Shown one piece after another: positions 1-64,000 of a stretch of DNA of 64,000 bases. The notes beneath the pieces were generated by a model. The model ran no database searches and was not told the DNA's origin. It saw only the letters and a program-made list of their open reading frames with translations. This stretch comes from Acutalibacter sp. 1XD8-33 (GTDB lineage Bacteria; Bacillota; Clostridia; Oscillospirales; Acutalibacteraceae): NCBI RefSeq assembly GCF_003612555.1, contig NZ_RAZF01000003.1, positions 1 to 64,000 on the forward strand. Reading direction: 5' to 3'. The position numbers and the translations under genes are program-made. Numbering within the stretch: the first letter of the stretch is position 1; every line of letters starts with the position of its first letter.

Positions 1-112
1 GGACACAACGCCAAGGGTGCGCAAGGAGAAAGCCCGGCTTCGTTGTGTCTCATGAGTTTTCTCCCATCGCGTGAAGCGCTTGTTTTGCTTCGCAAAATCC
101 GGAGAAAACTCC
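1..112. repeat. Nested inverted repeats at the left edge
   Basis: Two imperfect palindromes lie side by side. GACACAACG near base 2 pairs with CGTTGTGTC near base 42. GAGTTTTCTCC (about 54-64) pairs with GGAGAAAACTC (about 100-110), with further small hairpins inside the second loop. No coding sequence is convincing here. The left end may be cut by the window, so it could be part of a longer element or the terminator of an upstream gene. Confidence 0.45.
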
Positions 113-176
113 CTTTGGGTTTGTACTATTTATGGATATCATGTAAGGGTAAATTTCCTGTTCAAGGAGCAAGAAT

Positions 177-1913
177 ATGGACAAGCAATATGAGATATAC
201 TGGGTATGCTTCCCTCTGCGGGACAGCATGGATTCCCTCCACGGCGACCTGGCCGTAGCCCGTCGGGAGTATTTCCAAAAGGGCCGCAAGCCCGTCCGGG
301 TCTATAAGGAGCGCGCTCTTTGCGGCTTCGACGGCCAGGTGCGGGGAAAGCTCTCTGTCGGAGGCATATACTGGAAAAAGCGGGTAAAAGGATTCGGCCG
401 TCCCGTGCTGGAAGAGGCTTTCAGCCAGCGGGACGGCTGGGTGGTGGTTGTCCGGGATTTCCGGGGCGCGATTGTCAGCCGGATCTATTTTGACAGAGGC
501 CACGTCTGGCAGAGAAGCGAATATTATGAGCCCTGGGACGCCTCCACCGCCCGGGTGATTTTTCGCCCCGACAGCCAGGAGGGCGCTATTCAGCGCTGGG
601 ACTGGGATCCTGAAAAAAAGGCCTACCGCGCCCTTTCGCTCTACCCCACCCCCTATCGCTTTGGCAGCGCGGAGCAAAGCCTTGTGGACGCCCGCCTGGG
701 AACGCCGCAGCTGCTGCTGCTCACCTCTTCGGGCGAGCTGGGATTCTGTTCCCAGAAGGAGTCCCAGGCCCGTCTGGAGGCCATGGAGGAGGTCAGCACC
801 GGAACAATGGTCCTAATGCCCGCCTGGGAGGTGAAGGAGGGGGAACTGGTGGACGGCGGAGAGCCTGCCATCACCTTCCCCAGCCTGGAGGAGTACGCGA
901 AGATCCAGCCCCCTGCCCAGGAGGAGTCCACCCCGCTGATAGAGGCCGGGGATTCCGACGGGCTCTCCGAGCCTGTGGAGGATTTCTCCCCGGGAGAGGA
1001 GGACGTGCTGCCCCCCCAGATGCAGGCCGCCCTTTCTGAGGCAGGGGAGGCCGTCCGGGCGCTGCTCCAGGATTCCGGCCTGGAAGAGCCCGGCAAGGAG
1101 GAGGAAGCCTCCACCCCGGCCACGGAGATTCAGCCGGAAAAGGGGGACGCTCTCCCGCCGGCCCAGGAGGCCAAGGGGAGCGCCCAGCCCCCACAGAAAA
1201 CATCCAAAGAACCCGATTCTTTGCCTATGGAGGCGGAATCCGCCCCTGAGCCCGGCCCGGAATCCCAGCCGGGAGAGGGCTTAGAGGCCATTCTCGCCGA
1301 GGCCGCCGCGAAAGCCTCCGGAGAACTGGAGCTCCCCGGCTACACAGGGGGTATCCGAGGGGGAAAGGCCTCCGGCCGGGGTCGGGCCCAGCAGCCCGGC
1401 GGGGCCACCTCTTATGAGGGAGAGTATCTGGACGGCAAGCGCCACGGCTTCGGCTCCTATTACTATAAAGATGGCAATCTGTGCTACGCGGGCTCCTGGA
1501 AGGAGGACCGCCGGGACGGCCTGGGGGTCTCCTTCCGGGACAGCGATCACGCCCTGCATGTGGCCAACTGGCAAGAGGGCCAACCCCAGGGACTGGTCAC
1601 CCTCTTTGACAGCGAGGGGAACCTGCGCTACAGCGGCCGCATGGAAAACGGCAAAAAAGAGGGGGCCGGGGTGGTGATCAACGGCAAAGACGGCACGGTC
1701 TTTGTGGGACAGTGGTCCGGGGGCGAAGCCACAGGCCTGGGCTCCGCCTTTGACCGGGACGGGCGGCTGCTCTATTACGGCGGCTGGAAGGACGGCAAGC
1801 GCCACGGCCACGGCACGGAGTTTGACCAGACCGGCGGCGTGGTGTTCGACGGGGAATTCCGGGACGGGAACTACTATAACGGCGTGCTCTACCAGAAGTT
1901 GCAGAATCCGTAG
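177..1913 (+). CDS. MORN-repeat protein with long acidic linker
   Basis: The protein has 578 residues. Residues about 1-200 form a globular N-terminal part I do not recognise. Residues about 205-400 are a low-complexity linker rich in Glu, Pro, Ala and Ser. From about residue 413 to 570 there are six or so MORN-type repeats (YEGEYLDGKRHGFG, YAGSWKEDRRDGLG, YYGGWKDGKRHGHG, VFDGEF). MORN repeats usually form beta-hairpin ladders that bind proteins or lipids. No signal peptide or membrane segment is seen, so a cytoplasmic location is likely. The start follows a good site (CAAGGAGCAAGAAT before ATG). The TAG stop is directly followed by the T-run of a family A repeat. The function is unknown. Confidence 0.85.
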   Translation: MDKQYEIYWVCFPLRDSMDSLHGDLAVARREYFQKGRKPVRVYKERALCGFDGQVRGKLSVGGIYWKKRVKGFGRPVLEEAFSQRDGWVVVVRDFRGAIVSRIYFDRGHVWQRSEYYEPWDASTARVIFRPDSQEGAIQRWDWDPEKKAYRALSLYPTPYRFGSAEQSLVDARLGTPQLLLLTSSGELGFCSQKESQARLEAMEEVSTGTMVLMPAWEVKEGELVDGGEPAITFPSLEEYAKIQPPAQEESTPLIEAGDSDGLSEPVEDFSPGEEDVLPPQMQAALSEAGEAVRALLQDSGLEEPGKEEEASTPATEIQPEKGDALPPAQEAKGSAQPPQKTSKEPDSLPMEAESAPEPGPESQPGEGLEAILAEAAAKASGELELPGYTGGIRGGKASGRGRAQQPGGATSYEGEYLDGKRHGFGSYYYKDGNLCYAGSWKEDRRDGLGVSFRDSDHALHVANWQEGQPQGLVTLFDSEGNLRYSGRMENGKKEGAGVVINGKDGTVFVGQWSGGEATGLGSAFDRDGRLLYYGGWKDGKRHGHGTEFDQTGGVVFDGEFRDGNYYNGVLYQKLQNP

Positions 1914-2165
1914 GTTTTTTTGAAGCAATAGAAGGTCTTCGGGCGCACAAGACTTGGCAAAGCCAAGTCTGCCGCGCCCTACGGCAAGACCTTGGGGCTT
2001 TGCCCCAAACCCCACAAGGGGCCTAACGCCCCTTGACCGCGCAATGTGGTTCGTTAGGGCGCTTCCAACTAACCAGGGTAAAGTTTTCGTCCACCTTTTT
2101 CAAAAGGTGGTGGGGGTGGAGGGGGCAAAGCCCCCTCCCCGCCGGAGGCCTGCAAACACTCCCAC
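1914..2165. repeat. Family A mosaic inverted-repeat element, copy 1
   Basis: Starts with TTTTTTTGAAGCAATAGAAGG immediately after the MORN gene stop codon and ends near GGAGGCCTGCAAACACTCCC. Inside are hairpins such as CTTGGC/GCCAAG and CCACCTTTTTCAAAAGGTGG, plus a CCCCTTG...CAAGGGG module. Most of the same modules occur, in opposite orientation, in the copy at 7488-7715. No ORF is credible. Confidence 0.7.
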
Positions 2166-2179
2166 GAACACGCCCTGGC

Positions 2180-2220
2180 AAAAAGCCGGGCATTCTCCAA
2201 AAAGGAAAATGCCCGGCTCT
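2180..2220 (-). terminator. Rho-independent terminator
   Basis: On the minus strand AGCCGGGCATT pairs with AATGCCCGGCT and is followed by TTTTTG. It lies about 35 bases past the stop of the small minus-strand gene that ends at 2253. Confidence 0.8.
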
Positions 2221-2252
2221 CCCGCCGCCTTTTGTTTAACCCAGTCTCCCGC

Positions 2253-2447
2253 TCACTTGAGCATTTTTTCCATATCGCCGATGATATTCCCCACGGTGTG
2301 GATGGCCCGGCTGGCGTTCTTCTTCATATGGGCGGCCTTCTTGTGGGAACCGGACATGGCCTTGGTCCCGATGGCGGCCACCAGCCCGCCGGTGAGCAGC
2401 CCCAGTCCCACGCCCTTGGCAACGTTCATGCTCTGTTTGTACATCCC
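2253..2447 (-). CDS. Small glycine-rich hydrophobic protein (YtxH-like style)
   Basis: The protein has 64 residues starting MYKQSMNVAKG. Start chosen at 2447 because AAGGAGG sits the right distance upstream; a longer in-frame start has no such site. A short glycine-rich hydrophobic stretch (VGLGLLTGGLVAAIG) is followed by a basic, helical tail. This resembles small YtxH-type or spore-associated proteins in general style, but I cannot assign a family. It is divergent from trmL and has its own terminator. Confidence 0.7.
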   Translation of the reverse strand, partial: GMYKQSMNVAKGVGLGLLTGGLVAAIGTKAMSGSHKKAAHMKKNASRAIHTVGNIIGDMEKMLK

Positions 2448-2591
2448 GTCAATCCTCCTTAAAATAATTAGAAAATGCAACAGCCTCAACACGGTTGTCA
2501 AACTCATTTTTCCCGCCTCTTCCCCTGTTTATAATCAAAGAATGCAAAAGGTTTAAATTTACAAGAACGCCCGGCAGAAAGGAGCCTCGTT

Positions 2592-3125
2592 ATGGCAAGC
2601 CTGCACATTGTTCTGGTGGAGCCGGAAATTCCCCAGAACACCGGCAACATCGCCCGCACCTGCGCGGTGACCGGCGCTTCTCTGCACCTGGTGGGCCCCA
2701 TGGGCTTTACCCCCACAGACAGCCGCCTGCGCCATGCGGGCCTGGATTACTGGCGTTTTTTGTCGCTCCATCAATATGATAGCCTGTCCGAGTTTTTCGA
2801 AAAAAACACTGGGAATTTTTTCTTTTTCTCCACCAAAGCCCAGTGCCGACACTCAGATCTTTCCTATCCGGACAACGCCTATCTATTCTTCGGAAAGGAA
2901 TCCGCCGGGCTGCCGGAGCGCCTGCTCTTCGAAAATCCGGACCGCTGCGTGCGCATCCCCATGCTGGACGGGGCCAGAAGCCTGAACCTCTCCAACTCTG
3001 TGGCCATTGGCGTGTTCGAGGTGCTCCGCCAGTGGGATTATCCAGAGCTGGAATGCCGGGGCGAGCTGCGAAGCTACGACTGGGCCGCAGCGAAAGCCGC
3101 CCATCCCCATTCTGAGTTTTTGTAA
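2592..3125 (+). CDS. trmL: tRNA (cytidine/uridine-34 2'-O)-methyltransferase TrmL
   Basis: The protein has 177 residues, typical of the SPOUT-class TrmL family. It methylates the 2'-O of the wobble base of tRNA-Leu using S-adenosylmethionine. Family motifs are visible: NTGNIARTC near the N-terminus, LFFGKESAGLP in the middle, and the knot segment IPMLDGARSLNLSNSVAI near the C-terminus. The start is preceded by AAAGGAGCCTCGTT. Only 12 bases separate it from the next gene, so the two are probably co-transcribed. Confidence 0.95.
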   Translation: MASLHIVLVEPEIPQNTGNIARTCAVTGASLHLVGPMGFTPTDSRLRHAGLDYWRFLSLHQYDSLSEFFEKNTGNFFFFSTKAQCRHSDLSYPDNAYLFFGKESAGLPERLLFENPDRCVRIPMLDGARSLNLSNSVAIGVFEVLRQWDYPELECRGELRSYDWAAAKAAHPHSEFL

Positions 3126-3137
3126 GGAGGCCGCGCC

Positions 3138-3722
3138 ATGCCTGCAAGCTATTTCGAGGGCGAGAAGTTCCGGGGCTTGAGCTTTATAGAAGAGCGCTTC
3201 CAGGGCCTCACCCTGGTGGACTGCGCCTTTCAGGACTGCGTGTTCGAGAGCTGCGCATTCCTCCGCTGCGTGCTCACGGAATGCCGGTTTCTGAACTGCC
3301 GGATCACGGACCCCAAATGCGAATACAGCCAAGTAAAATTCCTCACCCTGGAAAACTGCTCCCTTACCGGGGTCAACTGGGGCCTTCTGTTGCCCACGGG
3401 AGGCTTTGGGGACCCCCTGGAGCGGATGGAGGCCTGCCGTCTAAAATACAATTTTTTCACTGGGATAGACCTGCGGCGCTTCTCCTTTTCCGGGACCGCC
3501 CTTCAAGGCTGCATGTTCGCGGAGTGCAATCTGATGGAAAGCAATTTCCAGAACTGCGGCCTCCACGAGACGGAGTTCTTCCGCTGCGACCTGACCGGCG
3601 CGAATTTCCGAGAGGCGGTAGGATACAAGGTGGACGTGCCCAGCTGCACGGTAAAGGGGGCGAAATTTTCCCTACCGGAAGCCGCGAATCTTCTTTATAG
3701 CCTGGGAATCCAGGTGGACTGA
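3138..3722 (+). CDS. Pentapeptide-repeat protein
   Basis: The protein has 194 residues with repeating (C/F)-x-x-(C/L/F)-x units throughout (for example FQDCVFESCAFLRC and LMESNFQNC), which form a right-handed quadrilateral beta-helix. A non-repeat break at about residues 82-100 and a C-terminal hydrophobic tail (LLYSLGIQVD) resemble the layout of Qnr/MfpA proteins, which mimic DNA and protect gyrase. Whether this one acts on gyrase cannot be read from sequence. It lies 12 bases downstream of trmL with site AGGAGGCCGCGCC. Confidence 0.85.
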   Translation: MPASYFEGEKFRGLSFIEERFQGLTLVDCAFQDCVFESCAFLRCVLTECRFLNCRITDPKCEYSQVKFLTLENCSLTGVNWGLLLPTGGFGDPLERMEACRLKYNFFTGIDLRRFSFSGTALQGCMFAECNLMESNFQNCGLHETEFFRCDLTGANFREAVGYKVDVPSCTVKGAKFSLPEAANLLYSLGIQVD

Positions 3723-3878
3723 CAAGCTGTTTTCAGCCGTAGGAAACAGCCTGTCCGCATATTTCTTCTTCCGCCAGATGGGGAAACTTGTTATCATAGG
3801 CTTATCGGTTTTGAGGGTGGCGCTCGCCGCGCTGCTACGGGAAAGCCATTGTATGGAATCTTTTTTGGAGGAATCATT

Positions 3879-4682
3879 ATGGCAGAAAATTTGAACACCC
3901 ATCCTTTAAGTCTGCAAAGACGGCTGGTGGCCTACAAAACTTACGCCGCCTGGCAGGAGGTGCCCCATGTGGCCTACCAATATGAGCCAGACGCCACGGA
4001 TTTTCTCACGGAATTTCAGAAACTGAAGGAGGACTTTTCCCATAGGGGGATCCGGCTGAGCATAAACACCGTCCTTCTGAAAGCCGTGGCCTTGGCGCTG
4101 AAGGAGGCCCCCATTCTCAATTCCCGCTTTACCTATGATCCAGAGCAGCACAACGGTGAAATCGCGGAAAATTCTCAGATCAACCTGGGCGTACCCTGGC
4201 TACTGCCCCAGGGCGGCATGATGACCCTGACCATCCGGGACGGCGGAAGACAGGACTTAGCAGGAATTGCCGGGCAGGTGGAAGCCATTCGGGAAAAGGT
4301 GGAGAAAACCGATTTTACCAAGCTCTTTATGGCCACAGCCAGGCCGGAGTTTCCCTTCGACCCAGGAGAGGGCCTCTCCCCCGCGGATATTGAGGGCGGC
4401 ACAGTCACTGTCTCCAATATCGGCTCCATCTGCAAAAGCCCCGGGCAGTTCGCCCTGCTGGAAATCCTTCCGCCCCAGGTCTTTGCCGCGGGCATTTCCG
4501 CTATACAGGAACGCCCCGGCGTATATGTGAATGACGCGGGCGAAAAGGTTCTGGGCATACGAAAAATTCTGCCTATGTGCCTGGTTTTCGATCACAGGGT
4601 GCTGGACTTCAGCGACCTTGTGCCCTTTGTCTCCCGGCTGGACCGGCTCTTCCAGGATCCCCAGGAGATCTTTTCCTGGTAA
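3879..4682 (+). CDS. Stand-alone 2-oxoacid dehydrogenase E2-type acyltransferase
   Basis: The protein has 267 residues and corresponds only to the catalytic domain of E2 (CAT-like fold). No lipoyl or peripheral-subunit-binding domain is present. The catalytic histidine motif is seen as DHRVLDF near residue 240, where the usual HxxxDG has Phe in place of Gly. The segment TVSNIG and the final SRLDRLFQDP helix are typical of the family. No E1 or E3 genes are nearby, so it is probably not part of a dehydrogenase complex; the acyl substrate is unknown. Start at 3879 is supported by TTTTTGGAGGAATCATT; an upstream TTG is less likely. Confidence 0.85.
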   Translation: MAENLNTHPLSLQRRLVAYKTYAAWQEVPHVAYQYEPDATDFLTEFQKLKEDFSHRGIRLSINTVLLKAVALALKEAPILNSRFTYDPEQHNGEIAENSQINLGVPWLLPQGGMMTLTIRDGGRQDLAGIAGQVEAIREKVEKTDFTKLFMATARPEFPFDPGEGLSPADIEGGTVTVSNIGSICKSPGQFALLEILPPQVFAAGISAIQERPGVYVNDAGEKVLGIRKILPMCLVFDHRVLDFSDLVPFVSRLDRLFQDPQEIFSW

Positions 4683-4695
4683 AAATTTTAAGAAA

Positions 4696-4734
4696 GCGGC
4701 TCTTTTCCGCAAAGTTTTGCTTGAAAAGAGCCGC
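4696..4734 (+). terminator. Strong hairpin downstream of the E2-like gene
   Basis: GCGGCTCTTTTC pairs perfectly with GAAAAGAGCCGC (12 bp). Only a weak T-run (AGTTTGTT) follows, so it is a probable terminator. Its right arm overlaps the proposed -35 box of pgk. Confidence 0.6.
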
Positions 4735-4749
4735 AGTTTGTTATACAAT
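4721..4749 (+). promoter_or_regulatory. Putative sigma-A promoter of pgk
   Basis: TTGAAA, a 17-base spacer, then TACAAT (4744-4749). The transcript would start about 55 bases before the pgk start codon. The -35 lies inside the preceding hairpin. Confidence 0.5.
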
Positions 4750-4810
4750 ATTTGGTAGTAGTGCGCGTGTTTTTGCCACTGGATTTCTATGATGAAGGAG
4801 TGCTCCCAAA

Positions 4811-6109
4811 ATGAATTATCTCAACAAAAAGACCGTTGAAGACATTGACGTTTCCGGAAAGCGGGTTCTGGTCCGCTGCGACTTTAACGTCCCCATGAAG
4901 GACGGCGCCATCACCGACACCAAGCGGATCGTCGGCGCGCTGCCTACTGTGAAGTACCTCAGCGACCACGGCGCGAAGGTCATTCTCTGCTCCCACATGG
5001 GCCGTCCCCACAATATCTTCAACGATACCGTAAAGCTGGACAAGAAGGAGAAGAAAAAGGTGGAGGCCCTGCCCGAGGCCGAGCAGGCCGAGGCCACCGC
5101 TAAATTCCTGGAGGCCGCCAAGGGCGACGTGGAGAAATTCTCCCTGGCCCCTGTGGCCGCCGAACTGGGCAAGCTGCTGGGCAAGAAGGTCGTCATGGCC
5201 AAGGACGTGATCGGCCCCGACGCCAAGGCGAAAGCCGCCGCCCTCAATGACGGCGACGTGATGATCATCGAGAACATCCGCTTCCACTCCGAGGAGACCA
5301 AGAACGACCCCGAGTTCGCCAAGGAGCTGGCCTCCATGGCCGACATCTATGTAAACGACGCCTTCGGCACCGCCCACCGCGCCCATGCCTCCACCGAGGG
5401 CGTCAGCCACTATCTGCCCGCCGTGTGCGGCTACCTGATTCAGAAGGAAATCACCGTCATGGGCGGAGCTCTCACCGAGCCCAAGCGCCCCTTTGTGGCC
5501 ATTCTGGGCGGTGCGAAAGTCTCCGACAAGATCGGCGTCATCGACAACCTGCTCTCCAAGGTGGACACCCTGATCATCGGCGGCGGCATGGCTTACACCT
5601 TCTTCCGGGCCCAGGGGCACACCATCGGCACCTCCCTGTGCGAAGAGGATAAGATCGACCTGGCCAAGGCCACCCTGGAGAAGGCCGAGAAGGCCGGCGT
5701 AAAGTTCCTGCTGCCCGTTGACACCAAAGTGGGCAAGGAGTTCGCCCCGGACACCGAGAGCCAGGTGGTGGATTCCACCGCCATTCCCGACGGCTGGATG
5801 GGTCTGGACATCGGCCCCAAGACCATCGAGCTGTTCAGCGACGCCGTGAAGGGCGCGGGCACTGTGGTCTGGAACGGCCCCATGGGCGTCTCCGAGTGGG
5901 ATAATTTCGCCAAGGGCACCATCGGCGTGGCCAACGCCGTGGCCGAGAGCGGCGCCATCTCCATCATCGGCGGCGGCGATTCCGCGGCGGCTGTGGAGAA
6001 GCTGGGCTTTGCGGACAAGATGACCCATATCTCCACCGGCGGCGGCGCCTCTTTGGAATTCCTGGAGGGCAAGGTGCTGCCCGGCATCGCCTGCCTCAAC
6101 GAGAAATAA
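4811..6109 (+). CDS. pgk: Phosphoglycerate kinase
   Basis: Transfers phosphate from 1,3-bisphosphoglycerate to ADP in glycolysis. The 432-residue protein shows RCDFNVP near residue 22, the HMGRP substrate loop near 62, [16 protein letters not shown], the [13 protein letters not shown] nucleotide site and the [15 protein letters not shown]-terminal signature. It is about 30-35 residues longer than a usual bacterial enzyme of 395-400. The extra length is a charged segment at about residues 67-109, between HMGRP and SLAPVA. It heads a glycolytic cluster with tpiA and gpmI, followed by its own terminator. Confidence 0.98.
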
Positions 6110-6123
6110 TTGGCTATCTGGGA

Positions 6124-6150
6124 GGGCGGGGGTATCTCCGCCCTTTCTTT
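6124..6150 (+). terminator. Terminator after pgk
   Basis: GGGCGG pairs with CCGCCC and is followed by TTTCTTTT, 15 bases past the pgk stop. The next small ORF starts just beyond it. Confidence 0.75.
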
Positions 6151-6167
6151 TGAAAGAAGGGATTGCT

Positions 6168-6311
6168 ATGGGAGACAAAGTTTTCGGCGCGTTTCTTCGG
6201 CTGATCATCACCCAGCTGAAACGGATCCGCGCCCAGCGGGATCCATCTGAGAAAGACAAACTTCTGAAAGAGCTGATCGAGGACCTGGAAGAGACCAACA
6301 TGCTTGACTAG
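6168..6311 (+). CDS. Small 47-residue protein downstream of pgk
   Basis: Starts MGDKVFGAFLRLIITQ and ends EDLEETNMLD. It has a good ribosome site (GAAAGAAGGGATTGCT), an amphipathic first half with basic residues, and an acidic helical second half. I do not recognise a family. Its position between the pgk terminator and tpiA, GC-rich codon use like its neighbours, and the start signal support a real gene, but 47 residues is short. Confidence 0.55.
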   Translation: MGDKVFGAFLRLIITQLKRIRAQRDPSEKDKLLKELIEDLEETNMLD

Positions 6312-6325
6312 GGAGTGGCTAAATC

Positions 6326-6518
6326 ACGCATTTTTTGAAGTAGTAGGGGGCCTTCGTCGGCACAGAGACGCCGACTCTGGCAAGACTGTGGGACATTGCT
6401 GAGGCACATCCTATCACTTTTGAAAAAGTGGACAAAACTTTTACCCTGGACGGCTTTGGCTGATCCAGCGGGCCGTCCTTTGGCCCGAAGGCTTTCCATT
6501 ACTTCAAAAAACGTGCGC
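6326..6518. repeat. Family A element, copy 2
   Basis: Ends are imperfect inverted repeats: GCATTTTTTGAAGTAGTAGG on the left and CCATTACTTCAAAAAACGTG on the right, each followed inwards by GGCCTTCG or its complement. It carries the CACTTTTGAAAAAGTG hairpin module. It is the clearest copy for seeing the terminal repeats. It lies 15 bases past the small ORF stop. Confidence 0.75.
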
Positions 6519-6567
6519 TTTGGACACGCCCCTTAACTAAACCAATTTAAATGGAGGACAAAGCACT

Positions 6568-7338
6568 ATGAATAAAGAACTGCGCAAGGCCGTGATCGCC
6601 GGCAACTGGAAGATGAATAAGACCCCCCAGGAGGCCAAGGAGCTCATTGCCGCCATCGCCCCCCTGGTGAAGGACGCGGGCTGCGACGTGGTGGCCTGCA
6701 CCCCCTTTGTGGACCTGAGCGCCGCCCAGGAGGCTGCCGCCGGCACCAACATCCAGATCGGCGCGGAGAACTGCCACTGGGCCAAGTCCGGGGCCTTCAC
6801 CGGGGAGATTTCCGCCGAGATGCTCAGCGCCATGGGCGTGAAGATCGTTATCATCGGCCACAGTGAGCGCCGCCAGTACTTCGGCGAGACGGACGTCACC
6901 GTCCATGACCGGGTGCGGGCCGCCCTGGACGCTGGCCTCACCGTGATCCTCTGCGTGGGCGAGACTCTGGAGCAGCGGGAGCAGGGCATCACCAATGAGC
7001 TCTGCGCCATGCAGACCAAGATCGCCCTGGGCGGCGTGTCCGCCGAGGAGCTGAAGCGGGTGATCATCGCCTACGAGCCCGTGTGGGCCATTGGCACCGG
7101 CAAGACCGCCACAGCCGAGCAGGCCAACGAGGTCTGCGCCGCCATCCGCCAGACCATCAAGGAAATCTACGACTGCGCCGCCGGCGACGGCATCACCATC
7201 CAGTACGGCGGCTCCATGAATGCTGCGAACGCCGCCGAGCTGCTGGCCCAGCCCGATGTGGACGGCGGCCTCATCGGCGGGGCCTCCCTGAAGCCCGCCG
7301 ACTTCGCCGCCATTGTGGAGGCCGCGACCAAGGGCTAA
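6568..7338 (+). CDS. tpiA: Triosephosphate isomerase
   Basis: Interconverts dihydroxyacetone phosphate and glyceraldehyde 3-phosphate. At 256 residues it has the usual length. The catalytic lysine is in GNWKMNK near residue 13, the electrophilic histidine in IGHSERR, the catalytic glutamate in AYEPVWAIGTGKTAT with the flexible loop, and the phosphate-binding YGGSM near the C-terminus. Start site ATGGAGGACAAAGCACT precedes ATG. It sits between pgk and gpmI in a lower-glycolysis cluster. Confidence 0.98.
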   Translation: MNKELRKAVIAGNWKMNKTPQEAKELIAAIAPLVKDAGCDVVACTPFVDLSAAQEAAAGTNIQIGAENCHWAKSGAFTGEISAEMLSAMGVKIVIIGHSERRQYFGETDVTVHDRVRAALDAGLTVILCVGETLEQREQGITNELCAMQTKIALGGVSAEELKRVIIAYEPVWAIGTGKTATAEQANEVCAAIRQTIKEIYDCAAGDGITIQYGGSMNAANAAELLAQPDVDGGLIGGASLKPADFAAIVEAATKG

Positions 7339-7487
7339 ATCCCCCTGAAAGCCGAGGTGGCCTTTTTGGCACATATTCGAGATATCTGCCCGGTGCGGAG
7401 TTTTTCCGGCGCCTGCACTGGGCTGAAAGCACGGAGGGCCTAGTCCCCCGCCCGTTCCGCCGGAAATTCTGCACCGGAAATTGAGTA

Positions 7488-7715
7488 TTTTTTGAGAGTG
7501 ATGATGGCCTCTGGCAGGGAGGGGCTTCGCCCCCTCCACCCCCACCACCTTTTGAAAAAGGTGGACGAAAACTTTACCCTGGCTAGCTGTGTGGGATAAA
7601 TCCTGACATGTTGCGCGGTCAAGGGGCGTTAGGCCCCTTGCGAGGTGTGGAGCAGAGCTCCACGACCTTGCCGCAGTGCGAAGCACGGAGGCCACACAGT
7701 ATTACTCTCAAAAAT
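7488..7715. repeat. Family A element, copy 3
   Basis: Bounded by TTTTTTGAGAGTGATGATGGCC and GGCCACACAGTATTACTCTC, which are inverted repeats of each other. Internal modules include CCACCTTTTGAAAAAGGTGG, GTCAAGGGGCGTTAGGCCCCTTG and GTGGAGCAGAGCTCCAC. Arrangement is roughly the reverse of copy 1. It starts about 150 bases after tpiA; the stretch between 7339 and 7487 holds no clear feature. Confidence 0.8.
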
Positions 7716-7757
7716 ATAACAAAACTTATATAATACTGAATGAAGGAGCAGAATAAT

Positions 7758-8525
7758 ATGAACAAGTCTTTTGAAGAAATCTGGAAAGCCGAAGAGCGCG
7801 CCGCCCGGATCCACGGCTGGGATTTTTCCCATCTGGACGGGCGCTACACGGAGGAGACGGACCTGCCCTGGGACTTCCGGGCCCTCATCGAGGAATATCT
7901 GCGCCCAGATCACCGGCTGCTGGACATGGACACCGGCGGCGGGGAATTCCTCCTGAGCCTGGGGCACCCCTATGGGCTCACCAGCGCCACGGAGGGATAT
8001 CCCCCCAACGCCGCCCTCTGCCGGGAGACCCTCTCCCCTCTGGGGGTGGATTTCCGCGAGGCAGACTGCCTGGAGCCCCTGCCCTTTGAGGACGGCCGGT
8101 TTGACGTGGTCATAAACCGCCACGGCGACTTTGTGCCGGAGGAGCTCTTCCGGGTTCTGAGGCCCGGCGGTGTGTTCCTCACCCAGCAGGTGGGGAGCAA
8201 AAACGACCGGGAGCTGGTGGAGCTGCTGCTGCCCGGCGAGCCGCCCCCCTTCCCCGAAAATCATCTGGAGGAGCAGCGCCGCCGCTTTCAGCGGGCCGGC
8301 TTCGTCATTCTTCGGGGAGATGGGGCCTTCCGCCCCATCCGGTTCTTCGACGTGGGGGCTCTGGTGTGGTTCGCCCGGGTGATCCCTTGGGAGTTCCCCG
8401 GATTCTCCGTGGAGCGCTGCCTGCCCCGGCTGGAAGAGGCCCAGAGGCTTCTGGAGCGGGACGGCTGTGTGGAGGGAACTATCCACCGGTACTTGATCGT
8501 CGCCCAAAAGCCCCCGCTTTCCTAG
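7758..8525 (+). CDS. Class I SAM-dependent methyltransferase
   Basis: The protein has 255 residues with a Rossmann-type SAM site: motif I appears as LLDMDTGGGEFL near residue 55-66, an acidic motif (READCLEPLPFEDGRFDVV) follows at about 95-112, and motif IV/post-IV as LRPGGVFLTQQ. The substrate cannot be deduced. Start placed at 7758 (MNKSFEEIWK) after GAAGGAGCAGAATAAT, rather than an in-frame ATG six codons earlier that overlaps that site. It lies between tpiA and gpmI with repeats on both sides and is probably transcribed on its own. Confidence 0.88.
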   Translation: MNKSFEEIWKAEERAARIHGWDFSHLDGRYTEETDLPWDFRALIEEYLRPDHRLLDMDTGGGEFLLSLGHPYGLTSATEGYPPNAALCRETLSPLGVDFREADCLEPLPFEDGRFDVVINRHGDFVPEELFRVLRPGGVFLTQQVGSKNDRELVELLLPGEPPPFPENHLEEQRRRFQRAGFVILRGDGAFRPIRFFDVGALVWFARVIPWEFPGFSVERCLPRLEEAQRLLERDGCVEGTIHRYLIVAQKPPLS

Positions 8526-8688
8526 GGCGTGTTCCCATATGCTGAGTATGCGGATTTTTGAGCAGATTTTTGGCAGATTCAAGGCAAAAATTCGCAGACG
8601 TACTTGCCGTACTTCAAGAATTTTTAACGCAGAAGATGGCGAAAATCTGCCAAAAAGGCGTGTACGAACGCTTATGTGAACACGCCCC
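8525..8688. repeat. Family C palindromic element
   Basis: The unit begins GGGCGTGTTCCCATATGC and ends GCTTATGTGAACACGCCCC, so the outer arms are inverted repeats. A second internal pair, CAGATTTTTGGCAGATT and AAAATCTGCCAAAAAGGCG, is partly symmetric, as is ACTTGCCGTACTTCAAG. It begins at the methyltransferase stop codon. Only this copy is obvious in the window. Confidence 0.6.
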
Positions 8689-8736
8689 AAATCCCAGGAC
8701 TCCCCTGGAAGCCAGCACAAGCAAGGAGGTATATAC

Positions 8737-10248
8737 TTGAAAAAGCCTTTAGTTTTAATGATTCTGGACGGCTTCGGCATCGCCCCGGACGAGGGCAATG
8801 CCATTGTGGCCGCCAGCACCCCCAACTTGGACCGCATCCTCAAGGAGAACCCCGTCACCAAGATCGGAGCCTCCGGCCTGGACGTGGGCCTGCCTGACGG
8901 CCAGATGGGCAATTCCGAAGTGGGCCACACCAACATCGGCGCGGGCCGCATCGTCTACCAGGAGCTCACCCGCATCACCAAGTCCGCCGAAGAGGGGGAC
9001 ATGGCGAAGAACCCCGCCCTGCTCCACGCCATGGAGTCCGCCAGGGACAACAACAAGGCCCTGCACTTTATGGGCCTTCTGTCTGACGGCGGCGTCCATA
9101 GTCACAACACCCATCTCTATGCCCTGCTGAAAATGGCCAAGAGCCTGGGGCTCACCAAGGTCTTTGTCCACTGCTTTCTGGACGGCCGGGACGTGCCCCC
9201 CTCCAGCGGCAAGGACTACGTGAAGGAGCTGGTGGAGAAGATGGAGGAGATCGGCGTGGGCAAGGCCGCCACGGTCATGGGCCGCTACTACGCCATGGAC
9301 CGGGACAACCGCTGGGAGCGGGTGGAGAAGGCCTATGCCGCCATGGTCTACGGCGAGGGCGTCGAGGCCGACTGCCCCATCTGCGCGGTGCAGAATTCCT
9401 ACGACCAGGAGGTCACCGACGAGTTCGTGGTTCCTACCGTATGTAAGGGCGCGGAGCCCATCCAGGCGGGCGACTCCATCATCTTCTACAATTTCCGCCC
9501 CGACCGGGCCCGGGAGATCACCCGCACCCTGGTGGATCCGGAATTCGGGGGCTTTGAGCGCCGGAAGGGCTTCTTCCCTCTGAACTACGTGTGTATGACC
9601 CAGTACGACGCCACCATGCCCAACGTGGACGTGGCCTACAAGCCCGAGAGCCTCACGAACACCTTCGGCGAGTACCTGTCCAACCAGGGCATGACCCAGC
9701 TGCGCATCGCCGAGACGGAGAAATACGCCCATGTGACTTTCTTCTTCAACGGCGGCGTGGAGAAGCAGTACCCCGGCGAGGACCGGATTCTGGTGAAGTC
9801 CCCCGCCGTGGCCACCTACGACCTGCAGCCGGAGATGAGCGCCTACGAGGTCACGGACAAGATGGTGGAGGCCGTGAAGTCCGGCAAGTACGACGCCCTG
9901 ATCCTCAACTATGCCAATTGCGACATGGTGGGCCACACCGGCGTGTTTGAGGCAGCGGTAAAGGCCGTGGAGGCCGTGGACACCTGCATCGGCCGGGTGG
10001 AGGCCGCGGTCAAGGAGATGGGCGGCTGTATTCTGCTCACTGCGGACCACGGCAACGCCGACAAGATGGTGGACGACGACGGCACGCCCTTCACCGCCCA
10101 CACTACCAATCCGGTGCCCTTCTGCGTGATCAACCACCCCTGCGAGCTCCGGGAGGGCGGCCGCCTGGCGGACATTGCCCCCACCATGCTGAAGGTGCTG
10201 GGCCTGCCCCAGCCCGCCGAGATGACCGGAGAGAGCATTATAAAGTAA
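8737..10248 (+). CDS. gpmI: 2,3-bisphosphoglycerate-independent phosphoglycerate mutase
   Basis: Interconverts 3- and 2-phosphoglycerate with two metal ions and a phosphoserine intermediate. The protein has 503 residues, the usual length. MILDGFG near the start carries metal ligands, and [14 protein letters not shown] contains the catalytic serine. [43 protein letters not shown] and [10 protein letters not shown] are all family signatures. It initiates at TTG after CAAGGAGGTATATAC; no in-frame ATG fits better. It completes the pgk-tpiA-gpmI cluster. Confidence 0.97.
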
Positions 10249-10305
10249 AGGGACCTGTACCCTTGAAATATTGCGCAATTGGCTTTTTGAAAGGAGGCTG
10301 TTGGA

Positions 10306-10641
10306 ATGGAAACTCCTGCCATGATCGGCCTGGCCGTGTTTATTGCGATAAGTCTTGGGCTTGTAGGGCTTTCGATCCCCCTGCTCCTGGGCAAGGGAAC
10401 CTGGCTCATCGCCGGGTACAACACCATGAGCGCCGAGGAAAAGGCCCGATGGGACGGCTCGGCCCTGGCCAGATTCACCGGAAGAGTGTTGCTAGCCATC
10501 GGACTGGCAACTCTGCTCTTTGGGGCAGGCCTCTTTCTCCTGGCCCTGGAATGGCTCACCTGGTTCTACCTGGCAGTTGTGGTCGGTCTGAGCATTTTCG
10601 CCGCTGTCTACTGCAACACCAGCGGCCGGTTCAGAAAGTAA
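10306..10641 (+). CDS. DUF3784-type small membrane protein
   Basis: The protein has 111 residues with three predicted membrane segments: about 5-25, 60-82 and 84-102. Between the first and second lies GKGTWLIAGYNTMSAEEKARWD, recognisable in its LIAGYNTMSAEEKA core as the DUF3784 signature seen in many Clostridia. The role of the family is not known. Start preceded by GAAAGGAGGCTGTTGGA. It begins 57 bases after gpmI. Its stop codon is followed directly by a family A repeat. Confidence 0.8.
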   Translation: METPAMIGLAVFIAISLGLVGLSIPLLLGKGTWLIAGYNTMSAEEKARWDGSALARFTGRVLLAIGLATLLFGAGLFLLALEWLTWFYLAVVVGLSIFAAVYCNTSGRFRK

Positions 10642-10968
10642 TACTTTATTGGAGCATGTGATGGCCTTCGGCGGCAAGAGTTCGTTAGACTTCGTCTTAC
10701 GAACTCTTGCCCTGGACTGGACCACACTTTTTGAAAAAAGTGTGGATCAAAAACTTTTACTTTGTCTAGCTTTATTTCACCCAGTTAACCAGGGTAAAAG
10801 TTTTGTCCACTTTTTCAAAAGTGGCGGGGTTCTTAGGGGGCGACAATCGCCAGTGGCGATTTCCCGTCGCCGACCGAGTCGGCAGACGAGACCAGCCGAG
10901 ACCCAGAGCCCCTAAGCGCCGAAGCCGCACCCCTTGCGGCGGAGGCCACACAGTATTACTCTCAAAAA
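10642..10968. repeat. Family A element, copy 4 (mixed ends)
   Basis: The left end TACTTTATTGGAGCATGTGATGGCC matches the end type of the copy near 59050-59220, whereas the right end GGCCACACAGTATTACTCTC is the common type. Internal modules are GTTCGTTAGACTTCGTCTTACGAAC, two CACTTTTTCAAAAGTG-type hairpins and CGCCAGTGGCGATTTCCCGTCG. It looks like a recombinant of two subtypes. It starts at the DUF3784 gene stop codon. Confidence 0.75.
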
Positions 10969-10982
10969 GTATCGCTAACGCC

Positions 10983-11020
10983 AAAAGGACCTCCCCAAAA
11001 AATCTGGGGGAGGCCCTTTT
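10983..11020. terminator. Bidirectional terminator
   Basis: AAAAGGACCTCCCC pairs with GGGGGAGGCCCTTTT, with A- and T-runs on both sides. It can end transcripts from the left (through the repeat) and from the broken cupin gene on the right. Confidence 0.75.
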
Positions 11021-11125
11021 CCTTATTTTTTCCACCTGTTTCCGGTAACGGCACACCTTGCCGCCGGTCTTGCTGAGATTTGGGAAGGGGCAATCCAATG
11101 AAAAGACATAGATGCCTCCGCTGGT

Positions 11126-11525
11126 TTAGAAGGACACCGTCAGCTGCATTTTAAACCGCTCCTCCCCATATACCGCATGGGGAATGTCTTTCGGCATAAT
11201 GAGCGCATCCCCGGCTGTGAGGATAAATACTTCCCCGCCAACCGTGAACCGCCCGGTGCCCTCTAACACGGTCGCCATTGCGTCGCCTCCGGCGGCGTGG
11301 GTAGAAATCTCCTCCCCTTTGTCAAAGGAAACCAGCGTCATGCTTACCAGCTGTCCCGGCTGGTATAAGTTAACGCAGTTCAAAAGAGGTAGAGTACCTC
11401 TTTTGAACCAGGCGACGTAGCCGCCCAGCTTGAAAATCGGTAAATACCGATTTTCAAGTGCGTTTACTATGGTCCACCTGATCCTTCAGCTTCACTACGG
11501 CCCACTTCTCAACATTCTTATACAT
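11126..11525 (-). pseudogene. Cupin-domain gene broken by a family B element
   Basis: Reading leftwards from ATG at 11525 gives MYKNVEKWAVVKLKDQVD, the usual N-terminus of a small cupin family. The frame then runs into the hairpin element and hits TGA. After the element the family sequence resumes in another frame: YQPGQLVSMTLVSFDKGEEIS, GGDAMATVLEGTG and MPKDIPHAVYGEERFKM. The intact protein would be about 105-110 residues, a single metal-binding beta-barrel. The only start for the downstream piece is a TTG inside the element with no ribosome site, so it is probably inactive. RBS before the original ATG: CAGGAGTGAGCCGGT. Confidence 0.8.
11368..11469. repeat. Family B double-hairpin element, copy 1 (inside cupin gene)
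   Basis: Ends are AGTTAACGCA and TGCGTTTACTA. Hairpin 1 is TTCAAAAGAGGT/ACCTCTTTTGAA, the core is GGCG...CGCC, and hairpin 2 is CTTGAAAATCGGTA/TACCGATTTTCAAG. It interrupts the cupin coding sequence after codon 18, which shows that it is an insertion rather than part of the gene. Confidence 0.85.
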
Positions 11526-11531
11526 ACCGGC

Positions 11532-12815
11532 TCACTCCTGTTCCTTTTCCGGGTTCTGTCTTACCCGGCGTTTGATTTTTGAGAAAATGATCACCTGACT
11601 GCTATAGAGCCCAAAATATCCCGAAAGCACAAAGGAAACCGCGATTGCCACGGCGAAAAGGCCCAGATTGGAGGTGGAGAACATCTCCGCCGCTAGAAAA
11701 AGCGTAGCGATTGGGCAGTTCACCACGCCGCAGAACACCGCCACCATCCCCACTCCCGCGGCAAAGCCCGGGCTCAGTCCCAGCAGCGGCCCAATCGCGC
11801 ATCCGAAGGTGGCCCCGATGAACAGCGTGGGCACAATCTCCCCGCCGCGAAACCCCGCCCCCACGCAGAGAGCCGTCAGGGCCAGCTTTACCAGAAACGC
11901 CCAGGAATCCGCCTCGCCGTTTACCGCCCTATCAATCATGTGGGCCCCGGCCCCGGCATAGTCCCAGAGCCCAAAAATATTTACCAGCACCGCCATCAGG
12001 CCGCCCCCACAGGCAATGCGGAGATAGGGATTCTTAAGGAGCTTTTCCGCCCAATGCCCCGCCCCGTGAATCACCATGCATAATAGGATGGCCACCCCGG
12101 CGCATAAAGCGGCTAAAATCCCCACCTGAAGAACTGTTTCCAGGCTGGCCTGGGGAATGCCTCCCTTCAGGTCATATTGCAGCGTACCGCCTCCTATCCA
12201 GCTGTTCACAGCGGACGCCATATATGAGGCCAACACGCAGGGCAGAAACGCACCATAATGGATCCTGCCCACACAGATTACTTCCAGGACAAACACTGCC
12301 GCCGCCAGGGGCGTACCAAACATGGCGGAAAAGCAGGCCGCCATGCCGCACATGGAAAGCACCCGTACATCGTCCTCGTCAAACCTGAGCAGCTCGCCAA
12401 AATTGTGCCCGACGCTGCCTCCCAGCTGCAAAGCCGCCCCCTCCCGGCCCACCGACGCGCCAAACAAATGAGAGAGCAGCGTGCCCGCCGCGATCAACGG
12501 GGCCAGCAGAATCGGAATATGCTCGTTGGTGGTAACAGACTGAATAATCAGGTTGGTCCCTGCCCCAAAACTCACCTTGCACAGCCGGTACAGGAGCAGC
12601 GTCACCAGCCCCGCCGCCGGAAGGAACCAGATGATGTAACCATGCTCCTGCCGGAATGCTGTGGCCCATCCGATGCCGCTGTGAAACAGCGTGCCCAGCA
12701 GTCCCCCGATTCCTCCAACCAAAAGTGACGCCAGCACCCATTTTAAAAACGCCAGAACATACTCCCCCGAGGCTTTTGCCCCGTCACGCAGCTTTTCCCG
12801 GTCCCATATCCGCAT
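11532..12815 (-). CDS. CLC-family anion channel/transporter (possibly fluoride type)
   Basis: The protein has 427 residues with about ten hydrophobic segments. CLC signatures: GAGTNLII in place of GSGIP, then GREGAALQLGGS with the gating glutamate, GFRGGEIVPTLFIGA in place of the GxFxP region, and NCPIATLFLAAEMF near the end. The GTNL and GFRGGEIVP variants resemble the fluoride-exporting CLC-F branch more than chloride exchangers such as EcClcA, but this needs a tree. No cytoplasmic CBS domain. Start placed at 12815 (MRIWDREK) after GCGGGAGGCGCTGGAA; an upstream TTG is possible. It ends 6 bases before the broken cupin gene start, so the two were probably one transcript. Confidence 0.85.
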   Translation of the reverse strand: MRIWDREKLRDGAKASGEYVLAFLKWVLASLLVGGIGGLLGTLFHSGIGWATAFRQEHGYIIWFLPAAGLVTLLLYRLCKVSFGAGTNLIIQSVTTNEHIPILLAPLIAAGTLLSHLFGASVGREGAALQLGGSVGHNFGELLRFDEDDVRVLSMCGMAACFSAMFGTPLAAAVFVLEVICVGRIHYGAFLPCVLASYMASAVNSWIGGGTLQYDLKGGIPQASLETVLQVGILAALCAGVAILLCMVIHGAGHWAEKLLKNPYLRIACGGGLMAVLVNIFGLWDYAGAGAHMIDRAVNGEADSWAFLVKLALTALCVGAGFRGGEIVPTLFIGATFGCAIGPLLGLSPGFAAGVGMVAVFCGVVNCPIATLFLAAEMFSTSNLGLFAVAIAVSFVLSGYFGLYSSQVIIFSKIKRRVRQNPEKEQE

Positions 12816-12939
12816 TTCCAGCGCCTCCCGCTCCAAATTTCATACGTCCTTATTATACTCCCAAATTTTTCCGTTTACAAGGCTTTATCTGGGAAGGTGG
12901 CGCAAAACGCGATTTGGGCGCTCCCTTCCAGAATTTTAG

Positions 12940-12968
12940 TTGACATTGCTGGAATTTCCCGATATAAT
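12940..12968 (+). promoter_or_regulatory. Consensus sigma-A promoter of the GH3 gene
   Basis: TTGACA, a 17-base spacer, then TATAAT. Both boxes match consensus fully. The start codon lies about 45 bases downstream. Confidence 0.85.
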
Positions 12969-13013
12969 AGAATTATATATAGGCTTTTTCCCAATAAAAA
13001 GCAGGAGGTATTT

Positions 13014-15245
13014 ATGGCAACACAAGAGAAATTTGGGGTTACCGTACATAAGAACCCCGGCGGGCCGGATATCGCCACGACCGGAGCAAAAATTTTAGAG
13101 AAAGACGGCCTCTTCTTCAAGGATCTGGCCGGAACCGGAGAACTGCTCCCCTATGAGGACTGGCGGCTGGATATTGAAGAGCGGGCCAAGGATCTGGCCG
13201 GGCGGCTCTCCATAGAGGAAATCGCCGGGCTCATGCTCTACTCCCCCCACCAGATGGTGCCCGCCGGGCCCCACGGCCCCTTCCCGGGCACCTACGGCGG
13301 GAAAACTCTGGAGGAGAGCGGCGCGGCCCATTGGGAGCTTACCGACCAGCAGAAAAACTTCATAGAGCGGGACCATGTGCGCCATATCCTGGCCATGGTC
13401 CTGGAAAACGCAGAAACCGCCGCCAAATGGAGCAACCGGCTCCAGAGCTTCGCGGAAAGCCTGCCCTGGGGCATTCCCGTGAATATCTCCAGCGATCCCC
13501 GGCACGGCTCCAGCAGCGCGGGCGCGGAGTACAAGTCCGGGGCCGGGGACGTGTCCAAGTGGCCGGAGGGGCTGGGCATGGCCGCTACCTTCTCCCCAGA
13601 GCTGTGCCGGGAGTTCGGCAAAGCCGTTTCCGAGGAGTACCGGGCCATGGGTATCACCACCGCCCTGTTCCCCCAGGTAGACCTGGCCACAGAGCCCCGC
13701 TGGATGCGCTTTGAGGACACCTTCGGCGCCCACCCGGACATGGTGGCCGACATGAGCAGAGCCTATTGCGACAGCCTGCAAACCACGGAAAACTCTCCCA
13801 CCGGCTGGGGCAAAGACAGCCTCTGCGCCATGGCCAAGCACTGGCCCGGCGGCGGCCCCTGTGAGGGGGGCCGGGACGCCCACTATCCCTTTGGCAAGTT
13901 CGCCGTGTATCCGGGAAACAACCTCTCCGACCACCTGAAGCCCTTCCTGGAGGGCGTGTTCCGCCTGGAGGGTCCTACCGGTAGGACCTCCGCCATCATG
14001 CCCTATTACACCGTCAGCTGGGGGCTGGACCAGAAAAACGGCAAGAACGTGGGCAACTCCTATAGCGAGTACCTGATCCGCGACCTGCTCCGGGAAAAAT
14101 ACGGCTACGACGGCGTGGTCTGCACCGACTGGGGCATCACCGCCGACCCGAGCCCGGAGATCGATTCCTTCTCCAGCCGCTGCTATGGGGTGGAGGACCT
14201 CTCCGAGGCCGAGCGCCATCTGCTGGCTATTGAAAACGGGGTGGATCAGTTCGGCGGGAACTCCGCCATCGCCCCTATTCTAGAGGCCTACGAGATCGGC
14301 TGCCGGCGCCACGGGGAAGCCGCCATGCGCAAACGGATGGAGGAGTCCGCCGTGCGCCTGTTGCGGAACATCTTCCGGTGCGGGCTCTTCGAGAACCCCT
14401 ACCTGGACCCCGCTGAAAGCGTAAAAACCACAGGCTGCGAGGCCTTCTGCCAGGCTGGCTACCAGGCCCAACTGAAGTCCCTGGTCTTGGTGAAAAACCA
14501 GGGCGCGCTGCCCCAGCGGGACCGGAAAAAGGTGTTCATCCCCGCCCGGCATATTGGGCCCATGAAGGCCTTCTTCCGCAGCGACCTGCCCGCCCAAGAC
14601 ATCCAGCCCATCTCAAGAGAGCTGGTGGAAAAATACTACGACTGGGCCGAAACGCCGGAAGAAGCGGACTTCGCCCTGGTATTCATCGAGAGCCCCCTTT
14701 CCGATGGCTACTCCCAGGCCGACCGGGACGCGGGCGGCAACGGCTATGTGCCCATTTCCCTGCAATACCGGCCCTATCGGGCGGATGCCGCCCGGAAGGA
14801 GAGCATCGCCGGAGGCGATTTCCGGGAGGATTTCACCAACCGGAGCTACAAGGGCAAAACCGGAACCGCCGCCAACGAGGCCGACCTGGATCTGGTATTA
14901 AATGCCAAGAGGGCCATGAGGGATAAGCCTGTCATCGTGGTGCTGCGGATGCACAAGCCCACCGTTCCGGCAGAATTTGAGCCCAGCGCCGACGCCATCC
15001 TCGTGGACTTTGGCGTGCAGAGCCAGGCCATTCTCGATCTGGTCAGCGGCAGGGCTGAGCCTAGCGGCCTGTTGCCCGTGCAGATGCCCGCCAATATGGA
15101 CACGGTGGAGCGCCATTGCGAGGACGTGCCCCTGGACATGGAGCCCTACCGGGACTCCGCCGGAAACGTCTATGACTTCGCCTTTGGCCTGAACTGGAAC
15201 GGCGTGATCTCCGACGGCCGCGCCCGCCGGTATCCCAAGCCCTGA
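13014..15245 (+). CDS. Glycoside hydrolase family 3 protein
   Basis: The protein has 743 residues starting MATQEKFGVTVHKN after GCAGGAGGTATTT. No signal peptide, so it is likely cytoplasmic. The N-terminal barrel carries ALFPQVDLATEPRW, AKHWPGGGP and GYDGVVCTDWGI, whose aspartate is the expected catalytic nucleophile of GH3. The second domain begins near residue 480 (SLVLVKNQGALP) and ends with DFAFGLNWNG. GH3 enzymes remove terminal beta-linked glucose, xylose or N-acetylglucosamine; the exact sugar cannot be read here. The usual C-terminal fibronectin-like domain seems absent. Driven by a perfect promoter. Confidence 0.92.
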   Translation: MATQEKFGVTVHKNPGGPDIATTGAKILEKDGLFFKDLAGTGELLPYEDWRLDIEERAKDLAGRLSIEEIAGLMLYSPHQMVPAGPHGPFPGTYGGKTLEESGAAHWELTDQQKNFIERDHVRHILAMVLENAETAAKWSNRLQSFAESLPWGIPVNISSDPRHGSSSAGAEYKSGAGDVSKWPEGLGMAATFSPELCREFGKAVSEEYRAMGITTALFPQVDLATEPRWMRFEDTFGAHPDMVADMSRAYCDSLQTTENSPTGWGKDSLCAMAKHWPGGGPCEGGRDAHYPFGKFAVYPGNNLSDHLKPFLEGVFRLEGPTGRTSAIMPYYTVSWGLDQKNGKNVGNSYSEYLIRDLLREKYGYDGVVCTDWGITADPSPEIDSFSSRCYGVEDLSEAERHLLAIENGVDQFGGNSAIAPILEAYEIGCRRHGEAAMRKRMEESAVRLLRNIFRCGLFENPYLDPAESVKTTGCEAFCQAGYQAQLKSLVLVKNQGALPQRDRKKVFIPARHIGPMKAFFRSDLPAQDIQPISRELVEKYYDWAETPEEADFALVFIESPLSDGYSQADRDAGGNGYVPISLQYRPYRADAARKESIAGGDFREDFTNRSYKGKTGTAANEADLDLVLNAKRAMRDKPVIVVLRMHKPTVPAEFEPSADAILVDFGVQSQAILDLVSGRAEPSGLLPVQMPANMDTVERHCEDVPLDMEPYRDSAGNVYDFAFGLNWNGVISDGRARRYPKP

Positions 15246-15344
15246 AAGGAGCGCTTTTATGGAATCCTTCAGGAGGCGGTTTTGAGAATCTTTGAACTGA
15301 TGGTAAAATGAAAATTTAATTGTTTTGATAAGGCGGGGAAGTCC

Positions 15345-15821
15345 ATGGTAAAAAAGGTGCTGTCTCTGTTGCTTTTACCGGCGGGGATCTTTATGTTTGC
15401 CGCGTGCGAAAGGAAGCCGGAGGACCGGTATCCCCTGTGGGAGAAGGTGGAGGCGGAGGATTCGGTGAATCCAGGGGGAAAGCTGGAGTTTCGGGGAATC
15501 AATTTTGAGGAATACACAAGCCAGGAGGACGGAACCGTCTTTGATGCCGTGCTGGTTCAGCTCACAAACGCGGGTAGCGGGGAACTCCATTTTTCCCCCA
15601 CAGAGTATCGTGTGGACAAGCAGGAGAACGGGGAGTGGTATACCGTGTATCATCCCTATCTGGAGCGGTTCCTCAACTCCCCGTGTCTGGAGCCGGAGCA
15701 TACCCACCTGTTCAGCTTCCTGGTTCCTGCCGGACTGTTTGAGGAGCCCGGGGCGTACCGTTTATACATGGAACAGGTGGGGTACTGTGAAATTGACATT
15801 CTGTTTAGGCCAAATGATTGA
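15345..15821 (+). CDS. Lipoprotein with an immunoglobulin-like domain
   Basis: The protein has 158 residues. It starts MVKKVLSLLLLPAGIFMFAAC, a lipoprotein signal peptide with Cys near residue 21 for lipidation. The mature part is beta-rich (EDGTVFDAVLVQLTNAGSGEL, FSFLVPAGLFEEPGAYRLYM) and resembles the small Ig-like domains often found in Clostridia lipoproteins. No catalytic motif. It ends three bases before the reading frame of a truncated serine protease. Confidence 0.7.
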   Translation: MVKKVLSLLLLPAGIFMFAACERKPEDRYPLWEKVEAEDSVNPGGKLEFRGINFEEYTSQEDGTVFDAVLVQLTNAGSGELHFSPTEYRVDKQENGEWYTVYHPYLERFLNSPCLEPEHTHLFSFLVPAGLFEEPGAYRLYMEQVGYCEIDILFRPND

Positions 15822-15824
15822 AAT

Positions 15825-16436
15825 TTGAAAGGAGCAATTATAGATATAAACTATACTAATGCAGATGGAAATCACTATCCAAAGCATGTGGCAGTATATG
15901 TAGGCGCTTCTGGCGGGAAGTATAGCCAGTACCGGCTGGGGACTGGCTTTGCCGTGGGAGGAGATTTTGTAAAGTATACTGGGCATAGCCTCTGGAATCA
16001 TTGGGCCAAATATGATGATTGGGGAGTTCTCACGTTAAATTCACCCACCAATACATCCAGTCATATGGGTTTAAATGCTGTTAATAGTGCCAGCGATATG
16101 GTTGGACGTGTTTACTTTACGCAGGGTTATCCAGAAGATTTAAACATCAATAAACATACCCGGTGGGATGAATGGGATATGTATAAAGCATCAGGGAGGA
16201 TTATCGCAGATAAACCGCAACTGAGTCGCTTTTTGGACATTGTCACAACAACAATCCCGATAGAGCCTGGACAAAGTGGTTCCCCGGTATATACAAATAG
16301 AGGCGCAAGTGGCAATTGTATTGAGGCAATAGTTGAAGGAGACTATCCAGACCCCAATGCTAGTGAAAACTATCTGATTTTAGTCAATGACTGGTTAGTC
16401 AATCATATGAAAGAAAAGCATTTAAGTCAGGAATAG
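15825..16436 (+). pseudogene. Truncated V8-like (glutamyl endopeptidase) serine protease
   Basis: A 203-codon frame matches the C-terminal two thirds of trypsin-like proteases of the V8/S1B type: YVGASGGKYSQYRLGT, DDWGVLTL with the catalytic aspartate, MVGRVYFTQGYPEDLN, and PIEPGQSGSPVY with the catalytic serine. The N-terminal part with signal peptide and the TAAHC histidine is missing. The frame opens at TTG after a lipoprotein gene. A hand count over 15841-16140 gives about 44% GC, well below its neighbours, which suggests transfer followed by decay. An active protease is not expected. Confidence 0.75.
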
Positions 16437-16473
16437 GAAAGATGGATGTAGCAACGCGCGAAAGGAGCCCCTT

Positions 16474-17031
16474 ATGGAATCGATGCACAAACAGGAAAGG
16501 GTCCTGGAAACCTTTGACCTGGACGGGGCCAGCGTTCAGCTGGTAGAATGGGAGGAAAGCCTCTGGTGCGGAAAAATTCTCTACGCAAAGAACCCTGTCG
16601 ACGAGCCGGATGTGGAACAGCTGATGAAGGACTTTGTGGCGCTGGGGGAAGCGGAGCTCTCTCCCAACGGCCCCGAAGAGGGCTGGGACGTATGCCTGAG
16701 CTTCAATTATCTCTCCGGCCAACGGCCCAGCGGCGTGTTTTTTGGCTTCCTGGTGGAGAGCCGCCGCCAGCCGGAGGGCTTCGATATGGTCTGGATCCCG
16801 GCGGGCCGGTATCTGCGGCTGGAGATCAATGAGCAGACCGCCAAAGCCCTGGATAAACAGCCCTGGACCGGCGGCGTTCCCCCTTTCCAGTGGGTCAGCG
16901 AGAGCATCGGCCCCCGGCTGGGATTTGCCTGCGGAGACAGTCAGCTGCCCATTGTGGAGTACTACCGCCACCGCCCGGATGGAGAAATCCAGGGCTGTTG
17001 GCTGTATGTGCCCGTACAGCAAAAAAAGTAG
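16474..17031 (+). CDS. GyrI/AraC effector-binding-like domain protein
   Basis: The protein has 185 residues. The central part IPAGRYLRLEI followed by a helix, and the final PIVEYYRHRPDGEIQGCWLYVPV, resemble the small-molecule-binding domain shared by GyrI-like proteins and AraC-type regulators, where a barrel of strands binds a hydrophobic ligand. No DNA-binding helix-turn-helix is seen, so it is a free-standing binding domain. Start preceded by CGAAAGGAGCCCCTT. The call is based on pattern only. Confidence 0.6.
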   Translation: MESMHKQERVLETFDLDGASVQLVEWEESLWCGKILYAKNPVDEPDVEQLMKDFVALGEAELSPNGPEEGWDVCLSFNYLSGQRPSGVFFGFLVESRRQPEGFDMVWIPAGRYLRLEINEQTAKALDKQPWTGGVPPFQWVSESIGPRLGFACGDSQLPIVEYYRHRPDGEIQGCWLYVPVQQKK

Positions 17032-17123
17032 CTGGGAAAGTAGGGGACATGGGGTTAAGTTTTCCCAAAAAATTCCGATATACTAGGTGAACTCATCTGA
17101 ATGAATAGAAGGAGGAAATTTCC

Positions 17124-17795
17124 ATGGCAATTGAATTCGATCCCGCTTTAAACCGCTATCAGAGCGTTACCAGCGGCATTCCTGCCGCAAAATCCACTGA
17201 AACTGCCAAGACCAGCGAGGCCGAAAGCACCAAAAAGGCTTCCGAAGGCCAGGCTGCGGAAGGCGCCGCTTCTGAAGGCAAGATCGAGCAGGACCCTGAC
17301 AGCGTTGACCTGAGCGACGATGCCAAAAGCGTAAACAAAATGAGCGCCGAAGAGCGCTCGGCCCTGGTGAAAAGCCTGAAGGCCGACCAGGAATATCAGA
17401 TGACCCGCTTCATCAACATGATGACCCAAACCTTCACCAAACAGGGCTTCACCGGCAAAACCGCCGAGGACGACTCTTTCTGGAAGATGTTCTCCTCCGG
17501 CAACCTTTCTGTGGACCTGGAAACCAAGAAGGCCGCCCAGGAGGCCATTTCCGAGGACGGCTACTGGGGTGTAAAGCAGACCTCTGACCGTATCTTTAAG
17601 ATGGCCCAGGCCCTGGCCGGGGACGATCCTGAAAAGATGAAAACCATGCAGGCAGCCGTCAAGAAGGGCTATGAGGCCGCGGGCAAGGCCTGGGGTAGTG
17701 ACTTGCCCGATATTGCCGGAGAGACCATTGACGCTGTCAACAAGATGTTCGACAACTACTTTGGCAAGGACGAGGAAGAAGAGGAAAAGAAGTAA
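17124..17795 (+). CDS. Hypothetical acidic protein
   Basis: The protein has 223 residues starting MAIEFDPALNRYQ after GAAGGAGGAAATTTCC. Residues about 18-55 are a low-complexity Ala/Ser/Glu/Lys region. The rest is helical, with GYWGVKQTSDRIFKMAQ and WGSDLPDIAGETIDAVNKMFD, followed by a Glu/Lys tail. The pattern of aromatic and Gly residues recalls DUF5610-like proteins sometimes found near motility genes, but this is uncertain. A possible -10 (TATACT) lies about 45 bases upstream. No signal peptide. Confidence 0.7.
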   Translation: MAIEFDPALNRYQSVTSGIPAAKSTETAKTSEAESTKKASEGQAAEGAASEGKIEQDPDSVDLSDDAKSVNKMSAEERSALVKSLKADQEYQMTRFINMMTQTFTKQGFTGKTAEDDSFWKMFSSGNLSVDLETKKAAQEAISEDGYWGVKQTSDRIFKMAQALAGDDPEKMKTMQAAVKKGYEAAGKAWGSDLPDIAGETIDAVNKMFDNYFGKDEEEEEKK

Positions 17796-17864
17796 GAGGC
17801 GCAGCGAGGCTACTTACTTTAGCCACTTTTTGCGCGTCTTTTTCAGAACCGCTCCGGGTTAAAT

Positions 17865-17965
17865 TCCCTTGAAGGAAAAATACACTTGCGGAAGTTTGCC
17901 TTAATTAATCTCTGAACATTCTCGCTCGTCTGGCAATTTCGATATGAATACAGCTTCTTATAGTA
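17865..17965. repeat. Family D element, partial and diverged copy
   Basis: CCGCTCCGGGTTAAATT, GAAGTTTGCCTTAATTA, CTCGTCTGGCAATTTCGATA and ATGAATACAGCTTCTTA align in order with the right half of the copy at 28625-28807. The left arm is missing or unrecognisable. Confidence 0.6.
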
Positions 17966-17968
17966 AAC

Positions 17969-18086
17969 TAGTAAACGCACTTGAAAATCGGTAAATACCG
18001 ATTTTCAAGCTGAGCAGATTTTCCGCCTGGTTCAAAAGAGGTATTCTACCTCTAGGTATCTTACCTCTTTTGAACTGCGTTAACTA
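17969..18086. repeat. Family B element, copy 2
   Basis: TAGTAAACGCA at one end and TGCGTTAACTA at the other. It contains CTTGAAAATCGGTA/TACCGATTTTCAAG and a longer second hairpin, TTCAAAAGAGGTA... paired with ...TACCTCTTTTGAA. The central GGCGG/CCGCC core has drifted. It lies directly beside the family D fragment. Confidence 0.8.
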
Positions 18087-18087
18087 C

Positions 18088-18125
18088 AAAAAAGACGGTG
18101 CGGCCTTGGCTGCATCGCCTTTTTG
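18088..18125. terminator. Hairpin with flanking A and T runs
   Basis: AAAAAAGACGGTGCGGCC pairs imperfectly with GGCTGCATCGCCTTTTT (three mismatches, some wobble). Probably a bidirectional terminator. Confidence 0.55.
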
Positions 18126-18138
18126 CTACTTTGTTGTT

Positions 18139-18172
18139 ATCCGGGAGAGTTTTCCGCCTTCCCGGATTTTTC
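18139..18172 (+). terminator. Rho-independent terminator
   Basis: ATCCGGGA pairs with TCCCGGAT, followed by TTTTCT. Confidence 0.6.
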
Positions 18173-18256
18173 TGTTCCTGCCAGCTTCGCGGGCGGCGGG
18201 CCTGACGCCCTCCACTTTTCTGACCGCGCGCCCATAAAATGAACTGAAAAATCAAG

Positions 18257-18294
18257 AAAAGAGCCAGCGGCTTTCCATTGCCGCCAGCTCTTTT
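18257..18294 (-). terminator. Terminator of the M18 aminopeptidase gene
   Basis: AAAAGAGC...GCGGC pairs with GCCGC...GCTCTTTT; on the minus strand it lies about 12 bases past the stop and ends in a T-run. Confidence 0.75.
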
Positions 18295-18304
18295 CCATTC
18301 AATT

Positions 18305-19711
18305 TTATTTTGCCTCAAAATAGGCTTTGAAGGCCTCATAGGCGCTGTACAGGTCCACCTTGGAGATGACCTCGAAGGGGGCGTGCATGGAGAGCACCGG
18401 CACGCCGATGTCGATCACGTCCGCGTTCAGCCGGGCCACGTCATAGGCCACGGTGCCGCCGCCGCCCTGGTCCACCTTGCCCAGCTCGCCGATCTGCCAC
18501 AGCACCCCGGCCTCGTCCAGGATGCGACGCACCCAGCCCAGGAACTCGGCGGAGGCGTCGTTGCTGCCGCCCTTACCCCTGCTGCCGGTATACTTGGCGA
18601 TGCCCACGCCCCGGTTCACATAGGTGGAGTTGCCGGGCTCGTAGGCGGAGATATAGGTGGGGTCCAGCGCAGCGGTCACGTCGGCGGAGAGGCAGCTGGA
18701 CTTGCTCCACACATGCTGGGGCTCCAGGCCCTCTCCCCTGGCCAGATCGCTGACGAAGTAGTTCATATACTCGGAGCAGAGGCCCGTGTTGCCCACGCTG
18801 CCGATCTCCTCCTTGTCCGCCAGCACCACCAGAGAGGTTTTCTCCGGGGCGGCGCAGTCGAACAGGGCCTGCAGGGCGGGATAGGCGCATACCCGGTCAT
18901 CGTGGCCGTAAGCGCCCACCATGCTCCGGTCAAAGCCAATGTCCACCGCCTTGAACGCGGGGACAAACTCCAGCTCGGCGGAGATCAGGTCACCCTCCAC
19001 AATGCCGTACTGGTCGTTGAGGATCTTCATCACATTCAGTTTGTAGAGCTGCTCGCCCTCCTCGTCCAGGGGCAGGCTGCCCACCAGCACGTTCAGGTCC
19101 TCGCCGGTGAAGGCCTCTCCCAGCTTCTTGCCGTTCTGGTCCTTGCCCAGATGGGGCAGGATGTCCGTGATGCAGAACTGGGGGTCGCCCTCGTTCTCAC
19201 CCACGTTCACGGTGATCTCCGTGCCGTCCTTACGCACGATCTTGCCGTGGACGGACAGGGGGATGGCGGTCCACTGGTACTTCTTGATGCCGCCGTAGTA
19301 GTGGGTTTTCAAAAGGCAGAGCTCGCTGCTCTCGTACAGGGGGATGGGCTTCAGGTCGATGCGGGGGCTGTCGATATGGGCGGCGGCGATGCGCACGCCC
19401 TCCTTGCACCCGGATTTGCCGATCACGGCCAGGCACATGGCCTTGCCCCGGTTGTTGTAGTAGATCTTCTCCCCGGGGGCGTAGGCCTTGCCGGGCACAT
19501 AGGCCCGGAATCCGGCGGCCTCGGCGGCGGCCACGGTCCAGTCCACGGTCTCCCGCTCGGTTTTGGAGGCGGTGATGAAGTCCTTGTAGCCCTCGGCGAA
19601 GTCCATGGCCTTGGGGGCGATCTTCAGGCAGGCGGCGCGGGCGGGCTTGGCACGGTCCAGCAGCAGTTTTTCCGCCAGCTCTTTGGCGGCGGAGTTCTTA
19701 TTCTCGTCCAT
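18305..19711 (-). CDS. M18-family aminopeptidase
   Basis: The protein has 468 residues. A two-metal (zinc) aminopeptidase that removes acidic or neutral N-terminal residues, normally as a cytoplasmic dodecamer. Metal and catalytic residues sit in AAHIDSPRID, VGAYGHDDRVC, LADKEEIGS, SADVTAALDP and LSMHAPFEV. Start placed at ATG 19711, eight bases after AGAGGG; a TTG two codons earlier is less likely. It has a consensus promoter and its own terminator, so it is a single-gene transcript. Confidence 0.95.
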   Translation of the reverse strand: MDENKNSAAKELAEKLLLDRAKPARAACLKIAPKAMDFAEGYKDFITASKTERETVDWTVAAAEAAGFRAYVPGKAYAPGEKIYYNNRGKAMCLAVIGKSGCKEGVRIAAAHIDSPRIDLKPIPLYESSELCLLKTHYYGGIKKYQWTAIPLSVHGKIVRKDGTEITVNVGENEGDPQFCITDILPHLGKDQNGKKLGEAFTGEDLNVLVGSLPLDEEGEQLYKLNVMKILNDQYGIVEGDLISAELEFVPAFKAVDIGFDRSMVGAYGHDDRVCAYPALQALFDCAAPEKTSLVVLADKEEIGSVGNTGLCSEYMNYFVSDLARGEGLEPQHVWSKSSCLSADVTAALDPTYISAYEPGNSTYVNRGVGIAKYTGSRGKGGSNDASAEFLGWVRRILDEAGVLWQIGELGKVDQGGGGTVAYDVARLNADVIDIGVPVLSMHAPFEVISKVDLYSAYEAFKAYFEAK

Positions 19712-19755
19712 TGGCAATCCCTCTTTTTGGAAATTATTTTGGTGATTCGCTAAAA

Positions 19756-19784
19756 ATTATACTCCCCCCGGGGAGACTTGTCAA
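19756..19784 (-). promoter_or_regulatory. Sigma-A promoter of the M18 gene
   Basis: On the minus strand: TTGACA (19784-19779), 17 bases, TATAAT (19761-19756). The 17-base spacer contains the palindrome CTCCCCGGGGGGAG, which could be an operator. Confidence 0.8.
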
Positions 19785-19829
19785 GCCACAATCCCCTTTT
19801 AAGGAGTGGTAGAAGGCCTTGCAAAGGTA

Positions 19830-20078
19830 TTTTTTAAGAGTAATACGGTGTGGCCTCCATGCGCACAGAAGAGTTCGCAAGCGAACTCTCGCGCATTCCG
19901 GCAAGGTCGTGGGGTTTCGCCCCCACACGACGACCAGCTTAAGACCAGCTGGACCGGTCAACGTTTGTCAATAAAATTGTTCACGACGAACGAAGTGAGG
20001 AGTGGGTAAAAGTTTCGTCCACCTTTTCAAAGGTGGTGGGGTTCTTAGGGGCAACGCTCCTAAGCCGCCGGAGGCCTA
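19830..20078. repeat. Family A element, copy 5
   Basis: Starts TTTTTAAGAGTAATACGGTGTGGCCTCC and ends CCGCCGGAGGCCTAC. Modules: GAGTTCGCAAGCGAACTC, GGTCGTGGGGTTTCGCCCCCACACG, a GACCAGCT/AGCTGGACCGGTC pair and CCACCTTTTCAAAGGTGG. Its right end overlaps the 3' end of the lytic transglycosylase gene. Confidence 0.75.
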
Positions 20079-20653
20079 CCCCCATAGAGGTTTTGGTAGA
20101 TGCTCTGGCCCCGCTGGACCTTTTTCACGTAGGCGGCGGTTTCGGGGAAGGGGATTTTCTCCAGGGTACGGCCATTGGGGGAGCAGGCGGGATCCTCCAA
20201 CCAGCGGTCCACGTTGCCCATGCCCGCGTTATAGGCAGCCAAGGCCACCTCTTGGTCCTCATAATGATTCAGCAGCAACCTCAATAGGGCGCAGCCGCAG
20301 TGCACATTATCGTTGGCGTCAAAGATATCCCCGCCGCCGTTCTCCGGGGGATATTCCGCCGCCATCCAGCGGAAAGTCCCCTCCGTCAGCTGCATCAGCC
20401 CCATGGCCTCCGCCCGGGAACGGGCTGTGGGGTCAAACCCGCTTTCCGCCTGGATTACCGCGTAAACCAGTTCCTCCGGCAGGCCGAACTCCTCGGCCTC
20501 CCGGTTCACTACCTGGGTAAACGCCTGGGGGTAGCGCAGCCGCAGAACCCAATCCGCCAGCCGGGGACCCAAGGCCACTCCTAAAATCCCCGCCAGAGCT
20601 ACCGCCGCCAATCCCAGCGCCAGCTTTTTCCCGGGCTTCTTCACCGGCCTCAC
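20060..20653 (-). CDS. Membrane-anchored SLT-type lytic transglycosylase
   Basis: The protein has 197 residues. An N-terminal membrane segment (about residues 10-30) is followed by a lysozyme-like SLT domain. The catalytic glutamate is in VIQAESGFDPTARS, followed by AMGLMQLTEGTF and VALAAYNAGMGNVDRWL. It would cut peptidoglycan glycan strands outside the membrane. Its first codon overlaps the stop of the upstream TsaC/CoaE gene (ATGA), a linkage of coaE and slt often seen in Clostridia. The last residues (RPPAA) and the stop codon are encoded by a family A repeat, so the original C-terminus has probably been replaced. Confidence 0.92.
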   Translation of the reverse strand: MRPVKKPGKKLALGLAAVALAGILGVALGPRLADWVLRLRYPQAFTQVVNREAEEFGLPEELVYAVIQAESGFDPTARSRAEAMGLMQLTEGTFRWMAAEYPPENGGGDIFDANDNVHCGCALLRLLLNHYEDQEVALAAYNAGMGNVDRWLEDPACSPNGRTLEKIPFPETAAYVKKVQRGQSIYQNLYGGRPPAA

Positions 20654-22245
20654 CTGCCTTTCAGCTCCTGGGCCGCCTCTTCCAACCGCCCTGAATTGTC
20701 CCCTGTGCCTTCTATCACAAAGTCCCCCCGCGCCTCGTAAAATTCCGCCGGCTTCTGCGCGCGAAAGCGCTGGCGAGCCTGCTCTTCCGTCAACCCGTCC
20801 CGGGCCATCACCCGGCGCAGGCGCAGATCCTCCGGAGCGGTTACCGTCAAAATTCTGGCGCAGAGCACATCCAGCCCCGACTCAAACAGCGTGGGCGCAT
20901 CCAGCAACACCGGTCCTTCCATTTGCTCCAACGCCCGGCGGACCGCCCGCTCAATGGTGGGAAAGGTGATCTCTTCCAGCAGTTTCTTGGATGCCTCGTC
21001 CCGAAACGCCCGCCGCGCCAGTTCCCGGCGGTCCAGCACGCCTCCCGGGATTACTTCCTCCCCAAAGGCCCTGCCCAGCGCCGCCAGGCATTCCTGGTTG
21101 TATACTTCGGCAGATCGAGTCAGCCGGTCGCAGTCCACCAGGGAAAAGCCCAGCCGGCCCATTTCTTTTGCCACCGTGGACTTTCCCGCCCCGCTTGGGC
21201 CCACCAGGCCTACAATCCAGGGAGGGCCCGGCAGTTTTTCTATGCGAAACGCCGCTGCCCGCAGCAGCCGGTTATATACCGCCAGGCCGATCCCCCGCCG
21301 GTTGGGCCGCTGCGCCAGAACCCGCCTAGCCCCTATCTGGTCCAGCCGGTGAAGGGCCCAGAACAGTCTCCGGGCCTGCTCCGCCCCATCGTACCGGGAC
21401 CCCAGGCACAGGGCTGGAACGGCCAGCAGGGGCTCGGTCTCGGAAAAGCACAGGACATCAGCCCCCGGCCCCTGGGCGTTCACGTACTGTGCGAAGGCCT
21501 CCGGGGAGCCGTCCAAAATGACCACCTCCGCCCGGGGCGCATAGTGCTTGTATTTCATGCCGGGAGAAGCAGCCCTTTCTCCTGGCGCCAGCATGGCCGT
21601 CACCGCCGGGTCCAACTCTACGGGGCCCGCCACCTGTTCCAGCGCCTCCTTTGTTACCCCGCCGGGGCGGAGCAGCCGGACCCGGCCTCCGGCCAAGCTT
21701 ATCACCGTGGATTCCACCCCCACGCCGCAGTCCCCGCCGTCCATAACGGCGTCTACCCGGCCCTGCAGGTCCTCCAAGGTATGGGAGAAGGTCGTCGGGC
21801 TAGGCCTGCCGGAAAGGTTCGCCGAAGGCGCGGCCAGGGGCACGCCCGCCGCCTCAATGACCGCCCGGGCCAGCGGGTGGGCGGGGCAGCGCACTGCCAC
21901 AGTGTCCAGTCCGCCGCTGGTGACAGAGGGTATTATCCCCGATTTTTCCAAAATTACCGTCAAAGGGCCGGGCCAGAAGGCCTCGGCCAGCTTTCGGGCA
22001 TTTTCCGGGATCTTCCCCCGGACCAGCTCCGGCCATTGCTCCACGCTGGAAATATGGACGATGAGCGGGTTGTCCGACGGCCGGCCCTTTGCCTCATAGA
22101 TTTTTTTCACAGCGGCAGGGTCCAAGGCATTGGCGGCAAGGCCGTACACTGTCTCCGTGGGAATGGCCACCAGCCCCCCGGCGCGGAGGATTTCTCCTGC
22201 CCGGGCAGCTCCCTGGGAAGAAGGCGGGATAATCTCGGTATTCAT
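20650..22245 (-). CDS. tsaC-coaE: Fusion of TsaC/Sua5 (threonylcarbamoyl-AMP synthase) and CoaE (dephospho-CoA kinase)
   Basis: The protein has 531 residues with two complete enzymes. Residues about 10-205 are a YrdC domain (VAIPTETVYGLAANA, KGRPSDNPLIVHI, APSANLSGRPSPT) that makes threonylcarbamoyl-AMP for t6A in tRNA. SPGMKYKHYAP at about 227-237 and the region to 335 form the Sua5 C-terminal domain. Residues about 343-531 are CoaE, with the P-loop GPSGAGKST at 349-357, VDCDRLTR and LLDAPTLFESG, which phosphorylates dephospho-CoA in the last step of CoA synthesis. Reading is continuous with no stop or frameshift. It lies 87 bases after prfA; prmC, often found between prfA and sua5, is absent. 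Confidence 0.93.
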   Translation of the reverse strand: MNTEIIPPSSQGAARAGEILRAGGLVAIPTETVYGLAANALDPAAVKKIYEAKGRPSDNPLIVHISSVEQWPELVRGKIPENARKLAEAFWPGPLTVILEKSGIIPSVTSGGLDTVAVRCPAHPLARAVIEAAGVPLAAPSANLSGRPSPTTFSHTLEDLQGRVDAVMDGGDCGVGVESTVISLAGGRVRLLRPGGVTKEALEQVAGPVELDPAVTAMLAPGERAASPGMKYKHYAPRAEVVILDGSPEAFAQYVNAQGPGADVLCFSETEPLLAVPALCLGSRYDGAEQARRLFWALHRLDQIGARRVLAQRPNRRGIGLAVYNRLLRAAAFRIEKLPGPPWIVGLVGPSGAGKSTVAKEMGRLGFSLVDCDRLTRSAEVYNQECLAALGRAFGEEVIPGGVLDRRELARRAFRDEASKKLLEEITFPTIERAVRRALEQMEGPVLLDAPTLFESGLDVLCARILTVTAPEDLRLRRVMARDGLTEEQARQRFRAQKPAEFYEARGDFVIEGTGDNSGRLEEAAQELKGR

Positions 22246-22332
22246 GGAGGACTCCTTTCAAGAAAATCTGAAATTCTGGAAACCACCGGCATTCCCAGAC
22301 CTGCCGGGAAGCGGCGGCGCCTCAAATACTCC

Positions 22333-23403
22333 TCAGCCGGGATCGTTCTCCAACTGCGCCGTGCGGTCCGCCGTGATCAGCCCGTTGATAATCTCGTCAA
22401 GCCCGCCGGAGAGGACCTCCTCCAGCTTATAGAGCGTCAGCCCAATTCGATGGTCCGTTACCCGGGACTGGGGAAAATTATAGGTGCGAATCCGCTCCGA
22501 CCGGTCACCGCTGCCCACCAGGCTCCGGCGCTGGGCCGCTGTCTCGGCGCTGGCCTTCTCCTGTTCCCGGCTCAACAGCCGGGCTCGGAGCACCTTCATG
22601 GCCTTGTCCTTGTTTTTATACTGGCTCCGCTCATCCTGGCATTCCACCACCATGCCTGTAGGCAGGTGGGTAATCCGGATGGCGGAAGAGGTCTTGTTGA
22701 TGTGCTGGCCTCCGGCCCCGCTGGACCGGAAGGTGTCGATTTGCAGATCTTTGGGGTCGATCTCCACGTCCACTTCCTCCGCCTCGGGCATCACCGCTAC
22801 TGTGGCCGCAGAGGTGTGGATCCGCCCCTGGGTTTCCGTTTCCGGCACCCGCTGTACCCGATGGGCCCCGCTCTCATATTTCAGCCTGCTGTAGGCCCCT
22901 TCTCCATCCACAAGGAAGCTTACCTCTTTAAATCCTCCTAATTCCGTCTCGTTCAGGTTGACAATTTCCGTGCGCCAACCCTGGCGCTCCGCGTAGGCGG
23001 TATACATCCGGTACAAATCGTAGGCAAACAGCGCCGCCTCTTCTCCGCCGGTTCCCCCGCGGATCTCCATGATCACATTTTTGCCGTCATTGGGATCCTT
23101 GGGCAGCAACAGGATTTTTAGCTGTTCCTGGAGCTCTTCCGCCTGAGCCTCGTTGTCCTTCAGCTCCTGCTGGGCTAGCTCCCGAAGCTCCCGGTCTCCA
23201 GATTCTTCCAGCAGTTCTCGGGCTTCCTCCGCCGCTTTCAAACAGCGGCAATAGTCCCGATAGACCGTCACAATGGGTTCCAGCTCCCGGCTCTCCTTCA
23301 TCAGAGCGGCGAAAACCTCCGGATCTCCGGCGCTCTGAGGGTCATAGAGCTTCTGCGTAATTTCCTCATAGCGGTTTTCAAATACCTGTAGATTTTCAAA
23401 CAT
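22333..23403 (-). CDS. prfA: Peptide chain release factor 1
   Basis: The protein has 356 residues, usual for RF1. It ends translation at UAA and UAG. The GGQ motif is in [17 protein letters not shown], where the glutamine enters the peptidyl transferase centre. The N-terminal helical domain and the [13 protein letters not shown] region are typical. In an operon-like run after the monooxygenase gene and before TsaC/CoaE. Starts [14 protein letters not shown]. Confidence 0.97.
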
Positions 23404-23463
23404 AGGCCTTCCGTTTTCCCTTTCGATCCAGATTCGCGGCCGATCCTCTCCCCGCGTCTTTTC

Positions 23464-23796
23464 TCATTCCCGAATATAGGCGGCATCCTTCTGGGGTATA
23501 CCGCTCTCATCCGTGATATACCGCTCCACCCGCATGTGCAGGTCATACTTCTCCCGCAGGCGGGTGATTTCCTCCATCATAGGCGTGGCATGGTGGGCGT
23601 CGATGGCCTCCTGGCTCTCCCAGCTGTCCACCAGAAGCACCGTTTCCGGGTCTTTCTTAGAGAAAAAATATTCATACTTTTGGTTTCCGTTTTCCGCCCG
23701 GATCAAGTCCACTATGCCACCGGACACCATATCCTCCACAAACTTTCGCGCGTTTCCATTTTCGCCGGTGTAGTAAACATTCACCGTAATTGCCAT
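23464..23796 (-). CDS. ABM-domain putative monooxygenase
   Basis: The protein has 110 residues starting MAITVNVYYTGENG. It matches the small antibiotic-biosynthesis-monooxygenase/quinol-oxidising fold: a beta-alpha-beta sandwich with KYEYFFSKKDPETVLLVDSWES, then AIDAHHATPMMEEI. Members work as dimers without metal or flavin and often act on quinones. Start at 23796 chosen over a GTG four codons earlier that leaves no room for a ribosome site. Lies between DUF951 and prfA. Confidence 0.85.
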   Translation of the reverse strand: MAITVNVYYTGENGNARKFVEDMVSGGIVDLIRAENGNQKYEYFFSKKDPETVLLVDSWESQEAIDAHHATPMMEEITRLREKYDLHMRVERYITDESGIPQKDAAYIRE

Positions 23797-23824
23797 CTTT
23801 AGAATCACTTCCCTTTCCCGCTGA

Positions 23825-24013
23825 TTATATTTCGCCGTCCCGCTGAATTTTCTTTATATTCTTCTCGCACTTCAGCCTGGGCAACATGACTTCCCGACCG
23901 CAGCCCAGGCACCGAATTTTAAAATCCATGCCGGCCCGCAGCACCAGGAATTCCTTGCTTCCACAGGGATGGGGCTTTTTCATCAGAAGTCTGTCGCCTG
24001 CCCGCACATCCAT
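23825..24013 (-). CDS. DUF951 family protein
   Basis: The protein has 62 residues with the family signature KKPHPCGSKEFLVLRAGMD and IRCLGCGREVMLPR, including a CxxC pair plus another cysteine that may bind zinc. Widely conserved in Firmicutes, function unknown. Start after AAGGAGGCTGGTCAAG. Placed 14 bases after cdaR, in the same direction. Confidence 0.92.
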   Translation of the reverse strand: MDVRAGDRLLMKKPHPCGSKEFLVLRAGMDFKIRCLGCGREVMLPRLKCEKNIKKIQRDGEI

Positions 24014-24027
24014 CTTGACCAGCCTCC

Positions 24028-25422
24028 TTATGGGCTCAGAGAGGTCTGCCTGGGGGCGCTGCTGGCGCCGCTCTCTGCCCTCATTGTCACCGTCATCGTA
24101 TAGGTTCCTACAACCCAGCAGGCTTCTCCAGAGGTTCCTGTCACGGACACTGTCACCGGAACGTCCACGCTTCCCGGACGGGCCTGAATATTGCTCATAT
24201 CCGCCTGCACCGTCACCGAATCCCCGGTCAGCCGGTTAATCTGGGCCTCGGGCCCCGCCACAACCACATCCAGCGTCTTGGTAATCAGCTCCGCGTTTAC
24301 AGTGCCGCTGGGAGCGTTGAGCAGCTGGATATTGCTTTCCGGCACGGTTACTGTGGCCTGGCGGTAGCCGCTCAGATTCACGGTCACAGTAGCCTGGCTC
24401 ACCGTGTTCGTGCCGCTGTTGGTGATGTTCCTGGTTCCCGCGGGCACGGGAATCTCCACCGTGTATGTGGCGGAACGCTGGTTCACGTCCAGCTCCGCAA
24501 AGTCGATAACCGTATCCAGACGGATCTCCGTGATTCCGCCCAGCGTCTCCCCCGTCCCGGCCAGCTCAATGTTCTCAGGCTGGATAGAAATTCGAGAGTC
24601 TGAGAAATTCTGGGGCCGATGGGCCCAGGAAACCACCAGGGGCACCGTCTTTCGGGCCATCACGGGAATCGTCACCTCTACCTCTTCCAGATCCTGGGAG
24701 AGGTAGAGAGAGGCTTTGTCGATGATCTCCTGGCCGTTCTCATCATAGAGGATGATGGGCCCGGAAAAAGACGCGTTGTCCCGCAAAGGATCAGAAAAGC
24801 TATGCTTTACCGCCGCCCGCTTTACCTTATTGACCGCTGATTCCGGCCCAGAAATATTCACCTTCTCCTCTGAAAGCACCGGCGTGCCGGGATAAAATCC
24901 CGTGCCAGCGGTAAACTCCACCTCGTTCTCAATGTTCAGCGTGATTTCCTTATAGCGGTCGTACTCCACGGCGATCTCGTCCGGATTGGTGGAGACGACT
25001 TCATAGTCGGTGGCCGCAGACTTCTTAATCGCCCGCACCTGCACCGCCATTTTCTCGGTGGTATTCCCCGCCAGCTTGGTAGAGGTGGGGTTCAGCTGGG
25101 CGGTAACCTGAAAATCCTCCGCAGTTAGCTTAGAGGTAATCAGACTGCTGCCCGACACCTCAATGTCCACCGTGCTATAAGAAGTGTTGAACACCCGCAG
25201 GCCATCGGCGTCTGCCTGGGGAGAAAGCGTTACGTTGATCGGCACGTCATAGATCATCTGGGTGCCGTCCAGTTCGCTGTCCTTGGCCATCACAAACCAG
25301 CATACCAACGCCGCCGCAAAAGAGGCCGCCAGCACAAAGCCGTTGCGGTATACCAGCTCTCCCAGCCGAAACTTTCTTTTCTTGGGAGCCTCCCGCTCCT
25401 CTGGTTCCTTTTTTAGGTTCAT
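24028..25422 (-). CDS. cdaR: YbbR-domain regulator of diadenylate cyclase (CdaR)
   Basis: The protein has 464 residues. A basic N-terminus is followed by one membrane segment (about residues 29-47) and then several YbbR repeats in the extracytoplasmic part (VPINVTLSPQ, NIENEVEFTAGTGFYPGTP, VSWAHRPQNFSDSRI). CdaR binds and modulates the cyclase CdaA. It starts 5 bases after the cdaA stop, the conserved order. glmM, the usual third member, is not in this window's operon. Confidence 0.93.
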   Translation of the reverse strand: MNLKKEPEEREAPKKRKFRLGELVYRNGFVLAASFAAALVCWFVMAKDSELDGTQMIYDVPINVTLSPQADADGLRVFNTSYSTVDIEVSGSSLITSKLTAEDFQVTAQLNPTSTKLAGNTTEKMAVQVRAIKKSAATDYEVVSTNPDEIAVEYDRYKEITLNIENEVEFTAGTGFYPGTPVLSEEKVNISGPESAVNKVKRAAVKHSFSDPLRDNASFSGPIILYDENGQEIIDKASLYLSQDLEEVEVTIPVMARKTVPLVVSWAHRPQNFSDSRISIQPENIELAGTGETLGGITEIRLDTVIDFAELDVNQRSATYTVEIPVPAGTRNITNSGTNTVSQATVTVNLSGYRQATVTVPESNIQLLNAPSGTVNAELITKTLDVVVAGPEAQINRLTGDSVTVQADMSNIQARPGSVDVPVTVSVTGTSGEACWVVGTYTMTVTMRAESGASSAPRQTSLSP

Positions 25423-25427
25423 GGCGG

Positions 25428-26324
25428 CTATCTCTCCTCCTTTTTCCCTTTGCCAAGGCCCAGACGGCCCAGAATCCCGTTTGCCGCAGGACTCTCCTGC
25501 CGGCCTACGAGCTCCTTTTCCAGCGTCTCGGCCAAACTCATCCGGTTGAAATTCCGTGCCAGCTTGCCCCCGATGGCCATGGAGATCTGGCCGGTTTCCT
25601 CAGAGACCACCACCACCACCGCGTCGGAATTTTCGCTCATTCCAATAGCGGCCCGGTGGCGGGTGCCCAGCTCGGCGCTGACGGCGTCGCTGGCCGTCAA
25701 AGGCAGAATGCAGCCCGCCGCGCAGATGCGCCCCTCACGAATCACCATTCCGCCATCGTGAAGGGGCGCCTTGTTGAAGAAAATATTGGCGATCAGCTGG
25801 CCGGAGGGGCCCGCGTCCACCAGCGTTCCCGTGGAGATAATCTCCCCCAGACGGGTCTGGCGCTCAAAGACAATCAGCGCCCCCATGCGCAGCTGCTGCA
25901 AAATCCCCGTGGCTTCCACTACTCCGGCAATGGCCCGGCGGGTCTCCGTGTGCTCCGCGTCCTTGGACCGGCCCAAATTACTGGCAATGGACTGCACTGT
26001 CTTGCTGTGGCCCACCTGCTCCAAAGCCTTGCGGATTTCCGGCTGAAAGAGGATTACCACAATTACAAAAGCGGACTGCAAAAAGCGCGTAAGAATGCCG
26101 TTGAGCACCATGAAGTTCCCATAATCGGAAAGCAGGAACAGGGCCACCAGCAAAATGATTCCCTTGACAAGCTGGCCCGCGCGGGTATCCCGCACCAGCT
26201 TGATAACGCCATACAGAAGAACCGTGACGATGGCCACGTCCAAGGCGTCCTTCAGGGTAAATTGACGGGCCAGGTTTAACACGGTCTGTCCAAACCGGGC
26301 GATAGAGTCCATCATGGATTCCAC
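25428..26324 (-). CDS. cdaA: Membrane diadenylate cyclase CdaA
   Basis: Makes cyclic di-AMP from two ATP. About 299 residues; three hydrophobic segments in the first 100, then the DAC domain with KAPLHDGGMVI (the classic DGA motif reads DGG here) and ELGTRHRAAIGMSE (RHR motif). I chose GTG at 26324 because AAAGGA lies 9 bases upstream; ATG codons at 26315 and 26312 are too far from it. The product is essential in many Firmicutes and controls osmolyte balance and cell wall. First gene of the cdaA-to-slt run. Confidence 0.95.
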   Translation of the reverse strand: MESMMDSIARFGQTVLNLARQFTLKDALDVAIVTVLLYGVIKLVRDTRAGQLVKGIILLVALFLLSDYGNFMVLNGILTRFLQSAFVIVVILFQPEIRKALEQVGHSKTVQSIASNLGRSKDAEHTETRRAIAGVVEATGILQQLRMGALIVFERQTRLGEIISTGTLVDAGPSGQLIANIFFNKAPLHDGGMVIREGRICAAGCILPLTASDAVSAELGTRHRAAIGMSENSDAVVVVVSEETGQISMAIGGKLARNFNRMSLAETLEKELVGRQESPAANGILGRLGLGKGKKEER

Positions 26325-26662
26325 AGGAGTCAGTCCTTTCTCTTTTTCGTTTGCCGGTCCGGAAAGGACCTTTTCAGGTAGTTTTTCAGCAGCAGGGCCC
26401 GTCCCCAAAGCCAACCGGAATTTTCAGGACGCTTCCGCTGGACGGCATGGCGGGAACCAAGCAGGGAGAAATCCCCACAGGCCAACCCTACAATCTTTTT
26501 TATTTTACCACAATCCGGGAACAAAGAAAAGGGGTTTTTGGAGACAACTTCGAATATCTTTTCTTTTTTCCGCCCAATTTCTGCCAAAGCAGCCGGGCAG
26601 GCCAAGGGCCGGAGCGCTTCCTCGCAGCCGCCCCGGCCCTTTCGGCCTTCCCATATTCTGCC
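26325..26662. other. 338-base gap upstream of cdaA
   Basis: No gene found. AAGGGCCGG (26604-26612) pairs with CCGGCCCTT (26633-26641), a hairpin just after the desulfurase stop but without a T-run on the minus strand. An AT-rich stretch near 26490-26560 may hold the cdaA promoter, but no clean -35/-10 pair is visible. Confidence 0.4.
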
Positions 26663-27799
26663 TTACATGCGTCCTACAGCCCGCGCCAAGGCGTCCAGCT
26701 CCTCCCGTCGGGTAAAGGCGGAAAGGGACACCCGCACTGTGCCGGTTTCCAACGTGCCCATCTTCTCATGGGCGGCGGGGGCGCAATGCAAGCCGCAGCG
26801 CACCGCGATATCCCGCTTTGCCAGAAGGTTTCCCACCTCCTCGCTAGAAATTCCCTCTACATTGAAGGAAACCACCGGCACAAACCAGGGGATCTCCGGA
26901 GCCTTGGTATAGAGCCGCACCTTTTTCAGCTGAGACAGCCGTCCATACAGATAGGCGGCCTTGGCCATCTCCTCCTGGTAGAGCTTTTCCGGCGTCCGGC
27001 TCTGGACAAACGCAATTCCCGCCCGAAGGCCCAGAATCCCCGGTACGTTGACCGTGCCCGCCTCATAGCGCTCCGGGGGATCCTCCGGCTGCAGATAGCT
27101 GCGGGACTGGGTCCCGGTTCCCCCCTCCACCAGCGTCGCCAACTTGTCCGCCGGATCCCGAAAAATCAGCAGTCCGGTGCCCATGGGCCCGTAAAGGCCC
27201 TTGTGCCCCGCGCAGCACAGGTAGTCGATCCCGTCCCGTTCCATGTTGATGGGGACCACGCCCGCAGACTGGGCCCCGTCCACACACAGTTTCACCCCGT
27301 ATTGATGGCAGAGCGCCGCCAGCCGTTCCACCGGAACCCGGATGCCAAACACGTTGGAGGCCTGGGTGCAGACCAGCAGCTTGGTGTTCGGCCCCATTGC
27401 CTTGCGAAAGGCATCTAAAGTCGCGTCGTTATCACCGGGGGTCACCTGGGCCGCAGTCCAGGACACGCCCCGGGATTTCAGCGCCTCCAAGGGCCGCATC
27501 ACCGCGTTGTGCTCCAGGTCGCTGACCACCACATGGTCCCCAGACCGCAGGCTGCCCTTGATTACCAGGTTCAGCGCCTGGGTGCAGTTGGGCTGAAACA
27601 CCACGCATTCCGGGCCTCTGGCGCCAAAGAGGTCCGCCGCCATCCGGCGGCAGTCGTACACCCCCTGGCCCGTACGCACGCTCATGGCAAAACCGCCCCG
27701 TCCCGGGTTTGCCCCAAATTCCGCAAGAGCCCGGGCCACGGCCTGGCGCACTCCCTGGGGCTTGGGATACGTGGTGGCCCCGTTATCCAGATAAATCAT
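26663..27799 (-). CDS. Cysteine desulfurase-family aminotransferase class V
   Basis: The protein has 378 residues. A PLP enzyme of the SufS/CsdA-like type. The PLP-binding lysine is in CAGHKGLYGPMGTG, the PLP aspartate in CVDGAQSAG, and the active-site cysteine region in IAVRCGLHCAPAAHE. The start MIYLDNGATTYPKP is typical. Such proteins, paired with a DUF3343 protein, occur in gene sets linked to selenium or sulfur handling. Its start overlaps the DUF3343 stop by four bases (ATGA). Confidence 0.92.
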   Translation of the reverse strand: MIYLDNGATTYPKPQGVRQAVARALAEFGANPGRGGFAMSVRTGQGVYDCRRMAADLFGARGPECVVFQPNCTQALNLVIKGSLRSGDHVVVSDLEHNAVMRPLEALKSRGVSWTAAQVTPGDNDATLDAFRKAMGPNTKLLVCTQASNVFGIRVPVERLAALCHQYGVKLCVDGAQSAGVVPINMERDGIDYLCCAGHKGLYGPMGTGLLIFRDPADKLATLVEGGTGTQSRSYLQPEDPPERYEAGTVNVPGILGLRAGIAFVQSRTPEKLYQEEMAKAAYLYGRLSQLKKVRLYTKAPEIPWFVPVVSFNVEGISSEEVGNLLAKRDIAVRCGLHCAPAAHEKMGTLETGTVRVSLSAFTRREELDALARAVGRM

Positions 27800-28023
27800 G
27801 GAGCCGCCTCCTGTTCTATGCGGCCCAGAATCTTAATCTTGTTTTCCCGCAGAATCTGCTCCGCCTCATCGGCGCCCTGGGGCACCCGCACCCCATAGCC
27901 GCAGCCGGAGGCCTCTGTGGGAGGCACCCGTTCCACAAAGGCCCTGATGCCCCGCTGAAAGAGCAGGTCCCGACTTTTCATGGCATAGGTCACAGAGCCA
28001 ACCAAAATAATGGGCTTGCTCAT
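27796..28023 (-). CDS. DUF3343 (putative Se/S carrier-like) protein
   Basis: The protein has 75 residues: ILVGSVTYAMKSRDLL, VERVPPTEASGCGYGVRVP and a C-terminal helix (ILRENKIKILG) match the DUF3343 family, a short alpha/beta fold with one conserved cysteine in GCGYG. The family is thought to carry sulfur or selenium because of its steady linkage to cysteine desulfurase. Translationally coupled to that gene here. Confidence 0.9.
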   Translation of the reverse strand: MSKPIILVGSVTYAMKSRDLLFQRGIRAFVERVPPTEASGCGYGVRVPQGADEAEQILRENKIKILGRIEQEAAP

Positions 28024-28078
28024 AGTATCACCTCTATCATAACTAAAACAGCCTTACACATTCGTCTGTTGAGAAGGA

Positions 28079-28491
28079 ATTTTGGGAGTGACGACGGCCT
28101 CCGGCGGTTCAGGGGTTCTTCTCACCTGCCGGTTCGGTCGGCGACGGGAAATCGCCACTGGCGATTGTCGCCCCCTGAAAACCCCGCCACTTTTGAAAAA
28201 GTGGACAAAACTTTTACGCTGGCCAACTTTTAAGCACTCAGCTAGCCAGGTTAAAAGTTTTTGATCCAAACTTTTCCCTAGCTAGCTGTGTGGGATAAAT
28301 CCGGACATGTTGCGCAGTCAAGGGGCGGGGAAAATCGCCAGTGGCGATTGTTCTGACCCGACCGAGCCGGCAGGCGAGACAGGCCCCTTGCGAGGTGTGG
28401 AGCAGAGCTCCACGACCTTGCCGGAATGCGCGAGAGTTCGCTTGCGAACTCTTCTGTGCGCATAAAGGCCACACAGTATTACTCTTAAAAA
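28079..28491. repeat. Family A element, copy 6 (longest)
   Basis: TTTTGGGAGTGACGACGGCCTCCGG at the left and GGCCACACAGTATTACTCTT at the right. It carries two copies of the CGCCACTGGCG module, the CACTTTTGAAAAAGTG hairpin, GTGGAGCAGAGCTCCAC and GAGTTCGCTTGCGAACTC. Length about 410 bp suggests two units merged. Confidence 0.8.
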
Positions 28492-28624
28492 ACTATGCTT
28501 TTAAACCCCCAAAAGCCCCTATCCATCCTATGCCCTGGGGAATTTTTCGTGCATAAAAGACGGAAGGACCCCCGGAGAGTCGCCTCCGAGGATCCTTTCG
28601 AAGGGCCGGAAAAGGGCCGCTTCT

Positions 28625-28807
28625 TTAGAACCTGTATTCAAAACCTGCAATCACCGTCTGAGCGGCTTTTTTCGGGTTGCTCCGCGTTAAATTTGCTTGC
28701 CATACGGCAAGGATGCCTTCACAAATTTGCCTTGAGCAGCCCCAAAAATTCAGAACTCAAGAGCTCTTGCTCATCCGGCAACTTCGGTTATGAATACAGG
28801 TTCTTAT
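28625..28807. repeat. Family D element, full copy
   Basis: TAGAACCTGTATTCAAAACC at the left and GGTTATGAATACAGGTTCTTA at the right are inverted repeats. Inner pairs such as AAATTTGCTTGCC/GGATGCC and GAGCTC give a folded unit of about 180 bp. The right end supplies the TAA stop codon of the lysozyme gene. The sequence between 28492 and 28624 holds no clear feature. Confidence 0.75.
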
Positions 28808-31470
28808 TTTCCTAGATGGGCGCAGCAGGGCGGATACCGGAACTTGTAGGTGTTCTTCCGGTAGTTGGGCGTTTCCACGCCGTCCACCTTGCCTTCGTCA
28901 TAGTTGCCGAAGAAGAAGATCTTGCACTCCGCCAGCCGCCGGTACAGGAGCCCGGGCGTACAGGAGCCGCCGGACCTGTGCCACTGGAGGAACTCATTGG
29001 CCAGGGAGGTGGTATCGGCATAGGCCAAATCCCGGGTGAAATTCCCGTTGAGCTTTACATACCCTGAGGCCATCCAACCAGTCTTGCCGCCATAGGAGAG
29101 CTTATACCAGACCTCCTGCTTTGTGGCGCTACGGTTCACCTTGATCTCCGTCACGCTCACCGCCGTTCCCTTGGGTACCTCAACCAGCAGGGTGCTGTTA
29201 TAGTCGGGCTGGGCATAGAGCTTTGCCTTTGTCACGTTCAGCGTGCCGGAATAGGGCTTGTTCGCGGAACAGTCCGTAGGCGGCGTCACCATGTTCAGAA
29301 TGATGTTGGGGGTTTCATAGCGGCTGGTACTGAACACGCCGGTACCACAGTTATAGGCCAAGCTCACCAGGGCGTCGAATTGGGCCTGGCTCATCCTGAT
29401 TCCGTACTCCTTGCGGAAATTCTCCGCCGCCGCCGCGTATATGTCGTCATTTACCGTCTCCGTCAGCTTGGCAAAAGCCTCTGTGCGGGTCATATTATTG
29501 TAGAACATCTCGCCCGCGTGCATCACCTTGCCATAGCCCACGGTGGGATTGCCCGAAGTCACGTTGTCGTCCTCAATCTCAGCCACATAGCCCTCAAAAT
29601 CCTTTAGCTGATAAATCATCCGCCCGCTCACCCGGCGGCTGTCGTTGCTGGTAGCGGTAACGCTGGCCGCCTGGGTCACCTGCACCGTAAACTGGCAGGA
29701 CTCGCTGTCATAGGCACCGTTTCGGGCGGAATAGACCCGTAGGGTATAGACGCCCGCCATGGAGAATTTCACCGTCCGCCGGAACACCCGCACCGTGTTG
29801 GTGGGCAGGCCGTGCTTGGAAACAGCGGATTCCTCTGTGTAGGCGCTGGAGGTGTAGCTACCGGAGGCCGGACCGCCGGTGATGTCAAAACGCACCTCAT
29901 CCCGGCTGGTATCCGTCACTGCCACCAGATCGAACTCCTGGTTCAGGGGGACGATGTTCCCCTCTCCATAGGCCGAGCGCACCGCCTGGGGCCCTGTAAC
30001 CGTTACTGTACAGCTGGCCAGCTCCTTACCCGAAGAATTCCGCAGGGAGAGCACTGCCGTGCCCTGGCCCCCGGCGTAAACCACCGCGCTCTGTTCTTTG
30101 GAGTTATAATTGATAGCATATCCCACCTTGGCCACGGCTTCGTTGCTGGAAACCCACTTCATGCTGCTCACGCCGTTATCCACCTTCACGTCCAGAAGGG
30201 CGCTGGCATACTGACGCAGGCTCAGTGTGCTGTGAGAGAGAGTACCCGTTTGGCTTGTATTCCCCCCGCCGGTGTACTTTACCAGATAGTCCGCATGGGA
30301 ATATCCGGTAATGCCGCTGGCTGTGCGCACCCCCAGCCAAGGGTTCTGGGAGATATCCGTCACGGTGAGAAGGGTGCCGTTTACCACAGCGGTGATCACC
30401 GCGCCATCCACCGGGGCTTTGCGGATATTCAGGCCGGTCTCCGCGTTCACCCTCACGGTGGAGCCTACCCGGATGCCGTTTGGCAGCTCGTCCGGGGGCG
30501 GATCCGGCTCGTTCAAAGGATCCGCCGCCTCAGCGATATCCAGAAAGGCCCAGTGGGTTTTCGGCACGTCCCGGAACTCCTGGGTGTCCCGGTCGGCGGC
30601 ATAGCCGTCTCCCTTGCGCTCCAGAGCGATGTTCATCACCTTGGCGGCCTCGCAGCGCTTGATGTTGTTATCCGGCTTGAAAGTACCGTCGGCGTAACCA
30701 GAAAGCCAGCCCTTTGCCAAGGCGGAGGCGATGTCCTGATAGGCGAAATGATCCTCTGGCACGTCGGAGAAGGCCACGTCCCCCTCCCCGGCGGGAAAGC
30801 ACCTGCCCAGGATCTTCACGAACTCCGCCCGGGTGATATAGCGGTTCGGCCGGAAGGTGCCGTCGCTGTAGCCGGAGATCACACCCAGGCCGCATAGAGC
30901 GGTCACCGCTGGTTCGAACCAATCTGTACCCTTGCGCACATCGCTGAAGCTGCTCGTTCCGCCCTCGGGGAGCTCCTTCAGCAGATTATAGAGCATCTGG
31001 CATACCTCCGCCCGGGTGATGAAGTTCTCCGGTTTGAAGAGCTTGCCGGAGTACCCGGACATATAGGTGTCGTGGGTGCCGGTCTTGAGGGCACCCACCG
31101 CCTGGGCATAGGTCATGGGCTGAGAATCGTCCACTTCAGCCTCCGTCTCCAAAAAGCCGTTTTCATCCGGCTCCAAATCCTCCCCAGGCTGGGGAGAGGG
31201 AACAGGCTCCTCTCCCCTTTCAGGATCCAGGACATCCTCAGAGTCCAGAATGCCGCCGGGCTCAGAAGTTTCCGGAAGCTCCGCCTCCTCGGACCCCTCT
31301 GGTTCCTGCGGCTCTGTCTCCTCCTGTTCTCCCGGATCCGCCAGGTTTTCCGCCGCTGAGACGGCTCCGTCCTCTGGCCCCTGGGCCGCCAGGGAAACCA
31401 CCGGCAGCAAAGCCGTCAGCGCCGCCAGCCCCAGGGGCAAAATCAGATTCTTCATAATATGTTTCAGCAT
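28804..31470 (-). CDS. S-layer-homology surface protein with GH24 lysozyme split by an SH3 domain
   Basis: The protein has 888 residues. Signal peptide about 1-29; acidic linker to 115; three SLH repeats about 118-315 that anchor to cell-wall polymer; SH3-like domain about 335-400; Ig-like strands about 405-600; a phage-type lysozyme (GH24) from about 617, with catalytic Glu626 in KDFEGY and TVGYGK. After ALVSLAYNCGTG (about 700-710) the lysozyme is interrupted by a second SH3-like domain (about 740-808) and then resumes with ANEFLQWHRSGG and PGLLYRRLAE. Likely a wall-bound muramidase in growth or defence. Start after GGAGG with a rather long 13-base spacing. Confidence 0.9.
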   Translation of the reverse strand: MLKHIMKNLILPLGLAALTALLPVVSLAAQGPEDGAVSAAENLADPGEQEETEPQEPEGSEEAELPETSEPGGILDSEDVLDPERGEEPVPSPQPGEDLEPDENGFLETEAEVDDSQPMTYAQAVGALKTGTHDTYMSGYSGKLFKPENFITRAEVCQMLYNLLKELPEGGTSSFSDVRKGTDWFEPAVTALCGLGVISGYSDGTFRPNRYITRAEFVKILGRCFPAGEGDVAFSDVPEDHFAYQDIASALAKGWLSGYADGTFKPDNNIKRCEAAKVMNIALERKGDGYAADRDTQEFRDVPKTHWAFLDIAEAADPLNEPDPPPDELPNGIRVGSTVRVNAETGLNIRKAPVDGAVITAVVNGTLLTVTDISQNPWLGVRTASGITGYSHADYLVKYTGGGNTSQTGTLSHSTLSLRQYASALLDVKVDNGVSSMKWVSSNEAVAKVGYAINYNSKEQSAVVYAGGQGTAVLSLRNSSGKELASCTVTVTGPQAVRSAYGEGNIVPLNQEFDLVAVTDTSRDEVRFDITGGPASGSYTSSAYTEESAVSKHGLPTNTVRVFRRTVKFSMAGVYTLRVYSARNGAYDSESCQFTVQVTQAASVTATSNDSRRVSGRMIYQLKDFEGYVAEIEDDNVTSGNPTVGYGKVMHAGEMFYNNMTRTEAFAKLTETVNDDIYAAAAENFRKEYGIRMSQAQFDALVSLAYNCGTGVFSTSRYETPNIILNMVTPPTDCSANKPYSGTLNVTKAKLYAQPDYNSTLLVEVPKGTAVSVTEIKVNRSATKQEVWYKLSYGGKTGWMASGYVKLNGNFTRDLAYADTTSLANEFLQWHRSGGSCTPGLLYRRLAECKIFFFGNYDEGKVDGVETPNYRKNTYKFRYPPCCAHLGK

Positions 31471-31544
31471 AATCTTCTATGTACCTCCAGAAATGTCGCA
31501 ATATTCCGGCAAAAAAGCGCGCCGGATGAAACTATGCTGCGTCT

Positions 31545-31573
31545 ATTATAGCGGAAAAGTTACAAAATTGCAA
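31545..31573 (-). promoter_or_regulatory. Promoter of the SLH-lysozyme gene
   Basis: Minus strand TTGCAA (31573-31568), 17 bases, TATAAT (31550-31545), about 75 bases before the start codon. The rest of the 335-base gap to ackA (31471-31805) shows no other clear feature. Confidence 0.65.
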
Positions 31574-31805
31574 TCTTTTCTGTCATTTTCCAAATATTGC
31601 ACCGTAAACCGGGGCTTTTTCCACCTTCCTATACTATATAAAGGGGAGTCCGCCTTTTCTCGACCTTTCTCAAAAGCCGGCGGAGCGCCTGCCCCACGCA
31701 GACGCCCCGCCTTTTCTCACCTAAATTTTACCCCAGGCGCGAGAGAAAATCTCCCTGCCTTCCGGAATCCAAAGTCATAGCGTTTTTCGCCATGGACATG
31801 GATTC

Positions 31806-33014
31806 TTACAATTTTTCCACCAGTTCCTTAGTATCCCTGGCAATAACCAGTTCCTCATTGGTGGGAATCACGTAAACCTCAATTTTGGAATCAGGCGTGG
31901 AGATTTTGCCCTCCTTGCCCAGAACAGTCTCCTGGTTCAGCTTCTCGTCCAGCTTTACGCCCAGGAACTCCAGATATTTGCCGACCTCCCAGCGGTGGTG
32001 CCACTGGTTCTCGCCCACGCCGGCGGTAAACACCATGGCGTCGCAACCGCCCAGGGCCACCATGTAGCCGCCGATAAACTTGCTGATCTGATATTCCAGA
32101 ATATCGTGGGCCAGCTTTGCCCGGGGATTACCCTCGTTGCGGGCGGCGGTCACATCCCGGTCGTCGCTGGAGACGCCGGAGATGCCCAGCAGGCCGGACT
32201 TTTTATTCATAATCTGGTCCATCTCCGCCGGAGACAGCCCCTCTTTCTCCATGATAAAGGTGACCACGGAGGGATCCAGCGCGCCGGTGCGGCCGCCCAT
32301 CATAAAGCCGTCCAGAGGGGTCAGGCCCATGCTGGTGTCAATCACCTTGCCGCCGTCAATGGCGGTGATGGAGGAGCCGTTCCCCAGATGGCAGGTAATC
32401 ATCTTCAGGTCCTTCAGGTCTTTGCCCATCAGCTGAGCGCAGCGGGCGCTCACATACCGGTGGGAGGTGCCATGGGCGCCGTAGCGGCGCACGGCGTATT
32501 TCTCATAGTACTCATAGGGCACATTATACATATAGGCCTTCTGGGGCATGGTGGCATGGAAGGAGGTGTCGAACACCACGGCCTCGGGCACTTTCTCCCC
32601 AAAGAGATTCCGGCAGGCCCGGATTCCCTGGACATGGGCCCCGTTGTGCAGGGGAGCCAGGGGGATGAGGCTCTCAATATCGGCGATCACCTTGTCGTCT
32701 ACCAAGCAGGACTGGTGGAAGATGGCCCCGCCCTGGACCACCCGGTGCCCGATCGCCGTTACCTCGTCCAGGCTGTGGATCACTCCCTTCTCCGGGTCCA
32801 GCAGCGCTTCCTTTACCTGAGTGAACGCGGCGGTATGGTCCGGCATATCCACGTCCTTATGGAGCTCCCGGCCGTCGGCGGTCTTGTGGGTGAAGATGCC
32901 TCCATCCAGACCGATGCGCTCGCAGTTGCCCTTGCAGAGCATCTTCTCCCCGTCCATATCAATGAGCTGATACTTCAGGGAAGAGCTGCCCGCGTTGATG
33001 ACTAAAATTTTCAT
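31806..33014 (-). CDS. ackA: Acetate kinase
   Basis: Converts acetyl phosphate and ADP to acetate and ATP in fermentation. The protein has 402 residues. Signatures: VINAGSSSLKYQL at the start, FDTSFHATMP, GAHGTSHRYVS, HLGNGSS, GGRTGALDPS and FTAGVGENQWHHR. Start at MKILVINAG (33014) after GGAAAGGAAAGACGTAC. No pta neighbour. It is divergent from tmcAL. Confidence 0.98.
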   Translation of the reverse strand: MKILVINAGSSSLKYQLIDMDGEKMLCKGNCERIGLDGGIFTHKTADGRELHKDVDMPDHTAAFTQVKEALLDPEKGVIHSLDEVTAIGHRVVQGGAIFHQSCLVDDKVIADIESLIPLAPLHNGAHVQGIRACRNLFGEKVPEAVVFDTSFHATMPQKAYMYNVPYEYYEKYAVRRYGAHGTSHRYVSARCAQLMGKDLKDLKMITCHLGNGSSITAIDGGKVIDTSMGLTPLDGFMMGGRTGALDPSVVTFIMEKEGLSPAEMDQIMNKKSGLLGISGVSSDDRDVTAARNEGNPRAKLAHDILEYQISKFIGGYMVALGGCDAMVFTAGVGENQWHHRWEVGKYLEFLGVKLDEKLNQETVLGKEGKISTPDSKIEVYVIPTNEELVIARDTKELVEKL

Positions 33015-33185
33015 GTACGTCTTTCCTTTCCGTGCATTTTTTTGTATAATAGTATGTACTCCTGCCGGATCTATTCCCGGCGAGGCCTGGGGACGCTCCA
33101 AAGAGCTCCCCCTGTCATGGCGACTTTGCTCCTCCGCTTTCCGCCACAAGCTTTGAAAAATGTCAATTTTGTAACCACCTTACAT

Positions 33186-33214
33186 ATTATACTATACTGT
33201 TCTCGCAAATTCAA
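33186..33214 (-). promoter_or_regulatory. Candidate ackA promoter, overlapping tmcAL promoter elements
   Basis: Minus strand TTGAAT (33214-33209), 17 bases, TATAAT (33191-33186). On the plus strand the same bases give TATACT boxes (33188-33198) with TTGTAA about 18 bases upstream, a possible promoter of tmcAL. Overlap would make the two promoters compete. Confidence 0.5.
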
Positions 33215-33229
33215 GGAGTTTACCAGAAA

Positions 33230-34525
33230 ATGCTACAGAAAATCCCGATTTTCGCAATCATTTGTGAATTCGATCCCCTGCATTTCGGCCACAGGCTGAT
33301 TCTGGAAAAAGCAAGGGCCCTGGGAGGGGCGGTCTGCTGCATTATGAGCGGCAATTTCGTCCAGCGGGGGGCCCCCGCCATGGCGGATAAATGGGACCGC
33401 GCCCGGATGGCTCTTTCCTGCGGCGCGGACCTGGTGGCAGAGCTCCCCCTATCCTGGGCCTGTGCCGGGGCGGAGCGCTTCGCCGCCGGAGGGGTGGCCC
33501 TGGCCGGGGCCCTGGGAGCCCGGGGGCTGCTCTTTGGCAGCGAAACCCCGGACGCCGCCCTGCTGGACCGGCTGGCCCGCGCCCTGCTCTCCCCGGAATT
33601 TTCCCGCCTCCTCCAGGCGGATTCCGGCAAAAAAAATTTCGCCGTCCGGCGTCAGCGGGCCGCCGCCCGGCTTCTGGGAGAGGATGCCGCCCGGGTTCTG
33701 TCTCTGCCCAACGCCAATCTGGGAGTGGAATATCGCAAAGCCATCCTCCGGCAGGGCCTGGACCTGGCCCCAATCCCCATCCTCCGCCAAGGGGCCGGTC
33801 ACAGCGGCGGCTCCTTTGATGGGAACGCGCCTAAATTCCTCCCGACCGGCCAGCCCCGCGCCCGGTCCCAGGAAGCTCCCGGTGCGGGCCCCCTCCCGGC
33901 CGGAACGCGTTCTCAGGCTCCGGGGCCCGCCCCCTATTATTCCGCCGGAGAGCTGCGGGAAATTCTCTTTCAGGGAGGAAGCCTGGAGGCCCTGATTCCA
34001 GGACAAGCCTGGGAAATCCTGGAGCGCTCCTTAAAGGCCGGCCGGTGCCCGGCGGAACCCCGGCGGCTGGAGCTGCCCATTCTCAGCCGGCTACGCTCTC
34101 TGCCCCGGGAGGCCTTCTCCCGCCTGCCGGACCTGAGCGAGGGCATGGAAAACCGGCTCTACAGGGCCGCGCGGCAGGCCGGCTCCCTTTCAGAGCTCTA
34201 CGCCCTGGCAAAGTCCCGCCGGACCTCCCACGCCCGGGTGCGGCGGCTGGTGATGGCGGCGTTTCTGGGGCTTCAGGCTCCCCTGCCGGAACTCCCCCCC
34301 TATCTGCGGGTCATAGCCGTCACGGAGCGGGGGAGACAGGTCCTCCGCCAGCTGGACTCCAAACTGCCTTTGGCGGTTCGGCCTAAGGATCTGGAAAAGC
34401 TGGATCCCGCCGTCCGGGAGGTTTTCGCCCAAGAGGTCCTGGCGGACGATCTCTATGCCCTCTGCTGCCCCAGGCCCCAACCCTGCGGGCGGGATTACAC
34501 GGAAAAACTGATCCTGCTTCCTTAG
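33230..34525 (+). CDS. tmcAL: tRNA(Met) cytidine acetate ligase
   Basis: The protein has 431 residues of the YlbM/TmcAL family, which uses ATP and acetate to make N4-acetylcytidine at the wobble position of elongator tRNA-Met. The nucleotidyltransferase site is EFDPLHFGHRLIL, followed by CIMSGNFVQRGAPA and DLVAELPLSWA. It lacks the usual MxxHPF spelling but keeps the fold pattern. Linked head-to-head with ackA, in keeping with shared use of acetate. Start after CAAGGAGTTTACCAGAAA. Confidence 0.93.
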   Translation: MLQKIPIFAIICEFDPLHFGHRLILEKARALGGAVCCIMSGNFVQRGAPAMADKWDRARMALSCGADLVAELPLSWACAGAERFAAGGVALAGALGARGLLFGSETPDAALLDRLARALLSPEFSRLLQADSGKKNFAVRRQRAAARLLGEDAARVLSLPNANLGVEYRKAILRQGLDLAPIPILRQGAGHSGGSFDGNAPKFLPTGQPRARSQEAPGAGPLPAGTRSQAPGPAPYYSAGELREILFQGGSLEALIPGQAWEILERSLKAGRCPAEPRRLELPILSRLRSLPREAFSRLPDLSEGMENRLYRAARQAGSLSELYALAKSRRTSHARVRRLVMAAFLGLQAPLPELPPYLRVIAVTERGRQVLRQLDSKLPLAVRPKDLEKLDPAVREVFAQEVLADDLYALCCPRPQPCGRDYTEKLILLP

Positions 34526-34526
34526 A

Positions 34527-34582
34527 GTCTGCTCCGTATCTGCGCAACGCTGCATATGCCCAGATACGGAACAGGCTCTTTA
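34527..34582 (+). terminator. Long palindrome downstream of tmcAL
   Basis: GAGTCTGCTCCGTATCTG pairs (two mismatches) with CAGATACGGAACAGGCTC, followed by TTT. Probably a terminator; the length of the stem also fits a small repeat element. Confidence 0.6.
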
Positions 34583-34697
34583 GCTCAGGGGCCAGCTGCC
34601 TCCCCGCCTGGCTGATGAAAAGGCGTTTCCCCTCTGCGGGACAGACAGCGGCGGCACTTGTCCAATTTATGGAATCTTCAATATTTTTTAAAAGTCC

Positions 34698-34726
34698 GAA
34701 ACCTTTTTCCCCCTTCTTTCGCCTAA
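34698..34726 (+). promoter_or_regulatory. Putative ECF-type autoregulated promoter
   Basis: GAAACC followed by a T-run, 16 bases, then CGCCTAA. This fits the GAAACC...CGTCTAA pattern of ECF sigma promoters such as those of SigV/SigW type. It lies about 50 bases before the sigma factor start codon, so self-activation is likely. Confidence 0.55.
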
Positions 34727-34776
34727 CAGTTGTAAGAGCTTTTACGGAATCAAAATGTTGTAAAGGAAGTGATCTT

Positions 34777-35316
34777 GTGCCAATTTCCACGGAAAAGCTG
34801 GTGCGCCGGGCCCAGTCCGGGGATAAGGAGGCTTTCGTGGCGTTGATGGAGTCCCACAAACTCTCCCTGACCCGGGCGGCCATGGCCATCCTCCACGACC
34901 GGGAGGACGTGGCCGACGCTGTGGCGGAAACCGTTGTGGAGGCTTTTTCCCAGCTGTGCCGCCTGCGCCAGCCCAAATACTTCAAGACTTGGCTGACCCG
35001 GGCGTTAATCTGCAACTGTTACGATATTCTCCGGCAGAAACGGCGCTATGTGCCGCTGGACCAGCTTCCCGAACCGGAATCTTCCAGCACCCAGCCCAGC
35101 GACCAGGTGCTGGACATTCAAGAAAGCCTCTGCGCCCTGGCGGAGAACGACCGGCTGGTGCTCACTCTCCACTATATGGACGGATTCAAGCTCCGGGAGA
35201 TCGCAAAGATGCTGGGGGCCAATGAGAACACCGTCAAGACCCGGCTCATGAGAAGCCGCCAGCGGCTGCAAAAAATTTATCTGGAAAGAGAGGGGAATCC
35301 CTGTGAAGCGAAATGA
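34777..35316 (+). CDS. ECF-type RNA polymerase sigma factor
   Basis: The protein has 179 residues. Region 2 runs over about 5-75 (LVRRAQSGDKEAFVALMESH, DVADAVAETVVEAF, FKTWLTRALICNCYDILRQK) and region 4 over about 110-170 (LALAENDRLVLTLHYMDGF-type core, LREIAKMLGANENTVKTRLMRSRQRL). Start at GTG 34777 after AAAGGAAGTGATCTT; a longer ATG-started frame covers the promoter. It overlaps the next gene by 14 bases, a DUF4179 protein that should be its anti-sigma factor. It is similar in set-up to SigV systems that respond to cell-envelope stress. Confidence 0.93.
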   Translation: MPISTEKLVRRAQSGDKEAFVALMESHKLSLTRAAMAILHDREDVADAVAETVVEAFSQLCRLRQPKYFKTWLTRALICNCYDILRQKRRYVPLDQLPEPESSSTQPSDQVLDIQESLCALAENDRLVLTLHYMDGFKLREIAKMLGANENTVKTRLMRSRQRLQKIYLEREGNPCEAK

Positions 35317-36979
35317 GGATCAGATGACGCGAGCCCTGCGGGAGGAGCTGGAGCTCCCCGCCGTGCCGGAGCTTGTGGACAGCCGCCTGCGGCAGGTCTA
35401 TGCCGAACTACCCGACGCCCTGCCTACCAAACGGCATATGCCCACCTGGGTCCGGCGGAGCCTATGCACCGCAGCCAGCGTAGCCATCGCGTTCGGGACG
35501 CTGCTGGGCCTGAACAGCCTGAACCCCGCCGTGGCCGAACAGCTGCCCCTGGTGGGAAGCATCTTCCGCACCGTGAACAGCAATGTCTATGGCAGCGAGA
35601 GCCAGAACTTCCGGGAGGCCCTGGTCCGGCTCTCGGAGCGGGCGGTGGAGCTCCCCGAGGAGGAGGGGACGGTCCAGACCGTGCCCGCGGGGGGCGTCTT
35701 TGAGAAGCCCGTCACCGCCCGGATGCGGGAGGCCTACTACGACGGGGAATACGTGTTCGTGGGCTTCCGGTTCGACCTGGGGGGGAGCTACGACCATGTG
35801 TGGGACCTGAACGGCCCCGGCTACGACGTGCTCATCAACGGGGAGTCCCAGATCCCCCACCTGGAGGACGGCCAGATCGACTACCCCCGCAGCTGGGGGG
35901 ACGGCTACTGCGACCTGAACAGCTCCAGCTGGACCCCGGCGGGCCAGGGGGAATACGTGATGCAGCGGGCCTTCCGGGTGCCGGACCGATTCCGGGACCA
36001 GGAGGAGCTGGACCTGACCATCGGCTTCTCCGGCATCAGCGCCTACGGCATCGGCCCGGTGAACAGCAGCCCCTTCCAGTTCGACCTCACGGTGAAGAAG
36101 CAGGAGGTGCCCCGGCGGGAGATCGACTGCCAGGGCGTGGAGATGGGCGGCGTCCGGCTGGTCTCCGCCACGGCCTCGGAGACGGCCCTCTGCGTGGTGG
36201 CGGAGTATCCGGCGGAGCTATATCAGAATCCCGGCGCGGATGTCAGCAGCTTTGAGGACGGGCTCTGGATCGGCTCCCTGGGGGGATATACCCTGGAGGA
36301 GAACGGCGTGGCGCGGTGCGTCAGCGTGTGCGCGGGCCTGCGGGAGGACGAAACCCGCCGGGTGGTGTGGTCCCTCTTCGACAAAAACGGCTCCGGCCAG
36401 CACGAGGCGGTGTTCCTGCTGGACTTCCAGAACGGCACGGCGGAGCTGGGAAGCGGGGAGGACGTGAAGTCCCCGCCGGTGTACGACTACGCCTGCGGCG
36501 TGGAGGCGGTGAAGGACCTGGCCCCCGGAGAATACGGGGTGGAGCGGCTGCACCTCTCCCAGAGCAAGCCCACCCTGAGCATCATGACCGGGGACAAAAA
36601 GCGGGCCCTGAGGGCAGAGTTCTGGCAGGAGGGCGAGAGAGTTTATACCGCCTATACGGGGGAGTATGCTTCCTGGAACGAGAAGCTCCGCTATTGGGAG
36701 TATTACAACCTGACCACGGGCACCTCCTGCGACGACCCGGAGGACGACGGCACCCGGTTCCAGGGATCGGAGCACAGCTCCTACCTCATCCTCATCCCGG
36801 ACCTGTACGTGGCCCTGGACCCCACCCGCCCGGTGACGGTGAAGGCCTATGACAAGAACAGCGGGGAGCAGCTTCTCAGTGAGGAGGTCCTCATGACCCA
36901 GAGCGAGCTCCACGAGCCCCCGCCTCCCTTGGAGGAGGACCTGGAAGGCGGCGGGGTGAGCAGCGAGACAGAGGAATAG
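35303..36979 (+). CDS. DUF4179 membrane anti-sigma factor
   Basis: The protein has 558 residues. The N-terminal cytoplasmic part (about 1-48) would bind the sigma factor. One membrane segment (about 50-70) leads to NPAVAEQLPLVGSIFRTVN, the DUF4179 signature, then a long extracytoplasmic beta-rich region. Starts GTG after GAGAGGGGAATCCCT and overlaps the sigma gene, so the two are translationally coupled. Release is probably by a signal at the envelope. A strong terminator follows. The very high GC and Gly/Asp/Glu-rich outer domain suggest rapid divergence. Confidence 0.88.
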   Translation: MKRNEDQMTRALREELELPAVPELVDSRLRQVYAELPDALPTKRHMPTWVRRSLCTAASVAIAFGTLLGLNSLNPAVAEQLPLVGSIFRTVNSNVYGSESQNFREALVRLSERAVELPEEEGTVQTVPAGGVFEKPVTARMREAYYDGEYVFVGFRFDLGGSYDHVWDLNGPGYDVLINGESQIPHLEDGQIDYPRSWGDGYCDLNSSSWTPAGQGEYVMQRAFRVPDRFRDQEELDLTIGFSGISAYGIGPVNSSPFQFDLTVKKQEVPRREIDCQGVEMGGVRLVSATASETALCVVAEYPAELYQNPGADVSSFEDGLWIGSLGGYTLEENGVARCVSVCAGLREDETRRVVWSLFDKNGSGQHEAVFLLDFQNGTAELGSGEDVKSPPVYDYACGVEAVKDLAPGEYGVERLHLSQSKPTLSIMTGDKKRALRAEFWQEGERVYTAYTGEYASWNEKLRYWEYYNLTTGTSCDDPEDDGTRFQGSEHSSYLILIPDLYVALDPTRPVTVKAYDKNSGEQLLSEEVLMTQSELHEPPPPLEEDLEGGGVSSETEE

Positions 36980-36990
36980 CAAAAGCGCAA

Positions 36991-37025
36991 GGCCCGGCCT
37001 CTTCGCGAGGCTGGGCTTTTTGTTT
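36991..37025 (+). terminator. Terminator of the sigma/anti-sigma operon
   Basis: GGCCCGGCCTC, loop TTCGC, GAGGCTGGGC, then TTTTTG. The T-run merges with the first bases of the next family A repeat. Confidence 0.85.
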
Positions 37026-37268
37026 TTTTTGAGTGTTGGGAGTCATACGGAGTGGCCTCCGGCGGGGAGGGGGCTTTGCCCTCTCCACCCCTACCACCTT
37101 TGAAAAGGTGGACGAAACTTTTACCATGGTTAGCTTGGAATGCTACAGTGAACAACATCGACCGGTCCAGCTGGTCTTAAGCTGGCGGGGGTGTGGGGCG
37201 CGGAGCCCCACGACCTTGCCGTAGCCGCGTTCTTTGCGGAGAAGGCCACACAGTATTACTCCCCAAAA
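37019..37268. repeat. Family A element, copy 7
   Basis: TTTTTTTGAGTGTTGGGAGTCATACGGAGTGGCC on its left (read in two parts) and GGCCACACAGTATTACTCCC on its right. It has GGGGGCTTTGCCCTCTCC, CCACCTTTGAAAAGGTGG, a GACCGGTCCAGCTGG module and GGGGCGCGGAGCCCC. It begins in the terminator T-run of the anti-sigma gene. Confidence 0.8.
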
Positions 37269-37305
37269 AACACGCACTCAGCTTTCCCGCTTTTTCAGGT
37301 TTTTC

Positions 37306-37333
37306 TTGCCTTGCCCCAAAAATCTGGTATAAT
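37306..37333 (+). promoter_or_regulatory. Promoter of the frameshifted gene
   Basis: TTGCCT, 16 bases, TATAAT, about 36 bases before the start codon at 37370. Confidence 0.6.
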
Positions 37334-37369
37334 AGATATAATCTTAACCTTAAAGGGAGGACCGTCCCT

Positions 37370-38459
37370 ATGACGTCAGAACGCATGGAGAACTTTTGCT
37401 GGTTCGACTTTTCCCGGGCAGAGGGGCATACCAGCGAGGAAAACTATCAGGAACTGGTGGACTGGTCCAGGGAGGCCAGAGGGAAAAACCCCAACGCCTT
37501 CGACAGCCTGAAGGATTGGGTGCTGGACGATCCGTCCTGGTCCGGGGGAAATCTCGTCGGAAGCTGGGGTCAGCTGGCGAACGGCCTGATCGGCCGCTTT
37601 CGGGAGCAGAACGCCGGATTCCGCCGCATCCTTCAGGAGATGGAGCTCCCGGAGCTGGTCAATCCGGCGGTTTTTCCCGCTTTGGATGCTTTTGACCGGA
37701 CCCTAGAGGGCGAATTGCCAGATCCGCAGCTGAAAGAGGCCGTCCGGCAGATGCTGGCTAGCCCTGCCGCCATGGAAAGCCACAGTTTGCGGGCCCGGAT
37801 TGCCGGTGGAAAAACCGGCTCCTATGGCACGGACGCTATAGAGGTGACAGGGTACTTGAATTTTCTCGAGGACGCTGACGCAGCCGTTCAATGGACCTTG
37901 TTTATGCCCGGAGTGGTGGAGGATCCGGCTGGAGAGACTGAGCTACCGTACCCTTCCCGCCATCCGTTTTCTGGGGCGGGAGGGGGAGGATTTGGAGAAT
38001 CCCCAGGCCCGCAGGGAGCTTTTCGCGGAGTTGGACCGGCTGGATCAGTACCGCTGCGGCTTCGACTATGATCTTTTCTTTATGCACCACTACGGCCTTT
38101 GCGTGGATGTGGGGCCCTGGCACGGCTTCTGGGGCAGGTTCTTCCAGGCGGGGGCTCCGGTTCCGGAGGGCTTTGCCTATTTCGACCTTGTGCCGGAAAA
38201 CAATGGAGCCGAGGGCCCGCCCTTTCTCTCCCAGTTTGCCTTTGGAGTGTTTTCCGGGAGCCAGGAGGCCCTCCACAGCCGCCAGGGCTTTGACAGCGAC
38301 GCCATGTACGACGTGACCCGGAACGCCATACTAGGGCAGGGGGTTTTGATCCCCTATCCCCACAAGTATTGGACGGCGGAGGTGTTCCTCCAGGGCTGGG
38401 AGCAGGGCGGCACAGGCTATCTTTTCAGCGTGGACCGGGAGGCTCAGCCGGAAAAATGA
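37370..38459 (+). pseudogene. Hypothetical protein gene with a +1 frameshift
   Basis: From ATG 37370 (site AAAGGGAGGACCGTCCCT) the frame gives MTSERMENFCWFDFSRAEGH and continues to LFMPGVVED near 37924, after which it turns into low-quality glycine-rich sequence and stops at 38071. A second frame upstream of and past 37992 reads RLERLSYRTLPAIRFLGREG, then ENPQARRELFAELDRLDQYR and on to DREAQPEK at 38459. Removing one C from GATCCGGCT near 37925 joins them as VVEDRLERLSYR, about 362 residues. The family is not recognised. It may be a true pseudogene or a sequencing error. Confidence 0.75.
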
Positions 38460-38520
38460 TATAAAGGCAATACCGCAGAAATACCGAAAAACCAAGAGAA
38501 AATTCCCAGGGAGGAAAACC

Positions 38521-41412
38521 ATGAAACAGAAAACGATCTGCAATTTTACCGTTCTGTCCAGCAAAAAGGTGGACGAGCTGGAGGCGGTGCTCTATGAGAT
38601 GAAGCACGAGAAATCCGGGGCCAGACTGGTCTGGCTGGACCGCAGGGAGGAGAACAAGACCTTCGCCGTGGCCTTTCAGACCCAGCCCTGGGACGATACC
38701 GGCGTGTTCCACATTCTGGAGCACTCTGTGCTCTGCGGCTCGGAAAAGTACCCGGTGAAGGAGCCCTTTGTGGAGCTGCTGAAAAGCTCCCTCAATACCT
38801 TCCTGAACGCCATGACCTTCCCGGACAAGACCATGTACCCCTTCTCCACCCGGAACGACCAGGACTTCGTGAACCTGCTGCGGGTGTATATGGACGCGGT
38901 CCTGCGCCCGGCGATCCACCAGAAGCCGGAGATCTTCGGCCAGGAGGGCTGGCACTACGAGCTGGACGAAAACGGCCGGCCCAGCTATAAGGGCGTGGTG
39001 TTCAACGAGATGAAGGGCGCCTTCGCATCCCCGGACTCCCTGATGGAGTACGAGCTGAATCGCCGCCTCTTCCCGGACACCTGCTACCGGTTCGAGTCCG
39101 GCGGGCACCCGGAGCACATCCCAGAGCTCACCTACGAGGCCTTCGCCGCAGCCCACAAGCGGCTCTACCACCCCTCCAACGCCTATTTCTTCCTGGACGG
39201 GGACCTGGATATGGAGAAAATCCTGGGCATCCTGGACCGGGAGTATCTGGGGGAATACCAGGCCGCGCCCGGGCCGGGGGAGATTCCCGTTCAGCAGCCG
39301 GTAGACGGAGGAGAGGGGGAGGTCTTCTACGAGCTCTCCCCCCAGGAGGACCCGGCGGAAAAGGCCCGGCTGGCGGAAGGCTTTGTGGTCTGCTCCTATG
39401 AGGACCGGGAGGAGGCCACAGCCTGGCAGGTCCTCTCGGACGTGCTCTGCGGGGACAATCAGGCCCCGCTAACCCGGCGGCTTCTGGAGAGCGGCCTTGC
39501 CAAGGAGGCGCGGTTCAGCCTGTATGAGAGCGTCCGGCAGCCCTGGATCTGGCTGGAGGCCCGGGATATGGACGCCGGCCGGGCCTCTGAGGTGATGGAG
39601 GCCATGCACGGGGAGCTGGCCCGGCTGGCGGAAGAGGGCCTGGACCACCGGCGCATCCTGGCAACCCTGGACAATATGGAGTTCCAGGCCCGGCAGCGGG
39701 ACTACGGCCGGATGCCCCAGGGGCTGGTCTTTGGGATGCAGGTGCTGGACAGCTGGCTCTATGGCGGCGCGCCGGAGGAGAATCTCTCGGTGGGAGGCCT
39801 CTTCGACGGCCTACGGGCAAAGGTGGAGCAGGGGTACTTCGAGTCCCTGCTAGAGCGGGGACTCCTCCACAACAGCCACCAGTGCCGGGTGCTCATGCGG
39901 CCCTCCCACACCCTGGGGGAGGAGCGCCAGAAGGAGGAGGCCAAGCGGCTGGAGGCGGCGAAATCCACCTGGAGCCCGGAGGACGAGGCCAAAATCCGGG
40001 CGCGCCAGGAGTCCATCGAGCTATGGCAGAATACCCCGGACACCCCGGAGCAGCTGGCGACTATCCCCATGCTGAAGCTGGAGGAGATCCCCAAAGAGCC
40101 GGAGCCCCTGCCCCTGGAGGAGGCAGAGACCCATGGCATCCCCCTGCTGCGCCACACCCTGCCCACGGGGGGCATCAGCTACCTGAACCTGTACTTCGCC
40201 CTGGACGACCTCTCCCCCCAGGAGCTGACCCAGGCGGCGTTTCTGGCCCGGCTGCTGGGCTCTCTGGAGACGGAGAACCGGGACCTAGACCGGCTGCAGC
40301 GGGAGATGCGGTCCCTGTTCGGGCAGATGGCCTTCCATGTGGAAGCCTATGGGCACAGAGACGACCCCGCCCGGTGCCGGGCGTTCCTGTGCGCCTTTGG
40401 CAGCATTCTGGACAGCAAGCTCCAGGAGGCCCTGGAGCTGCTGGGCGAGCTGCTGAGGGAGACCAAGTGGAACGACCCCAAGCGGGTCCGGGAGCTGGTC
40501 TGCCAGCAGCGGGCGGCTTTTGCCGAGCAGCTGGTAATGTCCGGGCACATGACCGCCCTGAACCGAACCCTGGCCTGCTGCTCCGCCGGGGGCGTCGTGG
40601 CGGAGCATACCGGCGGCGTGGAGTACTTCCACTGGCTGCGGGACCTGGAGCAGAATTTTGAGGAGAGATTCCCCGCCCTGGCCGAAGAGCTGGAGGCCCT
40701 GGCCGGGAGGATCTTCTGCAAAAAGCGGCTGACCCTCAGTGCCACCAGTTCCAACCCCCAGGCGGAGGACGCCGCCGGAGCCGCATTCTCCGCCCGCCTG
40801 CCGGAGGGGGCCTTCCGGATGCCGGAGGAGCCTGCGGTCCGGCCCTGGGGCATCCGCCGGGAGGGCATCGCCGCGCCCGCGGACGTGTCCTTTGCCGGGC
40901 TGTGCGGCGCGCTCCCCCACGCAAAAACCGGACAGGCCAGTGTCATGGGCAAGGCCGCGTCCCTCGCGTACCTGTGGAACGCCGTGCGGGTCCAGGGAGG
41001 GGCCTACGGCGTGGGGATGCTCCTGTGGAACAGCGGCCTGGGCGGGTTCTACTCCTACCGGGACCCCAGCGCCGCCCGGACCCTGGACTGCTACGCCGCC
41101 ACGGCGGACTTTCTGCGGAACGCCGGGGAGATGGATCTGACGGGCATGATTATCGGCGCGGTGGCGGACTCCGACCCCCTGCTCACCCCCCGGCTGCGGG
41201 GCAAGACCGCCGATATGCGCCATTGGCGGGGCATCACCCAGGAGGACCTGTGCCGGGAGCGGCGAGAGATTCTCTCCACGAAGCCGGAGGATCTGGTGCG
41301 GCTGGCCCCGGAGGTGGAGCGGCTGGCAAAGGAGGGCGCGGTGTGCGTGCTGGGCTCCCGGCGGCAGATCGAGGCCTGCGGGGAAAAGCTGGACGCTGTG
41401 ACGGAACTCTAA
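38521..41412 (+). CDS. M16C insulinase-like (presequence-protease type) metallopeptidase
   Basis: The protein has 963 residues, the length of PreP-type M16C enzymes with four homologous domains in one chain. The inverted zinc motif HxxEH is HILEH at residues 64-68, and the third ligand region follows in VVFNEMKGAFASPD. FLNAMTFPDKTMYPF and NDQDFVNLLRVYMDAVL are typical. It degrades unfolded peptides in an enclosed chamber. No signal peptide, so cytoplasmic. Start after AGGGAGGAAAACC. The 61 bases after the frameshifted gene show no terminator. Confidence 0.95.
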   Translation: MKQKTICNFTVLSSKKVDELEAVLYEMKHEKSGARLVWLDRREENKTFAVAFQTQPWDDTGVFHILEHSVLCGSEKYPVKEPFVELLKSSLNTFLNAMTFPDKTMYPFSTRNDQDFVNLLRVYMDAVLRPAIHQKPEIFGQEGWHYELDENGRPSYKGVVFNEMKGAFASPDSLMEYELNRRLFPDTCYRFESGGHPEHIPELTYEAFAAAHKRLYHPSNAYFFLDGDLDMEKILGILDREYLGEYQAAPGPGEIPVQQPVDGGEGEVFYELSPQEDPAEKARLAEGFVVCSYEDREEATAWQVLSDVLCGDNQAPLTRRLLESGLAKEARFSLYESVRQPWIWLEARDMDAGRASEVMEAMHGELARLAEEGLDHRRILATLDNMEFQARQRDYGRMPQGLVFGMQVLDSWLYGGAPEENLSVGGLFDGLRAKVEQGYFESLLERGLLHNSHQCRVLMRPSHTLGEERQKEEAKRLEAAKSTWSPEDEAKIRARQESIELWQNTPDTPEQLATIPMLKLEEIPKEPEPLPLEEAETHGIPLLRHTLPTGGISYLNLYFALDDLSPQELTQAAFLARLLGSLETENRDLDRLQREMRSLFGQMAFHVEAYGHRDDPARCRAFLCAFGSILDSKLQEALELLGELLRETKWNDPKRVRELVCQQRAAFAEQLVMSGHMTALNRTLACCSAGGVVAEHTGGVEYFHWLRDLEQNFEERFPALAEELEALAGRIFCKKRLTLSATSSNPQAEDAAGAAFSARLPEGAFRMPEEPAVRPWGIRREGIAAPADVSFAGLCGALPHAKTGQASVMGKAASLAYLWNAVRVQGGAYGVGMLLWNSGLGGFYSYRDPSAARTLDCYAATADFLRNAGEMDLTGMIIGAVADSDPLLTPRLRGKTADMRHWRGITQEDLCRERREILSTKPEDLVRLAPEVERLAKEGAVCVLGSRRQIEACGEKLDAVTEL

Positions 41413-41438
41413 GCGCGAGAGACAGGGAGTGGGATATT

Positions 41439-42692
41439 ATGCTGACAGAACAGACAAAGAACGCCTATATTTCTATTTTGCGGGAAGAACTGGTGCCCGC
41501 CACCGGCTGCACGGAGCCCATCGCCCTGGCCTATTGCGGGGCCCGGCTGCGGGAGGTACTGGGCGCTGTGCCGGAGCGGATCCTGGCGGAGATTTCCGGA
41601 AATATTATCAAGAACGTGAAAAGCGTGATCGTACCCAATACCGGGGGGATGAAGGGCATCCCGGCGGCTGTCGCGGCGGGAGTTATCGCCGGGGATGCCG
41701 GACGTATTTTGCAGGTAATCGCCCAAACGCCGGAAGAAAAGCACGGGGAAATTGCCGCCTATGCCCAGAATACCCCCATCCAGGTGGTGTACGCAAAAAC
41801 GTCGCGGCTGCTGGACATCCGGCTCACCGGCTGGGCGGAAGGGCACAGCGCCCTGGTACACATCGCCAACAGCCACAGCAATATCGTCCGGGAGGAGCGG
41901 GACGGAGAGGTCCTGCTGGAGAGGCCTGTCACCGACTCCCCCGAGGACAGCCTGACGGACAAAGCCTGCCTGAATGTGGCGGATATCCTGGCTTTTGCGG
42001 ATACGACGGACTTGGAGGAGATTTCCCCGCTTTTGGAGCAGCAGCTCAGCTATAACACGGCCATCGCGGAGGAGGGCCTGCGGGGGGACTGGGGGGCTAA
42101 CATCGGTTCGGTACTTCTGGACGGCTACGCGCCGGACATCAAGACCGAGGCCAAGGCCTGGGCTGCCGCCGGAAGCGACGCCAGGATGAGCGGCTGCGAA
42201 ATGCCGGTGGTGATTCTCTCCGGCTCGGGAAACCAGGGAATGACCGCCTCTGTGCCCCTGGCCCGGTACGCGGTCCATCTAGGGGCGAGTCGGGAGAAGC
42301 TGCATCGGGCGCTCCTGGTCAGCGACCTGGTGACCATTCAGCAAAAGAGCGGCATCGGGAGGCTTTCCGCCTATTGCGGGGCGGGGATCGCCTACTTACT
42401 GGACGGCAGCTTCGCGGCGATTGCCCACACCATTGTGAACGCGGTGGCCATCATCAGCGGCACTATCTGTGATGGGGCCAAGCCCTCCTGCGCGGCAAAA
42501 ATCGCGGCCAGCGTGGACGCGGGAATTCTGGGATATCACATGTACCTTGCCAGCCAGGAATTCAAAAGCGGGGACGGAATCGTCACCCGAAATGTGGACG
42601 AGACGATTGCCAATATCGGCGTGCTGGCGAAAGAGGGAATGCGAGAGACGGACCGGACGATTCTGAATATCATGACCCGCACGCGATGCTGA
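41439..42692 (+). CDS. cyuA: L-cysteine desulfidase / L-serine dehydratase alpha-like protein (CyuA/YhaM)
   Basis: The protein has 417 residues of the UPF0597/CyuA family, which breaks down L-cysteine to pyruvate, ammonia and sulfide using an iron-sulfur cluster. ELVPATGCTEPIALAYCG at the start has a conserved cysteine, and other conserved cysteines sit in SGCEMPVV, LSAYCGAG and DGAKPSCAAK. The glycine-rich VILSGSGNQGMTASVP loop is also typical. Start after CAGGGAGTGGGATATT, 26 bases past the M16 gene; probably co-transcribed. A terminator lies downstream. Confidence 0.93.
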   Translation: MLTEQTKNAYISILREELVPATGCTEPIALAYCGARLREVLGAVPERILAEISGNIIKNVKSVIVPNTGGMKGIPAAVAAGVIAGDAGRILQVIAQTPEEKHGEIAAYAQNTPIQVVYAKTSRLLDIRLTGWAEGHSALVHIANSHSNIVREERDGEVLLERPVTDSPEDSLTDKACLNVADILAFADTTDLEEISPLLEQQLSYNTAIAEEGLRGDWGANIGSVLLDGYAPDIKTEAKAWAAAGSDARMSGCEMPVVILSGSGNQGMTASVPLARYAVHLGASREKLHRALLVSDLVTIQQKSGIGRLSAYCGAGIAYLLDGSFAAIAHTIVNAVAIISGTICDGAKPSCAAKIAASVDAGILGYHMYLASQEFKSGDGIVTRNVDETIANIGVLAKEGMRETDRTILNIMTRTRC

Positions 42693-42797
42693 AAGCTGGG
42701 CCGGCCTTGCTTTTTCAGCGCCAAGCGCCTCGGCTGGTCTCGGCTGTCTGTATGACGAAGGATAACGCACTTAAAAGAAAGGCTATATAATAGGAAG

Positions 42798-42830
42798 AGC
42801 CGGCGGATGCAACATCCCGCCGGTTTCTTT
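42798..42830 (+). terminator. Terminator after cyuA
   Basis: CCGGCGG pairs with CCGCCGG around a short loop, followed by TTTCTTT. Bases 42693-42797 contain scraps that recall family A and B modules but no intact unit. Confidence 0.75.
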
Positions 42831-42852
42831 CATCCGTGCTGCTTAGGTTTAA

Positions 42853-42904
42853 GTATACTTTTTTTAAGAATTATACGGAGGCTACACAGTTTTATTCGAG
42901 AAAA
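42853..42904. repeat. Minimal family A element: only the two ends
   Basis: TTTTTAAGAATTATACGGAGG joins directly to CTACACAGTTTTATTCGAGAA. The two halves are the left and right ends of family A with no internal modules, about 45 bp. TATACTT occurs on both sides and could be a target duplication. Confidence 0.65.
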
Positions 42905-42925
42905 TATACTTTCTGAGAGACAGCC

Positions 42926-43441
42926 CTACGCAAAAACACGGTAGGACTGCAAAACCAGCTCCTTTCCCCTCTCTGTGGTGACCTTTTGGCCCTCTCCCTT
43001 TTCGTGCCGGAACTTTTCTACCAGGCGGAGGCTGGGAACGTTCCTCACGTCCGCCTCATAGATATAATACCTGTACTTTTTCAGGCTATTCAGGTAGTCC
43101 ACAACGGCCCGCAGGGCCTCATAGCCATAGCCCTTTCCCTGGACGGTGGGTTTCAGCCACAGCCCGATTTCCGGGGCCTCCTCCCGCAGACCGAATACCT
43201 CCGCGCTGCCCAGAAACTCCCCCTCCCGGCTGAGAATGACCAGCTCCAGCATTTCGCCCCGGTCCATGTCCTCCAGAAATCCGGAGAGCACCCGCCTCGC
43301 GGCCTCCAGGTCGGAGAAGGGGTCCGGGTACTGGTATTGTGTGACCTCGGCCGTGAATTCCCGATAATAGTCCTCCAGAAAGGCGGGACGAAAGGGCTCT
43401 ATCACCAGCCTTTGGGTATGGATTCTTACATTCGCTTCCAT
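42926..43441 (-). CDS. GNAT-family N-acetyltransferase
   Basis: The protein has 171 residues starting MEANVRIHTQRLVIEPF. The RimJ/RimL-like fold is indicated by the TQRLVIEPFRP start, the acetyl-CoA loop VQGKGYGYEALRAVVDYL and the EADVRNVPSLRLVEKF segment. It transfers acetyl to an amine or protein N-terminus; the substrate is unknown. Start at 43441 is supported by AGAGAGGGAAGAATACAG; a longer frame upstream is poor. Confidence 0.88.
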   Translation of the reverse strand: MEANVRIHTQRLVIEPFRPAFLEDYYREFTAEVTQYQYPDPFSDLEAARRVLSGFLEDMDRGEMLELVILSREGEFLGSAEVFGLREEAPEIGLWLKPTVQGKGYGYEALRAVVDYLNSLKKYRYYIYEADVRNVPSLRLVEKFRHEKGEGQKVTTERGKELVLQSYRVFA

Positions 43442-43499
43442 CTGTATTCTTCCCTCTCTTCCTCCCTTTTTTCGCACAAAATTTGTTCCGCGCAAAGTT

Positions 43500-44297
43500 C
43501 TATTGTCCAAGAAAGCGCTGGATCCTGCCACATGCTTCACTCCAGTCCCGCTGGGCGTTTTCGATCACAATGCTCCGGACAGGCAGCCCTGCCAAAATAG
43601 CCAGCTCCCTGCGCTGGCGCTCTTCCAGGCAGGCGATATAACCCGGAAAGCCCTGGGCCCGAATGCTTTTCCCATACCTGCCGCTTACGTGATACCCGAC
43701 CACCGCCTCCAGCCAGCCGGGCCGCTCTCCCTCGGTATTCCTCACCGTTTGGGCGAGATCCTCATTCTTCAGGTAAACCACCGCCGGGTCTAAAGAGGCG
43801 ATCCGCTCTGTGATCTCTGAAATATAGGCCAGGGACCGCTCCTGGGAGAATCCGAAGCGCATCATGGTTTCGCACATGGGATTTTGCAGGAGGACGCAGT
43901 TAAACACATAGACGGCGTCCGGCTCCGCGCCTTTGGCAAAAGCCTCCCACTTGTCCAGCATCAGCGGCCGCTCGGTTTCCCAGGGCAGGCCGTCATAGAT
44001 TTTGTAGGGCAGAAGGGGGGCCAGCTCCGCCTCTCGGAACGCCGCCAATGGCAGAATCCAGCCGCCCCTGCCGGGCTCGCCGCACTCCCTGGCCCGAGCC
44101 CGCACCTCCTGAGGAAGGCGGGACATCTCCACCTCCGGGACGTAGGCGTGAAACTCATAGTCTGCGGGATGGTCCCCGCCGCCCTCGTCCACGTATACCA
44201 CTTTTTTGCCGCCTTTGGCCAGCCAACCCGCCATTTGCCGGGAGACGGTGCTCTTGCCGGAACAGGGCGGGCCCTCCACAATGTATAGTCTGTTCAT
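43500..44297 (-). CDS. P-loop kinase-like protein
   Basis: The protein has 265 residues. It starts MNRLYIVEGPPCSGKSTVSRQM; GPPCSGKST is a Walker A loop and VVYVDEGGGDHPADYEF a following acidic strand. The middle holds LLPYKIYDGLPW and YVFNCVLLQNPMCETMMRFG, as in uncharacterised nucleoside/aminoglycoside-kinase-like ATPases of Clostridia. The substrate is not known. Start after AGAAGGGGGAATCTCT; the longer upstream frame is not used. It lies 58 bases upstream of the acetyltransferase gene in the same direction. Confidence 0.8.
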   Translation of the reverse strand: MNRLYIVEGPPCSGKSTVSRQMAGWLAKGGKKVVYVDEGGGDHPADYEFHAYVPEVEMSRLPQEVRARARECGEPGRGGWILPLAAFREAELAPLLPYKIYDGLPWETERPLMLDKWEAFAKGAEPDAVYVFNCVLLQNPMCETMMRFGFSQERSLAYISEITERIASLDPAVVYLKNEDLAQTVRNTEGERPGWLEAVVGYHVSGRYGKSIRAQGFPGYIACLEERQRRELAILAGLPVRSIVIENAQRDWSEACGRIQRFLGQ

Positions 44298-44397
44298 AGA
44301 GATTCCCCCTTCTTCCAAAAGAAAAGCTCCCTCAGACACTGCCCGAAGAAGCTCTCCATTCAAACCGATTGGTGCCGCCTGCCTAGAACACAGGTTC

Positions 44398-44679
44398 TTA
44401 CTCAGCGGTGTACACGCTGACCTTCTTGCGGTCCGCGCCCATACGCTCAAAACGCACCTTGCCGTCTACCAAGGCGAACAGGGTGTCGTCCTTGCCCTTG
44501 CCCACATTGGTTCCGGGATGGATCTTGGTGCCCCGCTGCTTCACGAGAATATTTCCTGCCAGCACAAACTGGCCGTCGGCCCGCTTCACGCCCAGGCGCT
44601 TAGACTCAGAGTCCCGGCCGTTCTTGGTGGAGCCCATACCTTTCTTATGCGCAAAAAGCTGTATATTGAGTTTCAGCAT
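44398..44679 (-). CDS. rpmA: 50S ribosomal protein L27 with cleavable N-terminus
   Basis: The protein has 93 residues. The start [21 protein letters not shown] has the extra leader LNIQLFA seen in Firmicutes, which the Prp protease removes after Phe so that the mature N-terminus can reach the peptidyl transferase centre. The prp gene sits just upstream, in the normal rplU-prp-rpmA order. Start at 44679 gives the standard leader. The TAA stop begins a TAAGAACCTGTGTTC sequence that recalls the end of family D. Confidence 0.97.
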
Positions 44680-44716
44680 GATTGTTGCCATCCTTTCAAT
44701 AAAATATTTGTTTCCT

Positions 44717-45040
44717 TCAGATTTCCATATAACTCACGTTCACGTATTCCGGATACTGTTCCTCCAGCTGGGAGAGATGGAGCTTGAGCCCCTGCATCAG
44801 ACTGCGGCAGAGAGGCTCGTCCCTGGGTTCCAGGCGGAGGAAGAATTCTCCCTCCTCTGCCCGCAGAGACAGCGGCGTCACCGCCAACACTTCCGTGACG
44901 GTATTCGCCACAAGATATACTGCCGAGGATACCGCCGCGCATACAATATCCGAACCCTCTTTCCCCCATCCCGCATGGCCCTCTACGCGAAATCCCAAAA
45001 GCCGGCCCTCCGGCGGGGTGAGAAAGTCCACAGTAATCAC
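44717..45040 (-). CDS. prp: Ribosomal-processing cysteine protease Prp
   Basis: The protein has 107 residues. Cleaves the leader from L27. The catalytic histidine is in [13 protein letters not shown] (residue 22) and the cysteine in [12 protein letters not shown] (residue 34), at the spacing typical of Prp. Begins at GTG one base after the rplU stop, so translation is coupled. Confidence 0.95.
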
Positions 45041-45349
45041 TTAGGCCTTAACCGCCTCAATCTGTACCTTGGTATAGGGCTGGCGGTGGCCCATCTTCCG
45101 TTTGGAATTCTTCTTGGGCTTATAGGTAAACACCGTGATCTTCTTGGCCTTGCCGTTCTTGACCACCTTGCCGGTTACAGAAGCGCCCTGGACATAGGGG
45201 CTGCCCAGCTTGGGCTCACCCTCGCCGAAAACCGCCACTACCGGAAACTCTACCGTGTCGTTTTCCCCCGCGTTCAGCTTCTCTACAAAGATCACATCGC
45301 CATACTGGACCTTGTACTGCTTTCCGCCTGTTTCAATGATTGCAAACAT
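45041..45349 (-). CDS. rplU: 50S ribosomal protein L21
   Basis: The protein has 102 residues: [18 protein letters not shown] at the start, [19 protein letters not shown] and the basic [11 protein letters not shown] end are all family signatures. First gene of the rplU-prp-rpmA operon. Start after GGCAGGAAATCAG. Confidence 0.98.
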
Positions 45350-45440
45350 CTGATTTCCTGCCTTTTATTCTAATCTCGCTACCTCGGGCGGGTCCGGACC
45401 ACACCGGCTCCTCTTAAAAACCCGCAGTATGCGGCTTATT
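45350..45440 (-). ncRNA. Candidate L21 leader RNA
   Basis: The rplU 5' region, read on the minus strand, contains GCCGCATACTGCGGG, then AAGAGGAGCCGGTGTGGTCCGG, which can fold into two hairpins ahead of rplU. Firmicutes often carry an autoregulatory L21 leader at this spot. A covariance-model search against the Rfam L21 leader would decide. Confidence 0.4.
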
Positions 45441-45501
45441 TAGCATATCATGGGAAGCAAGAAAAGTCAAGCCCTATTTTGAGAGCCGGGCGCCGCGCCC
45501 A

Positions 45502-45530
45502 TTGACAACCGGGAGAAATCGTGATATTCT
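45502..45530 (+). promoter_or_regulatory. Promoter of the YjfB-like gene
   Basis: TTGACA, 17 bases, TATTCT; the start codon lies about 98 bases downstream. Confidence 0.7.
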
Positions 45531-45627
45531 ATAGAAGAAGGCTGTATCAATGGCTAAGACACCCGGTATGAATGGGCTTTTAGACCATAGATAGCGGCTC
45601 TCAGTAATCAACAAGGAGGCTGATACT

Positions 45628-45804
45628 ATGGAGATTACCAATGCCGTAGGCGCTACCGACATGGACTACAGTAAGGCGCAGCTGTCCACCGAGTATTCCC
45701 TGGCCCTCACCAAACGGGCCATGAAAGATACCCAGGAGCTGGCCAGCCAGGAGCTCCAGCGGATGCTGCCCCCCAGCCCCTATACCTTTGACGTGCGCGT
45801 CTGA
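45628..45804 (+). CDS. YjfB-like small putative motility protein
   Basis: The protein has 58 residues: MEITNAVGATDMDYSKAQLS, then a helix SLALTKRAMKDTQELASQEL and a QRMLPPSP end. This is the layout of the YjfB family (putative motility protein), small coiled helices present in many flagellated Firmicutes. No flagellar genes are in the window. Excellent signals support it: promoter, ACAAGGAGGCTGATACT site and a strong terminator. Confidence 0.8.
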   Translation: MEITNAVGATDMDYSKAQLSTEYSLALTKRAMKDTQELASQELQRMLPPSPYTFDVRV

Positions 45805-45822
45805 GAACGGGGCCAAATGAAA

Positions 45823-45875
45823 AGAGAGCCTCTCGTGCCTGGTTTGAACCAGGCTTCAGAGGGGCTCTCTTTTTG
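45823..45875 (+). terminator. Strong terminator of the YjfB-like gene
   Basis: AGAGAGCCTCTC with GAGGGGCTCTCT as outer stem and GCCTGGTT/AACCAGGC as inner stem, then TTTTTG. Confidence 0.85.
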
Positions 45876-45896
45876 TGCTTATGTACATTTGTGGGG

Positions 45897-46877
45897 CTAT
45901 TGATTCAGCTCCAGAATCTCTCCCAGCCAGGCCTCCGCCAGCTTTGGCCACACTTTCACCTGCCTACAGGCCTTTTCCAGCTCCGCCCGATAGGCTGGGC
46001 CCACATCCTGGGGCGGCGTAAAGTATCCTTCCATGGCGTCGGGCTGTATACCGGGAATCCTCCCCGCCCGAACCGCTTCCCGCAAGGCCGCGACCTGGGC
46101 CATGGCGTAATCCGCCCCATGCCGCCCAGCCAGCCAGTTGGCATTGGCCAGGGAGAGGCCGTGCTGGCCCTTGGTAAATACATGGTGGGCAAAGTCCACC
46201 CCGGCCTTTTTGCAGGCCTGTGCGAAGAAATAGCTGTTTTCCACGGGAACAGCCCCGTCCTCCGCAGTCTGCCAGAGAAAACAAGGGGGCGTGTCCGGAG
46301 TCACCTGGGTTTCCAGGCTCATATACCGAAGATCATCCTCTGAGGCGTCCTTACCCAGCAGGGCGGTAAAGGAGTCCCTGTGTGCAAATTCTCCGGAGGT
46401 AATCACCGGGTAACAGAGGACGCCCGCGTCCGGCCGGTTGGACACAGCCTGGTAGGCAGGATTGGGGTCCCCGGCATCCTTCCAGTGGACGCAGAGGCTG
46501 GCGGCCAGATGGCCTCCGGCAGAGAACCCGCAGACAGCCAGTTTGTCCGGTTGCACGGAGAATTCTTTTGACTTCCGCCGGATGAGTCGGACCGCCCGGG
46601 AAATATCCTGGAGGGGCTGGTCCTTCAAGGGCGCGTTCATCAGGGGGTTGACCGTGTAGGTGAGGACAAAGGCATTATAGCCCGCTTCATAGAATTCCAT
46701 AGCCACGGGCTCGGCCTCTGTGGGGGAGACAAAGCAGTAGCCGCCGCCGGGAATCACCAGCATAGCGGGGCGAGTTCCTTTAGAATGGATGTAGCTCACG
46801 AGAAAAGGGGAGAACCCGGCGGACATAGGATAGGAATATTCGGACTCTTTCCAGATAAGATGCTTTTGAGATGTCAT
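45897..46877 (-). CDS. Alpha/beta hydrolase (esterase/lipase-like)
   Basis: The protein has 326 residues. The oxyanion region is MLVIPGGGYCFVSPTEAEP, the nucleophile elbow CGFSAGGHLAASL (Ser), the acid in WQTAEDGAVPVEN and the catalytic histidine in FTKGQHGLSLAN. This is the acetyl-esterase/BD-FAE type that often acts on acetylated or feruloylated sugars. No signal peptide. Start at 46877 after GAAAGGAGCTTCCCT. Confidence 0.9.
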   Translation of the reverse strand: MTSQKHLIWKESEYSYPMSAGFSPFLVSYIHSKGTRPAMLVIPGGGYCFVSPTEAEPVAMEFYEAGYNAFVLTYTVNPLMNAPLKDQPLQDISRAVRLIRRKSKEFSVQPDKLAVCGFSAGGHLAASLCVHWKDAGDPNPAYQAVSNRPDAGVLCYPVITSGEFAHRDSFTALLGKDASEDDLRYMSLETQVTPDTPPCFLWQTAEDGAVPVENSYFFAQACKKAGVDFAHHVFTKGQHGLSLANANWLAGRHGADYAMAQVAALREAVRAGRIPGIQPDAMEGYFTPPQDVGPAYRAELEKACRQVKVWPKLAEAWLGEILELNQ

Positions 46878-46994
46878 AGGGAAGCTCCTTTCAGAGATTT
46901 TCTCCATTATAATAACGCCGGAGGCCGGGAGAGACAAGGAACGTTTCCCGGGAAATCCGGTTTGCTTCGCGGGCGCCGAAGCCGTCTCGCCCCA

Positions 46995-48053
46995 TCAGGG
47001 CTTGTTCGCGCCCATATCATGGGGGCTACCCGCGCTCAGGCGGGACCGCACCAATTTTTCAAAGGCCCGGAAAGCGCTGGGCAGAGGATATTTTTCTTCC
47101 AGATCCCTGCCGCTGGCCCAAACCCAGCCCTCTGGCAGATCCTCAGTGGCCGATTCCACCGCGAACGCCTCCATCTGCCACTCTATGTGCGTGAAAATAT
47201 GCCGCCCTGTTCCCGCGGGCACTGTCCTCCCCGCCACCGGGCAGGGCCAGGGAGCGGGCTCGTTGGGATATTCCCACAGCCCGGCCAGCAACCCCTTGTC
47301 TGGGCGGCGGCGCAGGACAACCCTGTCCTCGCGGAAAATCAGGTAGACCCACCGGTCCTGGACTTCCCGAGGCTTTTTCGACGGCTTTGCCGGAAGCTCC
47401 CGGGCGGTGTTCCGCAACCGCCCCAGGCAGAATTCCGCCGCCGGGCACTGCCCGCACAACGGGTCCCCATTGGGCAGGCAGACCATGGCTCCTAAATCCA
47501 TCAGGGCTTGATTGAAATCCCCCGGCCGGTCCCGGGGAATGATTTCCTCCAGGGCGGAGGCAATCTCTCTTTTTACCGGAGGGCTTCCCATTTCCCGGTG
47601 GTCGTCCCCAAGGCGGCTCAACACCCGCAGTACATTGCCGTCTACCGCTGGAACCGCCTGTCCAAAGGCGATGGAGGCGATAGCCCCCGCAGTGTAATCG
47701 CCTATTCCGGCCAGGGATCGGATGTCCTGAAGGCGGGAGGGAAATTCGCCCGCGAAATTTGCCAAAACCTGCCGGGCGGCTTTTTGCAAGTTCCGGACCC
47801 GGCCATAATATCCCAGTCCCTGCCACAGCTTCAAAAGCCGGTCCTCCGGGCACCGGGCCAAGGCTTCCACTGTAGGGAGAGCCTCCAGAAAGCGGCGGTA
47901 ATAATCCAGGACGGCGGCCACCCGGGTCTGCTGAAGCATGATTTCGGAGATCCACACATGATAGGGGGTGGGGTCGCTCCGCCAGGGCAGAACCCGCGCG
48001 TTTTGACCGTACCAGGCCAGCAGGGGCGCGGGCAGTTTCTGAAGGGGGGTCAA
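46995..48053 (-). CDS. mutY: A/G-specific adenine glycosylase
   Basis: The protein has 352 residues. Removes adenine mispaired with 8-oxoguanine. Catalytic glutamate region [15 protein letters not shown], helix-hairpin-helix [19 protein letters not shown], catalytic Asp in [12 protein letters not shown], and four cysteines in [18 protein letters not shown] for the [4Fe-4S] cluster. The C-terminal NUDIX-like domain checks 8-oxoG. Its start overlaps the stop of the histidine kinase gene (ATGA), so the two are co-translated. Confidence 0.97.
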
Positions 48054-51000
48054 TCTTTTTTCTCCATAACTTCGTCCAGCGCGTCCATGAGCTTATCCAC
48101 GTCAATGGGCTTGGCAATGTGGCCATCCATCCCGGCGCGCATCGCCTCCCGTTTGTCCTCTTCAAAGGCATTGGCGGTCATGGCCAGGATGGGAATGGAG
48201 GCCAGGGCCGGGTTTTTCAGGCTCCGGATAGCCCGGGCGGCTTCATAGCCATCCATTACAGGCATCTGAATGTCCATGAGCACCAGCTGGTAATATCCTG
48301 GCCGGGAGGCTTTCAGCATATCCACGGCGATCTGCCCGTTTTCCGCCACTTCCAGGGAGAAGCCGGCTTCCTCCAAAAGGGCGATGGCAATTTCCCGGTT
48401 CAGCTCGTTGTCCTCGGTCAAGAGGATCCGCCCGGTGCGCAGGGCTTTTCGGGGACGGTGGGCGGCCGCATCCCCTTCCTGGTCTTTGCTGACGATGGAG
48501 TGCAGGCAGCCCCGGAGCTCAGACAGGAAGAGTGGCTTGCTGCAGAAAGCGGTGACCCCGGCCTCCCGCGCCTCCTCCTCAATATCAGACCAATCGTAGG
48601 CAGTGAGAACGATAATAGGCACGTCCTTGCCCATCTCCTGGCGAATCCGCCGGGCTACCTCAATGCCGTTCATATCCGGCAACAGCCAGTCGATAATATA
48701 GACAGAATAGGGGTTATCCCGCATGATGGCCTGCCTTGTGCGCAGGACCGCCTCTTTACCGGAAAGGGTCCACTCCGCCCGCAGGCCAATCTGCTGGAGC
48801 ATCCAGGACACACTGTCGCAAGTGTTGAAGTCATCGTCTACCACAAGAGCGCGCAGTCCCTTGAGCTCGGGGATAGTCTGGGGCTCTTTCTTTCCGGAGT
48901 GGAGCTTAAAGGTAAAGGACACCACGCACTGGGTTCCCACACCCTGGCGGCTCTTGACCTCTATGGAACCGTTCATCATATCCACGATATTCTTGGTGAT
49001 GGCCATACCCAGGCCAGTGCCCTGGATGCCGCTGATGGTGGAATTCCGCTCCCGCTCGAAGGGCTCAAAAATGTGGGAGACGAACTCCTCGTTCATACCG
49101 ATGCCGGTGTCCTTCACATGGAATTCATAGTTGGCATAGCCTGCCGGAGCGCCGGGCCGCTGGATCACCTTCAGGCTCACCATACCGCCCGAGCCGGTGT
49201 ACTTTACCGCATTGGAGAGCAGGTTCAGCAGCACCTGGTTCAGGCGCAGGCGGTCGCAGTAGATCTCCTCGTCCTGGATGTCCACGGCATCCATATAGAG
49301 ATCCAGCTGCTTTGAGTGGATATCTGCCTGGATAATATTGCGCAGGCCGTGGAGAATATCCGGCAGGCTGCAGGGCTGTTCATCCAGGCGGATCTTTCCG
49401 CTCTCAATGCGGCTCATATCCAGCACGTCGTTGATCAGGCTCAAGAGGTGGTTGCCAGAGGTCATGATCTTTTTCAAATATTCCTCCACCTGCTCTGTGC
49501 GGTCGATATGGGTGATGGCCAAAGCGGTAAATCCAATAATCGCGTTCATAGGGGTGCGGATATCGTGGGACATATTGGAGAGGAACACGCTCTTTGCCCG
49601 GCTGGCCCGGTTAGCCTGGGAGAGGGCGTCCTCCAGCAGGGCCTTCTTCTCCCGCTCTTCCCGGGTTTCGTCGTCAATACTGCGAAGGCCCAGTACCACG
49701 CCGTGGGTTTTCTCCCAACTGCCCGCACGCACGGCTTTCATCTGGAAATAACGCAGCTCCCCGCAGCAAGTATTGCGGAAATTCAGATAGCACACCGGCT
49801 TCTGGGAAAGCTCTGTTTCTAGCCATTCCCGGGTAGCAGCCTGACGCACCAGGTCTTTGTCCTCTTCATATATGCCGGCGTCAATATAGCGGCCAAAGCA
49901 TTCCTCCAGGGTAAGCTCCCCGGTAAAGATGTCTTCCAGAATATGGTGTTTGCATTCGTTGACCCGCAGAGCCCGGCCTGTACCCGTGTCCAGATCAAAA
50001 TGGCAGACTAGATTATATTCAATGCTCAAAGCGTGGATGAGCTCCATCTGCCGGCGTTCATCCTCCCGCCGGGCCTGCTCTTCCTGGAGCTTCAGGGCGG
50101 TGCAGTCCAGAAGATACCGCTGGTAGAAAAGCTCGCCATTTTCCTGAACCAGCTTTACATTTCCCATCACATGGAGGATTTCCCCGTCCCGGTGGAGCAC
50201 CCGGTATTCCAGGCTTACATTGTCTCCAGGATTTTTCAAGGAAGCGATGCTTTCCAGCAGCAGAGCCTTATCCTCTTCCAGCACAGAGTCCGCAGTCATG
50301 CTGAATCCAGCGTCCAGCAGTTCCTTTTCTGAGGAATAGCCCAGGATGTCCAAGGCGGCGTTGTTGATGCTGATGATCTTGGTGCCGTCCAGGCTGTGGC
50401 GCATCACGCCGCAGTCCATGGTGGTAAAGAGGGCCTCCAGCGTCTGGTTCTTCTCAATCAGCTCCTGGGCATAAGAGCGCTCCCTGGTGATATCGATGGC
50501 AATGCCCACAGTGCCCATCACGCTGCCGTCCAAGTCGTATAGGGGGGACTTGTATGTAGTGAGGGTCTTGACGTGCTCTCCGCTGAGCACGGTTTCTTCG
50601 GAAACACAGGTTTGCCTTTGCTCCATCACAATGCGCTCAGACTCAATGCAGGCGGGGTCGTCGTGCTCCACATCCCAGATATAGGCGTGGCCCCGGCCCT
50701 GTACCTGTTCCTTGGTTTTATTGACTACCTGGCAGAACGCGTTGTTTACCTTTTCATGGATACCGTCCTTGGTCTTATACCACACCATGTCCGGGGTGCC
50801 GTTGATGGCGGCCTCCAGAAACTGGCTGGTCTGCCAGGCGTCTTTTTGGGCTTTGAATGCCTGCTGCCACCGCAAAAACCGGAATCCCAGTTCAGCGGCG
50901 GACATGGGCAGGATCCAGATGTCCACAATTTGAGAAAGGAGCCCGGGATGGCTGGCGAAAAGGCCGGCCGCCTGGGACTGCTCTGCCAGAAGGATCAGCT

Positions 51001-51226
51001 GGGCGCCGGGGGCCTTGCTTTCTAGCAGGGCGTCTATCGCCAAGGGGGCGTCCAAGTCCCGCAGGTCGCAGAGGATGAGGTCCGCCTTTGCCGCCAGAGA
51101 GGCCTCCGGCCGAAGGCTCTCCATGCATTCGTGAGTGAAGGATTCCAGGGGAGAGGCGTCCCGTACCGGCTGAAAGAGCTTCCGCCGGGAACCGACAAAA
51201 TAGAACCGGACATGACAATGATACAT
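48050..51226 (-). CDS. Hybrid sensor histidine kinase with PAS domains and two receivers
   Basis: The protein has 1058 residues. No membrane segment, so cytoplasmic. N-terminal receiver-like domain about 1-130, two PAS domains (about 140-390; [35 protein letters not shown]), a third PAS-like part to about 535, HisKA with [18 protein letters not shown], HATPase with [18 protein letters not shown] and GTGLGMAI, then receiver 1 ([21 protein letters not shown]) and receiver 2 ([30 protein letters not shown]). No Hpt domain. Start [12 protein letters not shown] after CGGAGGGATAGTT. Output partner not in the window. Confidence 0.95.
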
Positions 51227-51324
51227 AACTATCCCTCCGTGGTCCGCCCGCGTCGGGGCCGGCTGGCAAGACCGTGTGTTCAAAATCTTTCGTCTTGAAA
51301 CAGGCTGTAATTATCTAATTATAT

Positions 51325-51353
51325 ATTTTAGCAATTATAACAGTCATTGTCAA
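51325..51353 (-). promoter_or_regulatory. Promoter of the kinase-mutY operon
   Basis: Minus strand TTGACA (51353-51348), 17 bases, TAAAAT (51330-51325), about 100 bases before the start codon in an AT-rich stretch. Confidence 0.7.
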
Positions 51354-51383
51354 TATTTTGTCTATCCAGAAATAAAAAATGAT

Positions 51384-51485
51384 TAAAGTAAGCAAACTTG
51401 AGAATCATCAAAGCTGAATTTCAAGTCTGGCGGCATAGCTGCCCGGTTCAAAAGATTCTGAGATTCTTTTGAAGTTTGTTAACTA
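51384..51485. repeat. Family B element, copy 3
   Basis: AGTAAGCAAACTTGAGAATC at the left and GAAGTTTGTTAACTA at the right. Core GGCGGCATAGCTGCC. Hairpin TTCAAAAGATTCT/AGATTCTTTTGAA has a stem sequence different from copies 1 and 2 but the same pairing; the other hairpin is weaker. Confidence 0.7.
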
Positions 51486-51486
51486 T

Positions 51487-51836
51487 ACTTTTTTAGAGTG
51501 GTGCTCGCTTCGCTGCGCAGGCCTCCGACGGTTTAGGGGTTCTTCTCACCTGCCGGTTCGGTCGGCGACGGGAAATCGCCACTGGCGATTGTCGCCCCCT
51601 AAAAACCCCGCAGCCTCTGAGAAAGGCAAGACTTCGTGAAACGAAGTCTACGAAACATTTTACCCTGGTTAGCTTTGACCAGCTGGCGCGGGTGTGGGGG
51701 TGAGCGTCTGCCGGATACTTGGCGAAGCCAAGTATTGCAGACCAGGCTGCGAACTGACCGAACCGGCAGGCGAGACTCGGAGCCCCACGACCTTGCGGCA
51801 GTGCGAAGCACGGAGGCCACACAGTATTATTTTTGC
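51487..51836. repeat. Family A element, copy 8
   Basis: CTTTTTTAGAGTGGTGCTCG at the left and GGCCACACAGTATTATTTTTG at the right. It has the CGCCACTGGCG module, AGACTTCGTGAAACGAAGTCT, ATACTTGGCGAAGCCAAGTAT and a CGAACCGGCAGGCGAGAC module. It sits directly beside family B copy 3. Confidence 0.8.
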
Positions 51837-51907
51837 AGAAAAGCGGAAGATGGACAAAACCGGGGCCCAAAAGCTGTCAGGGTCCCGGTTTTTACAAGAA
51901 CTTTATG

Positions 51908-51997
51908 GTTAATTAAGTTCAAAAGGATCTTTTGAACTAGGCGGCAGAGCCGCCGGATTTAAGAACCGGCTTTGTCGGTTCTTAAATTAATTTACTA
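51908..51997. repeat. Family B element, copy 4
   Basis: AATTAAGTTCAAAAGGATCTTTTGAACT, core GGCGGCAGAGCCGCC, then TTTAAGAACCGGC/GTCGGTTCTTAAA, ending TTTACTA (given here in parts). Both stems are perfect but differ from the other copies. Confidence 0.75.
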
Positions 51998-52029
51998 CAT
52001 ATTAGTTTTTTATAATTTGCGCTTGACTT

Positions 52030-53316
52030 TTAGCGCCGGATCCGTAAGTACGCGCCCTTTTCCAGATCCAAGGGAGTTTTCCAGTACACCAGCATCTCCG
52101 CGTGAGGGGCGGCCTTGATGGGCTCCCAATCCTGATTATACAGCTCTGAGAGCTCCGCTGTGAAGGGCTCCTTCCCTGGCTGGAGTATATCCACCAGCTC
52201 ACCCCGGAAAAATCGGTTCCGCTCCCGCAGAAGGACATATTCCCCTTGCCGTCCCTGGCACACGGCTGCTACCTCATAGTTCCGGGTGTACTGGCTGCGG
52301 TCCGGAGTCTGGCCCGGTTCACCTCCAAAATAGAATCCCGGAGAATACGCCCTGTGGCTGATCTTCTCCGTCTCCTCCAGAATCTCCTGGGGCAGGGGGA
52401 GCCCGGGGTTCTCCCAAAAGAAATCAATAGCCCGTCGGTACGCCGCTGTGACGCAGGCCACATAATAGGCGGACTTGGCCCGGCCCTCGATCTTCAGGCT
52501 GGAAATTCCCGCCTTCGCCATAGCCGGGATGTGCTGGATCATCCGCAGGTCGTTGGAGTTGAGAATATAGGTCCCCCCTCCCTGCTCGATGATGGAAAAC
52601 TGCTGCCCCGGCCGTTGCTTCTCTGTAAGGAAATACTCCCACCGGCAAGGCTGGGCGCATTGGCCCCGGTTGGCATCCCGGCCGGCCATGTAGTTGGAGA
52701 GCAGGCAGCGCCCGGAAAAGGACACACACATGCTCCCATGGACGAAGGCCTCCAGCTCCAGCTCCGGCGGGGTCTTACGGCGGATTTCTTTGATCTCTTC
52801 CAAAGGCACTTCCCTGGCCAGCACCACCCGACTGGCCCCCAAGTCATGGCAGGCTTTAGCTGCGGCGTAGTTGACGATCCCCGTCTGGGTAGACACATGC
52901 CGCTCCACATCCGGGGCATACTCCTTTGCTAAGGCCAGCACCCCCAGGTCGGAGATGATCAGCCCATCCACCCCCGCCCGCTGGCAGAAGGCGAGAAAGT
53001 CTGGCAGGTTCTGAAGCTCATAATTTCGGGGCAGGGTGTTGCAGGTGACGTAGACCCGCACCCCGCTCTGGTGGCAGAGCTCCACCCCTTTTTCCAGCTC
53101 CTCCCGGGTGAAATTCCCCGGCGCGGCCCGCATCCCGTAGTCCTTTCCCGCCAGATACACCGCGTCCGCCCCATAGCGCACGGCGGCCTCCAGGCGCTCC
53201 ATGTCTCCGGCAGGAGCCAAGAGCTCTGGTTTACACCTATCCCCTCGCGCAGACTGGCGGTGGGAGCCGGAGGGGTCCAGGGTCAGCGCCCCTTGTGAAT
53301 TCCGGCCCGCGCTCAT
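52030..53316 (-). CDS. trhP: Peptidase U32-family protein (TrhP/YrrO type)
   Basis: The protein has 428 residues. KPELLAPAGDMERLEAAVRYG, VYVTCNTLPRNYEL, and the signature FVHGSMCVSFSGRCLLSNYM followed by ANRGQCAQPCRWEY mark the U32 family; the cysteines may hold an iron-sulfur cluster. Members of this size next to mltG in Bacillus (YrrO) take part in prephenate-dependent 5-hydroxylation of tRNA uridine-34, so the same job is likely. Start 53316 overlaps the mltG stop (ATGA); the long upstream frame is out of context. Confidence 0.88.
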   Translation of the reverse strand: MSAGRNSQGALTLDPSGSHRQSARGDRCKPELLAPAGDMERLEAAVRYGADAVYLAGKDYGMRAAPGNFTREELEKGVELCHQSGVRVYVTCNTLPRNYELQNLPDFLAFCQRAGVDGLIISDLGVLALAKEYAPDVERHVSTQTGIVNYAAAKACHDLGASRVVLAREVPLEEIKEIRRKTPPELELEAFVHGSMCVSFSGRCLLSNYMAGRDANRGQCAQPCRWEYFLTEKQRPGQQFSIIEQGGGTYILNSNDLRMIQHIPAMAKAGISSLKIEGRAKSAYYVACVTAAYRRAIDFFWENPGLPLPQEILEETEKISHRAYSPGFYFGGEPGQTPDRSQYTRNYEVAAVCQGRQGEYVLLRERNRFFRGELVDILQPGKEPFTAELSELYNQDWEPIKAAPHAEMLVYWKTPLDLEKGAYLRIRR

Positions 53317-54632
53317 GACAGGCCCGCCAGCTGCTTGTTGTACTCGTGGTCCCATTCGTTGGTAGCGTAGTAGGCCACGCCGTCGTCCGAGTGGCAGAAA
53401 TACAGATAGCTGGAGGCGTCCCCCTTGGTATTGGGCTTCAAAGCGGCGTTGAGAGCTTCCAGGCCGGGATTGCAGATGGGCCCGGCGGGCAGTCCGCTGA
53501 AATTGTAGGTGTTGTAGTTGCCGTAGCTGAGATTCCCCCCGATCTCCTCCATCTGCTTGGCGTTCTTATAGGGATAATAGGCGGTGGAATCGCACTCCAG
53601 GTTGAAAATATCGTAGTCCGCGCCAAACTCCAGCCGGTTGTGGAGCACGGCTGAGACATCGAACATGTCCTTGGTGCTGGCAGCCTCCGCCTGGATGATG
53701 CTGGCCAGGGTGACCACCTGGTCCATGGACATGCCGGAATTCTGAATCTTCTCCAGGAGCTTGTCATCCATCTTCCGCTGGAAATTGTGGAGCAGCTTTC
53801 CGATCACCGAATCCAGCTTCTCACCTTTATAGAACTCATAGGTGTCCGGGAAGAGATAGCCCTCCAGCTTGTAATACCGGTTGGAGGTGTCCCCCAGGGC
53901 GCCGATCATGCCATACTTGGAAAAGTCCATGGTGTTCAGGGCGCTGAGGAACTCCGACGCCGTGCAGACCTCGTTTTCCTCCAGCAGTCGGGCGCCCTCC
54001 AGGGCGTTGAAGCCCTCGGGGAACACCACGGTCACCACCTCCCGGTCCACTTCCCCGCCCCCCTGGAGGATGTTGATCAGCGCCTCATAATCCAGGTCTG
54101 TTCCTACCTCTAGGCTGGTTCCAGGCTGGAAGTCCTCCATATCCTCTTTAACCTTGCAGTACAGACTGAAGAACTCCGGCTTCTTGATAGCCCCAGCCTG
54201 ATAGAGGATCTCCGCCAGGCCGTCCTCAGTGAGTTTGCCTTCGGGGATGGTGATATCCACTGTCCCCGTATCCCGGCCGTCGCCGAAAAAGTCCATGGCC
54301 CCGCCAATCAGGTAGCTGGCCAGGGTAAAGGAAGTCAGCAGCACCATGCACAGCCACACAAAGGAGAACACCCGCTTGTTCTTTCGGGCCTTGATACGGT
54401 TGCGCTTTTTGTGGGCTCTCTTCTCCGCTTTCAGCTCCTTGTCGGTGAGGGCGGCCTTCTTCGCCGAGGGCGGCTCGGCGTACTGAACGGGCTGTCCCCG
54501 GCGCTGGCGGGGCGCTTCCAAACTGCCTGTCATCAGGTCCCTTTGGTCGATCTTCACCTGAAAGCCTCCCGTGCCCTGGCTCGGACGCTGAACAGGCTCG
54601 CGGCCTCTGTTCTGCTGTGGTCTTTGATCCAT
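53313..54632 (-). CDS. mltG: Endolytic transglycosylase MltG
   Basis: The protein has 439 residues. A basic, Gln-rich cytoplasmic N-terminus of about 80 residues, one membrane segment (VFSFVWLCMVLLTSFTLASYL) and an outer YceG domain. The catalytic glutamate is in LASIIQAEAASTKDM; DSTAYYP and FSGLPAGPICNPGLEALNAAL are family motifs. It cuts new peptidoglycan strands to set their length. Start at MDQRPQQNRG after AGAAAGGAACAGCATACT. Directly upstream lies a family A repeat. Confidence 0.96.
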   Translation of the reverse strand: MDQRPQQNRGREPVQRPSQGTGGFQVKIDQRDLMTGSLEAPRQRRGQPVQYAEPPSAKKAALTDKELKAEKRAHKKRNRIKARKNKRVFSFVWLCMVLLTSFTLASYLIGGAMDFFGDGRDTGTVDITIPEGKLTEDGLAEILYQAGAIKKPEFFSLYCKVKEDMEDFQPGTSLEVGTDLDYEALINILQGGGEVDREVVTVVFPEGFNALEGARLLEENEVCTASEFLSALNTMDFSKYGMIGALGDTSNRYYKLEGYLFPDTYEFYKGEKLDSVIGKLLHNFQRKMDDKLLEKIQNSGMSMDQVVTLASIIQAEAASTKDMFDVSAVLHNRLEFGADYDIFNLECDSTAYYPYKNAKQMEEIGGNLSYGNYNTYNFSGLPAGPICNPGLEALNAALKPNTKGDASSYLYFCHSDDGVAYYATNEWDHEYNKQLAGLS

Positions 54633-54654
54633 AGTATGCTGTTCCTTTCTGTCT

Positions 54655-54973
54655 GAAATGCTTTTAAGACCTTGGGGACTCTGGTCTCGCCTGCCGGCTC
54701 GGTCAGCGCTTGACGGTCCCCACTGGGGACCAGCGCCCCCAAACCCCTGCAACCTTTGATAAAGGTAAGACTTCGTAGAACGAAGTCTACGAAACTTTTA
54801 CCCACTCCTCGCTTTGCTCGTCGTGAACGTTTTAAATGTTTTGACGAGCTAACCTAACAACCGTAAAAGTTTTGCTCGAGCTTTTTCAAAAGCTCGCAGG
54901 GTGTGGGACAGCGTCCCACGACCTTGCCGTAGCCGCATGGCGGCGGAGGCCACACAGTATTACTCCCAAAAAT
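54655..54973. repeat. Family A element, copy 9
   Basis: CTTTTAAGACCTTGGGGACTC at the left and GGCCACACAGTATTACTCCC at the right. Modules: GGTCCCCACTGGGGACC, AGACTTCGTAGAACGAAGTCT, GAGCTTTTTCAAAAGCTC, GTGTGGGACAGCGTCCCAC and a CTCCTCGCTTTGCTCGTCGTGAACG stretch shared with copy 5. It fills the gap between yccF and mltG. Confidence 0.75.
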
Positions 54974-54984
54974 ATCCCCGCTGG

Positions 54985-55350
54985 CTAAATCTCCGCCACT
55001 TCCGCCCCAAAGGGCATCAGCGCCAGCTTAGCGATCTTGAAGCACTGCTGTCCAAAGGGAATCCCAATGATGGTAATACACAGCAGCAGGCCGTTCAGCG
55101 CCGCCGCTATGGCCAGAGGAATCCCGCTGAGGATCAGCCAGAGAATATTGGCAAGCATAGACACCGCGCCGCCGCCATAGCGCACGGTCTTTCCAAAGGG
55201 AAAGAAGGCCAGCCCGGCGAACTTGAAGCACTGCAGCCCGATGGGAATCCCCACAATGGTGACGCACCATAGGCACCCGGCCAAGCCCCAGGAGAGCCCC
55301 TGCCAGAAGCCCCCAAAGACGAACCACAGAACGTTGCCCAAGCAGCTCAT
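54985..55350 (-). CDS. YccF-domain membrane protein
   Basis: The protein has 121 residues made of two similar halves, each with NxLW, a hydrophobic stretch and IxGIPxGxQCFKxAxLxxxPFG. This is the YccF domain doublet, an inner-membrane protein of unknown role. Last gene of the run from the solute-binding protein; starts 20 bases after the DJ-1 gene. Confidence 0.9.
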   Translation of the reverse strand: MSCLGNVLWFVFGGFWQGLSWGLAGCLWCVTIVGIPIGLQCFKFAGLAFFPFGKTVRYGGGAVSMLANILWLILSGIPLAIAAALNGLLLCITIIGIPFGQQCFKIAKLALMPFGAEVAEI

Positions 55351-55370
55351 TCCGCTCCCTCCTTCCTGAT

Positions 55371-55922
55371 TCAGAGGGTTTCGAACTGGATGCCAGCCCG
55401 GATTGCATCCGCAGTCTCTTTCGAGGTCAATGCCTCCGCCAGCTTCAGGCCAAATTGGACGGACACTCCCATGCCCCGACCGGTGATAAAGAGGCCATCC
55501 TGGACCACATAGTTCTCGCTGAGGATTCCGCCCCCTTCGGCCACGTCCTTCTGGAAGTTGGGGAATGCCGTGGCATTCCGGCCTTTGAGCAGTCCCTTGT
55601 GGGCCAGAATGGAGGGCGCGGCACAGATGGCAGCCAGAAGTTTGCCATTTTTCGCGCAGGCATCCACCAGGGCCTGGACCTCCTGGGATTTTTCCAAATT
55701 GAGAGTTCCCGGCAGCCCTCCGGGGAGCACCACACAGTCCAAGCCTGTGGTTTCCGCCTGGGCGATTTCCAGATCCGCCGTTACCTCCACTCCGTTGGAG
55801 GCGGCTACCCGTTTTCCGGTCACGCCCACGGTTCTGACCTCCACTTTCGCCCGGCGCAGAATATCTACCGGGGCCAGGGCTTCCACCAGTTCGAACCCCT
55901 CCGCCAACAATACATATACCAT
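55371..55922 (-). CDS. DJ-1/PfpI family protein
   Basis: The protein has 183 residues of the DJ-1/YajL type. Nucleophilic cysteine in LLAAICAAPSILAHKGLL, with the preceding glutamate in LAEGFELVEALAPVDIL. Proposed to act as glyoxalase, chaperone or deglycase in this family. 35 bases after tmk. Confidence 0.93.
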   Translation of the reverse strand: MVYVLLAEGFELVEALAPVDILRRAKVEVRTVGVTGKRVAASNGVEVTADLEIAQAETTGLDCVVLPGGLPGTLNLEKSQEVQALVDACAKNGKLLAAICAAPSILAHKGLLKGRNATAFPNFQKDVAEGGGILSENYVVQDGLFITGRGMGVSVQFGLKLAEALTSKETADAIRAGIQFETL

Positions 55923-55957
55923 ATAGTATTCTCCTTTCTAGGTTGTTTCATTCGTTT

Positions 55958-56605
55958 TCATACCAAGGCCCGGAGCACCCTCTGATGGATCTTCTCCACA
56001 GACAGGGGCTCCCCGTTCTCCGCGCAAGGCACCAGGGTCCAGCCCAGGGTTTTTGCCGCAAAACAGGCGCAGGCCGCACAGCTTTCCAGAAAAGCCACGT
56101 TCCTTTCGTGCAGGTCCTTTTTCTCCGCCTCCCCCTGATACCGTTTTTCCAGCAGCTTCTGGGAGACGGGCACCGGCATATCCAGCAGGATCACCTGGTC
56201 GGGCCGGGGCAGGCCCAGCTTGTTGTACTCGAAATCCTCCGCCCAGGCAATATAGCTCTCCCACTGATCCTCTGGCAGCTTTTCCATCTGGTAGATGAGG
56301 TTCGACGTGACGTACCGAGCTGCCAGAATCGTCACCCCGGCCTCATAGTCCCGCCGCCAGTGCTTCTGATAGCTGGCGTACCGGTCCACCGCGTAAAAGG
56401 CTCCGGCGGCATAGGGGTTCACATCCCCCGGGGCTCTGCCGAACTCCCCCGCCAGATACATCTTCACCAGCGCGGAAGAGGGCGAGCTATAGTCCGGGAA
56501 GGAGATGGTCTTTACCTCTCCCCGCTGAGAAAGAAATTTTTCCAGCAAGGGGAGCTGAGTGCTCTTGCCTGTGCCGTCCAGCCCCTCGATGACAATCAGG
56601 CTCAT
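55958..56605 (-). CDS. tmk: Thymidylate kinase-like protein
   Basis: The protein has 215 residues. P-loop IEGLDGTGKST and TISFPDYSS are typical of dTMP kinase, as is YAVDRYASY for dTMP binding. The later motif, usually LxDRYxxS, reads AARYVTSNLIYQ, so the aspartate is replaced by alanine. Overlap with thyX (ATGA) supports a role in dTTP supply. Confidence 0.85.
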   Translation of the reverse strand: MSLIVIEGLDGTGKSTQLPLLEKFLSQRGEVKTISFPDYSSPSSALVKMYLAGEFGRAPGDVNPYAAGAFYAVDRYASYQKHWRRDYEAGVTILAARYVTSNLIYQMEKLPEDQWESYIAWAEDFEYNKLGLPRPDQVILLDMPVPVSQKLLEKRYQGEAEKKDLHERNVAFLESCAACACFAAKTLGWTLVPCAENGEPLSVEKIHQRVLRALV

Positions 56606-57372
56606 GAGGTCTCCCCCAGTCTCCGGAACCGTTCCCGTACCACCTGAGCCTGGCCGCAGCTCATCTTCCCCTCGGGGCAGCCCCCCCGCAGGCAGGGCGG
56701 TCCGGCCTTCTCAAAGATATGGGGCGCGACGGCTCTCGCCAACCGGAGCATCTCTGTGGCCAGTTCCCGGATCTCCCACTGCGCCCGATTGCAGCACCGG
56801 TGGGTGAAGAAATTCAGCAGGGAGCGGGCGTTCATGGTGCAGATCAATTTGGTGGCGCAGGCGTTGGGCAGTACGAACCGGGCGTCCTCGATGGCTTTTT
56901 TCTCCGCTTTTCGGGCCGCGTTTTTCTCGTCCAGCCCCTGGGCCAGGAAATCTTTTTTATGTCTCTCCTGGAGGAGCTCCGCCAGCCGCTCATAGTGACG
57001 CTGGTCCTCCTCCATGGCCTGAAGGAATTCTGCCCTGGCCTCTGGCAGGGCCTGGACCTCCGGCGGCACGATGAATTCAAAGGCCGCCTCCTTCACATAC
57101 CGCTGGCTCTGGACGCTGTAAGAAGCCAGCCGGTGGCGGGTGAGCTGGGCCAGTAAAGAGCGGGAGACTCCCTCCACCCCAAAGGTAAAGCTGGCGTGCT
57201 CGATGGGGCTCTCGTGACCGATCTCTGTGAGCATATCCAAAAAAGCGCTGGTTTTTTCCTCTGTAAGCCCCTCCCGCACCGTAGCGATTTCCGCCGCCGA
57301 ATAGCACAGCTTGGCCGCGCAGGCCACGGTTCGTTCCGGGTCCGGGGTATAGGCCAGTAACTCGACTCTCAT
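56602..57372 (-). CDS. thyX: FAD-dependent thymidylate synthase
   Basis: Makes dTMP from dUMP with methylenetetrahydrofolate, FAD and NADPH. The protein has 256 residues. The ThyX motif RHRxxSxxxxSxRY is present as RHRLASYSVQSQRY near residue 79. A conserved arginine lies in CTMNARSLLNFFTHRC. The final GGCPEGKMSCG cysteine-rich tail is seen in part of the family. It lies 10 bases after the solute-binding protein gene and overlaps tmk. Confidence 0.97.
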   Translation of the reverse strand: MRVELLAYTPDPERTVACAAKLCYSAAEIATVREGLTEEKTSAFLDMLTEIGHESPIEHASFTFGVEGVSRSLLAQLTRHRLASYSVQSQRYVKEAAFEFIVPPEVQALPEARAEFLQAMEEDQRHYERLAELLQERHKKDFLAQGLDEKNAARKAEKKAIEDARFVLPNACATKLICTMNARSLLNFFTHRCCNRAQWEIRELATEMLRLARAVAPHIFEKAGPPCLRGGCPEGKMSCGQAQVVRERFRRLGETS

Positions 57373-57382
57373 AGCCGCCTCC

Positions 57383-58762
57383 TCATTCTTCTGTCAGCCA
57401 GGGGATAGGCAGGCCCTGGTGGTTCAAAAAGGCCTCCCGGCACCGGCTGTCCATGGTTTCCAGCAGTTCCCCCGTAGAAAGGCTCCCTGCCAGAAACTCC
57501 CCCAGCTCCCGCTGGAACACCTGGTCCTTTTCCGCGAAGCCACTGACGGTCCGGGGAATTCCGGCATAACGGCAGGCGGAGTCGTTCAGCATCGTCATCT
57601 CCGCCGCCCGGTCCCCTTCCAGCAGGGAGGGTTCCATGGACAGGGCCTCCTTATAGATAGGAAGGGTCCCCAGAGCCTTAGCCAAGTGGGTATTATTGTC
57701 CCCGTTCGTCAGATAGCACAAAAAATGAATGGCCTTTTCCGGCTCCTGGGTATCCGCGCGCACCCCCCAGCCTATCCAGCGGCAAGGCGTAACAGCCATA
57801 TTCCCATCTCCCTGGGGAAAGCCGGCGGCGGCCCAAGTCCCCTCGGGCATCTTTTTCGCCAGCTCCGCCGCAGTGCGGGCGTCGGCGATAAGGACCCCTG
57901 CCTCGCCGTTCACAAAAGCCTCCACAGCCTCCGAACCGCTCATATCTCCTCTGTCCAGGGCGGCTTCGTATACCTGGCGGAACGTCTCTACAGACTTTTC
58001 CGCCTTCTCGTGGGAGAAGATGGTTTCCCCCTCATTTCCCGGGAGATAGTAGGCCCCGGCCGGATCCGCCAGGCCCCCTGTACCCAAATTGCTCCAGAGG
58101 ATGGAGAAAAAGCAGTCCTCCGCAAGCTCCCGGCTCACTGCCATCCGGCCCTTGTCTCCTAATTTTTCCGGGACTTCCAGGACCCTGCCCCAGTTTTCCA
58201 GCCGGACCTTCTCCTGGGCGGTAGTCTTGTCCTCGTTAAACTGATCGAACCAGTCTTTCCGGTAAAAGAAAAGGTTCTGGCCAATATCCACAGGCACCGC
58301 GTAGACGCTTTCCCGGCCCATGTAGTGCATGATATAGCCAGCTCCGGCGGTAAGGCTTCCCTCGTTGTCCCAGAAATCCATGTATTCCGAGAGGTCCAGA
58401 AGGTCTCCGGCCCCGCCTGCGCCGCTGTCCTTCACCAGGACGATATCGGCAGGCTCCTCCCCATCGCTGTTCATGGGCAGCAGCTCCACGGCGGTATTGG
58501 GAAAATCCGCCTGATACTTTCGGATAATCTCCTCCACCGCCTCTTCCATGGCATGGTCGTAGTCCGCCATATCATTTCCCGCCCCCAGGCTCATGCTCAG
58601 CTTCAAAGAGGCGGGCCGACCATCGTTTTCTGGAAGGGTCTCCGTCTCGTAGACGACCTCTTTCTCCGGTTTGCTCCCGCAGCCCCCCAGGACCAGGGCT
58701 CCGGCCAGAGCCAGACAAAGGGTGGTGATCCCCAGCTTTTTGATTGGATTCACGGGCTTCAT
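57383..58762 (-). CDS. Extracellular solute-binding lipoprotein
   Basis: The protein has 459 residues. Lipoprotein signal peptide MKPVNPIKKLGITTLCLALA, with lipobox LVLGGC near residue 28. The mature part follows the family-1 (sugar) solute-binding fold: YQADFPNTAVELLPM, DLSEYMDFWDNEG, VYAVPVDIGQNLFFYRKDWF, and AVTPCRWIGWGVRADTQEPEKAI. The ABC permease and ATPase are not nearby, so it is an orphan here; the ligand is unknown. It heads a run with thyX and tmk. Confidence 0.9.
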   Translation of the reverse strand: MKPVNPIKKLGITTLCLALAGALVLGGCGSKPEKEVVYETETLPENDGRPASLKLSMSLGAGNDMADYDHAMEEAVEEIIRKYQADFPNTAVELLPMNSDGEEPADIVLVKDSGAGGAGDLLDLSEYMDFWDNEGSLTAGAGYIMHYMGRESVYAVPVDIGQNLFFYRKDWFDQFNEDKTTAQEKVRLENWGRVLEVPEKLGDKGRMAVSRELAEDCFFSILWSNLGTGGLADPAGAYYLPGNEGETIFSHEKAEKSVETFRQVYEAALDRGDMSGSEAVEAFVNGEAGVLIADARTAAELAKKMPEGTWAAAGFPQGDGNMAVTPCRWIGWGVRADTQEPEKAIHFLCYLTNGDNNTHLAKALGTLPIYKEALSMEPSLLEGDRAAEMTMLNDSACRYAGIPRTVSGFAEKDQVFQRELGEFLAGSLSTGELLETMDSRCREAFLNHQGLPIPWLTEE

Positions 58763-59049
58763 TGAACCGCCGCCTTTCTTCCTTATGGTAAATTGAATTC
58801 AACAAACTTTTTGAGAGTTTTTATGGGGGGAACGGTGCGCAGGGCAGCTTAGCAGCAGGCACACGGCCGAACGGGAACTTTGAGCTGAGATACTGCGCCC
58901 AGAGCCGGCTTACTCCGGGACGAGGCCCCTTTTTTCTCTTGCAAAGGGGCCTCTTGCAAGAGTTTTGCTTTGCAAAACTCGGATAGCTAACCGAGCAGAG
59001 CGAGTGTTAACTATTATTCACACACCAAAAATACGCTTCTCAGGTGTTA
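58763..59049. other. Gap with hairpins upstream of the solute-binding gene
   Basis: No gene. GAGGCCCCTTTT...AAAGGGGCCTC and AGAGTTTTGCTTTGCAAAACTC are strong hairpins, followed by TCGGATAGCTAACCGA and GTTAACTA. The order hairpin, core, GTTAACTA recalls family B, but the sequence is too diverged to call. Confidence 0.45.
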
Positions 59050-59220
59050 GGGTCAAAGGCAAGACCGTGGGGCTTCGCGTCTCACACCCCCGCCACTTTT
59101 GAAAAAGTGGACAAAACTTTTCCCAGGTTAACTGGGGTGGTCCAGTCCAAGGTGAGAGTTCGTAAGACGAAGTCTCACGAACTCTGGTCGCCGAAGGCCA
59201 TCACATGCTCCAAATAAAGC
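59050..59220. repeat. Family A element, copy 10
   Basis: Right end GGCCATCACATGCTCCAAATAAA is the inverse of the left end of copy 4. It contains CCACTTTTGAAAAAGTGG and GAGTTCGTAAGACGAAGTCTCACGAACTC (in parts). The left end, near ACGCTTCTCAGG, is less clear. Confidence 0.65.
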
Positions 59221-59280
59221 ATATCATTTTGGAGTCTCTCTAAAAACTTTGGAAAGCCGTCTTTTTTCCCGTTTCGGCAT

Positions 59281-60132
59281 TTACAGCTCTTTCGCGTACA
59301 TCACATACCTCCCCAGGCTCCGGATCCCCAGCTCCTTCACCGTGGGGGCCTCGTCCGTGTCGTGGAAGTAGGTAAAGGTCTCCATGCCCTCCGCCTTGCC
59401 CTGGTTCAGGGCCCGCACCAGCAGCGCCCGGAGGGCCTCCTGGTCGAATTTTCCCCCAGCATAGTCCAGGCCAAAAATCTCCAACATCCCGTCCATGCAG
59501 AAAAAGTAGATCACCGCAATGTCCTGCCGGTCCCGTTCCAGCAGGTAGAGCTGCCAGGTATCCAGCGCCTCCCGCAAGTGGGCGTTGTCCCAGTACATCT
59601 TCCCGTCCCATTGGGCATGAATAGCGGCGAAGCGGTCAAAATTCTCCTTGGTAATGGGGATAACCACCGTGCTCTCCGGCTTGGGCTCGTATTCCTCAAA
59701 CCTCATGACCCCCACCCGGCTCTCCTCGTTCAAGGGCCAGCCCAGCTCGATTAAGTGATTGACCGCCCGGGTGTTCTGGTCCGAGAAGCCAAAGTGCATG
59801 GTAAAGCCCTGATATTTCCGGGCCAGATAGGCCACCAACTCGTCCATAGCCTGTTCGGTCCTGTCCTCTGTGCAGAAAGCCCGGGTGTCAAGATATTTGT
59901 CCTCAGGCAGGGCAAAGTAGTGGAGCCAGCCCAGGGCTTTGCCGTCCTCCTCAAAGAGAAGAATCTCCTCATGCTCCCGCTCAAAGACACAGGCGGAGGC
60001 CTCCTCGAACTCGGACTTCTTCTTTAGGCCGTCCGCATAGGTGGGATAACCGGAACGGCTCATGTCCAGGGCCAGGCTGTAGGCCCAGTCCAGGTAATTT
60101 TTGTATTCGCTTTCTTTTAGTGCTCGTAGCAT
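59281..60132 (-). CDS. GNAT-like acetyltransferase, tandem copy 2
   Basis: The protein has 283 residues. The C-terminal half has DNAHLREALDTWQLYLLERD, IFGLDYAG and LLVRALNQGKAEGMETFTYF, which fit a GNAT fold. The N-terminal half looks like a second, degenerate GNAT unit (FEEDGKALGWLHYF, GFSDQNTRAVNHLIELGW). By hand count about 77% identical to the next gene upstream with no gaps. Separated from it by only 27 bases. Substrate unknown. Confidence 0.82.
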   Translation of the reverse strand: MLRALKESEYKNYLDWAYSLALDMSRSGYPTYADGLKKKSEFEEASACVFEREHEEILLFEEDGKALGWLHYFALPEDKYLDTRAFCTEDRTEQAMDELVAYLARKYQGFTMHFGFSDQNTRAVNHLIELGWPLNEESRVGVMRFEEYEPKPESTVVIPITKENFDRFAAIHAQWDGKMYWDNAHLREALDTWQLYLLERDRQDIAVIYFFCMDGMLEIFGLDYAGGKFDQEALRALLVRALNQGKAEGMETFTYFHDTDEAPTVKELGIRSLGRYVMYAKEL

Positions 60133-60159
60133 TTGATTTCAATTTCCCTTCTTCTATTT

Positions 60160-61011
60160 TTACAGCTCCTTCGCGTATAGCACATATGTCCCCAGGCTCC
60201 GGATCCCCAGCTCCTTCACTGTGGGGGCCTCGTCCGTGTCGTGGAAGTAAGTAAAGGTCTCCATGCCCTCCGCCTTGCCCTGGTTCAGCGCCCGCACCAG
60301 CATGGCCCGGAAGGCCTCCCGGTCAAACCGGTTCTCCACATAGTCCATGCCGAAAATCTCCAGCATCCTGTCTCTATAGACGAAGTACACGCTGGCCAAA
60401 TCCCGCCCATCCCGGCGGTACACGTAGATGTGCCACTGATCCAGAGCCTCCCGCAGATGGGCGTTGTCCCAGTACATCTTCCCGTCCATATAGGCGTGGA
60501 GGGTCGCGAAACGCTGGAAATTCTCTTTTGTGATGGGGACGAGCTCCCCCGTCTCGGGCCGGGGGGTGTAGTCCTCAAACCGCATCACCCCTACGAGACT
60601 CTCATCGTCCAGGGACCAGCCCAGCTCTTTCAGGTGGTTGACCGCCCGGGTGTTCTGGTCGGAAAAGCCCATGTACAGGGTGAAGCCCGGGTATTTCCGG
60701 GCCAGATAGGCGATCAGCTCGTCCATGGCCCGCTCGGTCCCGTCCTCTGTGCAGAAAGCCGTGGTTTGAAGATACTTGTCCTCTGGCTGGGCGAAGTACT
60801 GAAGCCAGCCCAGAGCTTTGCCGTTTTCTTCAAAGAGAAGGATCTCCTCGTGCTCCCGGGCAAAGACCCGGGCGGCGTGCTCCTCAAAGTCGGATTTCTT
60901 CTTTAGGCCGTCGGCATAGGTAGGATAGCCGGAACGGCTCATGTCCAGGGCCAGGCCATAGGCCCAGTCCAGATAGTCTCTATATTCGGTTTCCTCGAGT
61001 GCTCGCAGCAT
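60160..61011 (-). CDS. GNAT-like acetyltransferase, tandem copy 1
   Basis: Same length (283) and layout as the downstream copy. Differences cluster in the middle (residues about 145-215), where substrate binding would be expected, while the ends (DMSRSGYPTYADGLKKKS and FTYFHDTDEAPTVKELGIRS) are identical. This points to a recent tandem duplication with change of specificity. A hairpin lies upstream. Confidence 0.82.
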   Translation of the reverse strand: MLRALEETEYRDYLDWAYGLALDMSRSGYPTYADGLKKKSDFEEHAARVFAREHEEILLFEENGKALGWLQYFAQPEDKYLQTTAFCTEDGTERAMDELIAYLARKYPGFTLYMGFSDQNTRAVNHLKELGWSLDDESLVGVMRFEDYTPRPETGELVPITKENFQRFATLHAYMDGKMYWDNAHLREALDQWHIYVYRRDGRDLASVYFVYRDRMLEIFGMDYVENRFDREAFRAMLVRALNQGKAEGMETFTYFHDTDEAPTVKELGIRSLGTYVLYAKEL

Positions 61012-61086
61012 TTGATTTTCCTTTCTCTTGGGGCCTGTCCAAAACGAAATTTCCCATATTTGTCTATTATAACTTTTTCAGAAGAA

Positions 61087-61133
61087 AAAAACAAGCCGCC
61101 GGGGAGAACTTCCTGCCCTGGGGCCTGTTTTTT
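61087..61133. terminator. Bidirectional hairpin with flanking A and T runs
   Basis: AAACAAGCCGCCGGGG pairs imperfectly with CCCTGGGGCCTGTTTTTT. It could end the nitroreductase transcript from the right. Confidence 0.5.
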
Positions 61134-61184
61134 CCAAAATGTTCACATTTTGTGGGTCTTTCCGGTGCGGTTCTGAGCAACCCT

Positions 61185-61715
61185 CTACACCCGGACCACG
61201 TAGCCGTCCTTCCGGGGCCTAGGCTGGGGCAGGGGGCCGGCGGCGTATCCCAGGGCCAGGGAGCCCACACCCCGGAGGTTCCCGGGCAGGCCCCATTTTT
61301 CCAGCAGAGCCTTGCCCTCGGGGAGCTGGAACATCTCGTGCTCCCCGTGGATCCAGCAGGAGGCGGCGCCCAGGGCATGGGCGGCGACCATCATAGTGGC
61401 AAGGACGCAGGAGGCATCCTCCACGCAGGTGTTCCGGGCGGGGTCGGCCAGAACCAGAAGGATCGTGGGCGCGCCGTAATAGGGATCCCCGCTGCCGCCT
61501 CTGGCCTGACAGTTCAGCGCCTGGACGGCGGCGCGGTCCTCTGGGTTCTCCACGGCCACGATCATCGGGGACTGGGCCCCCATGCCTGTGGGCGCGAAAG
61601 TGCCCGCTTTCAGAATGGCGTCCAGAATTTCCGGAGCCACGGGATCAGGACGGTAGCTTCGCACGCTTCTTCTGGTAAGCAGGGCCTGCATGACAGGATT
61701 TTCTATTATATCCAT
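61185..61715 (-). CDS. Nitroreductase-family flavoprotein
   Basis: The protein has 176 residues starting MDIIENPVMQALLTRRSVRSY. The RRSVRSY and GTFAPTGMGAQSPMIV segments bind FMN, and the SLALGYAAGPLPQPRPRKDG end matches the family. Small, FMN-dependent dimer that reduces nitro compounds or quinones. Start after AAAGGAGTGATACGA; a GTG three codons earlier sits inside that site. Confidence 0.92.
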   Translation of the reverse strand: MDIIENPVMQALLTRRSVRSYRPDPVAPEILDAILKAGTFAPTGMGAQSPMIVAVENPEDRAAVQALNCQARGGSGDPYYGAPTILLVLADPARNTCVEDASCVLATMMVAAHALGAASCWIHGEHEMFQLPEGKALLEKWGLPGNLRGVGSLALGYAAGPLPQPRPRKDGYVVRV

Positions 61716-61741
61716 TCGTATCACTCCTTTTGCTTATTTCA

Positions 61742-62046
61742 TACTTTCTGAGAGTATGTTTTGGAGTCTCGCCTGCCGGTTCGGTCGGTGCTTGACGGTC
61801 CCCACCGGGGACCAGCACCCCCAGACCCCTGACCAGCTGTAAACTTGGCGTTGCCAAGTTTACAGCTGGACCGGTCAAAGCTAACCAGGGTAAAATGTTT
61901 CGTAGACTTCGTTTCACGAAGTCTTGCCTTTCTCAAAGGCTGCGGGGTTCTTAGGGGGCGACAATCGCCAGTGGCGATTTCCCGTCGCCGACCGAGGCGG
62001 CAGCCGAGACCCCTTGCGGCGGAGGCCACTCCGTATGACTCTCAAA
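61742..62046. repeat. Family A element, copy 11
   Basis: TACTTTCTGAGAGTATGTTTTGG at the left and GGCCACTCCGTATGACTCTC at the right. Modules: GGTCCCCACCGGGGACC, CTTGGCGTTGCCAAG, AGACTTCGTTTCACGAAGTCT and CGCCAGTGGCG. It fills the gap between the nitroreductase and transglutaminase genes. Confidence 0.8.
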
Positions 62047-62047
62047 C

Positions 62048-62112
62048 CCTATACTTTCTGGACGGCAAAGGTGTTTTGGGCCTCCGGTCTCGCCCGCCGG
62101 TTCGGTCAGTCG
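62048..62112. repeat. Family A element, partial copy next to copy 11
   Basis: TATACTTTCTGG, GTGTTTTGGGCCTCCGGTCTCG and CCGCCGGTTCGGTCAG repeat the first 60 or so bases of copy 11 in the same orientation. It stops about 15 bases before the transglutaminase stop codon. Confidence 0.6.
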
Positions 62113-62127
62113 CTACATGCACGTACG

Positions 62128-64000
62128 CTATTCGGAAAGGATCACCTGCGTCAGGTGCGCGGCCAGATCCACCGATCCCACATTGTACCCCGCGCAGGCA
62201 AAGCGGCCATAGCCCTCGCCGTCCGCCAGCACCAGCAGGGGCAGACGCCCCGGCTCCAGGTACATCCGCCGGGCCGCCGCCTCCGCGGCCTCCCGGTTCT
62301 CCGGCCAGAGCTTTGCTCCGGGCAGGCGCTCCCCCAGGGCCTCCCCGCCGATGAGGTGCACCCCGCAGCACAAAGCCCCCAGCTTCTCCGCCGATTCCTG
62401 GAGCTCATTGAGTAGATGCTCCGTGGGCTCCGCGCCGGGGTCCACCCAGCACAGCAGGCTGGGCCCTTCCCAGGAGATCCCCAGGGGCGGCAGCTTGAGC
62501 CTTTGCAAAAGCTCCTCCCGGCTGGCTTTCCGGAACCGGGCCTCCACTGTCCGGCTCTCTCCGGCCTTTAGATTGATCTCCTGCATTTCTCCCAGCTGAT
62601 TCCCCCCCGGCAGGCGGGTGGAGGCAATTAGCCGGTACTCCCCGGCGGGCAGCTCCACGGCCTCCCCCGGCCGCAGGGGAGCCATCCGCCAGCCCTGGTC
62701 CCAGGCCATCAGCCCCAGGGCTCCCCGCTCTCCCGGCGGGGTTTTCACCGTGAGCCAGGCGGACGCCTCGCCGCCGGCCCGGCGGAAGGCTCCCTCCCGC
62801 CAGAACTCCGGCCAGCCTCCCGGCGCGATTCTGGCCGGGATTCCTTTTGCCCGGCACAGGGCGCAGAACAGCGTCCCCCGCCCGGCCTCCTGGACCGCGC
62901 CTAGCTTCCAGGCTCCCGCCGGGGTCTGGGGCAACTCCGGAAAGCTCTGGATGGTGGGAAGGGCCTGAGCCAGCCCCCAAAGCTCTTCCGGGGAATCCGG
63001 CAGCGCCGCCCCTTCCAGCAGCTCCCGCCAAGGGGCCAGGGGCTCCAGCCCGATCCGGGGACAGAGCAGGGCGCTCTCGAAAACCTCCCGCGACAGGCCG
63101 CTTTCGTGGGCCAGGGCCCCTTCGCAATCCCGCCACAGGGCTTCGGGGAGGCTTCCCGCCCGGTCTTTCCGGGTCAGGGTTCCCAGAGCCCACCCGGCCA
63201 GCGGCCTCCTCTCAGAAGGGGGCTCCGCCCGCTTGCGGGCCCTGCGCGCCTCTTTCAACCGTTCCATCTCCCGGCGGCGGGACTGCTTCTCCTCCTCTGT
63301 CAGGGCCGGGGACGTGCGGCCGGAATCCGCCGGGGCCAGGAAGTCGAAGCTCCCCGGCTCCACCCGGCTCCCCGACAGAGTCAGAAGCGCCTTTTCCGTC
63401 TCTCCCGTGTGGACCAGTGCTTCCCCGAAAAGACCGTCTTTCTCCGCCGTCACCCAGAGGCTTCCCAGTCCCAGGTTCAGCCGGGCCTCGCCATTCTCTC
63501 CCGCAATCCGCCGGGCGATTTCCCGCAGTCCGCCGTCGTTCAGCAGATAGATTCCGATCTCCGCCCTGCAAAGAGGCTCTCCCTGGGGCCCGGCCACTCG
63601 CACCTCAAAGGGCCGGGCTTTGGCATACCGGGCGGTGACACTCTCATAGGCCACGCCCTCCCGCCGGTTCAGGTCCAGGGGGCTGACGCCCGGAAACAGG
63701 AACTCCCAGCCCGGGGCCTCCCCTACAAAAACTTTGGTGTGGCAGAGCATGGCCCGGCCCGCCGCCGGGATGAACCAGCCCATGTCCAGCCGGGGCTCCG
63801 GCTCGCAGGCCCCCAGAAAGCGCCAGTGCGCCCCATCCCAGGCCTCCACCCAGGCGTGGTTGTCGTCGCAGTGGGACCATCGGGGGGCATAGACCTGCCG
63901 GGCGGCGATGCCCACGCTGCGCAGGGCGTTCACCGCGAAAACCGACTCTTCCCCGCAGCGGCCCCAGCCCCGGCGGTAAATATCCAGGGCCGAGGAGGTG
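62128..64000 (-). CDS. Transglutaminase-like protein, N-terminus beyond the window
   Basis: The frame continues through the right edge; a GTG at 63933 is not the start. At the edge it reads YRRGWGRCGEESVFAVNALR, with the transglutaminase cysteine, then WSHCDDNHAWVEAWD with the catalytic histidine. After about residue 120 come Ig/carboxypeptidase-regulatory-like strands (FEVRVAGPQGEPLCRAEIGIY), a charged Arg/Glu linker, and a second domain that holds another transglutaminase-like stretch (FCALCRAKGIPARIAPGGWPE). About 624 residues are visible. Likely an extracellular or cell-surface peptidase-like protein. Confidence 0.85.
   Translation of the reverse strand, partial: TSSALDIYRRGWGRCGEESVFAVNALRSVGIAARQVYAPRWSHCDDNHAWVEAWDGAHWRFLGACEPEPRLDMGWFIPAAGRAMLCHTKVFVGEAPGWEFLFPGVSPLDLNRREGVAYESVTARYAKARPFEVRVAGPQGEPLCRAEIGIYLLNDGGLREIARRIAGENGEARLNLGLGSLWVTAEKDGLFGEALVHTGETEKALLTLSGSRVEPGSFDFLAPADSGRTSPALTEEEKQSRRREMERLKEARRARKRAEPPSERRPLAGWALGTLTRKDRAGSLPEALWRDCEGALAHESGLSREVFESALLCPRIGLEPLAPWRELLEGAALPDSPEELWGLAQALPTIQSFPELPQTPAGAWKLGAVQEAGRGTLFCALCRAKGIPARIAPGGWPEFWREGAFRRAGGEASAWLTVKTPPGERGALGLMAWDQGWRMAPLRPGEAVELPAGEYRLIASTRLPGGNQLGEMQEINLKAGESRTVEARFRKASREELLQRLKLPPLGISWEGPSLLCWVDPGAEPTEHLLNELQESAEKLGALCCGVHLIGGEALGERLPGAKLWPENREAAEAAARRMYLEPGRLPLLVLADGEGYGRFACAGYNVGSVDLAAHLTQVILSE

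Follow-up and report, generated by a model that had tools for sequence, protein, structure and literature searches.

A cupin gene of Acutalibacter sp. 1XD8-33 interrupted by what is very probably a MITE with a cloverleaf fold

The window analysed here is a stretch of 64,000 nucleotides (positions 1 to 64,000 of contig NZ_RAZF01000003.1) which carries an interrupted cupin gene on its minus strand, from 11525 to 11126. The ATG at 11525 opens MYKNVEKWAVVKLKDQVD, which is 18 codons long, and is followed by CAT AGT AAA CGC ACT TGA, the TGA being in frame and inside a cloverleaf hairpin element. Cupin reading restarts at 11365, one frame off, with TACCAG and then YQPGQLVSMTLVSFDKGEEISTH... (YQPGQLVS...), and stops at 11126. 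The 18 codons, the in-frame TGA and the resumption in another frame had been reported in the initial annotation, and all are confirmed on the minus strand (11525-11126). When the flanks are joined at TA they encode an uninterrupted 97-residue protein which matches Pfam Cupin_2 (E 3.6e-13).

The interrupting element belongs to a repeat family, denoted family B, which has defined ends. It is bordered by TA on both sides (TA, then TAGTTAACGCA...TGCGTTTACTA, then TA) and is usually about 103 bp long; the ends proposed earlier were right to within 2-3 bases. Copies are mostly 98-122 bp and non-coding, with no long open frame within the element. An earlier description as a 102-bp double hairpin holds for the two hairpins, but a central arm and closing terminal repeats are also present, giving a cloverleaf. 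In the fold, terminal inverted repeats of 10 bp (AGTTAACGCA/TGCGTTTACT), which pair with one constant mismatch, enclose two 13-bp hairpins (A and B) with a short arm between them (Table 1).

Table 1. Parts of the interrupted cupin gene and copies of family B in the window
Feature	Position	Strand	Remarks
5' part, broken cupin	11472..11525	-	18 codons, then translation enters the element and ends at TGA
3' part, broken cupin	11126..11365	-	Pfam Cupin_2 when joined to the 5' part; 10 residues (30 bp) of the relatives read are missing
Target TA, left copy	11364..11365	.	Belongs to the Tyr codon in the empty gene
Family B element TAAGTTAACGCA...TGCGTTTACTA	11366..11469	.	103 bp and an additional A on the left; core of the covariance model 11368-11468
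Left terminal inverted repeat AGTTAACGCA, outer stem	11368..11377	+	
Hairpin A GTTCAAAAGAGGT..ACCTCTTTTGAAC	11378..11408	+	
Central arm GGCGACGTAGCCGCC	11411..11425	+	
Hairpin B CTTGAAAATCGGT..ACCGATTTTCAAG	11429..11458	+	
Right terminal inverted repeat TGCGTTTACT, outer stem	11459..11468	+	
Target duplication, right copy	11470..11471	.	Now TG, not TA
Second window copy	17970..18085	-	Enlarged hairpin A; one end carries a short tandem duplication
Third window copy, diverged	51387..51484	-	E 4.8e-12
Fourth window copy, diverged	51907..51996	+	E 3e-16; outer stem AACGCA/TGCGTT rewritten to AATTAA/TTAATT, pairing kept

The window also contains mosaic repeats which share modules such as GGAGGCCACACAGTATTACTC in both orientations (2066-2151, 6415-6457, 7521-7714, 10649-10968 and 28096-28454, with further examples at 37054-37268, 51520-51839, 54684-54972 and 61766-62048).

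The element could only be compared with an empty site at some distance. No close copy of this cupin was found in genus-mates, where the best identity is about 50-56%, and the empty state is inferred from relatives at 81-84% protein identity in other genera (other families of the order). It had been suggested that the comparison be made with an intact cupin gene next to the CLC gene. No cupin with a CLC gene beside it was present in the loci fetched, therefore cupin genes of other genera were used, and these do give the empty site. All of the relatives read are uninterrupted at the insertion point, with a tyrosine codon (TAY) at this position in most of them, within the motif Val-Asp/Glu-Tyr-Gln. 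Examples are L188 (GTGGACTATCAG; codons CAG GTG GAC TAT CAG), L185 (GTCGAATACCAG; CAG GTC GAA TAC CAG) and L189 (CAG GTG GAA TAC CGG), to be set against the filled site of the window, CAG GTG GAC [CATAGTAAACGCA...TGCGTTAACTTA] TAC CAG, i.e. GTGGAC[element]TACCAG. The TAY codon of the relatives indicates that the element entered the TA of a tyrosine codon (Tyr-19).

Compared with the empty site the insert is 106 nt (11366-11471), one more than the 105 nt of a clean TA insertion, due to an extra A at the left end of the element. The cupin frame is lost as a result, and the frameshift is thus caused by this 1-bp indel rather than by the insertion as such; a clean 105-bp event would keep the frame yet bring the TGA. 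The right copy of the target TA has since changed to TG. A second lesion, an in-frame 30-bp deletion relative to the relatives read, lies downstream between two GTAAGCA repeats. Together, the in-frame TGA, the later 1-bp indel, the mutated duplication and the 30-bp deletion mark the cupin gene as dead or dying, and they agree with a gene freed from constraint, although the 3' part is still stop-free. That open frame extends into the element, and a shortened cupin of 85 aa could be made from a TTG at 11383 through to the cupin stop, in which case the insertion would be harmless. We consider this very unlikely, as the TTG sits in a hairpin arm and the product would be without the first 18 residues and another 10 residues of the relatives read.

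Insertion at TA is seen at four places, of which the cupin gene is one. In a resolvase-type recombinase gene (PF00239; G000:C50:126336-126442) there is TA on both sides of the element, and the joined flanks are in frame, reading ...SLELQQEH-Y-RQLVLERPNWELRRVYADEGISGTS... (EH-Y-R). In G011 a paralogous pair of loci, 93% identical over 120 bp, is filled in L133 and empty in L130 (CGTCATAGCGCAC). The fourth copy, L029, sits inside another repeat family, with intact relatives (CACACAGTATTACTC) and the repeat also intact elsewhere in the window; this is the weakest of the four sites because of flank mismatches. Beyond TAT...ATA, the flanks of copies have no strong consensus. These independent empty sites with TA on both sides of the element, together with the cupin relatives uninterrupted at the exact point, support the initial claim that family B inserts into new sites.

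The long hairpins close to both ends might suggest movement by an IS200/IS605-type (Y1, single-strand) or REP-like system. Such systems are not known to duplicate their target. In family B, TA is present on both sides of the element and single in the empty sites, which makes their involvement highly improbable.

The element also occurs inside a second repeat (TTAGAAGCTGTACCGATAGGATTTGYGTTA...CTTTCTGAGAGA), in full and short forms and as a GTTAACTATA scar, and one copy of that repeat is apparently empty (L006:1296-1402, L014, L030, L156, L162, L167, L170, L176, L177 and L181). Nesting is also seen in L168:1012-1280, a 269-bp copy whose central arm contains another palindromic repeat (GGGCTTGTTTGAAAA...TTTTTCAAACAAGCCC).

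Family B is present in many copies. A covariance model matches this genome at 112 places, and the 157 matches to the terminal pattern TATAGTWAACGCA compare with 4 for a reversed control, so the hairpin is not a product of chance. With a DNA query, 40 near-full copies were scored in the genome. Most copies appear to be intergenic, as a frame-shift test of 110 copies found no excess of frames spanning the element (48 vs 46 and 49). Among genus-mates the covariance model finds 73 matches in G011 (Neglectibacter sp. X58), 56 in G015, 53 in G040, 44 in G005, 39 in G042 and fewer elsewhere, with zero in 17 of the 29 genus genomes. Exact ends were counted 81 times here, 12 times in G010 and no more than 3 times in each of the others among 394 genomes sampled from the order, and no amplification outside the Acutalibacter/Neglectibacter genus was seen in that sample. 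A few Oscillibacter-like genomes have related ends around other inner hairpins. The hits in records of Synergistaceae, Holophagales and Psychrobacter appear to be chance matches or unresolved single ends, and viral contigs contained no exact match to the element.

Family B is short, non-coding and multi-copy, with terminal inverted repeats and a target duplication confirmed by empty sites, as is expected of a MITE. We consider the hairpin to be a member of a non-coding, non-autonomous MITE family that is present in many copies in the Acutalibacter/Neglectibacter genus and that inserted here into a cupin TA (probability about 0.93).

The cloverleaf is retained across the family. In 46 aligned copies 95.2% of cells pair, and 14 of 40 pairs have two-sided changes. 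Cells changed on both sides number 46, against 11.0 +/- 2.7 in shuffles (0/500 reaching this value; relatedness is only partly corrected), and they drop to 1-14 when partners are slid as a control. All four stems covary, the terminal stem going from GC to AU in 8 sequences. A strong, conserved and covarying fold could belong to an element that acts like an intron or in recoding and is removed from the RNA or bypassed in it. This has very little going for it: precise excision of a standard element from its TA would not remove the extra A, and the frame would stay shifted; the joined flanks of most copies examined carry no coding frame; and the element, at about 100 bp, has no intron core. Rfam 15 gave no match in window positions 9000-20500, save one far below cut-off and outside the element.

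Covariation says that the stems stay paired; it does not tell why. One possible reason is selection on a folded RNA or DNA function, such as recognition of the fold by a transposase or an RNase III site. This competes only with the proposed template-switching step and not with the MITE reading. It would account for covariation in all four stems, the terminal one included, and for the window copy with a rewritten, still paired terminal stem, and is a serious possibility, although we lean against it. The alternative is mutational correction, as template switching during replication is known to create and repair stems (PMC8794818), and the short forms look like the leavings it would be expected to produce. 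Forms of 54-57 bp are hybrids of hairpins A and B, each contributing one half, with the left arm of one meeting the right arm of the other (L162, L167, L170, L181, L144 and L042:1734-1789). Some of these are partly corrected to a palindrome, and L169:719-772 is a perfect 54-bp palindrome. A deletion between the GGTA/TACC loops, then template-switch correction, would account for the short forms without selection.

The following route is proposed for the movement of family B. A transposase supplied in trans would recognise the terminal repeats TAGTWAACGCA, excise or copy the element and join it into a TA, which becomes duplicated; in this case the target would be the TA of the Tyr-19 codon of the cupin gene. 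Compensated stems would then be kept by template switching in replication. Duplication of TA points to an enzyme of the IS630/Tc1-mariner type, as proposed for RUP (PMC2229807; PMC3049150), and the mover is probably a TA-inserting (IS630-like) transposase acting in trans.

RUP (repeat unit of pneumococcus) is the closest analogue, likened by description. It is 107 bp long with 108-110 copies, inserts at TA with duplication, lies mostly between genes and has terminal repeats that pair in the fold (PMC2229807; PMC3049150). Family B differs in having two long inner hairpins and a central arm, and in the lack of a resident IS found with its ends, whereas RUP shares its ends with the resident IS630-Spn1. 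Correia/NEMIS elements of Neisseria likewise have TA at the termini, terminal repeats, known filled and empty sites, and forms of about 107 bp and 155 bp (PMC2229807), but their terminal repeats are 24 bp rather than short repeats closing a multi-arm fold. ERIC/IRU elements of enterobacteria are palindromic, non-coding and intergenic, with TA ends and target duplication (PMC2229807), but form a single long stem and belong to a different host group. CIR of Caulobacter/Brucella also has two long arms and a linker (PMC2229807), but lacks terminal inverted repeats and contains a GANTC motif.

An autonomous parent with the ends of family B was sought through DDE_3 in the 29 genus genomes and in six genomes with related ends, and through DDE_Tnp_1 in five copy-rich genomes. 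No such parent was found: none of the fetched transposase loci checked for element ends fits (the DDE_Tnp_1 check being limited), and TATAGTWAAC is absent from the DDE_3 loci fetched from the genus. The sole IS630-type transposase gene of this genome has different ends (TATTATTCCTG...GGGGTAATA); it belongs to a 1.1-kb element (L063:656-1758) with a split reading frame in this genome. Among the other copy-rich genomes, the four screened (G011, G015, G040 and G042) have no DDE_3 match, and G022 has 13 equal-scoring DDE_3 matches. Nearby exact-end pairs in G000 were not seen to enclose a transposase, although draft genomes may miss such an element. Two candidates were rejected: at L246 a single decayed end lies about 360 bp from an IS4-type gene, with no flanking pair, and in L124 both ends, 4.6 kb apart, lie within unrelated open frames. 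The parent may have died out, may be missing from the assemblies or may belong to another class. Family B works like RUP, yet no IS630 with its ends was found, and it cannot be filed as an IS630 MITE. That it represents TA-inserting MITEs which conserve the cloverleaf fold with its terminal stem instead of the sequence of their ends, and which reached some 100 copies through an enzyme not of the IS630 type, seems unlikely.

No description of MITEs from Acutalibacter or Oscillospiraceae was found in the literature searched, and family B is apparently undescribed, but it is of an already known kind. With family B, gut Acutalibacter/Neglectibacter has a MITE family whose ends and target rule are defined and which shows evidence of having disrupted a gene; its missing transposase raises a concrete question. 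Its graded series of full, hybrid, half-corrected, perfectly palindromic, scar and empty states is a natural data set on hairpin shrinkage and repair in replication.
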